28,348 nucleotides of DNA from a virus. Below are positions 1 through 28,348 of the stretch, piece by piece. Position 1 is the first letter of the stretch. Every line of letters starts with the position of its first letter. The notes beneath the pieces are model-generated. The model did not search any database. It was given only the letters and a program-made list of their open reading frames with translations, and had not been told where the DNA came from. Where the stretch lies: positions 1 to 28,348 of the IMG/VR virus record IMGVR_UViG_3300029267_001722; one strand, 5' to 3'. A program made the position numbers and the translations under genes.

Positions 1-1814
1 TTCTCTTGCTGGAAGACAAGCTCGGTATCCCGGAAGGCCCCCTGCAGTTCCAGTATCTTGCCTTTTGCCTCTTCGATGGAGCGGGAAAAGGCATCGTACT
101 CTTCCGCCGTCCGCGCCGTGGAGTCGCGCAGCTCCTCCTGCTGGCGGACAAAGTTCTCGTAAAAGGCGATGGAGCCGTTGACGGCCTGGGCGCGCTTCTC
201 TTCCGCATCAATAACCCCAAGCAGCGCGTCCCTTTGCTTTTCCAGCTCCGCGATGGTGTCCTGTATGGCTTTGGCCTGCGCCCGGGTGGTCGCCCCGTCA
301 AGGAGCCCTTGCTGGCGCTTTATCTCTTCATTGATCTGCCCGATGCTTTTGGCAACCTCTCGCCCTTTTCCCGGGTTGGTGAAAATACTGCCGCCCTCTC
401 CGCTTATATCCCGGCTTTGCTCCTCGGTCAGCGGGCCATAAACCCCTTGCAGCTCGATAGCTTTGTCAATCTGCTCTTGCACCGCCTTGGCGACCGCCTT
501 GCGGTTTTCGATTTCAGAAAGTAGCACGGCGTTCTGGGCCCGGCCCGTGGCCGTTGTTGAATTGTAAACCGACTCCAAAAAGCCCAGGATGTCGCCGTTT
601 TGGATAAGCAACTCGTTCCACAGTTTTGTGTTGGATACCCCGAGGTTTATAAGGTCGGTAAATACCTGGAAGCCCTTAATATTAGTAAGGACATTGCCTA
701 TCTCCACGCTCAGGTTCTCAAAGGCTGCGTCGAACTGTTGGGCGCTGTTGGCGGCCTCGTCCAGGATCCCCCCGGCGCGGTCGAGTTCAAACTGAGCGAT
801 ATTGGTAAAAGCGGTAAGGAAGTCCACGCCCTTTTCCAGCTCCTCATTGAGCCTGGCCTGGGAAAGGCCAAGGTTATCCGCCCGCAGGACCGACTCCTTT
901 GTGATGGCCTCGATGGCCGAGTTGCGAAGGAACTGGAACGACTGCCCGGTCTGCGTAGCCCGCAAGGTCACGAACTCAAGCACCGTGTCAAGCTGCTCGG
1001 CAGAAAGGGCGAAGTTGTCGAACTCTACAATAGCCCGGCGGATTTCCAGGTCTGAAAGTAACCCCCTGGTACTGGCCTTTATCCGCTCGAAAGCCTCAAC
1101 CCCGGCATCGCCGATATTGTTGAAAGCAAACTCGACGCCCTTGGCCTCCCGGGCCAGCTCTACGGATTCCCGCAGGAAACGGACCCCGAGGCGCAGCCCT
1201 TCGACAATACCAAAGGCCCCGACAAGCTGCCGACCGATATTGATAAGCGGTGCAAACCCAGAGGCATAGTTCCCAACATTCCGTTGGAAGTCTCCCACCG
1301 CCTGGTCGGCAGACCTGACGCGGCGCTGCAGGCGCTCTACTTCAGCGGCGGCCCTTCTGGCGGCAACGCTGTTTGCTCCCTGCTCGATGGCTAAGTCCTT
1401 GTACCTGTCCTTGGCAATAAGAAGCTGCGCGGAAAGGCGGCGGTAGGCCCCCACCAGCTCGCTATTGGCCGTGGCCTGCCTTTTAATGTCGCGGTTGACG
1501 GCCTGCAGCTCCACGCGCTCCCGCTGTAATGCCCGGGCGGTGGACTCCGTGGCCAGCTCGTTGCGCTGCTTGGTGCGGATAAGCTGCTTCTCCAGGCGGT
1601 CCTGCTCGCGGATGATGTCCAGCGCCTCCCGGTTGACCCGGTTGGCCCGGGTAGCCTGGGTATTGAGCTGGCCGGTGTTCAGGGCAGACTTGGCCGCGGT
1701 CTCAATCTTACCCATCTGAAGCACAAGCCCCGCAAGGGCGTCGTCGAGCTTCGCCAGGCGGACAAACACATCATCCGCAATAAGCTCCGGTCCGGTGATT
1801 TTTCCGTTAGCCAT
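1..1814 (-). CDS. Tail tape measure protein, N-terminal part (runs off the left edge)
   Basis: The minus strand is open without a stop from an ATG at 1814 to the window edge (604 codons visible). The product begins MANGKITGPELIADDVFVRL. A long helical, Gln/Glu/Arg-rich coiled-coil stretch follows (about residues 40-190), then a region with LINIGRQLVGAFGIVEGLRL near 200, and further helices. A very long coiled-coil protein directly after the tail tube and chaperone genes is the classic position of the tape measure, which sets tail length and is ejected with the DNA. The ATG overlaps the stop of the upstream gene by 8 nt. The C-terminal part, where a hydrophobic segment or peptidoglycan hydrolase domain often lies, is outside the window. 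Short plus-strand ORFs across this stretch are shadows of it. Confidence 0.85.
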   Translation of the reverse strand, partial: MANGKITGPELIADDVFVRLAKLDDALAGLVLQMGKIETAAKSALNTGQLNTQATRANRVNREALDIIREQDRLEKQLIRTKQRNELATESTARALQRERVELQAVNRDIKRQATANSELVGAYRRLSAQLLIAKDRYKDLAIEQGANSVAARRAAAEVERLQRRVRSADQAVGDFQRNVGNYASGFAPLINIGRQLVGAFGIVEGLRLGVRFLRESVELAREAKGVEFAFNNIGDAGVEAFERIKASTRGLLSDLEIRRAIVEFDNFALSAEQLDTVLEFVTLRATQTGQSFQFLRNSAIEAITKESVLRADNLGLSQARLNEELEKGVDFLTAFTNIAQFELDRAGGILDEAANSAQQFDAAFENLSVEIGNVLTNIKGFQVFTDLINLGVSNTKLWNELLIQNGDILGFLESVYNSTTATGRAQNAVLLSEIENRKAVAKAVQEQIDKAIELQGVYGPLTEEQSRDISGEGGSIFTNPGKGREVAKSIGQINEEIKRQQGLLDGATTRAQAKAIQDTIAELEKQRDALLGVIDAEEKRAQAVNGSIAFYENFVRQQEELRDSTARTAEEYDAFSRSIEEAKGKILELQGAFRDTELVFQQE

Positions 1815-2310
1815 TTTTGTCTGCTATTTTTTTCCGCGCCTCCATCTGCTTCTTTGCGACCGCTGTAAGGGCCTCGTAGCGCGAAAGCGGCAGGGTGCGG
1901 TAGTCTTCAATGTGAAAGCCCATGGTCTCCATTGAGGCCAGGCCCTCATAAAAATCCTTCAGGGTAAACTTGGCCGGGCCCTCCCCGGGGCCGTCCTCGG
2001 GCGGCTTTTCCAAAGCCTCAACTGCCCGTTTGAATTTCTTTGTGAGCTCCAGGTGCTTGTTGAGCAGTCCCTGCAGCTTCTTGTAGCGCTTGGGCTTGTC
2101 CTCGATCCAGCTTATGCCGATCTCGGCAAATACCTCTTTTTGCTTTTCCTCCGGAGCCCTTTTGGTCCACTCAATGAGCAGGTTGACCTTGTTCATCTTG
2201 CAGACTTCAAGCAGGTATCGCCTGCGGGCCTCCAGTAGCTGCTCCCCGGTCTCCTCGTCCCGGGCCTCAACCCACTTAGCCTTTATCTTTTCCCAGGCCG
2301 TGCGGCCCAT
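1807..2310 (-). CDS. Tail assembly chaperone-like protein, second ORF (gpT position)
   Basis: A charged, helical protein lying between the 162-aa ORF and the tape measure. The first in-frame ATG (2310) gives 167 aa beginning MGRTAWEKIKAKW. Coding-like sequence (IPAQLFIRLLQRDEVVAHRI) continues in frame upstream to about 2372, where it meets the stop of the previous gene and has no ATG; only GTGs at 2328/2325 are available. Two ORFs between tail tube and tape measure, the second lacking its own start, is the known layout of phage tail assembly chaperones made by programmed frameshifting (lambda G/GT, Mu). Here the second frame is +1 (equivalently -2) relative to the first. I see no classic slippery heptamer, so recoding is inference and a GTG start remains possible. 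Confidence 0.6.
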   Translation of the reverse strand: MGRTAWEKIKAKWVEARDEETGEQLLEARRRYLLEVCKMNKVNLLIEWTKRAPEEKQKEVFAEIGISWIEDKPKRYKKLQGLLNKHLELTKKFKRAVEALEKPPEDGPGEGPAKFTLKDFYEGLASMETMGFHIEDYRTLPLSRYEALTAVAKKQMEARKKIADKNG

Positions 2311-2374
2311 GATGCGGTGCGCCACCACCTCGTCCCGTTGCAGCAGCCGGATAAAAAGCTGCGCAGGAATGGTG

Positions 2375-2863
2375 TCATACGAGTAACCGCTTGCGGATTT
2401 CCTCGGCAAAGGCGGGGTAGAGTTTGTCCCGGACTGCCTCCTGGAGGTGCTCCTGCGAAAGGCCGAAAAGATTGCCATACTTCTCTGTGAGTAATGGGAC
2501 CTTTGGGTCGGTCGAGGTAAAGGTTGCGCTGTCGTTGTCAATTTGTAATGTGAAACCGTCGAATAGTCCGCCGGTCCATTGGAAGTTGTACGGCTGCCCC
2601 TCAACCTTCGGTTGGATAGGGCGGGGGCCGTCCCCGAATAATGCCTCCAGCTCGGTGCTGCGGGCGTATGTGCCCAAGAGTTGCCCCTCGGGGTTTTTCC
2701 CCGCTTCGAGCTGAATAAGGTTTAGGTCTACGAGGTACGCCTCAAAGCGGCGAACCACCTCAAAAAGCACCCCGTAGACCGCCTCCTTATTATTGAGGGT
2801 CCTTACCCTTTCCTGCACTTGCGGTATTGTTGCCACCGGCAGTAAGTTTTTCAGCACCCTCAT
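2375..2863 (-). CDS. Tail assembly chaperone-like protein, first ORF (gpG position)
   Basis: 162 aa from the ATG at 2863 (MRVLKNLLPVATIPQVQERV), ending RKRLLV. It follows the tail tube gene and a 68-aa ORF, and precedes the presumed gpT-like ORF and the tape measure. I do not recognise a specific family; the chaperone label rests on position. The N-terminus overlaps the 68-aa gene by 74 nt, so a later GTG start (QVQ, near residue 16) is possible. An upstream in-frame ATG at 2887 would lie even deeper in the neighbour and is unlikely. The C-terminal codons overlap the frame of the downstream ORF, and the stop is TGA followed by C, a weak termination context. Confidence 0.55.
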   Translation of the reverse strand: MRVLKNLLPVATIPQVQERVRTLNNKEAVYGVLFEVVRRFEAYLVDLNLIQLEAGKNPEGQLLGTYARSTELEALFGDGPRPIQPKVEGQPYNFQWTGGLFDGFTLQIDNDSATFTSTDPKVPLLTEKYGNLFGLSQEHLQEAVRDKLYPAFAEEIRKRLLV

Positions 2864-2996
2864 CCTTCCCGTAGTGCTCCTCCACAAGGGTTTTCACCTC
2901 CTTGTCAGAAACCTTCGGGTATCGGTCTTTCACGAAAGCCGCGAACTCGCCCGCGCTCTTCTTCAGTACGGATTTTCCAAAAGTGTACTTAGCCAT
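2790..2996 (-). CDS. Small lysine-rich tail-region protein, unknown function
   Basis: 68 aa, ATG start, beginning MAKYTFGKSVLKKSAGEFAA. It is a soluble, helical, basic protein with a Gly/Ala/Asn-rich C-terminal tail (TAGGNNTASAGKG). It lies 12 nt after the tail tube stop and overlaps the following ORF by 74 nt. The size and place suit a small tail-completion or chaperone accessory protein. No family is recognised. Confidence 0.55.
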   Translation of the reverse strand: MAKYTFGKSVLKKSAGEFAAFVKDRYPKVSDKEVKTLVEEHYGKDEGAEKLTAGGNNTASAGKGKDPQ

Positions 2997-3008
2997 ATCT
3001 GCTCAGAT

Positions 3009-3911
3009 TTACGTGGTTGAGATCCGCACCTGGTCCATGTAGTACAGGACCCCGGCACTCGCCACGTCGGTAATGCCCGAGAACCGGACATAAGCCAGCG
3101 TGAGAGCTGTGGTGATGTTGATCGTATAATCGCTCGCGTTCTCGGTCAGGCTGGCGATAGTCAGCGTGTTGCCGTCCTCGTCGTATGCCTCCAGGTTGCC
3201 GACAACCACACCGCCAAGATGCTCGTCGCCGCAGTCCTTCTTGATCCCCAGGGTAGCGGTCAGGGTGGTGCCATTGCTGGACTCACCGGAAACCACACCC
3301 ACAGCGCTGTACACCTGGTCCACTTCGGAGAAAAGGAAATCGACCTTTACCTCGGCCGGGTTCTTTTCGTCTCCCTCGTTGTCGGAGAAAGTGAAGTCAA
3401 CCGCGGTGTATTCAACCGGGGTCTCGGTGGTGGGTACGCTGCGGTTGCCCACGAAAATCTGGGACAACGCCCGCCCGCGGATGGCTCCGTCGTCCATGGA
3501 GCGGCCGATCACGTACCCGTTCTTGGTGCGGATAAAAAGGCGGCCGGTCTTCCCGGACATCTTTTTCACCTCCGCATGGGAACAAGCGCAGATCACGCTC
3601 TCGGAGCGGATTACCTTGGTGGCGGCCACGGTCTCCTCGCGGATGTCCAAAGCCTGGTCTTCAAAGAACTGAGCCTCCGCACTCTGGTCCGAAAACTTGC
3701 CCTTACCGAGGTAGATAAGGTTTCCGGCCGCAACGCCTGCATCCCAGTTGGCCTGGTCTTTCAGCGCGGCAGCGGAAGCAAACTCGAACGAGTCAGCAGC
3801 CCAGAAAAGCTCTGAGTAGGCCCCGGTGATGCCTTTCTTGTCGATGCCACCGGTGGCGACGATAGTGGTGTTAACCGCGCTATCCCCGCAAGCCTCTGTG
3901 TATTTACTCAT
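3009..3911 (-). CDS. Major tail tube protein
   Basis: 300 aa with an ATG start (MSKYTEACGDSAVNTTIVAT). It has a beta-rich composition throughout. The C-terminal third (about 200-300) has Thr/Ser/Gly-rich strands typical of an Ig-like or duplicated tube fold (TLTIASLTENASDYTINITT). It sits after the head-tail connector genes and two small ORFs ahead of the tape measure, where a siphovirus tube gene is expected, and it is large enough to carry a decoration domain. The call rests on position, size and composition, not on an unambiguous motif; it could also be a major tail protein of an unclassified family. Confidence 0.6.
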   Translation of the reverse strand: MSKYTEACGDSAVNTTIVATGGIDKKGITGAYSELFWAADSFEFASAAALKDQANWDAGVAAGNLIYLGKGKFSDQSAEAQFFEDQALDIREETVAATKVIRSESVICACSHAEVKKMSGKTGRLFIRTKNGYVIGRSMDDGAIRGRALSQIFVGNRSVPTTETPVEYTAVDFTFSDNEGDEKNPAEVKVDFLFSEVDQVYSAVGVVSGESSNGTTLTATLGIKKDCGDEHLGGVVVGNLEAYDEDGNTLTIASLTENASDYTINITTALTLAYVRFSGITDVASAGVLYYMDQVRISTT

Positions 3912-3924
3912 CGTATTTTGTTGT

Positions 3925-4404
3925 TTAACAGTTGTTTATATCGTTGAAATCTACCGTACAACTCACCCTCAAAGCGTCCCAGACCTCCGGCGTGGCGTGC
4001 TTGCCGTTTACCGTGTAGTTCGGGAACTTCAAAAAGCTCGTCGTGTCGGGAACAATGCTCGCCAAGTCGCTTGCCTCAATAGCCCGCTCAAATGCGTCCC
4101 ACAAGGGGTAAAGCACCTGGGCAAAAGCAAGGTCGATTCGCTCCACATTAAGCAAGTCGCGGGTCTCCCGGGTGCACAGCACAAACTCTGCATCCCTTTG
4201 GTATCTCGCTCCCATGTCCAGGGAGCGGTCTACCTTGGGCACCGACCAGATCAGGGGGAAGTGCTTGTCCTGATAAACACGCAAGAACGGATCCACATCA
4301 CGCTCGCGGCCCCATTCGTAACGAACGGAGTATGCCACCGAGTTGATGCTGACCGGGGTCATGCCGGCCACTATGTCTCGCATTATTTTATCAAAGTCAA
4401 TCAC
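3925..4404 (-). CDS. Probable tail terminator / tail completion protein
   Basis: 159 aa (MIDFDKIMRDIVAGMTPVSI). The start is GTG at 4404, and its GTGA overlaps the TGA of the upstream connector gene, indicating translational coupling. It lies between the head-tail connector and the tail tube, the usual position of a gpU/gp10-like completion protein, and its length is in that range. No diagnostic motif is visible, so the function is inferred from synteny. Confidence 0.5.
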   Translation of the reverse strand: MIDFDKIMRDIVAGMTPVSINSVAYSVRYEWGRERDVDPFLRVYQDKHFPLIWSVPKVDRSLDMGARYQRDAEFVLCTRETRDLLNVERIDLAFAQVLYPLWDAFERAIEASDLASIVPDTTSFLKFPNYTVNGKHATPEVWDALRVSCTVDFNDINNC

Positions 4405-4904
4405 AGCCCGAACTGGTTTGCGTAGGTGTATGGTTGCCGGAAATCCGCATCGGAAAGGCCGTCTGTCTCCTGGAGGTATTCGAGCAGCGATTGCTCGTGC
4501 CCGTCAATCTCCGAATACAGCCGTACAAAGTTGTTCCATGCCGTCACAAACCGCAGGTTGATGTCCGCCTGGGTTTGCCCCTGGGCGTCTCCTTTCCCGG
4601 CTCCCACCGTGGTGAGGTTTACCTCTGCAAAGCGTAGCCACGCGCAGTATATAAAATAGGGAAGGAGCTCCTTTACCTTGTCATACAGCCCGTCGTATGG
4701 GCTGGCAACGGGGTCAGTTTCCAGGGCGGTCTGAAACGCCTCGTACTGAGTCTTTCCAAGTGCCATCAACAGTACTTCCTTCTCGCTTTGGGCGATGATA
4801 GCCACCAAGTCAGCGTTTTCGGCTTCCCCGACGTTTCCGCTCACCGCGTTCGGGATCCGAAGCGGCCCGGAAGTAAAGTCTGAAGGTTGTACTATTGATG
4901 GCAT
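4401..4904 (-). CDS. Probable head-tail connector protein
   Basis: 167 aa (MPSIVQPSDFTSGPLRIPNA), mostly helical, with the core LLPYFIYCAWLRFAEVNL at about 80-97. Proteins of this size and helical make-up placed shortly after the major capsid gene in Bacteroidota siphoviruses are connector-like (gp6/DUF6712-like adaptors); I assign it on that basis. The stop overlaps the next GTG by 4 nt. Confidence in 'virion morphogenesis' is higher than in the exact role. Confidence 0.5.
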   Translation of the reverse strand: MPSIVQPSDFTSGPLRIPNAVSGNVGEAENADLVAIIAQSEKEVLLMALGKTQYEAFQTALETDPVASPYDGLYDKVKELLPYFIYCAWLRFAEVNLTTVGAGKGDAQGQTQADINLRFVTAWNNFVRLYSEIDGHEQSLLEYLQETDGLSDADFRQPYTYANQFGL

Positions 4905-4907
4905 GGA

Positions 4908-5069
4908 TTACTTGCTTTTTTTGGTTTCGTGTTTCGCCTTTGCCTTCGGCTCGACGTACTTCGCAACCTTGTCCTGATGCACCAGTTGAGAGGCGAGCAG
5001 GCCGTCGCACTTCCAGGCATCCCCCTTCTTGCGCGTTGCGAAATCCTTTGTGAACTCAATCTCTCTCAT
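4908..5069 (-). CDS. Small basic protein after capsid gene, unknown
   Basis: 53 aa (MREIEFTKDFATRKKGDAWK), with one Cys and a C-terminal tail dominated by Lys, Ala and Glu (KAKAKHETKKSK). It starts 11 nt after the capsid stop and ends 4 nt before the connector ATG, so it fills the gap between two structural genes exactly. Codon use matches its neighbours. Possibly a minor head protein or head-tail joining peptide; no family recognised. Confidence 0.6.
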   Translation of the reverse strand: MREIEFTKDFATRKKGDAWKCDGLLASQLVHQDKVAKYVEPKAKAKHETKKSK

Positions 5070-5079
5070 GCTTCAGGGA

Positions 5080-6315
5080 TTAAGTTGCCAGAGTGGTCAG
5101 AGCCGCGCTGATGGAGGCCACTTTGCGGAAGCCGGTCTTGTCCACGTTGCGGATAAGGAACGCCAGGCGCTTGCGAGCCTTGAGCGTCAGCTCGTCCTCG
5201 GTGAACTGGGTGCCAACCATTCCGGTGGAAAGGGCAACCCCGGGCTGCTCGTACACGCGCACGTAGCGGGAGTCCCCGGCGTACAAAGTGTTTGCAGTCA
5301 CGTTGTTGTCCACCAAAATCTGCCACGGCATCTCCCGCAGCTCGCGGTCGAAGACGTAGTTGTTGTTGGCATCCTTCTTCAGCACCAGCTTGTTGTAGTC
5401 CGCGATATTCATCACGAAGAAGTCAGTCTGGTACTTGGAACCGTAGTTCTTCTCGATGTCCTCCTGCACCTTGACCATAAGGTCGAAGATGTTGGCGTCG
5501 GTGATGCCGGAAGCGGCAGCGGTAAAGGCCGTAGCCTCGCTGTCGATCGACTTCAGGTTGGGGGAAATACCATCGCCGTTGATGATGTCGGCGTCTACCT
5601 TGTCCAGGACGTTGGACTGCAGGAAGAGGTTGAGCTCCCCGGCAAGGGTGGCTTCGTCTTCCAGAAACTCCTCAGTCACAGGCAGGGTGTCACCGATTTT
5701 CTCAACAGGCAGGGTGTATCCCTTCCACTTGGCGGTTGACTCCGGGAAGGCGGCACCTTCAGCAACCGCAGCGGCAGCTTTGACGGTGGTGGCCTCATCC
5801 CAGTCGCGGTAGCGGATGATACCGGCATGGTCGTCCGGCAGGGGAATGACCTGCTTGGAGAGGAACTCGTAAAAGGTCCGAGCCTTGCGGCCGAACTGTC
5901 CAATCCCGGGCAGGTCCAGCCCGATGGTGTTGGTGGCAACGGCCGCCCGGTTGGTCAGGGCCTTAACCACAACCTCCTTGGTGGACTGCCGGCGGGCAAT
6001 TGCTTTGAGGTCCTCCTTGTGCTCTTTGAGCTCGGAGGCAACGGCCTCGATCGGGTTGGCGCTTTCGCGTCCCTTGGACTCCATTACCTGGTTGACCTTT
6101 TCCTCGACCTCACCGAGAAGCGTTTGCAGCTTGGTAAGCTCTTCGCCTTTGGCCAGTCCTTGGATGTCCTCCTTGCTGACCAGCTCCTTGTCCTGGACGG
6201 CTTTCAACTTCTCCGGGTCCATCCCTTTGAGTTGATTCTGCACCGCTTCGGGGAGCTTCTCACCGATGGCTTTTTCCATTTTCGCCACCAGCGCATTAAA
6301 ATCCTTTTCTTCCAT
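5080..6315 (-). CDS. Major capsid protein, HK97 fold, with N-terminal scaffold-like domain
   Basis: 411 aa from the ATG at 6315 (MEEKDFNALVAKMEKAIGEK). The longer in-frame reading to 6462 runs into the protease gene and is rejected. Residues 1-110 are charged and helical, like the delta/scaffolding domain removed by the prohead protease. The rest has HK97 hallmarks: GAAFPESTAKWKGYTLPVEKI-type N-arm and spine region, a central YQTDFFVMNIADYNKL segment, then the P-loop-like stretch and a C-terminal RVYEQPGVALSTGMVGTQFT and LIRNVDKTGFRKVASI. It follows the protease gene by 10 nt, the usual portal-protease-capsid order. Confidence 0.85.
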   Translation of the reverse strand: MEEKDFNALVAKMEKAIGEKLPEAVQNQLKGMDPEKLKAVQDKELVSKEDIQGLAKGEELTKLQTLLGEVEEKVNQVMESKGRESANPIEAVASELKEHKEDLKAIARRQSTKEVVVKALTNRAAVATNTIGLDLPGIGQFGRKARTFYEFLSKQVIPLPDDHAGIIRYRDWDEATTVKAAAAVAEGAAFPESTAKWKGYTLPVEKIGDTLPVTEEFLEDEATLAGELNLFLQSNVLDKVDADIINGDGISPNLKSIDSEATAFTAAASGITDANIFDLMVKVQEDIEKNYGSKYQTDFFVMNIADYNKLVLKKDANNNYVFDRELREMPWQILVDNNVTANTLYAGDSRYVRVYEQPGVALSTGMVGTQFTEDELTLKARKRLAFLIRNVDKTGFRKVASISAALTTLAT

Positions 6316-6325
6316 TTTGTTAGGA

Positions 6326-7171
6326 TTACAGATTAAACTTGAGTTTGTGTATCGCTTCGGATACGTCAAAGGGAGTGCTCGTGGCGGGTCCCTTGGAGGA
6401 GGTGGCTTTGCCGGGCTCCTCGGTATTGTAAAGGATAGGGGTTGCCTCGTTGGATCCCGCAAGAACCATCGACCCCTCCTTGAATATTTTTGCTTCGTCT
6501 ACCGCCCAGAAGTAGCCGTACTCGTCAGCCATTTCTTTGTTGGCGATCTGCGGATAGACCTCGTCCCATGTGGCCTTGTTTTCCTTCCAGTCCTCGTCGG
6601 CGTCGTTGATGGCCAGGCGCAGCTTCACGTACTGCATCCGCACGGAGTTCTCCACGTTGCGACGAGACTCAACCACTTTTCGGGCGGTCTCGTTTTCGAT
6701 TTTTTCTTCTGGTATCTCAAAGATGAGCGCCTGTGTCTCGCCTTCCAGGTTGCGGCCCAGGTCCGCCCAGGGCAGCGTCCGGGTAAAGGCTTTGACGTTC
6801 TCCGGCCATGCGATCACCTTGCTGGGACTCAGCTCGTGGCTTTCAACGTAGAAGAGCTTGCCTGCGTTCTGGTCGATTGACCGGTCCCAGATGCCATTGA
6901 GGTGGACATCCAGGTGGGAGTCCATCCAAAGGGTAGTGTTGATTACGGGGTAGAAGTTCCCGGCCTTCATAAAGGACAGGGCCTTAGTCGTCCCGGGTGC
7001 GCCGCGCAAGAGGAAGGGCGTCACCGGGGCCTGGCCCTTCTGAAAGGACTTGAGCACCTGGGAGCACTTCATCTGCGCGATGCGCTTTTCGTTTGCCTTC
7101 AAATGTGCGAAGGCCTCCTTTCGTGATGCAAAGGATAGCTCCGGGAATTCGACTAACTTAACTGTGCTCAT
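6326..7171 (-). CDS. Prohead maturation protease (divergent HK97-family)
   Basis: 281 aa (MSTVKLVEFPELSFASRKEA). After about 70 residues comes a module resembling caudoviral prohead proteases: DSHLDVHLNGIWDRSI, then FYVESHELS carrying a candidate catalytic His. Further on, the EGSMVLAGSNEATPIL segment matches the family's Ser-containing strand before the 'gaN' motif. The C-terminus is Ser/Thr/Pro-rich (KATSSKGPATSTPFD), suggesting a self-cleaved linker. It lies between portal and capsid. The ATG overlaps the stop of the 45-aa gene. Role: cleaves the capsid delta domain and itself during head maturation. The catalytic residues are proposed, not certain. Confidence 0.65.
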   Translation of the reverse strand: MSTVKLVEFPELSFASRKEAFAHLKANEKRIAQMKCSQVLKSFQKGQAPVTPFLLRGAPGTTKALSFMKAGNFYPVINTTLWMDSHLDVHLNGIWDRSIDQNAGKLFYVESHELSPSKVIAWPENVKAFTRTLPWADLGRNLEGETQALIFEIPEEKIENETARKVVESRRNVENSVRMQYVKLRLAINDADEDWKENKATWDEVYPQIANKEMADEYGYFWAVDEAKIFKEGSMVLAGSNEATPILYNTEEPGKATSSKGPATSTPFDVSEAIHKLKFNL

Positions 7172-7305
7172 TTTACAATCGGTTTACCGGCCGCGGCCGC
7201 CTTCTCTTTTATAGACTGCTCCAAGGAATCAACCTTGATTCCTCGGCTCCGCAGTTGCTCCAGCTTGGAGAGCGCTTCGACGTATTTCGTACCCTGGTCT
7301 TTCAT
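7168..7305 (-). CDS. Small helical protein between portal and protease, unknown
   Basis: 45 aa (MKDQGTKYVEALSKLEQLRS, ending KAAAAGKPIVK). It is a single amphipathic, coiled-coil-like helix with regularly spaced Leu and Ile. It is linked at both ends by ATGA overlaps: its ATG overlaps the portal stop (7302-7305) and its TGA overlaps the protease ATG (7168-7171). This tight coupling supports a real gene, perhaps a scaffold or portal cofactor. Confidence 0.65.
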   Translation of the reverse strand: MKDQGTKYVEALSKLEQLRSRGIKVDSLEQSIKEKAAAAGKPIVK

Positions 7306-8570
7306 TCTGTCGCAGGTGTTGCTTGCCCCGGCTCACTTCCTAAAAGCCGCACCGGCGCGTTAAACGTATCAATCTCAATTCCCAAAACCTCGGCCGCCTG
7401 CATCTGGTCAGCCCCTGCAGACACCAGTCGCATAAAAGCCATGGCTTTACTCTCCCAGGTCTCTGCCCTGTCACGCTCCAGGGCCTGGACAAAGGGCAGG
7501 TGCGAGTAGTCAAGCTCCAGACGGTAGTCCTCACGAGAGTATCCGAAGTACCTGCAAATGCCCTCGCAGAAGTCCTCCATGTCAGGCTGGATGCAGTAGG
7601 AGATAATCATCGCCCGGGCCTTCTCTTGGTTTTCGTAGGTGGCGCCGGATCCCAGCATCTCGATCACATCCTTGGGGATGTTCAGCATCTTACCAATAGC
7701 AAAGGCGTCGTTCATCCACGCCTCGTCGAGCCTTTGGAATATTGCCGGGTTTTCCACAAACCGGTTTACGGCCACAGCCGTCTTGGTCGGGAATACGGTG
7801 CGGGACTTGTGGCGCATAGCATCCTCAACGCTCTGTTTGTCGGTCTCCCCCATGGGCAGCTTGGAGGTGTTGGAAATATCCACGTTGCCTGATACCAAAA
7901 ACTTCCGAGCAAACTCAGCGTTGATATTCTTGGCCTTCAGCACGTTTTCGCTGTTGGCAATGATCTTGTAGATGGCATCGACCCGGGAAGGGGAGTCGTA
8001 GTAGGAGCTTATGCCGTTGGAAATGTCAAAGAACTGCAGCAGCTTGTCGTATTTAAAGGAAAGCGTCTGCTTGTTGGTTTTGTACTTCAGCATCGCCTCG
8101 CGCACCTCGCGCTCTGACTGCTCGGAGAGTATGAGGCTCATCTGATGGTCGGTGATGCGCTTGGGCCACTCGATGCAATCCCCATGGAGGAAGTACATCT
8201 TGTTCTGCGGCCTTACAAGTCGGCTATCCACGTACAGGTTGGCCGTGCCCAGCTTGCGGTGAAACATATAGTCCCACTTGAACTGGGCCGCGGTCTGCAT
8301 GGGGTTGGGGTTTCTAAGCAGGTCCAGAAGCGGGTCGCGGTCAACCTCCTGGTCTCCTCGGTAAAGTCGGTACTTACCCAAGGAGGCAAGGTCAGGGAGT
8401 AGGGTGAAAATAAAGATGGCGGCGGGGTTTTTGAACACCAGCTCCAACCGCTGGCGGTGGGTCTTCGGGCTGCCGGAGAACCCGGTGGATTCCCAGATTT
8501 TGTAAAAGTAAGAGTCCCCCATGCGCTCTACGCCAATGAGGGCCCCCATAAGATTTGACCAGTATCCCAT
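7302..8570 (-). CDS. Portal protein (HK97/SPP1-like)
   Basis: 422 aa. A TTG at 8573 directly precedes the ATG at 8570, which I take as the start (MGYWSNLMGALIGVERMGDS). Portal features are visible: an early KNPAAIFIFTLLPDLASLGK helix and DPLLDLLRNPNPMQTAAQFKW, which is the phage-portal 'LL..PN..qt' motif near residue 80. Later come NVLKAKNINAEFARKFLVSG, LNIPKDVIEMLG and a C-terminal stem/crown with a Gly/Pro/Thr-rich end. It forms the dodecameric DNA channel at the capsid vertex. It follows terL but is separated from it by a 148-bp structured leader with a terminator touching the start codon. Confidence 0.85.
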   Translation of the reverse strand: MGYWSNLMGALIGVERMGDSYFYKIWESTGFSGSPKTHRQRLELVFKNPAAIFIFTLLPDLASLGKYRLYRGDQEVDRDPLLDLLRNPNPMQTAAQFKWDYMFHRKLGTANLYVDSRLVRPQNKMYFLHGDCIEWPKRITDHQMSLILSEQSEREVREAMLKYKTNKQTLSFKYDKLLQFFDISNGISSYYDSPSRVDAIYKIIANSENVLKAKNINAEFARKFLVSGNVDISNTSKLPMGETDKQSVEDAMRHKSRTVFPTKTAVAVNRFVENPAIFQRLDEAWMNDAFAIGKMLNIPKDVIEMLGSGATYENQEKARAMIISYCIQPDMEDFCEGICRYFGYSREDYRLELDYSHLPFVQALERDRAETWESKAMAFMRLVSAGADQMQAAEVLGIEIDTFNAPVRLLGSEPGQATPATE

Positions 8571-8571
8571 C

Positions 8572-8602
8572 AAAAAAACCCCTTACCTGTTGGGGTAGGG
8601 GG
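8572..8602 (-). terminator. Intrinsic terminator abutting the portal start codon
   Basis: On the minus strand CCCCCTACC (8602-8594) pairs with GGTAAGGGG (8587-8579) with one mismatch or bulge. A run of seven T follows and ends one base before the portal ATG. On the plus strand the same hairpin is followed by CTTTTG, so it may work in both directions. Confidence 0.65.
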
Positions 8603-8695
8603 CTTTTGTCCTGTTCACAATTCCCGAAAAAGCCACTACCCCGAAGTTAAAAACGGGATAGTGAACATTGCGAATGTACGCACAAATTGTTACAG

Positions 8696-8718
8696 ATACA
8701 ACAAAATGTTAGATTTTT
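8696..8718 (+). repeat. 23-bp inverted repeat, copy 1 (right after terL)
   Basis: ATACAACAAAATGTTA followed by GATTTTT matches the reverse complement of 10696-10718 at 22 of 23 bases. The two copies face each other around terS-terL and the RHH gene. Confidence 0.75.
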
Positions 8719-10050
8719 TTACAGAACTATGGAAAGCTCATCTTTCAATCCCCGGCAAGCATACTCCGCAGCCTCCAGGGCGTGGTCGTTTCCTTTGATG
8801 GGCCGCCCATCGATTGGGTGCCCGTTCAGGTCCGTCTCCAGATAGTAGTGGTCGTACTCGTGTTCCAGGTTAATGGATCCGTCCGTGTAGAAGTTGGCCG
8901 CCCGGTTTATGAAGTTGATGTTGGCCATCTTGTCCTTCTTAGCCTCAACCGCCATCCATCCGTGCTCACGCAGCTCGATGATAAGCCCCTTTTGTGCCGG
9001 ATCGCAGAATATCGGCACGGTCTTCTCAACACCTATCCGGTCGAAGACGTAGGTCAAAAGCCCTTTGTGCTTGCCCCAGATGGAGTTGTCCTGGACCTCC
9101 CCGCGTATTTTCAGGAGCTGCTCCTGGTAGCGTATCTGCATCGCCCGCATGGACTCGTAGAGAACCTCGTGGCGGTAGAAACAGCCGTCGTGGTATTTGA
9201 CCGCAACCAAAGCAGTCGGGGCTGTATCCCCAAAGTCAAGGCCGTAGACCATTGGCCCATCTATCTGCAGGAACTCCGAGTACGTGACCTTTCGCCAGCC
9301 GTAGTACACCTTCTTATCTCCCCCGTCTGAGACCAGACCCATTATCTGATTCCAGTAGTATTTCGGGTTTGTCTGCTTGTACCTTTGATACCGGGCAACG
9401 GTGTTGTGGTCCAGGTTCTTGATGTTGTCCAAGTATGTGCCGAAAATGGACAGGTGGCCGGGGATGCCTTTGGGCTTGGCGCGGTAAAAGCCTTCAACAT
9501 CGGATGGTGAAAGCGAGTAATACTCCGATATTAACCAGTGGTCTTTTGGGGGCGCGTTCCAAGACCTATGAATCCTAACAGGCCCCTTCACGGTACGTAA
9601 GGAATCGGCCAACTTATAGTGTTCCTCCTGACCTACCTCCTCGTACTCCTCGCCATACACATCTGTTGCCCCAGCAATCGACTTCATGTGCGCTGTGTTT
9701 CCCTTTGAACTCGACTTAAAGCCACGGGATTTGATCATATTCCCGTTGTCCAGAAAGATTGCGCTCATGGTGTCCTCCCGTAGCAAAATGTGATCGGTGA
9801 GCTTGATGTGATTAAGGTCTGAAACCTCCTCAACCCTGTCTTTGAAATCTTGCCAGAGCGAATCCCGTATGTGGCCATGGATGGCTCGAACGAAGTAGCC
9901 TCGAAAATAGTTTGAAGTGAGTCCTTTGAACAAAGCGTGCAGGGTCATGTTGTGAGAGCCGCCGCGACCACGTCCGCCCCAAATGTCGGCCTCATAATAC
10001 GTCTCGGTGAAAAGACGCTCTGCGTATTTACTCGGGATTATCTCCAGCAT
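8719..10050 (-). CDS. terL: Terminase large subunit (PBSX/Terminase_3-like)
   Basis: 443 aa with an ATG start. The ATPase domain has a Walker A-like GGRGRGGSHN at 25-34 and a Walker B-like strand ending GATDVYGEEYEEVG at 127-140. The nuclease domain has VYGLDFGDTAPTALVAV with Asp272 and Asp275, CDPAQ with Asp350, and NDHALEAAEYACRG with Asp422, i.e. the acidic RNase H-fold cluster used for concatemer cutting. Length and domain order are normal for the family. The ATG lies 23 nt inside the terS gene, so the two are co-translated. Role: ATP-driven packaging of DNA through the portal. Confidence 0.9.
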   Translation of the reverse strand: MLEIIPSKYAERLFTETYYEADIWGGRGRGGSHNMTLHALFKGLTSNYFRGYFVRAIHGHIRDSLWQDFKDRVEEVSDLNHIKLTDHILLREDTMSAIFLDNGNMIKSRGFKSSSKGNTAHMKSIAGATDVYGEEYEEVGQEEHYKLADSLRTVKGPVRIHRSWNAPPKDHWLISEYYSLSPSDVEGFYRAKPKGIPGHLSIFGTYLDNIKNLDHNTVARYQRYKQTNPKYYWNQIMGLVSDGGDKKVYYGWRKVTYSEFLQIDGPMVYGLDFGDTAPTALVAVKYHDGCFYRHEVLYESMRAMQIRYQEQLLKIRGEVQDNSIWGKHKGLLTYVFDRIGVEKTVPIFCDPAQKGLIIELREHGWMAVEAKKDKMANINFINRAANFYTDGSINLEHEYDHYYLETDLNGHPIDGRPIKGNDHALEAAEYACRGLKDELSIVL

Positions 10051-10564
10051 CGGAGAAGTCTTTGAACCTAACGGTCACGCTGCTCAGGGGTGCCTGCCTC
10101 TGGCTGTTGTCCTTCTCGTAACCCCCCAGGTGCTTCAATAATTTGTCAATGGCACCCTGCTTGCCGGAAGCCTTAATCTTCTTGGTGTACCCCAGCAAAG
10201 ACCTGTTCTCACCTGACCCGGCAAATTCCTCGAAAACAGAAAGCTCCTCAATCGAATCCCTGGTTTCCCGGGGAATGTCGTGGATGGACTTCAGCGAGCC
10301 GTCCTCATTATAGAACTCCGCAATGTCCGCCCTGGCAATATTTGCAAGGATGCCAATACATTCATCAACAGTTATTTGTGTTCGCTTAGAGAGTTCGGCT
10401 TTGAGTTCTGAAATACGGTTTTGTATGTCAGGCTTTGTAAGGTTTTCGCTTCCGATTGATCTGGCAGTATCTTCAGAATACCCGGCCCGAATAGCGGCCT
10501 GGGTGGCGTTGAGATCCACCATGTACTCCTCGCAAAAGCGTTGTTGCTTGTCAGTCAGGGCCAT
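10028..10564 (-). CDS. terS: Terminase small subunit (Terminase_2-like)
   Basis: 178 aa (MALTDKQQRFCEEYMVDLNA). It shows the family signature: KQQRFCEEYMVDLNATQAAIRAGYS with the N-terminal helix-turn-helix (TQAAIRAGYSEDTARSIGSE, about 22-41), then a central helical oligomerisation region and a basic C-terminus. It recognises phage DNA and recruits the large subunit. It overlaps terL by 23 nt and is itself overlapped by the upstream ribbon-helix-helix gene. Confidence 0.9.
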   Translation of the reverse strand: MALTDKQQRFCEEYMVDLNATQAAIRAGYSEDTARSIGSENLTKPDIQNRISELKAELSKRTQITVDECIGILANIARADIAEFYNEDGSLKSIHDIPRETRDSIEELSVFEEFAGSGENRSLLGYTKKIKASGKQGAIDKLLKHLGGYEKDNSQRQAPLSSVTVRFKDFSDAGDNPE

Positions 10565-10691
10565 TGTAATCCTTTATATGCTCGTCAATAAGCATCCGCA
10601 CATGGTCTTCCGGGCTTCGGTACTCAGCCTTGCAGATAGCCTCCAGGGCCAGCGCCTGGTCGTCGGTGAGTGGTACTGTAAGGCTTGGCAT
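10551..10691 (-). CDS. Small ribbon-helix-helix (Arc/CopG-like) protein ahead of terS
   Basis: 46 aa (MPSLTVPLTDDQALALEAIC, ending HIKDYNGPD). It has the RHH pattern: a short beta strand (SLTVPLT, 3-9), helix A (DDQALALEAICKAEY) and, after a turn with SPED, helix B (HVRMLIDEHIKDY). Its last codons overlap the terS ATG (10564) by 14 nt. A near-perfect Bacteroidota promoter lies immediately upstream. I infer a DNA-binding regulator of the packaging genes, possibly acting on the 23-bp repeats at 8696 and 10696; a start further downstream cannot be excluded. Confidence 0.65.
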   Translation of the reverse strand: MPSLTVPLTDDQALALEAICKAEYRSPEDHVRMLIDEHIKDYNGPD

Positions 10692-10694
10692 ATT

Positions 10695-10724
10695 CAAAAA
10701 TATAACATTTTGTTGTATTTGCAA
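10695..10724 (-). promoter_or_regulatory. Promoter for the packaging operon
   Basis: Minus strand: TTG (10724-10722), a spacer of 19 nt, then TATTTTTG (10702-10695), a full match to the Bacteroidota TTG/TAnnTTTG consensus. The -7 box ends only 3 nt before the ATG at 10691, so the predicted start of transcription falls on or next to the start codon. Confidence 0.65.
10696..10718 (-). repeat. 23-bp inverted repeat, copy 2 (inside the packaging promoter)
   Basis: 22 of 23 bases match the reverse complement of 8696-8718, and the 16-base core at 10703-10718 is exact. It lies between the -33 and -7 boxes, where a repressor would block polymerase. Confidence 0.75.
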
Positions 10725-10934
10725 CATTTTTTTATCAAGGCCTGTGGGTGTACGCAGCTCTGCGCATGGCTGCTATTGCTATTTGGTGTCTGGGCGTCAT
10801 GGTTTTGTCATTCAGGATCCCGAACTACTCCCGGTCCGGTTGCGGGGCTTGTTTAATATATTGAGCAATTTGTAGCATTTATGTTTAACATTATAAACAT
10901 TACGCAAAACCTTTTCCCAACTATTCTTCTGGTT
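10725..10934. other. Non-coding stretch between micro-ORF and RHH gene
   Basis: No convincing gene. The part near 10860-10910 is AT-rich and has an inverted repeat GTTTA-ACATTA-TAAAC (10883-10898). The part near 10740-10850 is GC-rich and carries only a 21-codon minus-strand ORF (MTPRHQIAIAAMRR), which I do not annotate. Probably regulatory sequence. Confidence 0.4.
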
Positions 10935-11093
10935 TCATTCCTCTTGTTTTATTCGGTTTGCTTCCTTTATTAGTGTAATTGCATTTTTTAAATGTTGTTT
11001 AGCGCTGTCAACTTGTCCAAATAAGTTCCATCCTGGCCCCAAACCGTAGATCCACTCTTCAATCTTTTTTAATTCTTTTGTTGCTTCTTCCAT
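10935..11093 (-). CDS. Small acidic/helical protein, unknown
   Basis: 52 aa (MEEATKELKKIEEWIYGLGP, ending IKEANRIKQEE). It has two charged amphipathic helices around a GLGPGWNLFG turn. The ATG is preceded by an A-rich leader (AAAACAAGAGAAAA), usual for Bacteroidota translation starts. Codons are more AT-rich than those of the neighbouring virion genes. It is too short for a family call. Confidence 0.6.
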   Translation of the reverse strand: MEEATKELKKIEEWIYGLGPGWNLFGQVDSAKQHLKNAITLIKEANRIKQEE

Positions 11094-11116
11094 TTTTCTC
11101 TTGTTTTAATAAGGTT

Positions 11117-11197
11117 GGGGGCTGTCAGGGGTTAGGTATCGGCTTCTGGTTGTCCCATTTCAGGATTGCCTTTCCTGAATGTAGCAAAGACGCCCCC
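11117..11197. ncRNA. Structured element, domain II
   Basis: GGGGGCTGTC (11117-11126) pairs with GACGCCCCC (11189-11197) with a single bulged base. Inside it, TTCAGGA (11159-11165) pairs with TCCTGAA (11173-11179). On the plus strand the closing stem is followed by CGTTTTTTC, so it could end a plus-strand transcript; on the minus strand it would be an internal RNA domain. Both the function and the coding strand are unknown. Confidence 0.4.
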
Positions 11198-11217
11198 CGT
11201 TTTTTCTATTCGGTTAA

Positions 11218-11283
11218 AATAAGCCCGGTCAAAAGCACCTTTCGATACTCGGCCGGGGACACCCCGACCCTTCCGGGCTTATT
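11218..11283 (-). ncRNA. Structured element, domain I (three-way-junction-like, possible terminator)
   Basis: AATAAGCCCGG (11283-11273, minus strand) pairs perfectly over 11 bp with CCGGGCTTATT (11228-11218). Two hairpins fit inside: GGTCGGGG-TGT-CCCCGGCC and CGAAAG-GTG-CTTTTG, giving a three-way junction. On the minus strand the stem is followed by TTAACC after TTATT, so termination is possible but weak. The stem contains the TAA of the 26-aa micro-ORF. It does not match a hammerhead core. Confidence 0.5.
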
Positions 11284-11359
11284 CGTTTAAATCCCCTCCC
11301 CATAACCAGGCTATTGCGAGTAAAAGGAGGAGGATCGTGACTATGTCGTTTGTTGTCAT
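11279..11359 (-). CDS. Micro-ORF, single-pass membrane peptide (26 aa)
   Basis: Begins MTTNDIVTILLLLLAIAWLW and ends GGDLNE. One hydrophobic helix spans nearly the whole length. Its ATG overlaps the stop of the preceding micro-ORF as ATGA (11356-11359), a pattern used by the true genes of this phage. The TAA lies inside the first stem of the structured element, and the same frame stays open for 48 more codons after it (to 11132). The function is unknown; a small membrane peptide of this kind could act at the inner membrane. Confidence 0.5.
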   Translation of the reverse strand: MTTNDIVTILLLLLAIAWLWGGDLNE

Positions 11360-11439
11360 TCCCTGTTTTTATATTCATACCATACCCTTGCTATTAGCAT
11401 AAGACCTATAAATCCTATAAGGGCTAAAGCGTGGTACAT
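11356..11439 (-). CDS. Micro-ORF, single-pass membrane peptide (27 aa)
   Basis: Begins MYHALALIGFIGLMLIARVW and ends YEYKNRE. It has one transmembrane helix (about 3-20) followed by a charged tail. The ATG lies within the last codons of the 169-aa gene (16-nt overlap), and the stop is shared with the next micro-ORF in ATGA form. Two successive overlapping membrane peptides are unlikely to be chance, but such short genes stay tentative. Confidence 0.5.
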   Translation of the reverse strand: MYHALALIGFIGLMLIARVWYEYKNRE

Positions 11440-11933
11440 TGCTTGAATTGCTTTTCAAACTCCCAGCTACCCATAGCTTCCAGAGCCGCCGGAATGGTTT
11501 TGTAACCCAGGGATTTTGCAAAGGCTATTCTCGGATCCCCCTCTTGCTCCTTAGGAAGCTCCATTTTCGTCTTTGCAATCCGGTAAAACTTCTTGCGCCC
11601 CTCTTGCTTTACCTGAACATCCTCGCGCTTGATTTGGTAGGTAGCCTGCGCGTATGTGAGCCCAGCCGCCTTTCTGAGCGTCTCAAGGTCTTGCCATTCC
11701 TCTGTGAGGTGTTCCTTCAGCGCTCCGGGGCTATTTTTAGCCCTTACATCCGCCGGCTCAACCTTGTGCGCTACAATATCCAGTTCCGGGTCTTCATAGA
11801 GCTCCGCCCCCCTTGCTTTTATCAAGGCATCGGCAATGTCGTAAGCTCGCTGGGCAATCCATTCGGCCTCCAATGCTACCGAAGCCATCTGCCCGGCCAC
11901 CGTTGCAGCTATCTGGTCTCTGTTCATCTTCAT
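11424..11933 (-). CDS. Unknown early/middle phage protein (169 aa)
   Basis: Begins MKMNRDQIAATVAGQMASVA. The N-terminal 45 residues are a helical segment of the 'IAQRAYDIADALIKARG' kind, common in small Bacteroidota phage ORFs. The middle (about 80-130) has EEWQDLETLRKAAGLTYAQA followed by basic strands, compatible with a winged-helix-like or DNA-associated fold. It is the first gene after a copy of the early promoter/operator (11934-11978), so it is probably under the phage repressor. No firm family call. Confidence 0.65.
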   Translation of the reverse strand: MKMNRDQIAATVAGQMASVALEAEWIAQRAYDIADALIKARGAELYEDPELDIVAHKVEPADVRAKNSPGALKEHLTEEWQDLETLRKAAGLTYAQATYQIKREDVQVKQEGRKKFYRIAKTKMELPKEQEGDPRIAFAKSLGYKTIPAALEAMGSWEFEKQFKQCTTL

Positions 11934-11978
11934 AAATTTGGTAGTAATATACCACTAAATACTTGCATTTGCAAGCAG
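11934..11978 (-). promoter_or_regulatory. Second copy of the early promoter/operator
   Basis: TAGTAATATACCACTAAATA (11942-11961) matches 20160-20179 at 18 of 20 positions. Both copies start exactly 8 nt from the start codon of the downstream minus-strand gene. Next to it is the inverted repeat CTTGCA-TT-TGCAAG (11962-11975) and TGCAAGCAG (11970-11978), also present at 20200-20208. The -7 box is weaker here (TATATTAC, 20 nt from a TTG). Confidence 0.65.
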
Positions 11979-11982
11979 AGGC

Positions 11983-12171
11983 TCAACTATTTTTAAACTC
12001 CAGGAATTCCCGGTACTCCATCTCCCGGTACTCGCCGGTAAGCAGGCTCTTTATCCGCTCACGCCGCTCGGTGTGGTGCCACCCGGTGGAGGTGGTGCCC
12101 ACGTGCAAGTACACAGCGCCGCTTTTGCGGGTGAAAACAAGGTGGTCTGGTATGAATCCGCCTCGAAGCAT
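11983..12171 (-). CDS. Small unknown protein (start uncertain)
   Basis: 62 aa from the ATG at 12171 (MLRGGFIPDHLVFTRKSGAV, ending REFLEFKNS). It has a beta-rich first half and a charged helical C-terminus. An in-frame ATG at 12297 would give 104 aa but overlaps the upstream gene by 94 nt, and its extra residues look like a frame shadow, so I prefer 12171. A run of eight A (12262-12269, minus strand) in the overlap could also allow ribosomes from the upstream gene to enter this frame. No family recognised. Confidence 0.5.
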   Translation of the reverse strand: MLRGGFIPDHLVFTRKSGAVYLHVGTTSTGWHHTERRERIKSLLTGEYREMEYREFLEFKNS

Positions 12172-12203
12172 ATATCCGCCCTCCACGCGCTCGTATGCGG
12201 CCC

Positions 12204-12452
12204 CTACGCCGCGCTCTCCTGGCCCGTGGCTCCCTCCGGTATCAGGTGTCTCTCGATCTCCTTTTTTTTGTCCCATCGCAAGTTGTAGTCCTTCCATTTC
12301 GCAGTTCCGTTTATGATTTCAACTGTGCTCTCAATCCCCTCCTCGGTGATAAAGTGCCACCAGAAGGCGTGAGTAAGTGAGCGTAACAAATACCCTTTGC
12401 CAAGCCGCACCGCTTCGGGCACCTGGCCTGTTTTGTTTAAGTCCATCCGCAT
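12204..12452 (-). CDS. Small unknown protein between nuclease and 62-aa gene
   Basis: 82 aa (MRMDLNKTGQVPEAVRLGKG, ending EGATGQESAA), with an ATG start overlapping the VRR-NUC gene by 16 nt. The middle is aromatic-rich (HAFWWHFITEEGIE). The C-terminal stretch crosses an A8 run (coding DKKKEIE), which is a possible slip site. It is in the replication/recombination cluster, but no family is recognised. Confidence 0.55.
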   Translation of the reverse strand: MRMDLNKTGQVPEAVRLGKGYLLRSLTHAFWWHFITEEGIESTVEIINGTAKWKDYNLRWDKKKEIERHLIPEGATGQESAA

Positions 12453-12787
12453 AGCTGTTTTACCTCTTCCAAAGACCGGAAGACGTGATACTCATATCCG
12501 ACAGCCTCAACACGAGCCTGCCAATCCCGCTGCCGCCGGGACTGCTTGCCGATCTCGGTCTTGGCCTCCAGAAGAAGTGGGCGGCCCCCCGGGCGCAAGT
12601 AGATCATGTCGGAGACCCCAGGCACCACGCCCATACTCTTGAGCCGGGCCCCGTTTATTCGGCTGCTGCCCTGGTTGTTCACCATAAAAAGCAGGCCGCG
12701 CTCCTCGGGCACGTTATTCCAATGCCAGGTAAAGACCTCCTGCTGCAGGCGGTTCTCACTTACCCATCTGGTTGTTCTTGCTCCCAT
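12437..12787 (-). CDS. VRR-NUC domain nuclease
   Basis: 116 aa from the ATG at 12787; the alternative TTG at 12796 lies within the helicase gene. It has the compact PD-(D/E)XK VRR-NUC signature: GVSDMIYL with Asp60, then PLLLEAKTE with Glu74 and Lys76, then RRQRDWQARVEAVGYEYHVF, the family's 'Q..W...l...GY.v.v' segment. Stand-alone phage VRR-NUC proteins are proposed structure-specific (Holliday-junction-like) nucleases. It follows the SF2 helicase by one nucleotide, suggesting a joint role in replication or recombination. Confidence 0.8.
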   Translation of the reverse strand: MGARTTRWVSENRLQQEVFTWHWNNVPEERGLLFMVNNQGSSRINGARLKSMGVVPGVSDMIYLRPGGRPLLLEAKTEIGKQSRRQRDWQARVEAVGYEYHVFRSLEEVKQLCGWT

Positions 12788-12788
12788 A

Positions 12789-14258
12789 TCACGCAACTTT
12801 TATCGTTCTACTTCCGTTTTGCGCCTCCTCCAGGTAGTGGTCCTTCCACCAAAAGCGCTCAAAATTGTATTGGTACCAGTACGGACTCCAGCCCATCCCG
12901 GAGACAAACTGCTTGACCTCCTCCCACTCGGTGAGGTTGTGTATGACCCAGAAGGGCTTGATGAGCTTCTTTTTCGCCATGTCGATCTTCTCCTCCAGGG
13001 TTGCCCCTTCCGCCCGCTTTCTGAGCTCTGCCGGGTTTAGCAAGGAGAGTCGGGCGAATTCCTGCTCTTCCTTCTCCTTTTGGTCCACCCATCCGCAATA
13101 CTTGCACTCGGTAGCCGCCGCAGGGATAAACGCCTCGCAAGAGCCGCATTGTTTCAGAACCGCCTCGCCTTTGGCCTTCTCCTGTTCCGGAAGCACCTCC
13201 AAAGACCAGGTCCTGGGCTCATGCCAGAAACCCATCCGGGCAATGTTGCCGCCGAAGTCCAGGATATTAAACTCGGTCTTGCCCGGGGCAATGCGGGATC
13301 CCCTCCCGCACATCTGCAGGTAAAGGGGGATGGACTTGGTGGCCCGGTAGAGTATCACCGTGCGGATGGAAGGCTCGTCGAAGCCTTTGGTTAGGATCCC
13401 CACGTTGCACAACACCGCGGTCGAGGTGCGGTTGAACCACTCCAGGGTCTCGCGGCGCTCGCGGTCGCCCACCGTGGCGTCCAGGTGCCGCGCGTCGATT
13501 CCGGCATCAACAAACTCCTGGACCAGCTCCTTGGAGCTCGCCACGTTTGAGGCAAAGACAAGAGCCTTTTGTCCGGGGCTTATGCGCTGGTAGTTTTCAA
13601 CCACCCCCTTGTACAGCTTCGCCTTGGAAAACCGGTCTGCTACGTCGTTCTGGTCAAAGTCCCCCCGGACCGTGCGCACCTCTGAGAGGTCCGCCTCCAC
13701 GCCGTAGTATTTCGCTTCTGCCAGGTGGCCGGCCGCCACCAGCTCGTTAATCTCTACCCCGACCTCCAGGTGGTGGTAGTATTCCCCGAGCTGGTTCTTG
13801 CGGCCTTCCCGCTTCGGGGTGGCTGTAAAACCGATCACCCGGGCCCTGGGGTGGAAGTGCTCAAAGAGTTTGTCGAAGCTCCTCATGTGGGCCTCGTCGA
13901 TTATGACCACCTCCATGTTGCGAAGCCAATGCTGGTAGTCTGCCTTTGAAATCCTGCGGGAGAGCGTCTCTACCATGGCGGTGTAAAGCACCCCGCCCAG
14001 GTACGGCTTGCGCCCGGCTTTTATTTCGATGGGATCCAGGCCGTACACATTAAGGGCTCCCCCCGCTTGGCGCAATAGCTCAATTCGGTCAGTCAGGATA
14101 AGCACTTTGCGCCCGCGATCCACCGCCGACCTCACCATGTGGGTAAAGGTGAAGGTCTTGCCCCCTCCGGTGGGCAGCACGGCAATGATGCGCCGGTTGC
14201 CTTCGCGGATAGCCTTGCGAAGAGATGCAATCAGGGCTTTCTGGTAGTCTCTTAGCAT
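12789..14258 (-). CDS. SF2 DNA helicase (SSL2/RecQ-like DEAH) with zinc ribbon
   Basis: 489 aa from the ATG at 14258 (MLRDYQKALIASLRKAIREG); a TTG nine bases upstream is less likely. The motifs are the RDYQ Q-motif, I PTGGGKT (29-35), Ia LILTDRIELL, II DEAH (121-124), III TATP (145-148), IV ALVFASNV, V TKGFDEP and VI QMCGRGSR (315-322). After the helicase core is a zinc ribbon CGSC...CKYC (Cys371, 374, 385, 388) and a helical C-terminal domain. It is probably the replication helicase or an origin-remodelling helicase: its start lies beside the iteron region and the primase-helicase is on the other side. Confidence 0.88.
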   Translation of the reverse strand: MLRDYQKALIASLRKAIREGNRRIIAVLPTGGGKTFTFTHMVRSAVDRGRKVLILTDRIELLRQAGGALNVYGLDPIEIKAGRKPYLGGVLYTAMVETLSRRISKADYQHWLRNMEVVIIDEAHMRSFDKLFEHFHPRARVIGFTATPKREGRKNQLGEYYHHLEVGVEINELVAAGHLAEAKYYGVEADLSEVRTVRGDFDQNDVADRFSKAKLYKGVVENYQRISPGQKALVFASNVASSKELVQEFVDAGIDARHLDATVGDRERRETLEWFNRTSTAVLCNVGILTKGFDEPSIRTVILYRATKSIPLYLQMCGRGSRIAPGKTEFNILDFGGNIARMGFWHEPRTWSLEVLPEQEKAKGEAVLKQCGSCEAFIPAAATECKYCGWVDQKEKEEQEFARLSLLNPAELRKRAEGATLEEKIDMAKKKLIKPFWVIHNLTEWEEVKQFVSGMGWSPYWYQYNFERFWWKDHYLEEAQNGSRTIKVA

Positions 14259-14267
14259 GATTCCCAA

Positions 14268-14581
14268 AGGTTGACAGTTGACAGCAGGTTGACAGCAGGA
14301 AAAAAAGTGGTGTCAACCTCGCAAACCCCCACAGGACGGGGGATACAAGACGAAGGTTGACAGTAGACAGTAACTATTCTATAAAAGATATTTATTAAGA
14401 GTAGTATTGAAATACTGTATATACATTGTATGTACGAAAAAAACGGTTTTGTATATAGGAAAAGATTTGAAAACGTACTGTCAACCTGTCTACTGTCAAC
14501 CTTTTGCTCTAAAGCCCCGTAAACATTGGGCTTATGAGGTTGACACCACACCCCCAGGTTGGCACAATGTGCTGTCAACCT
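14268..14581. repeat. Iteron array AGGTTGACAG (putative replication origin)
   Basis: Copies of AGGTTGACAG or its reverse complement lie at 14268, 14286, 14311 (rc, 9/10), 14354, 14478 (rc), 14493 (rc), 14537 (9/10), 14556 (8/10) and 14572 (rc), with partial TTGACAG/TAGACAG units at 14278 and 14364. An exact 18-bp inverted repeat (14353-14370 with 14486-14503) brackets an AT-rich core (14371-14485). There is no gene here. The position between the helicase and primase genes supports an origin; function is inferred. Confidence 0.65.
14417..14435. promoter_or_regulatory. Operator-like element 1 (GTATATAC-ATT-GTATGTAC)
   Basis: Two 8-bp near-palindromic half-sites with a 3-bp spacer, inside the AT-rich core. 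It is nearly the reverse complement of the element at 14689-14707, with the two variable bases swapped. Next to it is a perfect inverted repeat AGTATT-GA-AATACT (14403-14416). It is probably bound by the ribbon-helix-helix protein at 14708. Confidence 0.55.
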
Positions 14582-14583
14582 TT

Positions 14584-14617
14584 GGCCTTTTTGGCCCTTT
14601 TTGGCCGTTTTTTGGCC
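14584..14617. repeat. Helically phased T-tract / GGCC repeat
   Basis: Four GGCC units start at 14584, 14593, 14603 and 14614 and are separated by runs of T. The 9-11 bp period equals about one DNA turn, so the tracts would add up to intrinsic curvature beside the iterons. Confidence 0.55.
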
Positions 14618-14688
14618 TCGATCCAGGGCCAAGCGGTCACTTTTTCGAGCTGATTCTTGCCGTTTCGGAGCCTTTTTGTTTTCTTTGT

Positions 14689-14707
14689 GTATATACAATG
14701 TACATAC
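14689..14707 (+). promoter_or_regulatory. Operator-like element 2, touching the RHH start codon
   Basis: GTATATAC-AAT-GTACATAC ends at the base before the ATG at 14708. Half-sites match those at 14417-14435. The position fits autorepression by the ribbon-helix-helix product. No good TTG/TAnnTTTG promoter is obvious. Confidence 0.6.
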
Positions 14708-14911
14708 ATGAAGGCTAAAATTTTCACCTTTAGAGTCTCCCCGGAGCTGATTTCCGCGGTTGAGAAGTACGCCGCCGAGAACGGAATGACTGCCTCCGAC
14801 GTGTTCCGTTTGGGTGCCTCTGAGTACATATCCAAAGAGCTCTCCGAAGCTCGCCTGGAGGCGCTGGTAAGAAAGGCTGTTGCCGACGTGATTGCGGGTA
14901 ATGACTTCTGA
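14708..14911 (+). CDS. Ribbon-helix-helix (CopG-like) regulator on the opposite strand
   Basis: 67 aa from the ATG at 14708; the longer reading from a TTG at 14657 would cover the operator and is rejected. It has RHH architecture: strand AKIFTFRVSPEL (3-14), helix A ISAVEKYAAENG, turn MTASD and helix B VFRLGASEYISKEL, then a short C-terminal helix. It is the only plus-strand gene in the replication block, convergent with the primase (2-nt gap). It is flanked by two palindromic elements, one abutting its own start. I infer an autoregulated DNA-binding protein acting on the origin region, comparable in logic to plasmid copy-control CopG; no toxin partner is present. Confidence 0.75.
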   Translation: MKAKIFTFRVSPELISAVEKYAAENGMTASDVFRLGASEYISKELSEARLEALVRKAVADVIAGNDF

Positions 14912-14913
14912 GC

Positions 14914-17136
14914 TCATAAGATTCCTTCACTATTGGGTTTGTAATAATCCACAACCAGGTACTTGCGCACCACTTGTCCTGCCACCTTTTTCTTGACCTG
15001 CTCAAAGCCCAAAGATTTAAGGACGGCCCCCAGCTTGTTTACATACACGCGCTCACCGGTCCTAAAGTCCAGTTTCTGCTTGATCTCTGAAGCGGAAAGC
15101 AGCGTGGTATTACCTCCTTCGCTGTATGCCGGCTCGAAGTATTTGAGGATCATTTCGGCCTCAAAGGAAATCTGCTCGTTCTTGGTTGTGGACTTATTCA
15201 GGTAGGCAATCTCCTTTTTGGTAAGCATCCAAGCATCGCCTATCTCACGCCACATCCAGTACAGCTCCATAAATAGCTCTGTCTTGTCTATGGCGGCAAA
15301 GCGCTCCAGGTCTATTTTTGTCACGTTCACCGGGATAAGCCGCCGGTTCCCGGTGGGGTCGTTTATGATCTGCTCATCGTTTGAAGTACCACAAAGCACC
15401 GCGTACCTGGGTAGGTCCTCGAAGACCTTTCCGTAAGGGCGGCGCACGGTAAAGGTGTCGCGGCTGGAAATCTCCTTAAACTTCTTGGCCTCGGTTTTGC
15501 TCTTGCCGGAAAACTCGTCGTCCATGATACATAGCTTTTGACACATCAGGATCCCCCCATCCTTTCCTTCGTCCAGCTTGCTCTCTGCATAGTATGGCTT
15601 TAGTTCCGGGGGCCACAGGTCGCGGAAGAACCGGCTTTTGCCCGTGCCTTGTCCCCCGGTAAGCACCAGTACCAGCAGGGAGTAAGTGCCGTGCATCGCG
15701 GAAATAATACCCACAAGCCACCGGGTAAGGAATACCTCCAGGTAATCCGCCTCGGCCTCGTCTTGGGTGATTTCCATCATGTCCAGGTCCGGTTTCTCGT
15801 ACTCAAAACAGTCGAGCAGCTCCTGGACCACCCCGGAGGGTTTCAGGTGCTTGTTCTTTTTGATGAATTCCAGAAACGGGTTGTAGGACTCAATAAGGTC
15901 GGAGTCGATAAGGTCAAGCAGACGGTTCTTGGAGAGCTTGTCGTCTATGGCGTGGAGGGCCTTGCGGTAGATGGTATTGATGTCTCTCTCGTCCAGCGGC
16001 ACCCCGTCCTGCTCCACCTTGCGGGTGATCTCGTTATAGCGCAGGCCCAAGGAGCGGATAAAGGTCTCGATCTCTGTCATGCGGTCGTTGACGCGCTGCT
16101 CCCTGAGCTCCCGGTCTGGCACCTCTTCCATCTGCTCCAGCACCGGGGCAAGGCGCTCTTCCCCGACCCCGTGTATTTTTTCCATGTACTCAATGACCGA
16201 TGCGGCGGCCTCCTTTCGGGATTTGCCGGGGTCCATTTTCACCCGCTGTCGGTAGATGGCCACGGCCTCCCGTGTGGTGGGGGTGGTGGTTTCAATCCCC
16301 GCCTGCTTGCAGTAGTAGAAAAAGGTGCCAATGCTTACCCCTCCGCTGTGGTCGCGCTTTAGGGCTATGTCATACTGAGCGTCGCATCTGGCGCTTTCAT
16401 ACTTGGAGGACTGAGCGGAGACCGCATGAAAATACTCCCGGCCGGACTCTCCAAACTCGGAAGCCAGGGCAAAGGAAATATGCAACCAGCTATGGTAGTC
16501 CTCGGCGATGTTTACGCCCCGGGAGGTAATCTGCTGCAGGATGTGGGCAATGTCCTCGTTGTGGTAGGCGTTTATCCGTGGCGCGGCCTGGGGCTCCCTT
16601 TCCTTTTTGGTAAGGTACTTGCTCCACTTCTTCGAGGCTTTGTTCAAATACAGGTGGGGGTCGTAAGAGATGTACCTCAGTCGCGACACGTCTTTGCCGG
16701 AGGGATCCACCACAACCCCGTATTCATTGGCGAGGTATTTCTCGATGGCCTGAAACGCCTCCAGGTGCTTGGCGGGGCTCACCTTCACGTACCAAACAAG
16801 GCCGAAGCCCCGGATTGAAGTGTGGCAGGCGTAGCAATGCGGGTCCTGCTGCAGGCGCTCGCGCTTATCCAGCAGTCCGGGGTTGTCCTGGTCGTCCAGG
16901 TCTATGCCGATCACCCCGCTGTGGCTGGTAAAATTCTCCCTCCGGCGGCGGCCGTCAAACTGGCCGGATACCGTCACCGATGGGACGTTCTTCTTATCCA
17001 GCCTCCCGTTGCGGACCGCCAGCACCTTGTCCTGCCAGCGGCCCTCTTTTACGTGTTCCAGGTAATCCTCCAGCCCCACGCTGCCTGTTACCCTGCTAAA
17101 CTCTCCACTCTTAAAGTAAGAAATCAATTGCCCCAT
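14914..17136 (-). CDS. Primase-helicase fusion (BT4734-like N-terminus, PriCT-like middle, VirE ATPase C-terminus)
   Basis: 740 aa with an ATG start. Residues 1-165 match the BT4734-like primase-polymerase type: VIGIDLDDQDNPG (75-87) with acidic catalytic residues, HTSIRGFGLVWYV, and DPSGKDVSRLRYISYDP (144-160). About 210-285 is a PriCT-2-like domain (YHSWLHISFALASEFGE ... GTFFYYCKQAGI). Residues 485-640 are the VirE-type ATPase: P-loop TGGQGTGKS (493-501), LCIMDDEF Walker B, SRDTFTVRRPYGK and TGNRRLIPVNV. The C-terminus looks like a winged helix. This layout is typical of Bacteroidota phages and mobile elements and primes and unwinds DNA at replication. The gene ends beside the RHH gene and the iteron region. 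Confidence 0.88.
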   Translation of the reverse strand: MGQLISYFKSGEFSRVTGSVGLEDYLEHVKEGRWQDKVLAVRNGRLDKKNVPSVTVSGQFDGRRRRENFTSHSGVIGIDLDDQDNPGLLDKRERLQQDPHCYACHTSIRGFGLVWYVKVSPAKHLEAFQAIEKYLANEYGVVVDPSGKDVSRLRYISYDPHLYLNKASKKWSKYLTKKEREPQAAPRINAYHNEDIAHILQQITSRGVNIAEDYHSWLHISFALASEFGESGREYFHAVSAQSSKYESARCDAQYDIALKRDHSGGVSIGTFFYYCKQAGIETTTPTTREAVAIYRQRVKMDPGKSRKEAAASVIEYMEKIHGVGEERLAPVLEQMEEVPDRELREQRVNDRMTEIETFIRSLGLRYNEITRKVEQDGVPLDERDINTIYRKALHAIDDKLSKNRLLDLIDSDLIESYNPFLEFIKKNKHLKPSGVVQELLDCFEYEKPDLDMMEITQDEAEADYLEVFLTRWLVGIISAMHGTYSLLVLVLTGGQGTGKSRFFRDLWPPELKPYYAESKLDEGKDGGILMCQKLCIMDDEFSGKSKTEAKKFKEISSRDTFTVRRPYGKVFEDLPRYAVLCGTSNDEQIINDPTGNRRLIPVNVTKIDLERFAAIDKTELFMELYWMWREIGDAWMLTKKEIAYLNKSTTKNEQISFEAEMILKYFEPAYSEGGNTTLLSASEIKQKLDFRTGERVYVNKLGAVLKSLGFEQVKKKVAGQVVRKYLVVDYYKPNSEGIL

Positions 17137-17144
17137 TCCCTTTA

Positions 17145-17900
17145 TTATGCTTCTACTGGTTCTCCGCTTAGTTTTATGACGTTCGGATAGCTCATGTTTC
17201 GCGGCTTGTAGTTCGGGTTCTCACAATCCCAAAGCGCCCGGGTGTGGTGGTAGAGCTGCAGGTTGTACTCGTGGGAGTCTGTGAACTCCTTGAGCTGCCA
17301 CCCGATGCCCTGAAACTGCCGCTTTGTGCGGTGGGAGGAGTTGAGCCAGAGGATCCCGTAGCGGTCGATCTTGGGGCTGTTGTGCTCGTCCCACATTTCC
17401 TTGTAGACGGCGAGCTGTATCTCGTGGGTTTTATAGAGCCCGTTGCTGGTCTTAAAGTCAATCAACCAGGTCTCCCCGTTTATTTTCGCCACCATGTCAC
17501 AGGTGCCACCAAGGCGCAGGGTTTTGGAAAATAGCATGGTCTCGGCGGCCACCTGCTCCCCGGGCTGGATATACTCCTGATGGAACTCCAGATACTTGCA
17601 TATCATTTGCCACTCCTCAAGGGTGTATGCGGGCACGCCGTTTGTGATCCACTTGAGCTCTCGGCCCAGAAGTATGTGCTCGATGGCGTTGTGCACGTTG
17701 CTTCCGCGCTCGGCGGCCTCTTTTACGATCTGGTCAGACCCGGCCCCGTTAGCCTTCAACCACTCGCGGAAGCCGGCCCCCTTCGGGTAGGCGTCCAAAA
17801 CGGTTGTAACTGAGGGGTAGTAGGTCTCGTTGTCCGTGGTGTAGAAGCGCTCGTCAAGCACGTCTATTCGGTTCAGGTTTTCGTGAGCAAATATTTTCAT
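17145..17900 (-). CDS. PD-(D/E)XK nuclease, RecB/Cas4-like
   Basis: 251 aa (MKIFAHENLNRIDVLDERFY). Nuclease motifs: RGSNVHNAIE (66-75, the RG...H helix), an acidic residue near Glu120, GGTCDMVAKI with Asp135, WLIDFKTS with Asp148 and Lys150, and HEIQLAVYKEMW with the motif-IV Gln162. Spacing agrees with the RecB-family exonuclease domain used by phage recombination or replication functions. Its ATG overlaps the upstream 46-aa gene as ATGA, and the primase follows after 8 nt. It probably processes DNA ends together with the SSB-like protein two genes upstream. There is no Cas4-type four-cysteine cluster. Confidence 0.8.
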   Translation of the reverse strand: MKIFAHENLNRIDVLDERFYTTDNETYYPSVTTVLDAYPKGAGFREWLKANGAGSDQIVKEAAERGSNVHNAIEHILLGRELKWITNGVPAYTLEEWQMICKYLEFHQEYIQPGEQVAAETMLFSKTLRLGGTCDMVAKINGETWLIDFKTSNGLYKTHEIQLAVYKEMWDEHNSPKIDRYGILWLNSSHRTKRQFQGIGWQLKEFTDSHEYNLQLYHHTRALWDCENPNYKPRNMSYPNVIKLSGEPVEA

Positions 17901-18037
17901 CGCTTCGGTTTTTGGTGAGGGTCAAGCCCCCGTAATTGTTGCAACTGGTTTTCGATGTAAGCCATCCATTGGCCCACGTCTTTGGTCTTTCGGCGCTGGG
18001 GCGCATAGCCCCCTTGCACGGGTATCGCTGTTCTCAT
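17897..18037 (-). CDS. Small basic protein, unknown
   Basis: 46 aa from the ATG at 18037 (MRTAIPVQGGYAPQRRKTKD, ending DPHQKPKR). A longer in-frame reading to 18187 crosses a terminator hairpin and the membrane peptide gene, so it is rejected. The ATG overlaps the TGA of the preceding 31-aa gene, and the TGA overlaps the ATG of the nuclease, both in ATGA form. It has a Lys/Arg-rich middle and a short helix. Function unknown. Confidence 0.6.
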   Translation of the reverse strand: MRTAIPVQGGYAPQRRKTKDVGQWMAYIENQLQQLRGLDPHQKPKR

Positions 18038-18129
18038 GAGGTCAGGAATGTTATCCCCCAGGCCAAGTACAGGGCTGCTGCGAAGCAGTATAAAGCTATG
18101 AGGGCGGTTTCTACTTTGTCCTTTTTCAT
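18034..18129 (-). CDS. Small single-pass membrane protein, unknown
   Basis: 31 aa (MKKDKVETALIALYCFAAAL, ending WGITFLTS). It has a charged N-terminus, then one hydrophobic helix (about 8-29). It is coupled downstream by ATGA to the 46-aa gene. It lies just after a strong hairpin (18145-18162), so its expression could depend on read-through. Function unknown. Confidence 0.55.
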   Translation of the reverse strand: MKKDKVETALIALYCFAAALYLAWGITFLTS

Positions 18130-18144
18130 TGTATGGGGTAAAAT

Positions 18145-18162
18145 GGCCCCCCGAAGGGGGCC
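18145..18162 (-). terminator. GC-rich hairpin with a UUCG loop (terminator/attenuator)
   Basis: On the minus strand GGCCCCC-TTCG-GGGGGCC, followed by ATTTTAC. It lies between the SSB-like gene (stop at 18188) and the 31-aa gene. The T tract is short, so partial termination or RNA 3'-end protection inside the operon is likely. Confidence 0.65.
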
Positions 18163-18187
18163 GGTTCAACAATAGTATCGGGGGCAA

Positions 18188-18859
18188 TCAAAAGTCATCT
18201 CCTGCGGCGGGCGCGGCTTCGGCCTGCGGCTCAGGCTCGCTGGCAGGTACCGCCTCGGCCTGCACGTCCTTGAATAGTGCGCAGAACTCCATGTACTTCT
18301 GCTCAAGGGCAGCGAGCTGGTCGGAGTTGTCCCAGGTCTCCTGCCCCTTGAACTTGACGCGCTTCAGAGGCGGGATTCCGCCGGGGTTATCCTTAGTTCC
18401 ATAAGCCCAGTCCAGCTTCTCCCCGTTCTGGAAAAGGGAGAGCCCGGTGGCGTCGCGGCCCTTCTTTTTGGAGAAGTATTGGTAGGGCTCAATCTCTACC
18501 GGTTGGGAGAGATCCATGTTGGGGGAGGAGTACAAAAATCCCCGGGCGTATGCCGAGTCAAAGGGTATTTGCAAAACGCATTGCGCTCCGTTTTCCGCTT
18601 CGATTTTCAGTTCGATGGTCTTCCCGTACTCGGGGTGGTCGGACGGCGGCAGCTTCAGGTCTGCGCCTACGATAAAGCCTCGGATAAAATCCAGGTGCAT
18701 CTCGTAGACGGTGTCGCCCTTTTTGTTCACTCGTTTGGTGACGCCCTCCATGGAGGCAGGCTCCTCCTTTCCGAGGGATTTAATCACTTTGCCCATCCCG
18801 ATGTTGAAGTAGTGGTGGACTCGTTCGCGGCTTCCGCCGAAATCATTAATGCTTGACAT
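18188..18859 (-). CDS. Probable phage single-stranded-DNA-binding protein
   Basis: 223 aa from the ATG at 18859 (MSSINDFGGSRERVHHYFNI). An ORF extension to 18943 lies in the upstream intergenic region and is rejected. The core is beta-rich (KGDTVYEMHLDFIRGFIVGA, then KTIELKIEAENGAQCVLQIP). The C-terminus is an Ala/Pro/Glu-rich disordered tail ending AAGDDF. A flexible acidic tail with a terminal Asp-Asp-Phe resembles the protein-recruiting tips of bacterial SSB and T7 gp2.5. It is the gene upstream of the nuclease/primase block. The call rests on tail and context; no OB-fold motif can be proven by eye. Confidence 0.5.
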   Translation of the reverse strand: MSSINDFGGSRERVHHYFNIGMGKVIKSLGKEEPASMEGVTKRVNKKGDTVYEMHLDFIRGFIVGADLKLPPSDHPEYGKTIELKIEAENGAQCVLQIPFDSAYARGFLYSSPNMDLSQPVEIEPYQYFSKKKGRDATGLSLFQNGEKLDWAYGTKDNPGGIPPLKRVKFKGQETWDNSDQLAALEQKYMEFCALFKDVQAEAVPASEPEPQAEAAPAAGDDF

Positions 18860-18920
18860 AAAAAAACTATTTGTGTTTGACAATGCGCCGACGTGGTCAG
18901 GGGCCGACAACCCTGTTTTA

Positions 18921-19178
18921 TTATGCTCCTGCGGCCTCCTCATACCGGACGCCGTGTATGCGCTTGAACTCCTGCTTGATAGAGGTCCAGATGTACTTGC
19001 CTTTCTCCCCAGATGAGGCCCGGATGCAGGTTCCGGCCTCGGCCGCCCGCTGGTAAAACTTTTTGCGAGAGATACCCAGGGCTTTGGCCGCTGCTGCGGC
19101 GGTCACTACTCCCACGCGAATGTCCTGGCGCAGCTCGGCTTTTATTTTGTCGATTGCTTTCGGTGTGATGGTGGTCAT
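18921..19178 (-). CDS. Small helix-turn-helix DNA-binding protein
   Basis: 85 aa (MTTITPKAIDKIKAELRQDI). Residues about 23-45 (VGVVTAAAAAKALGISRKKFYQRA) form an HTH of the kind seen in excisionase, MerR-like or Fis-like proteins. The C-terminus (IWTSIKQEFKRIHGVRYEEA) is basic and helical. It could be a Cox/Xis-like or early regulator; the sequence cannot tell which. Its ATG overlaps the stop of the 74-aa gene by 4 nt. Confidence 0.6.
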   Translation of the reverse strand: MTTITPKAIDKIKAELRQDIRVGVVTAAAAAKALGISRKKFYQRAAEAGTCIRASSGEKGKYIWTSIKQEFKRIHGVRYEEAAGA

Positions 19179-19399
19179 AGCTTGGAGATTGTGGCGCGTT
19201 CCTGGTTACGCAGCGCGTTCTGGCATATCTCTACCACCCGGGGCCGGTACTTTTTCGGCACCGCCTTGGAGTAGATCCAGACGTCGCGGATGGTACGCTC
19301 TTCGTTGTTAAACTCTTCTGCAAGGGCTGCGAGGACTTGCTCGCGGGTATCGGGTATCATGCGCCCCCACATCCACCTGATGTTCTTGCTTATACTCAT
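19175..19399 (-). CDS. Small early-region protein, unknown
   Basis: 74 aa (MSISKNIRWMWGRMIPDTRE, ending NQERATISKL). Helical and basic, with PDTREQVLAALAEEFNNEER and PKKYRPRVVEICQNAL helices. Its stop overlaps the ATG of the HTH gene (ATGA), so the two are coupled. No family recognised. Confidence 0.6.
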   Translation of the reverse strand: MSISKNIRWMWGRMIPDTREQVLAALAEEFNNEERTIRDVWIYSKAVPKKYRPRVVEICQNALRNQERATISKL

Positions 19400-19408
19400 A
19401 AGTGACTG

Positions 19409-19594
19409 TTATAGAATTGCTCCGCACACGGTGCGGCAAGGTTCGGATTCGAATATCACATCGGGGCTGCAGTAGCAGTCCTCGCGTTGTACGCTTTCAG
19501 GCTTGGCGCAGGCGTTAGCAGCCATGAGCAGTATGACTACAAGAAGCCAGTAGAAAAATGCTGCGCGTATCTGTGTCCAAGTGATTCGTTTCAT
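19409..19594 (-). CDS. Small exported cysteine-rich protein (possible lipoprotein)
   Basis: 61 aa from the ATG at 19594 (MKRITWTQIRAAFFYWLLVV). A basic N-terminus and hydrophobic helix (about 10-27) end at AANAC, which is either a non-ideal lipobox or a signal peptidase I site. The mature part has five more Cys (EDCYCSPDVIF, PCRTVC). The ATG overlaps the upstream TGA in ATGA form; the in-frame ATG at 19627 is inside the neighbour. It is unusual for an early lytic operon to encode an exported Cys-rich protein. Confidence 0.55.
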   Translation of the reverse strand: MKRITWTQIRAAFFYWLLVVILLMAANACAKPESVQREDCYCSPDVIFESEPCRTVCGAIL

Positions 19595-19848
19595 GCCGCC
19601 TCGGGTTTTACAAGAGTGATTTTCCAATCGGCCTCAGCCCTGGCCATTGCCTTAGCAAGTGCCATTTTTGTGTCGCCGTCCATATCCACGCCAACAATGG
19701 ACCTCGCATAGAACCAATCGTCGATCATAGGAACCCTTACCTCTAAGGACAGGTTTACGATTGCAGCAGCGTCTATTTTTTTAGATTCCATAGTGATTCT
19801 CCAGTCGGCAACGGTGGTGCCGCAAAATGATTTCGGGATTGCTTTCAT
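19591..19848 (-). CDS. Small early-region protein, unknown
   Basis: 85 aa (MKAIPKSFCGTTVADWRITM). It has an internal repeat-like pattern: ADWRITM at 14-20 and ADWKITL near 73-79. The middle, VRVPMIDDWFYARSIVGVDM, is aromatic and acidic. It is coupled to the downstream exported protein (ATGA). No family recognised. Confidence 0.55.
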   Translation of the reverse strand: MKAIPKSFCGTTVADWRITMESKKIDAAAIVNLSLEVRVPMIDDWFYARSIVGVDMDGDTKMALAKAMARAEADWKITLVKPEAA

Positions 19849-19866
19849 GATAGATGTGTTAAAGGG

Positions 19867-20151
19867 TTATTCGGTGGTTCTCCACGCTTTAAGGGTTTGT
19901 GCTTTTCTCGCGCAATAAGCGTCAATACTGGCCTGAAATGCCGGGACGCTGTAACTTTCATGACCATACTGGTCAACGGTTATCTCAACATCAAAGTGGC
20001 CGTAGGCGGCTTTGTAGGATTCCAGCAAGTCTTCGGAAATAATGACTACCATCTCGTCAGTCCCGGGCTTGGGAAACCACGGCCTATTGCCGTTTAATTC
20101 GCCAAACTGCAGCTCGCTGATAGGTTTTGTGGTGGTTTCTGAGGTTTTCAT
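19867..20151 (-). CDS. First gene of the early lytic operon, unknown
   Basis: 94 aa (MKTSETTTKPISELQFGELN). An acidic, soluble protein with DEMVVIISEDLLESYKAAYG and VEITVDQYGHESYSVPAFQA. It starts 8 nt after the conserved early promoter/operator block and is the first product expected after derepression. A regulatory or anti-host role would suit its position, but nothing in the sequence shows it. Confidence 0.6.
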   Translation of the reverse strand: MKTSETTTKPISELQFGELNGNRPWFPKPGTDEMVVIISEDLLESYKAAYGHFDVEITVDQYGHESYSVPAFQASIDAYCARKAQTLKAWRTTE

Positions 20152-20231
20152 TATATTAGTAGTAATACACCACCAAATATAAGTGCAAATGCAAGTATAT
20201 GCAAGCAGTAAGATAAGAAAAATACATGCAA
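20152..20231. promoter_or_regulatory. Divergent early promoter and repressor operator region
   Basis: Minus-strand promoter: TTG (20204-20202), 20 nt, TATATTTG (20181-20174), a full Bacteroidota consensus. The half-site TGCAA occurs at 20184, 20190, 20200 and 20227. The conserved block TAGTAATACACCACCAAATA is at 20160-20179. Repressor bound to the TGCAA sites would cover the -33 to -7 region. No strong consensus promoter for the plus-strand repressor gene is visible (nearest TAATTTAT at about 20235). Confidence 0.7.
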
Positions 20232-20257
20232 AAGATAATTTATAATCAGTCTAAACA

Positions 20258-20932
20258 ATGGAGAGCTTAAAGGATTTGTTGCAAGAGATTCAGTCGCAAG
20301 GCATTACAGCTTACGAGATTGAGAAGGCTACGGGCATTGCGCAGTCAACAATTGGCCGGATCCTAAAGGGCGAGACCAAAAGGCCAAACGCAAGCACGGT
20401 GGCCGCCATACGCAAGTATGTCAAGTGGAAGGACCGGCCAGCGGTAGTGGCCGAGCCCGAAGGCATCTATGTGAACTTTAACCACTTCAAGCTCGTGCCC
20501 TTGGTCACCCAGCGGGCCAGGGCCGGCTTCCTTGCCGGGTGGGAGGATCCCGAGTACCTGGAGGAACTGCCAAAGGTGCCGTGGGAGGTGGACCGGGAGT
20601 ATAAGGGGAGATACCTTACTTTTGAGGTGGCAGGGGATAGTATGGAGTCCATCGACAATCCCAGGGAGAGCCTCTACGAGGGCGACCTTTTACTGTGCCG
20701 GGAGGTAGGCCGCCAGCATTGGAGAAACCGCCTGCATATAAGGCAATGGGATTTCGTGCTTGCACATGCGCAGCAGGGGGTTCTTGTCAAGCGCATAGCG
20801 GAACACAACACGGAGACCGGGGAGCTCACCTTGCATAGCCTAAACCCATACTATCAGGATTTTACCGTGAACATGAATGACTTAATTGCGATTTTCAATA
20901 TTGTGGACATTAAAAGATCAATGCGGAGATGA
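20258..20932 (+). CDS. CI/LexA-type repressor (HTH_3 + S24 peptidase)
   Basis: 224 aa with an ATG start. Residues 5-58 form an XRE-type HTH (AYEIEKATGIAQSTIGRILK). The C-terminal half is an S24 self-cleaving domain: cleavage-site-like RARAG-F (Ala89-Gly90), catalytic Ser128 in VAGDSME and Lys178 in GVLVKRI. All key residues are present, so DNA-damage-induced autocleavage and prophage induction are expected. It is divergent from the early lytic operon. Its stop overlaps the next ATG (ATGA at 20929-20932), so the exported protein is made together with it during lysogeny. Confidence 0.9.
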   Translation: MESLKDLLQEIQSQGITAYEIEKATGIAQSTIGRILKGETKRPNASTVAAIRKYVKWKDRPAVVAEPEGIYVNFNHFKLVPLVTQRARAGFLAGWEDPEYLEELPKVPWEVDREYKGRYLTFEVAGDSMESIDNPRESLYEGDLLLCREVGRQHWRNRLHIRQWDFVLAHAQQGVLVKRIAEHNTETGELTLHSLNPYYQDFTVNMNDLIAIFNIVDIKRSMRR

Positions 20933-21303
20933 AAACAAAAGCCCTTTTTGTACTGCTGCTTTTTGCTGGGGCCATGGCCCGCGGCCAGTTTAAGGAAGTA
21001 AAAACCTACCAGGCCGGTGAGCAGACCCTCGCCCAGGGGGATAGTTTCGAGCTCGGCCAAGGGACAGGCCTGGAAGGCGCTTATGTGTATGTCATGACAA
21101 AGCCAAAGACATTTGCCCCAGCGCCCCAGCGCCTTGGGCCGGGGTATGCCGGCGCGTCCTTTGCCATTGACCAGGTGCTGGTCCTTAAAAAGCCGGTTGG
21201 CGGCTTGGACGGGGCGAGCATAGTCTTTGAGATGCGGGGGCAGAAAATGATGGTGCCCATCCGCGAGGGCCTGGAGTCTGGCGAGATTATTCTCCGGCAA
21301 TAA
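20929..21303 (+). CDS. Exported protein coupled to the repressor (lysogenic conversion/exclusion candidate)
   Basis: 124 aa (MKTKALFVLLLFAGAMARGQ). It has a clear signal peptide, with cleavage before about Gln20, usual in Bacteroidota. The mature part is a small beta-rich domain (GDSFELGQGTGLEGAYVYVM, then FEMRGQKMMVPIREG), like small SH3-type barrels seen in Bacteroidota exported proteins. The ATG overlaps the repressor stop, so it is expressed in the lysogen. The 3' end overlaps the integrase stop by 17 nt, convergently. Its place resembles superinfection-exclusion or lysogenic-conversion genes of other temperate phages; the function is inferred. Confidence 0.75.
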   Translation: MKTKALFVLLLFAGAMARGQFKEVKTYQAGEQTLAQGDSFELGQGTGLEGAYVYVMTKPKTFAPAPQRLGPGYAGASFAIDQVLVLKKPVGGLDGASIVFEMRGQKMMVPIREGLESGEIILRQ

Positions 21304-22585
21304 CCTCCCGAAGAACCCGGTCAACAATGCGGTCCGGCAGGCGGCCCTGGTAAGAGAAGGTCATGCCCCGGGCCCTGTGGCCTTGTATTTGCATAGTGGC
21401 CAGGATGTCCGCGCCGCACTCCCCGGCCCAGGTCCTGAAAATATACCGGGGCGCTTTTGAGGTGATCGCCGGGGTGATATTAAGGTCTTCGGAAACCACT
21501 CGCAGCGCCCTGTTGTAGTTCCCCCTCCACGTGCGGTATCCCTCCGGCTCGCTTTCGGGATCCGGTATAAAGTGAAAGGGCCGGCCCCGGTCTTTTCGCC
21601 CGTGCTTTTTCAGTATCTCTATGGCCTGATCAATCAACAGGTTATCCACCAGCTCCCCGCCCCGGCTCCTGTTCTTGTAGCGGTAAAGCCGCACCCGGCC
21701 CCCGGCCACATCCTCCCAGGAGAGGCGAGCCACGTCTACAAGGTCATGTCCCCCGATGTAGACCTGAAAGCAGAAAACGGCCATGCGCTCTGTCATGCGC
21801 TTCGCGTTCGCCTTGGTGGTCCCTGGTCTCGGTTGGTAATCCAATAGCCCCGCAAGCTGCTCGCGGGTGATACGTGGGGGCTCCCGCCGGCGCGATGCGG
21901 GTATAAGACCTGCGAAGGGATTGCCTGCAGGTATCTGCAAGGATGGGCGGCGTTGAGCCTCCAGGTAAACCCGCCGGATGGTGCGCAGGTAAAAGGAAGC
22001 GCCCGACGGTCCGCAGCCCGTGGCGTACTTGCGCTGGATGAAGTCCTGCAGCCATTCGTAGTTCACATCCCGCAGGGCCACGTCCGCTTTAAAGTGCTTG
22101 AGCTGGGCCAGGGTCTCCTCAAAGGCCCGGACAGACTTGCCGGCCGCTGCGAGCTCCGAGGTGTACCTATCCCAAAACTCGTACAGGGTAGGGGCGGAGT
22201 CACCCCGCAGGGATTCGAGGCGCTGCTCCAGAGCGGCGATTTCTGCCTCCCGGTCCTCCGGGCCCTGCTTTATAAAATCACGCGACTGAGCAAAGGAAAA
22301 GCGGTGAGCGTTGCAATGGTTTACCTGCTGCTGAAGCCTGGCCTCACGCCGGGCAATCCAGCCCCTCAAAAAGTTGTAGTTCGGGTGCCTTCGTGTGGGG
22401 CCGTCCTTCCAATGCTCCGCCCGGGAGAAGTACCCGGTTGAGATGTACGCCTTTTTTCCGTACCCGGAAAGGTATATTTTTATCGGGTGCCCGGCCTTTG
22501 CCGTGCTTCTGGTGTCGAGTATGATGCGGGCCTGTATCAAAACCTTGCGAAAACTTTGCGAAAAATACGGGGCAAAAAGGTACAA
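21287..22585 (-). CDS. int: Tyrosine recombinase / phage integrase
   Basis: 432 aa counted from a TTG at 22585; no ATG is available near the N-terminus, and the true start may be a TTG further in (22540). It has an N-terminal arm-binding domain (RKVLIQARIILDTRSTAKAG), a SAM-like core-binding domain (about 130-225, TLYEFWDRYTSELAAAGKSV) and a catalytic domain with YIFRTWAG (Arg384, with Tyr381 in place of His), GHRARG (His403) and nucleophile Tyr412 in MTFSYQG. The usual first Arg is not visible in YIGGHDLVDVARL; related Bacteroidota integrases also deviate there. It lies next to the tRNA-Pro attP and integrates the phage into the host tRNA gene. Confidence 0.88.
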   Translation of the reverse strand: MYLFAPYFSQSFRKVLIQARIILDTRSTAKAGHPIKIYLSGYGKKAYISTGYFSRAEHWKDGPTRRHPNYNFLRGWIARREARLQQQVNHCNAHRFSFAQSRDFIKQGPEDREAEIAALEQRLESLRGDSAPTLYEFWDRYTSELAAAGKSVRAFEETLAQLKHFKADVALRDVNYEWLQDFIQRKYATGCGPSGASFYLRTIRRVYLEAQRRPSLQIPAGNPFAGLIPASRRREPPRITREQLAGLLDYQPRPGTTKANAKRMTERMAVFCFQVYIGGHDLVDVARLSWEDVAGGRVRLYRYKNRSRGGELVDNLLIDQAIEILKKHGRKDRGRPFHFIPDPESEPEGYRTWRGNYNRALRVVSEDLNITPAITSKAPRYIFRTWAGECGADILATMQIQGHRARGMTFSYQGRLPDRIVDRVLREVIAGE

Positions 22586-22602
22586 AAGTAAACGAAAGGC
22601 GC

Positions 22603-22618
22603 AAAAGTATAGTAAATA
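22603..22618 (-). promoter_or_regulatory. Possible integrase promoter -7 region
   Basis: The minus strand has TACTTTTG boxes (TAnnTTTG) immediately upstream of the integrase N-terminus, one here (TATACTTTTGCG) and one nearer the start codon. No correctly spaced TTG is obvious, so the promoter is tentative. Confidence 0.35.
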
Positions 22619-22638
22619 AATCTGAGAGGGTGAAATGA

Positions 22639-22664
22639 AAAAACCCCGGAATACCGGGGCTTTT
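22639..22664 (-). terminator. Terminator between attP tRNA fragment and integrase
   Basis: CCCCGG-AATA-CCGGGG, with a run of six T after the stem on the minus strand and TTTT on the plus strand. It is bidirectional. After integration it would end transcription of the rebuilt host tRNA gene before int. Confidence 0.75.
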
Positions 22665-22668
22665 CAAG

Positions 22669-22720
22669 TGGTCGGGGTGGCAGGATTCGAACCTGCGACC
22701 TCCTGCTCCCAAAGCAGGTA
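22669..22720 (-). other. attP: 3' half of tRNA-Pro(UGG)
   Basis: On the minus strand: anticodon stem CCTGC/GCAGG with loop TTTGGGA (anticodon TGG), variable region, a full T-arm (AGGTTCGAATCCT) and the acceptor 3' strand ending ACCCCGACCA. The D-arm and 5' acceptor are absent; the sequence diverges after 22720. This is the phage-borne part of a host tRNA-Pro gene used as the integration site. Confidence 0.9.
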
Positions 22721-22757
22721 TGTTAATGCTGAAAATCAAATATTTATGTTCACACTA

Positions 22758-22787
22758 TTGTTTATTTGCGAAAAAGTAGTACATTGG
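22758..22787 (+). promoter_or_regulatory. Plus-strand promoter beside attP
   Basis: TTG (22758-22760), 19 nt, TACATTGG (22780-22787), one mismatch from TAnnTTTG. It points toward the terminator at 22836-22863 with no sizeable gene between. Confidence 0.45.
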
Positions 22788-22835
22788 TATTGAATCAGGA
22801 GAGTTCATTTTTCATAGATTGGTTAATGGGGTTAA

Positions 22836-22863
22836 GCCTCGGGAGTTCTCACCCGGGGCTTTT
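22836..22863 (+). terminator. Terminator at the 3' end of the spanin gene
   Basis: GCCTCGGG (22836-22843) pairs with CCCGGGGC (22852-22859), followed by TTTT on the plus strand. It overlaps the last codons and stop of the spanin gene (22849). On the minus strand the tail is weaker (TTAACC). Confidence 0.6.
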
Positions 22864-23325
22864 CACTTTAGTGCCCACAACCAAACCGACGGCAAAGGCC
22901 ACCATGGCTATTGCCAAAACCGCTCCGAAGCTAACCCCGTCACGCTCCACTTCTTTATCCTTCTGCTTCAAGTCAACTTCCGTGGAGGTTTTGCCGGTCT
23001 CCTTAACTGGCGGACAATAGCAATCTGCGTCAAGAAACTCGCGGCCGCGCAGCCTAACGCTCATTACCGCGCCGTTCTCGCCCTCTTTTCGCAGTACCGT
23101 ATCGCGTATCGCGATCTGCGATACTTGGCCCGGAGCCTCGGGCCGGACCGGTTCCTCCCTGGGCGCTGTGATGTACACCCGGTCGGCTGGTGCGTTCCTG
23201 GACCAGGCGGCCTTCTCAATCACCCCGAGACGGGTGCGGGAGACCTCCGCCCGGCGGGATCCGCAGCCGGATATAAGCGTAGCGAGTAATATCGCGAGAA
23301 ATAAGGTGATTCGCCTATGCAACAC
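22849..23325 (-). CDS. Unimolecular spanin (u-spanin) candidate
   Basis: 158 aa from a GTG (a TTG follows). The N-terminal lipoprotein signal has a basic start, hydrophobic core and lipobox LISGC (Cys21). The periplasmic linker includes a charged helical stretch (TSTEVDLKQKDKEVERDG). A C-terminal transmembrane helix (about 132-151, SFGAVLAIAMVAFAVGLVVG) ends in a short basic tail. An outer-membrane lipid anchor plus an inner-membrane C-terminal helix in one chain is the definition of a u-spanin (T1 gp11). It is the last gene of the tail/lysis block, after endolysin and holin-like genes, and would fuse the two membranes at lysis. Confidence 0.65.
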   Translation of the reverse strand: MLHRRITLFLAILLATLISGCGSRRAEVSRTRLGVIEKAAWSRNAPADRVYITAPREEPVRPEAPGQVSQIAIRDTVLRKEGENGAVMSVRLRGREFLDADCYCPPVKETGKTSTEVDLKQKDKEVERDGVSFGAVLAIAMVAFAVGLVVGTKVKSPG

Positions 23326-23372
23326 TATAGTTTACATTTTTACTCATCTGTAAACGTGCTGGTTTACCCTCG

Positions 23373-24230
23373 TCAATTCGTGAGGGTCATTTCAAAGCTG
23401 ATCCCCTTGTGCTTATTGTACTTAAACCTGACAAAGCAACCGCCCAGGTACTTTGGCATTGAGATCCGCTCCACGGCCCAGCCCTTACCGCCGTCAAATT
23501 CCTCCTTATACGTGCCGGTCTTAACGTGCCATTGCCGTTCTATCTCAACCTTGTTTTGGTCTTCCTTCCTGCGATACCTTGCCTGCGGAACAATCCAGCC
23601 GTCATGCGTGTGGCCTGAAAACATGATGTCGCAGTCCGGCATAATGGCCGCATAGCGAACTACGGACAGGGTGCCTTTGGTTATAATACCGCCCCAGTTC
23701 CCGTGGGCATATCCGATATGGACCGGATAAGAGCATGACCCCTTTTTGTAGTTAAACTGAAGCGAGTAGTATCCCTGGTACTCCCCCATCTGCACATTGG
23801 ATCCGGCAATCAAATTAAGACGCTCCACAAAACGGCCCATGATGTCGGTCTCCGCCCGATTGCTGACGCTGGTCTCGTGGTTGCCCTTTGTCACCAGGAT
23901 GATGTTGTGCGCGTACTTCTTGAACTTCTCGGCGGTGTCGTTTATCACAAGGTCCAGGTAGTTGTCTCCGTTGTGCTCCGGCCGTATAGCCGACTTGCTT
24001 TTGCGGGGGTCATACTTCCCTTGCATCAAACAGAAAAGGTCCCCGGTGATTGCGATCATAGCGTCGAGCTCCAGGGCCCGGTCCATGTGCGAGAAGAAAA
24101 GCTCGCGGTTGCATTTTGGATTATCAAAGTGAACATCCGAGCAGACAAACAGGTGTTTTTCGTCCTTTGATTTACAAGGGACTTTAAACCTGTGGTAATT
24201 CCCGGCTACTTCTTTTGCAAGTACATCCAT
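23373..24230 (-). CDS. Calcineurin-like metallophosphoesterase
   Basis: 285 aa (MDVLAKEVAGNYHRFKVPCK). All metal-binding blocks are present: SDVHF (Asp32, His34), TGDL (Asp64), KGNHET (Asn117, His118), GYAHGNWG (His176) and SGHTHD (His207, His209). Such phage proteins may be DNA-repair-type nucleases or phosphatases; the substrate is not evident. It is unusual in that it lies between the endolysin and the spanin. Its ATG is 47 nt inside the endolysin gene. The hairpin ACCCTC/GAGGGT over its stop may terminate. Confidence 0.85.
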   Translation of the reverse strand: MDVLAKEVAGNYHRFKVPCKSKDEKHLFVCSDVHFDNPKCNRELFFSHMDRALELDAMIAITGDLFCLMQGKYDPRKSKSAIRPEHNGDNYLDLVINDTAEKFKKYAHNIILVTKGNHETSVSNRAETDIMGRFVERLNLIAGSNVQMGEYQGYYSLQFNYKKGSCSYPVHIGYAHGNWGGIITKGTLSVVRYAAIMPDCDIMFSGHTHDGWIVPQARYRRKEDQNKVEIERQWHVKTGTYKEEFDGGKGWAVERISMPKYLGGCFVRFKYNKHKGISFEMTLTN

Positions 24231-24633
24231 AAGCTGTAATTAACGGCTCCGGGTCGGTGAGCAGCCCGTGCTTCCATACCTGGTAATGCACGTGGTTTTT
24301 CATCTTCGGGTCCCAATAGCCTGCAATATCTTGTACCTCACCAACGCGCTGTCCTTCAAATACGCGGTCCCCGACCTTGACCTCCGGGGCCACGTACATA
24401 AGCCAGACTCGGTAGGTGTCGTTTGTGATTTCTACGTACCGAAAAGCGAGGTTGTTGGCATAGGGGTATCCCAGCTTGGTTACTACCCCGTGAATGGGGG
24501 AGAGCACCGCGTCGCCGGGTGCGGCCACAAGGTCAAGCCCCTTATGCTTGCGGCTACCCCGTTTGGCCCCATAGTAACCGTGGCCGGTGGGGTCCTCGCC
24601 GCGGAGCTCTATCTTTTCAAGTGGTGATACCAT
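24184..24633 (-). CDS. M23 metallopeptidase endolysin
   Basis: 149 aa (MVSPLEKIELRGEDPTGHGY). It has the LytM/M23 fold: GSRKHKGLDLVAAPGDAV with zinc ligands His30 and Asp34 (HxxxD), PIHGVVTKLG strand, KVGDRVFEGQRVGEV, and KNHVHYQVW with His114 and His116 (HxH). The family's 'Y-A-H' segment is replaced by LMYVAP, so one commonly conserved catalytic His is missing. There is no signal peptide, so release would depend on a holin. It cleaves peptidoglycan cross-links at lysis. It starts directly after the stop of the tail protein gene and overlaps the metallophosphoesterase gene. Confidence 0.82.
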   Translation of the reverse strand: MVSPLEKIELRGEDPTGHGYYGAKRGSRKHKGLDLVAAPGDAVLSPIHGVVTKLGYPYANNLAFRYVEITNDTYRVWLMYVAPEVKVGDRVFEGQRVGEVQDIAGYWDPKMKNHVHYQVWKHGLLTDPEPLITAYGCTCKRSSRELPQV

Positions 24634-25329
24634 TTACGTCACGCTTTTGTTTAAGTATAACCGTGCCTGCCCCGATTGAACCGGCCACGGGTTATCATAG
24701 TTTACTTCGTCTGGCATATTGGTCCCTCCGGTTAAGAAGCCGCCGGAGGCGCTACCGCTCCAGTCGTCACTCTCCACCCGGTTTGCGCTTCGGCTATCAA
24801 AAAGCAGCGTGCCGTCTATCCAGGCCCGGTGCCCGATATTCGGGGCGGCCGCCGCTTCCGGCTGCACCTCCCACACAATAGTATGCGTGCCTCCGTCAAA
24901 CGGCAGAGAAGCCACCGGCACGTCCCAGATGTACTTCGCATCGCCCGAGGCGCTTCCGCTTCCCACAAAGCCCTGAGTGGGCACCGTGGTCATTGCCGTA
25001 CCCCCGTCGCCAAAGCGAAAGCGCAAATGCCCGTTTCGCACCTGTAATATGATACCCCGCCCGGAGCCCCCTTGCTCGAATATCAACCCGGTCGTGGGCG
25101 GAGTAGCGGGCAAAGTGAGGTCAAAGGCAAACACCGCTGCCTCGCTACCAGTCGCCGGAGGCGTCCAGTCAAAGGTTCCCGGGGCCTGCGTGGCATCGGG
25201 TGTACCGAGGTTGGCCTCTGGATCAAAAGGAGCCGCGCCGCCAAACACCTGGACCGATGCCAGGTACGCTGCGGACACCGTGGAGGATCCGAGTCTTAGT
25301 GCGTTTACGGGGCTTGCTCCTAAGTTCAT
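24634..25329 (-). CDS. Tail tip/fibre protein with ConA-lectin-like domain
   Basis: 231 aa (MNLGASPVNALRLGSSTVSA). The N-terminus has the short 'LGSS.V..AYL.S..V' repeat common in phage receptor-binding tail proteins (ALRLGSSTVSAAYLASVQV). From about 50 on it is a beta-sandwich of LamG/concanavalin type: VFAFDLTLPATPPTTGLIFE, GIILQVRNGHLRFRFGDG, HTIVWEVQPE and HRAWIDGTLLFDS, ending GQARLYLNKSVT. It probably binds a cell-surface glycan. Its ATG overlaps the previous stop (ATGA), and its TAA touches the endolysin ATG. Confidence 0.65.
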   Translation of the reverse strand: MNLGASPVNALRLGSSTVSAAYLASVQVFGGAAPFDPEANLGTPDATQAPGTFDWTPPATGSEAAVFAFDLTLPATPPTTGLIFEQGGSGRGIILQVRNGHLRFRFGDGGTAMTTVPTQGFVGSGSASGDAKYIWDVPVASLPFDGGTHTIVWEVQPEAAAAPNIGHRAWIDGTLLFDSRSANRVESDDWSGSASGGFLTGGTNMPDEVNYDNPWPVQSGQARLYLNKSVT

Positions 25330-25547
25330 GAAGTGATAAGGTAAAGCACGTTTGAGTCCGGCGGGGAAAGCGCGTCGTATGCAGCCTGAGAAATCTCCTG
25401 CACCACAATAAGCTGGCGCACCGCTCCGTTATGCCGCAAAAACAGCGTGTTGTCTGGCTCCACCAAACAGAACTCCCCCTCGGCCAGAGCGCCAAGGGTG
25501 GGGGCTCCGCTTGTGGTCTTCCGCTTTATCTGTATGGTGTTGGCCAT
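25326..25547 (-). CDS. Small tail fibre protein, paralog A
   Basis: 73 aa (MANTIQIKRKTTSGAPTLGA). The first 40 residues are a clear paralog of the next gene upstream (MANTIQ-KRK-T-GAP-LG-LA-GE-CLV-PD). The end, ISQAAYDALSPPDSNVLYLI, resembles the tail-fibre motif 'yda l ... pntLYliv'. It probably forms a small trimeric or assembly-linker domain in the tail tip. It lies 3 nt after the paralog and overlaps the ConA-like gene by 4 nt. Confidence 0.65.
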   Translation of the reverse strand: MANTIQIKRKTTSGAPTLGALAEGEFCLVEPDNTLFLRHNGAVRQLIVVQEISQAAYDALSPPDSNVLYLITS

Positions 25548-25550
25548 AGG

Positions 25551-26039
25551 TTAAATGGTTCCGCCGTCAATAGTGCTGTTAGCGTCGAGCTTTGCTGCCA
25601 AGGACGCTGTGATGGTTGCTGAAAAGTTCGGGTCATCCCCAAGGGCTGCGGCCAGCTCGTTGAGCGTGTCAAGCGTCCCCGGAGCAGCAGCCACAAGTGC
25701 GCTGATTGCCGCCTGTACAAAAGCTGTGGTTGCAATCTGCGTGGTGCTTGTACCTCCTGCAGCTGTGGGAGCCGTAGGCGTCCCGGAAAGCGCCGGAGAG
25801 GCCAGGGGTGCTTTTGCGTCCAGGGCGTTCTGCAGGTCGGTCTGAGAGGAAAGGGTCCCGGTGATACCGCCCCAGGCCGTAGCGCCAGCGGCTCCGATCG
25901 GCCCGATAAGGGTCCCGGCGTCCTTTTTCCAGTACATGGTCTCATCCGGGATAACCAGACAGACCTCGCCCACAGCCAGGCTCCCGAGAGAGGGAGCGCC
26001 AGCCGTGGCCTTGCGTTTTAGTTGAATAGTGTTTGCCAT
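25551..26039 (-). CDS. Tail fibre protein, paralog B (collagen/repeat type)
   Basis: 162 aa (MANTIQLKRKATAGAPSLGS). An N-terminal domain of about 40 residues is shared with paralog A. Then a Gly/Ala region (GPIGAAGATAWGGITG) and the tail-fibre repeat signature LASPALSGTPTAPTAAGGTS plus TTQIATTAFVQAAISALVAA, well known in phage fibre shafts. The C-terminal helix DTLNELAAALGDDPNFSATI is likewise typical. It carries the receptor-binding tail shaft. The next ATG follows after 3 nt. Confidence 0.75.
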   Translation of the reverse strand: MANTIQLKRKATAGAPSLGSLAVGEVCLVIPDETMYWKKDAGTLIGPIGAAGATAWGGITGTLSSQTDLQNALDAKAPLASPALSGTPTAPTAAGGTSTTQIATTAFVQAAISALVAAAPGTLDTLNELAAALGDDPNFSATITASLAAKLDANSTIDGGTI

Positions 26040-26049
26040 TGCTTGTATG

Positions 26050-26268
26050 TTACATTAAAAGTCCTCCGTTTATAGTACCGTTATCTCTCCACGCCTCCAG
26101 GGCCGTCACCCTTCCATCCATCCCGGGGTCCGACACAGTAACCTGCGGCAGGGGGCCGGTTTCAATCACGCCTCCGCCTGCTGCGCTTGCTTCGATTATT
26201 CTCACCGAAGCGCCCTGGCCTTGCACAGCTATTCCAACATTGCCCGAGGGCCCTTGTACTGTTATCAT
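26050..26268 (-). CDS. Short tail fibre/tip protein, unknown
   Basis: 72 aa (MITVQGPSGNVGIAVQGQGA). Gly/Val-rich beta strands, then a helix DGRVTALEAWRDNGTINGGLL, typical of a fibre coiled-coil segment. The motif at the end (NGTINGGLLM) resembles the C-terminal NSTIDGGTI of paralog B. Its ATG overlaps the previous gene's TGA (26265-26268). Confidence 0.6.
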   Translation of the reverse strand: MITVQGPSGNVGIAVQGQGASVRIIEASAAGGGVIETGPLPQVTVSDPGMDGRVTALEAWRDNGTINGGLLM

Positions 26269-26576
26269 GCTACCTCCAGCTTTATGCCGATGCGCAAATA
26301 GGCTCCGACCACCTTTGTGTCGGATACCAGCACGCCGGTGTATGTTTTCCTTTTGGCGATCTCTGCGCCGATGTTCCAGGCAATACTGCTGGCCCCAAGT
26401 GTCAGTCCGGATCCCACGGTGTAGACTTGCTCGGTGGGCAGGCCCTCGTCAAGGGTTAGGGTGTATCCGGTGTCCATAGAAGCAATGCCCGACCAGGTAA
26501 CCACAGCAGAAGTGCCGAAGTCCATTTTGACTACTGTTTGGGCCGTTTGCCGAAGGTCAATAATTGTCTGGTTCAT
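26265..26576 (-). CDS. Baseplate/tail fibre-associated protein, unknown
   Basis: 103 aa (MNQTIIDLRQTAQTVVKMDF). Beta-rich throughout (VVTWSGIASMDTGYTLTLDE, TYTGVLVSDTKVVGAYLRIG), like the N-terminal domain of baseplate upper or fibre-linking proteins. It is the first of the coupled run of tail-tip genes. No family call. Confidence 0.55.
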   Translation of the reverse strand: MNQTIIDLRQTAQTVVKMDFGTSAVVTWSGIASMDTGYTLTLDEGLPTEQVYTVGSGLTLGASSIAWNIGAEIAKRKTYTGVLVSDTKVVGAYLRIGIKLEVA

Positions 26577-26588
26577 TACTCGCCTGTT

Positions 26589-26783
26589 TTACGAAAACCA
26601 ACTTTTAAAAAACGCCCTCCAGCTCCCGTCGTATTTTTCATTTACCACCCTTATTTTAAGCATGGATGCAAAGTAGACCGTAGCCACAATGCTGGTGATG
26701 ATCGAGAAAACGCCCTGGATGGACAAAGAGGCCCATACCCAAAAGGCTAAGATTGTTGCGCTTTTTATCATTGAATCGTCCAC
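26589..26783 (-). CDS. Small membrane protein, holin-like (second)
   Basis: 64 aa, GTG start at 26783 (MDDSMIKSATILAFWVWASL; an internal ATG lies at residue 5). There are two hydrophobic helices (about 8-23 and 24-42), then a basic C-terminus (RAFFKSWFS). The GTG overlaps the previous stop TAG by one base (TAGTG). Paired with the 85-aa membrane protein, it may be a holin, antiholin or holin partner. It is assigned by topology and position, as there is no conserved motif. Confidence 0.5.
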   Translation of the reverse strand: MDDSMIKSATILAFWVWASLSIQGVFSIITSIVATVYFASMLKIRVVNEKYDGSWRAFFKSWFS

Positions 26784-27040
26784 TACTCCTTATCAACTCC
26801 TTTTTTAAACCTACTCTTAAACGCCCCTAAAACTGTTTTGGGAGCCGCCATTAAAACCGTGCCAAGGACAAACGCACCAAGCGGAACTATCAATACTCCT
26901 GTGTCCGCCCAACTGCTAATATGGTCGTATGTCCCTTTTACGTACTGAATGACTGGCCTTGACGCGATAATAAGCCCGACAACAAGGGCGAACCACTCCC
27001 AGAAGCCATAGTTTTTAAACCCCTGAATTACTCTGCTCAT
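26783..27040 (-). CDS. Small membrane protein, holin-like (first)
   Basis: 85 aa (MSRVIQGFKNYGFWEWFALV). Two transmembrane segments (about 13-31, WFALVVGLIIASRPVIQYV, and 48-67, VLIVPLGAFVLGTVLMAAPK) with a basic tail RFKKGVDKE. Size and class II-type topology fit a holin that releases the signal-less M23 endolysin. The start codon is inside the upstream 44-aa gene's 3' end, and its stop overlaps the next gene's GTG. Confidence 0.55.
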   Translation of the reverse strand: MSRVIQGFKNYGFWEWFALVVGLIIASRPVIQYVKGTYDHISSWADTGVLIVPLGAFVLGTVLMAAPKTVLGAFKSRFKKGVDKE

Positions 27041-27149
27041 AGTCTTTGTTTTTATATTTTTCCTTTCTGGTGTACTTCTTCCTGTTGCGATAAATATTGG
27101 GCCGGGTTGCAGCTTTTTCTTCCTGATATGTCCTAACTATCTTTTTCAT
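27015..27149 (-). CDS. Small, very basic protein, unknown
   Basis: 44 aa (MKKIVRTYQEEKAATRPNIY, ending KDYEQSNSGV), with many Lys, Arg and Tyr. The ATG overlaps the tailspike stop in ATGA form (27146-27149), and the 3' end overlaps the holin-like gene start by 26 nt. That chain of overlaps is the reason to accept it. Function unknown. Confidence 0.5.
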   Translation of the reverse strand: MKKIVRTYQEEKAATRPNIYRNRKKYTRKEKYKNKDYEQSNSGV

Positions 27150-28348
27150 TGAGAATAGTATCCATTGTCTATATACCACTTGGAAAAATCACCTGCTTTG
27201 TAGAACAAGAACATTTGAATATTTGTGTAGTTGCAGTTGTTGTTAACTGTTATGGTAGTATCTCCCTCTGTAAAAGTCCACACTGACTTTACGCCAAAAG
27301 GGTCTGTTATTCCATGTTCCGCTTCCCAAGCATCAGCCATAAGGTCTAAATCACTGTCATACGTCGCCAAATTCCAAGACTGAGCCCCCGCTTCCCAATC
27401 AGCCGGAATAGCATCCATTCTATTTGGGTCCGTGATACCGCCATCACCATTAGTGCTTGATATAAGCGTTGGCTCAGCACCTCCATTTAGCCAACCCAAA
27501 TACATTGCCTCTGTGTCATCGTCCCTAGTTATTGTTCCATCCAAATTGATGGTAACATTTGCTCCAGAGTTTTCATTCAACAATGCTTTTAGAGCCGTAT
27601 AATTTGTTTCTATAGGCAAACTATATGCTGGAGTATATGTTGGCCTCCAAGTTATAGCTCCGTAATCCCATTGTCCGCTACCTCTAAAATCAGCGTAAGT
27701 ATCTCTATAATCTGAAAAAGTTCCAGATATAGCCCCATTAGCATCTATAAAGGTATTATTACTACCGTGTAAATCCAGAATAGGAGTGATAGGAGTACCT
27801 GCAGCTCCAGAGAACCCTAAGTTATAGGAGTCTGCATTATCGAATTGATTAATTTCATCTTGAGTCTCTTTTGCTGCCCATGTTGCATCTCCGCTAAAAT
27901 CTGCTAGTTCATAAACATTACCTGTGTGATTTATTCTAAGCCCCCCCATCGTATGACGACTAAGTCTAAACTGAGGACCATATATGTACTGATTAATTGC
28001 ATCAGCATTTACATTAATGGGATTACCGGCGGTATTTGGGAAACGGTGTGACACTCCAACGTATAAATTCCTATAAAGAAGTTGAGGGTCTTGAGCAGCC
28101 CATGCTCCTTCTTGAGCAGCAGTAGTATTAGCGAAATTATCTCTTACATAATCCATTTGTATCCCAGTCACGTGTCCTGTATTGTGACCCCTGGCGTTTT
28201 CAACAAAAAAGTTGTGAGACATAGTAAAGTCTCCCGCTTTATTGTTTATGTAATCGTTGTTTTTGATTTTAGAAAAATTCCAAGCATATGATGCCCAACC
28301 AGTTGAACAGTGATCTATAACAGCAGTTCTACTTCTTGTTGTTGTCCA
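27146..28348 (-). CDS. Tailspike with pectate-lyase-like (PL1) parallel beta-helix, C-terminal part
   Basis: The minus strand is open from the right edge to the TGA at 27146 (400 aa visible). An ATG at 28222 is internal: upstream codons read TAVIDHCSTGWASYAWNFSK and continue into MSHNFFVENARGHNTGHVTG. 'VIDHCS' followed by 'SHN.F..N' is the signature of PL1 pectate-lyase beta-helices. Later strands have polar ladders and a C-terminal DSDLDLMADAWEAEHGITDP, like the linker 'DSDGDGMPDAWE' of secreted Bacteroidota lyases, followed by a beta-rich end domain. Probably the polysaccharide depolymerase and receptor binder of the phage. GC content is much lower than in the rest (about 35-40%), suggesting transfer. 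The N-terminal virion-binding part is outside. Confidence 0.7.
   Translation of the reverse strand, partial: WTTTRSRTAVIDHCSTGWASYAWNFSKIKNNDYINNKAGDFTMSHNFFVENARGHNTGHVTGIQMDYVRDNFANTTAAQEGAWAAQDPQLLYRNLYVGVSHRFPNTAGNPINVNADAINQYIYGPQFRLSRHTMGGLRINHTGNVYELADFSGDATWAAKETQDEINQFDNADSYNLGFSGAAGTPITPILDLHGSNNTFIDANGAISGTFSDYRDTYADFRGSGQWDYGAITWRPTYTPAYSLPIETNYTALKALLNENSGANVTINLDGTITRDDDTEAMYLGWLNGGAEPTLISSTNGDGGITDPNRMDAIPADWEAGAQSWNLATYDSDLDLMADAWEAEHGITDPFGVKSVWTFTEGDTTITVNNNCNYTNIQMFLFYKAGDFSKWYIDNGYYSQ

Follow-up and report, generated by a model that had tools for sequence, protein, structure and literature searches.

In phage P4, the alpha protein combines a primase, an SF3 helicase and a C-terminal winged helix that binds short iterons, and these iterons lie in two separate regions, ori and crr. 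The C-terminal domain of the SaPI Rep helicases recognises iterons directly downstream of the helicase's own gene (PMC7581432), and PICI origins are described as invariably placing an AT-rich region between two sets of iterons (PMC6092414). In the Sulfolobus plasmid pRN1 (orf56/orf904), a non-coding region immediately downstream of the primase-helicase gene is required, and a small repressor controls the copy number (PMC4234260). For the phages of the group studied here, we found no origin of replication described in the literature searched.

In the present study, we analyzed a virus contig of 28,348 bases, the whole of which is called the window below. It carries genes for a capsid protein, a portal protein, both terminase subunits, an integrase and an S24-type repressor; the virus is a temperate Bacteroidota phage. 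Its closest primase homologues in isolates are those of phages of Cellulophaga, Nonlabens and Flavobacterium, and the nearest annotated ones, from Cellulophaga phage phi46:1 and Nonlabens phage P12024S/L, are 54-55% and 43-44% identical, respectively. A primase search of genome contigs found two weak relatives only. The stretch of interest, which was originally predicted to be a likely phage origin, is most probably where this temperate phage starts to copy its DNA. As described in that prediction, an SF2 helicase gene lies on its lower-coordinate side, and a plus-strand RHH gene followed by a primase-helicase gene lies on the other. The features of the locus are as follows.

12789-14258, minus strand: SF2 helicase with a zinc ribbon (phrog_16; related to RadD), probably accessory and not the specificity determinant
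14268-14581, no strand assigned: candidate replication origin, an AT-rich core with an iteron set on either side, its placement kept in relatives
14268-14295, plus strand: outer right block of three tandem sites (iteron 14268-14277, half copy 14277-14284, iteron 14286-14295)
14310-14319, minus strand: lone inverted iteron AGGTTGACAC between the inner and outer right blocks
14353-14370, plus strand: inner right block, AAGGTTGACAGTAGACAG, which forms one of the two arms of the exact 18-bp inverted repeat
14371-14485, no strand assigned: AT-rich core, the presumed melting site
14416-14435, no strand assigned: operator-like palindrome TGTATATACATTGTATGTAC in the core, second copy of 14688-14707
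14478-14503, minus strand: inner left block (iterons 14478-14487 and 14493-14502, half copy 14486-14493), containing the other 18-bp arm, 14486-14503
14537-14581, no strand assigned: outer left block (iterons 14537+ with one mismatch, 14556+ with two, and 14572-, exact)
14688-14708, plus strand: palindrome TGTATATACAATGTACATACA abutting the RHH start codon, putative autoregulatory operator
14708-14911, plus strand: RHH/CopG-like protein of 67 amino acids, its gene inserted between the primase gene and the array
14914-17136, minus strand: primase-helicase of 740 residues (BT4734-like_N, PriCT_2, VapE-like SF3), the proposed iteron binder and initiator

The start of the SF2 helicase gene is here corrected to the ATG at 14258, most likely the true start because the SF2 helicases of relatives begin with the same MxLRxYQ-like motif. 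The array lies about 330 bp 3' of the window's primase gene, with the RHH gene in between. Nine copies of AGGTTGACAG in both orientations had been predicted between 14268 and 14581, and we confirmed six as exact (14268+, 14286+, 14354+, 14478-, 14493- and 14572-) and three as near copies, two with one mismatch (14310- and 14537+, both AGGTTGACAC) and one with two mismatches (14556+, AGGTTGGCAC). Three extra half copies are each arranged in tandem with a full copy, at a distance of 7-8 bp (GTTGACAG occupies 14277-14284, and GTAGACAG occupies 14363-14370 on the plus and 14486-14493 on the minus strand), and thus the array has about twelve sites. With one mismatch allowed, the best 9-mer of the array has 9 copies; none of 200 dinucleotide shuffles gave more than 5, and neither did any 500-bp stretch of the window outside the array. 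No second iteron cluster was found in the 28-kb record, which may be incomplete, and the array region had no match in Rfam. Between the array and the RHH promoter, TTTTTGGCC direct repeats occupy 14582-14613, part of which has a weak terminator score on the plus strand.

The exact 18-bp inverted repeat was also found as predicted, at 14353-14370 and 14486-14503, with 115 bp between the arms. These 115 bp (14371-14485) are 24% GC, the flanks are 50-51% GC, and the lowest-GC 100-mer of the entire window falls inside this core. GC skew, which had been suggested as a check, showed no clear switch at the array.

The original prediction would have been weakened if the repeats were not conserved in related phages; the arrangement in fact recurs at the same position in many of them, which supports the reading as an origin. 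After the window and two isolate phages had been added to 80 related primase loci, 79 usable proteins were available, and these fell into 33 clusters. To be scored as an array, a 9-mer cluster in the 330 bp 3' of the primase stop had to beat all 30 dinucleotide shuffles; the window was tested on an equal length of 330 bp starting 320 bp further on, past the RHH gene. Twenty-one of the 33 non-redundant members of this VapE-type primase-helicase family, the window included, passed, so that the array is directly 3' of the primase in 20 relatives. In control regions the same test was passed by 0 of 33 and 1 of 33 inside the primase gene and by 2 of 32 upstream. Where no gene intervenes, the array fills the gap from the primase stop to the SF2 helicase start; in most relatives the SF2 helicase gene follows immediately past the array, and in some the array overlaps its start codon. 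The iteron motifs diverge between lineages, and most fit KGTNGWMAG: that of the window is GGTTGACAG, and AGGTTGTAGG, TGTTGTCAG, TGTAGTAAG, TGTAGTCAC and GGTGGTAAG share the common form. In another clade of this primase family, obtained with a separate query, the motifs are of the type TCTGTAAC or ATGTGTAAC.

The test 3' of the primase was failed by twelve of the 33 members, among which are the Cellulophaga phage phi46:1 and the Nonlabens phage P12024S. Among them, L012 had only 409 bp of sequence and L045 and L069 were narrowly below the cut-off; others may have more diverged or relocated origins. In L056, a two-armed CTGTTGCTA array (3669-3945) is relocated to a site 3 kb away from the primase, where it is flanked by a gp3-like packaging gene and an ERF gene, and adjoins neither the primase nor the SF2 helicase gene; in L054, a weaker cluster is present upstream of the primase. 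Repeats near the primase and helicase genes of phi46:1 and P12024S were considered as an origin and rejected as AT-rich and unconvincing. Eight copies of TTAACGTTT in both orientations are also found in phi46:1, beside the integrase gene (L004:1710-2054), and might serve as arm sites of the integrase or as operators of a repressor. In L062 (10478-10675), a 21-bp unit around ATTGATACA is repeated in tandem about ten times downstream of the replication genes. The exact doublet AGGTTGACAGTNGACAG was rejected as a marker of the array: it occurs in five viral contigs, none with a comparable array found, and the gene content there is unrelated in L089, L090 and L091, the contigs with genes listed.

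An alternative explanation is that the array serves purely in the transcriptional control of the replication genes and the origin is elsewhere. The abutment on the SF2 helicase start, extending over the start codon in some relatives, would suit such a role, and promoter-like matches occur within the array, the best of which (14540-14568) uses the TTGACA of an iteron. However, such a match is a trivial consequence of the motif, Bacteroidota promoters are usually of another type, and six to twelve sites in two arms around the lowest-GC stretch, next to a primase akin to initiator helicases, are a better fit to an origin. We therefore consider purely transcriptional control unlikely. It overlaps with the reading as an origin, since binding of an initiator could also autoregulate; and as the array also abuts the SF2 helicase start, a regulatory role besides or instead of that of an origin is possible.

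The layout of the sites is conserved where the sequence is not. When positions are measured relative to the core, with the sign giving the orientation, the right arm of the window reads outward -0 -7 +52 -75 -86 -93, that of L049 reads -0 -8 +50 -74 -85 -93 and that of L042 reads -0 -7 +51 -74 -85 -93; five sites of the window's right arm agree with these two arrays within 2 bp. The primase of L049 is 41% identical to that of the window, the cluster that contains L042 is equally distant, and the origin DNA of neither aligns significantly with that of the window. None of 2,000,000 random layouts agreed with either of these references both in orientation and to within 2 bp, a figure that gives the scale and not an exact probability, as the null treats the sites as independent. 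A second layout class (L029, L057, L067 and L007) is 8-13 bp longer beyond the inner block, about one helical turn, and the inverted single site is found 50-62 bp from the inner block in these four as well as in L049 and L042. The outer elements are present on the left side only in L010 and L024 and on both sides in the window. The fit of L018, L038, L071, L078, L014 and L025 to the layout was only partial; site variants for all layouts were chosen by eye, locus by locus, from the motifs.

Three candidate binders of the iterons had been named, the SF2 helicase, the primase and the RHH protein; we favour the primase, through its C-terminal winged helix. Regarding the SF2 helicase, one could suppose that it is the sequence-specific binder of the origin and that the primase is loaded afterwards, as in herpesviruses: its gene is directly beyond the array in most relatives, and the origin-binding protein of herpes simplex virus is an SF2 helicase (PMC12543377). 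However, loss or change of the array is not accompanied by a change in the identity of the SF2 helicase. In L170, found by a search with the SF2 helicase, this protein, a VRR-NUC protein and an exonuclease are 62%, 61% and 65% identical, respectively, to those of the window; the primase is replaced by another BT4734-like_N protein without a VapE match (2380-4797), and no GGTTGACA or GTAGACAG site was found in this contig. L170 is thus a natural swap, a modular exchange of the initiator. Furthermore, SF2 helicases about 50-56% identical to that of L010 are paired with Prim-Pol/DUF3987 initiators, and the arrays there are different. L188, L189, L190, L191, L192 and L194 encode Prim-Pol/DUF3987 proteins ahead of the SF2 helicase gene, followed by arrays of 10-13 copies of other motifs (TTGGTTCAAT, GTGTAAACT and GGTTTAAAA), apparently a second type of initiator and origin in the same position. 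Two of four such initiators tested had an HTH match near the C-terminus. In the SF2 helicase tree, the Prim-Pol/DUF3987 contigs are nested next to VapE-type contigs, for example L010, whose motif AGGTTGTAGG resembles that of the window and whose SF2 helicase is nearer to that of L192 (55%) than to that of the window (42%). Because related SF2 helicases pair with different initiators and different arrays, the array goes with the initiator and not with the SF2 helicase. Together with the array of L056, which does not adjoin the SF2 helicase gene, these observations make origin recognition by the SF2 helicase highly improbable.

The RHH protein could also bind the array, either as operators or as the partition centromere of a plasmid-like prophage. 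RHH proteins often bind short repeats, the RHH gene adjoins the array, and a 20-bp palindrome (TGTATATACAwTGTAyrTAC) is common to the RHH promoter and the core. However, a check of the other 32 family members, many with arrays, did not reveal the RHH gene, and tblastn against phage records gave one weak match only, to an archaeal virus. The palindrome beside the RHH start codon is TGTATATACA and not GGTTGACAG, so that the likely site of this protein differs from the iterons. An integrase gene is present in the window, and no ParA-like protein was found among the window proteins scanned, which does not favour a plasmid-like prophage. Thus, we regard the RHH protein as a very unlikely binder of the iterons; it probably represses its own gene. 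As for the palindrome, zero copies were expected in 100 shuffles and two are present, one in the core and one at the RHH start. It was also found in 25 viral contigs, in none of which an RHH gene was seen beside it by eye; the palindrome alone is not diagnostic, because it occurs in unrelated contigs without an adjoining RHH gene. More weakly, the copy in the core, this one common palindrome, suggests that the RHH protein may restrain the origin.

The primase-helicase is thus the favoured initiator. It had been stated that no classic Rep protein is encoded nearby, and this holds for the Rep_3/RepE type, for which no Rep_3 match was found among the window proteins scanned against Pfam; however, the adjacent VapE-type SF3 helicase (Pfam VapE-like match, E 3e-30) is of the kind that acts as Rep in PICIs, including SaPIs. 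An AlphaFold2 model of the protein (mean pLDDT 83, pTM 0.52) predicts a C-terminal winged helix at residues 658-730, with the order H-E-H-H-E-E, which was the same when the domain was modelled alone. The best fold match of the full model is PriRep1 with dsDNA (PDB 7pds, E 6e-15), and a profile of the family also matches this entry, described as 'similar to D. nodosus vapE', at the sequence level (E 6e-14). In a fold search with the winged-helix domain, the top matches were DNA-binding and several were winged-helix proteins, with weak scores (E 0.017 or worse). When overall relatedness was removed (partial Mantel test), the winged-helix sequence did not covary with motif differences (partial r 0.06, permutation p 0.33), and L038 and L042 have a near-identical winged helix yet differ in motif (TGTAGTAAG vs TGTGGTAAG). 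Two sub-segments of the winged helix with p 0.001-0.005 were discarded, seven segments having been tested and independent support being absent. We propose that the winged helix is the specificity determinant; since the domain-wide covariation test was negative, this proposal is based on position, predicted fold and analogy.

Taken jointly, these results make it rather likely that a temperate Bacteroidota phage has its replication origin in this array, with the neighbouring primase-helicase as the initiator. The winged helix at the C-terminus of this VapE-type protein would bind the GGTTGACAG sites, of which about six flank the core per side, in fixed geometry; oligomers would form on the two arms, and the 24% GC core would be opened by them. 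The SF3 ring would then load itself onto the opened strands, presumably one per arm, giving bidirectional replication, with primers made by the N-terminal primase domain and assistance from the adjacent SF2 helicase. A more tentative extension, which we think possible and yet doubtful as a whole, is that the array follows a nucleoprotein blueprint for origin melting, common to these phages, in which the geometry and not the sequence is conserved, and that the RHH repressor also holds the core through the operator copy, coupling the prophage state to origin firing. Under such a blueprint, a core of 85-107 bp would have an inner block at each edge, then a single inverted site 50-62 bp out and finally an outer triplet. 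The spacing would fall into two classes that differ by one helical turn, and the arrangement would be confined to one side in some cases and present on both in the window. The locus provides a candidate origin with a candidate binder for a widespread set of environmental phages. The family offers initiator-iteron pairs that have diverged naturally on a single fixed layout. Such a series is well suited to studying how origins are recognised and opened by self-loading helicases, and it is a possible source of new replicons for Bacteroidota genetics.

Among known systems, classic iteron plasmids (RepA/RepE/pi) share with this locus the iterons beside an AT-rich unwinding element; unlike them, the locus has no Rep_3-type initiator among the proteins scanned, and the DnaA box TTATNCACA is absent from the whole window. 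Phages phi46:1 and P12024S/L have the nearest annotated primase homologues, but no comparable array was found 3' of their primases. The plasmid pRN1 is similar in its primase-helicase gene, downstream non-coding region and small repressor (PMC4234260), the RHH protein being the putative repressor here; it differs in that its non-coding region is a 100-nt stem-loop without iterons and its repressor gene is upstream in the same operon. As in the P4 alpha protein, primase, SF3 helicase and a C-terminal winged helix, predicted in our case, are joined in one protein; unlike P4 with ori and crr, the 28-kb record, possibly incomplete, yielded a single iteron region. The closest resemblance is to the pri-rep-ori modules of PICIs and SaPIs, including the fused Pri-Rep of E. 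coli PICIs. These have an initiator helicase of the self-loading type, alone or fused to a primase, as is predicted here, and an origin 3' of the initiator gene with two iteron sets around an AT-rich core (PMC7581432, PMC6092414); SaPI Rep also has a C-terminal DNA-recognition domain (PMC7581432), to which the predicted winged helix would correspond. Unlike PICI modules, the locus has a BT4734-like_N/PriCT_2 primase part, a conserved SF2 helicase past the array and an RHH gene between the primase and the array. Furthermore, unlike a PICI, which is a satellite that lacks capsid genes and depends on a helper phage, the window encodes capsid, portal and both terminase subunits; thus, it is a phage that would work like a PICI replicon and is not a PICI. 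From sequence, modelling and analogy, the best reading is that the array represents the PICI pri-rep-ori kind of origin in a tailed phage, with the two-armed geometry kept and the iterons diverged.
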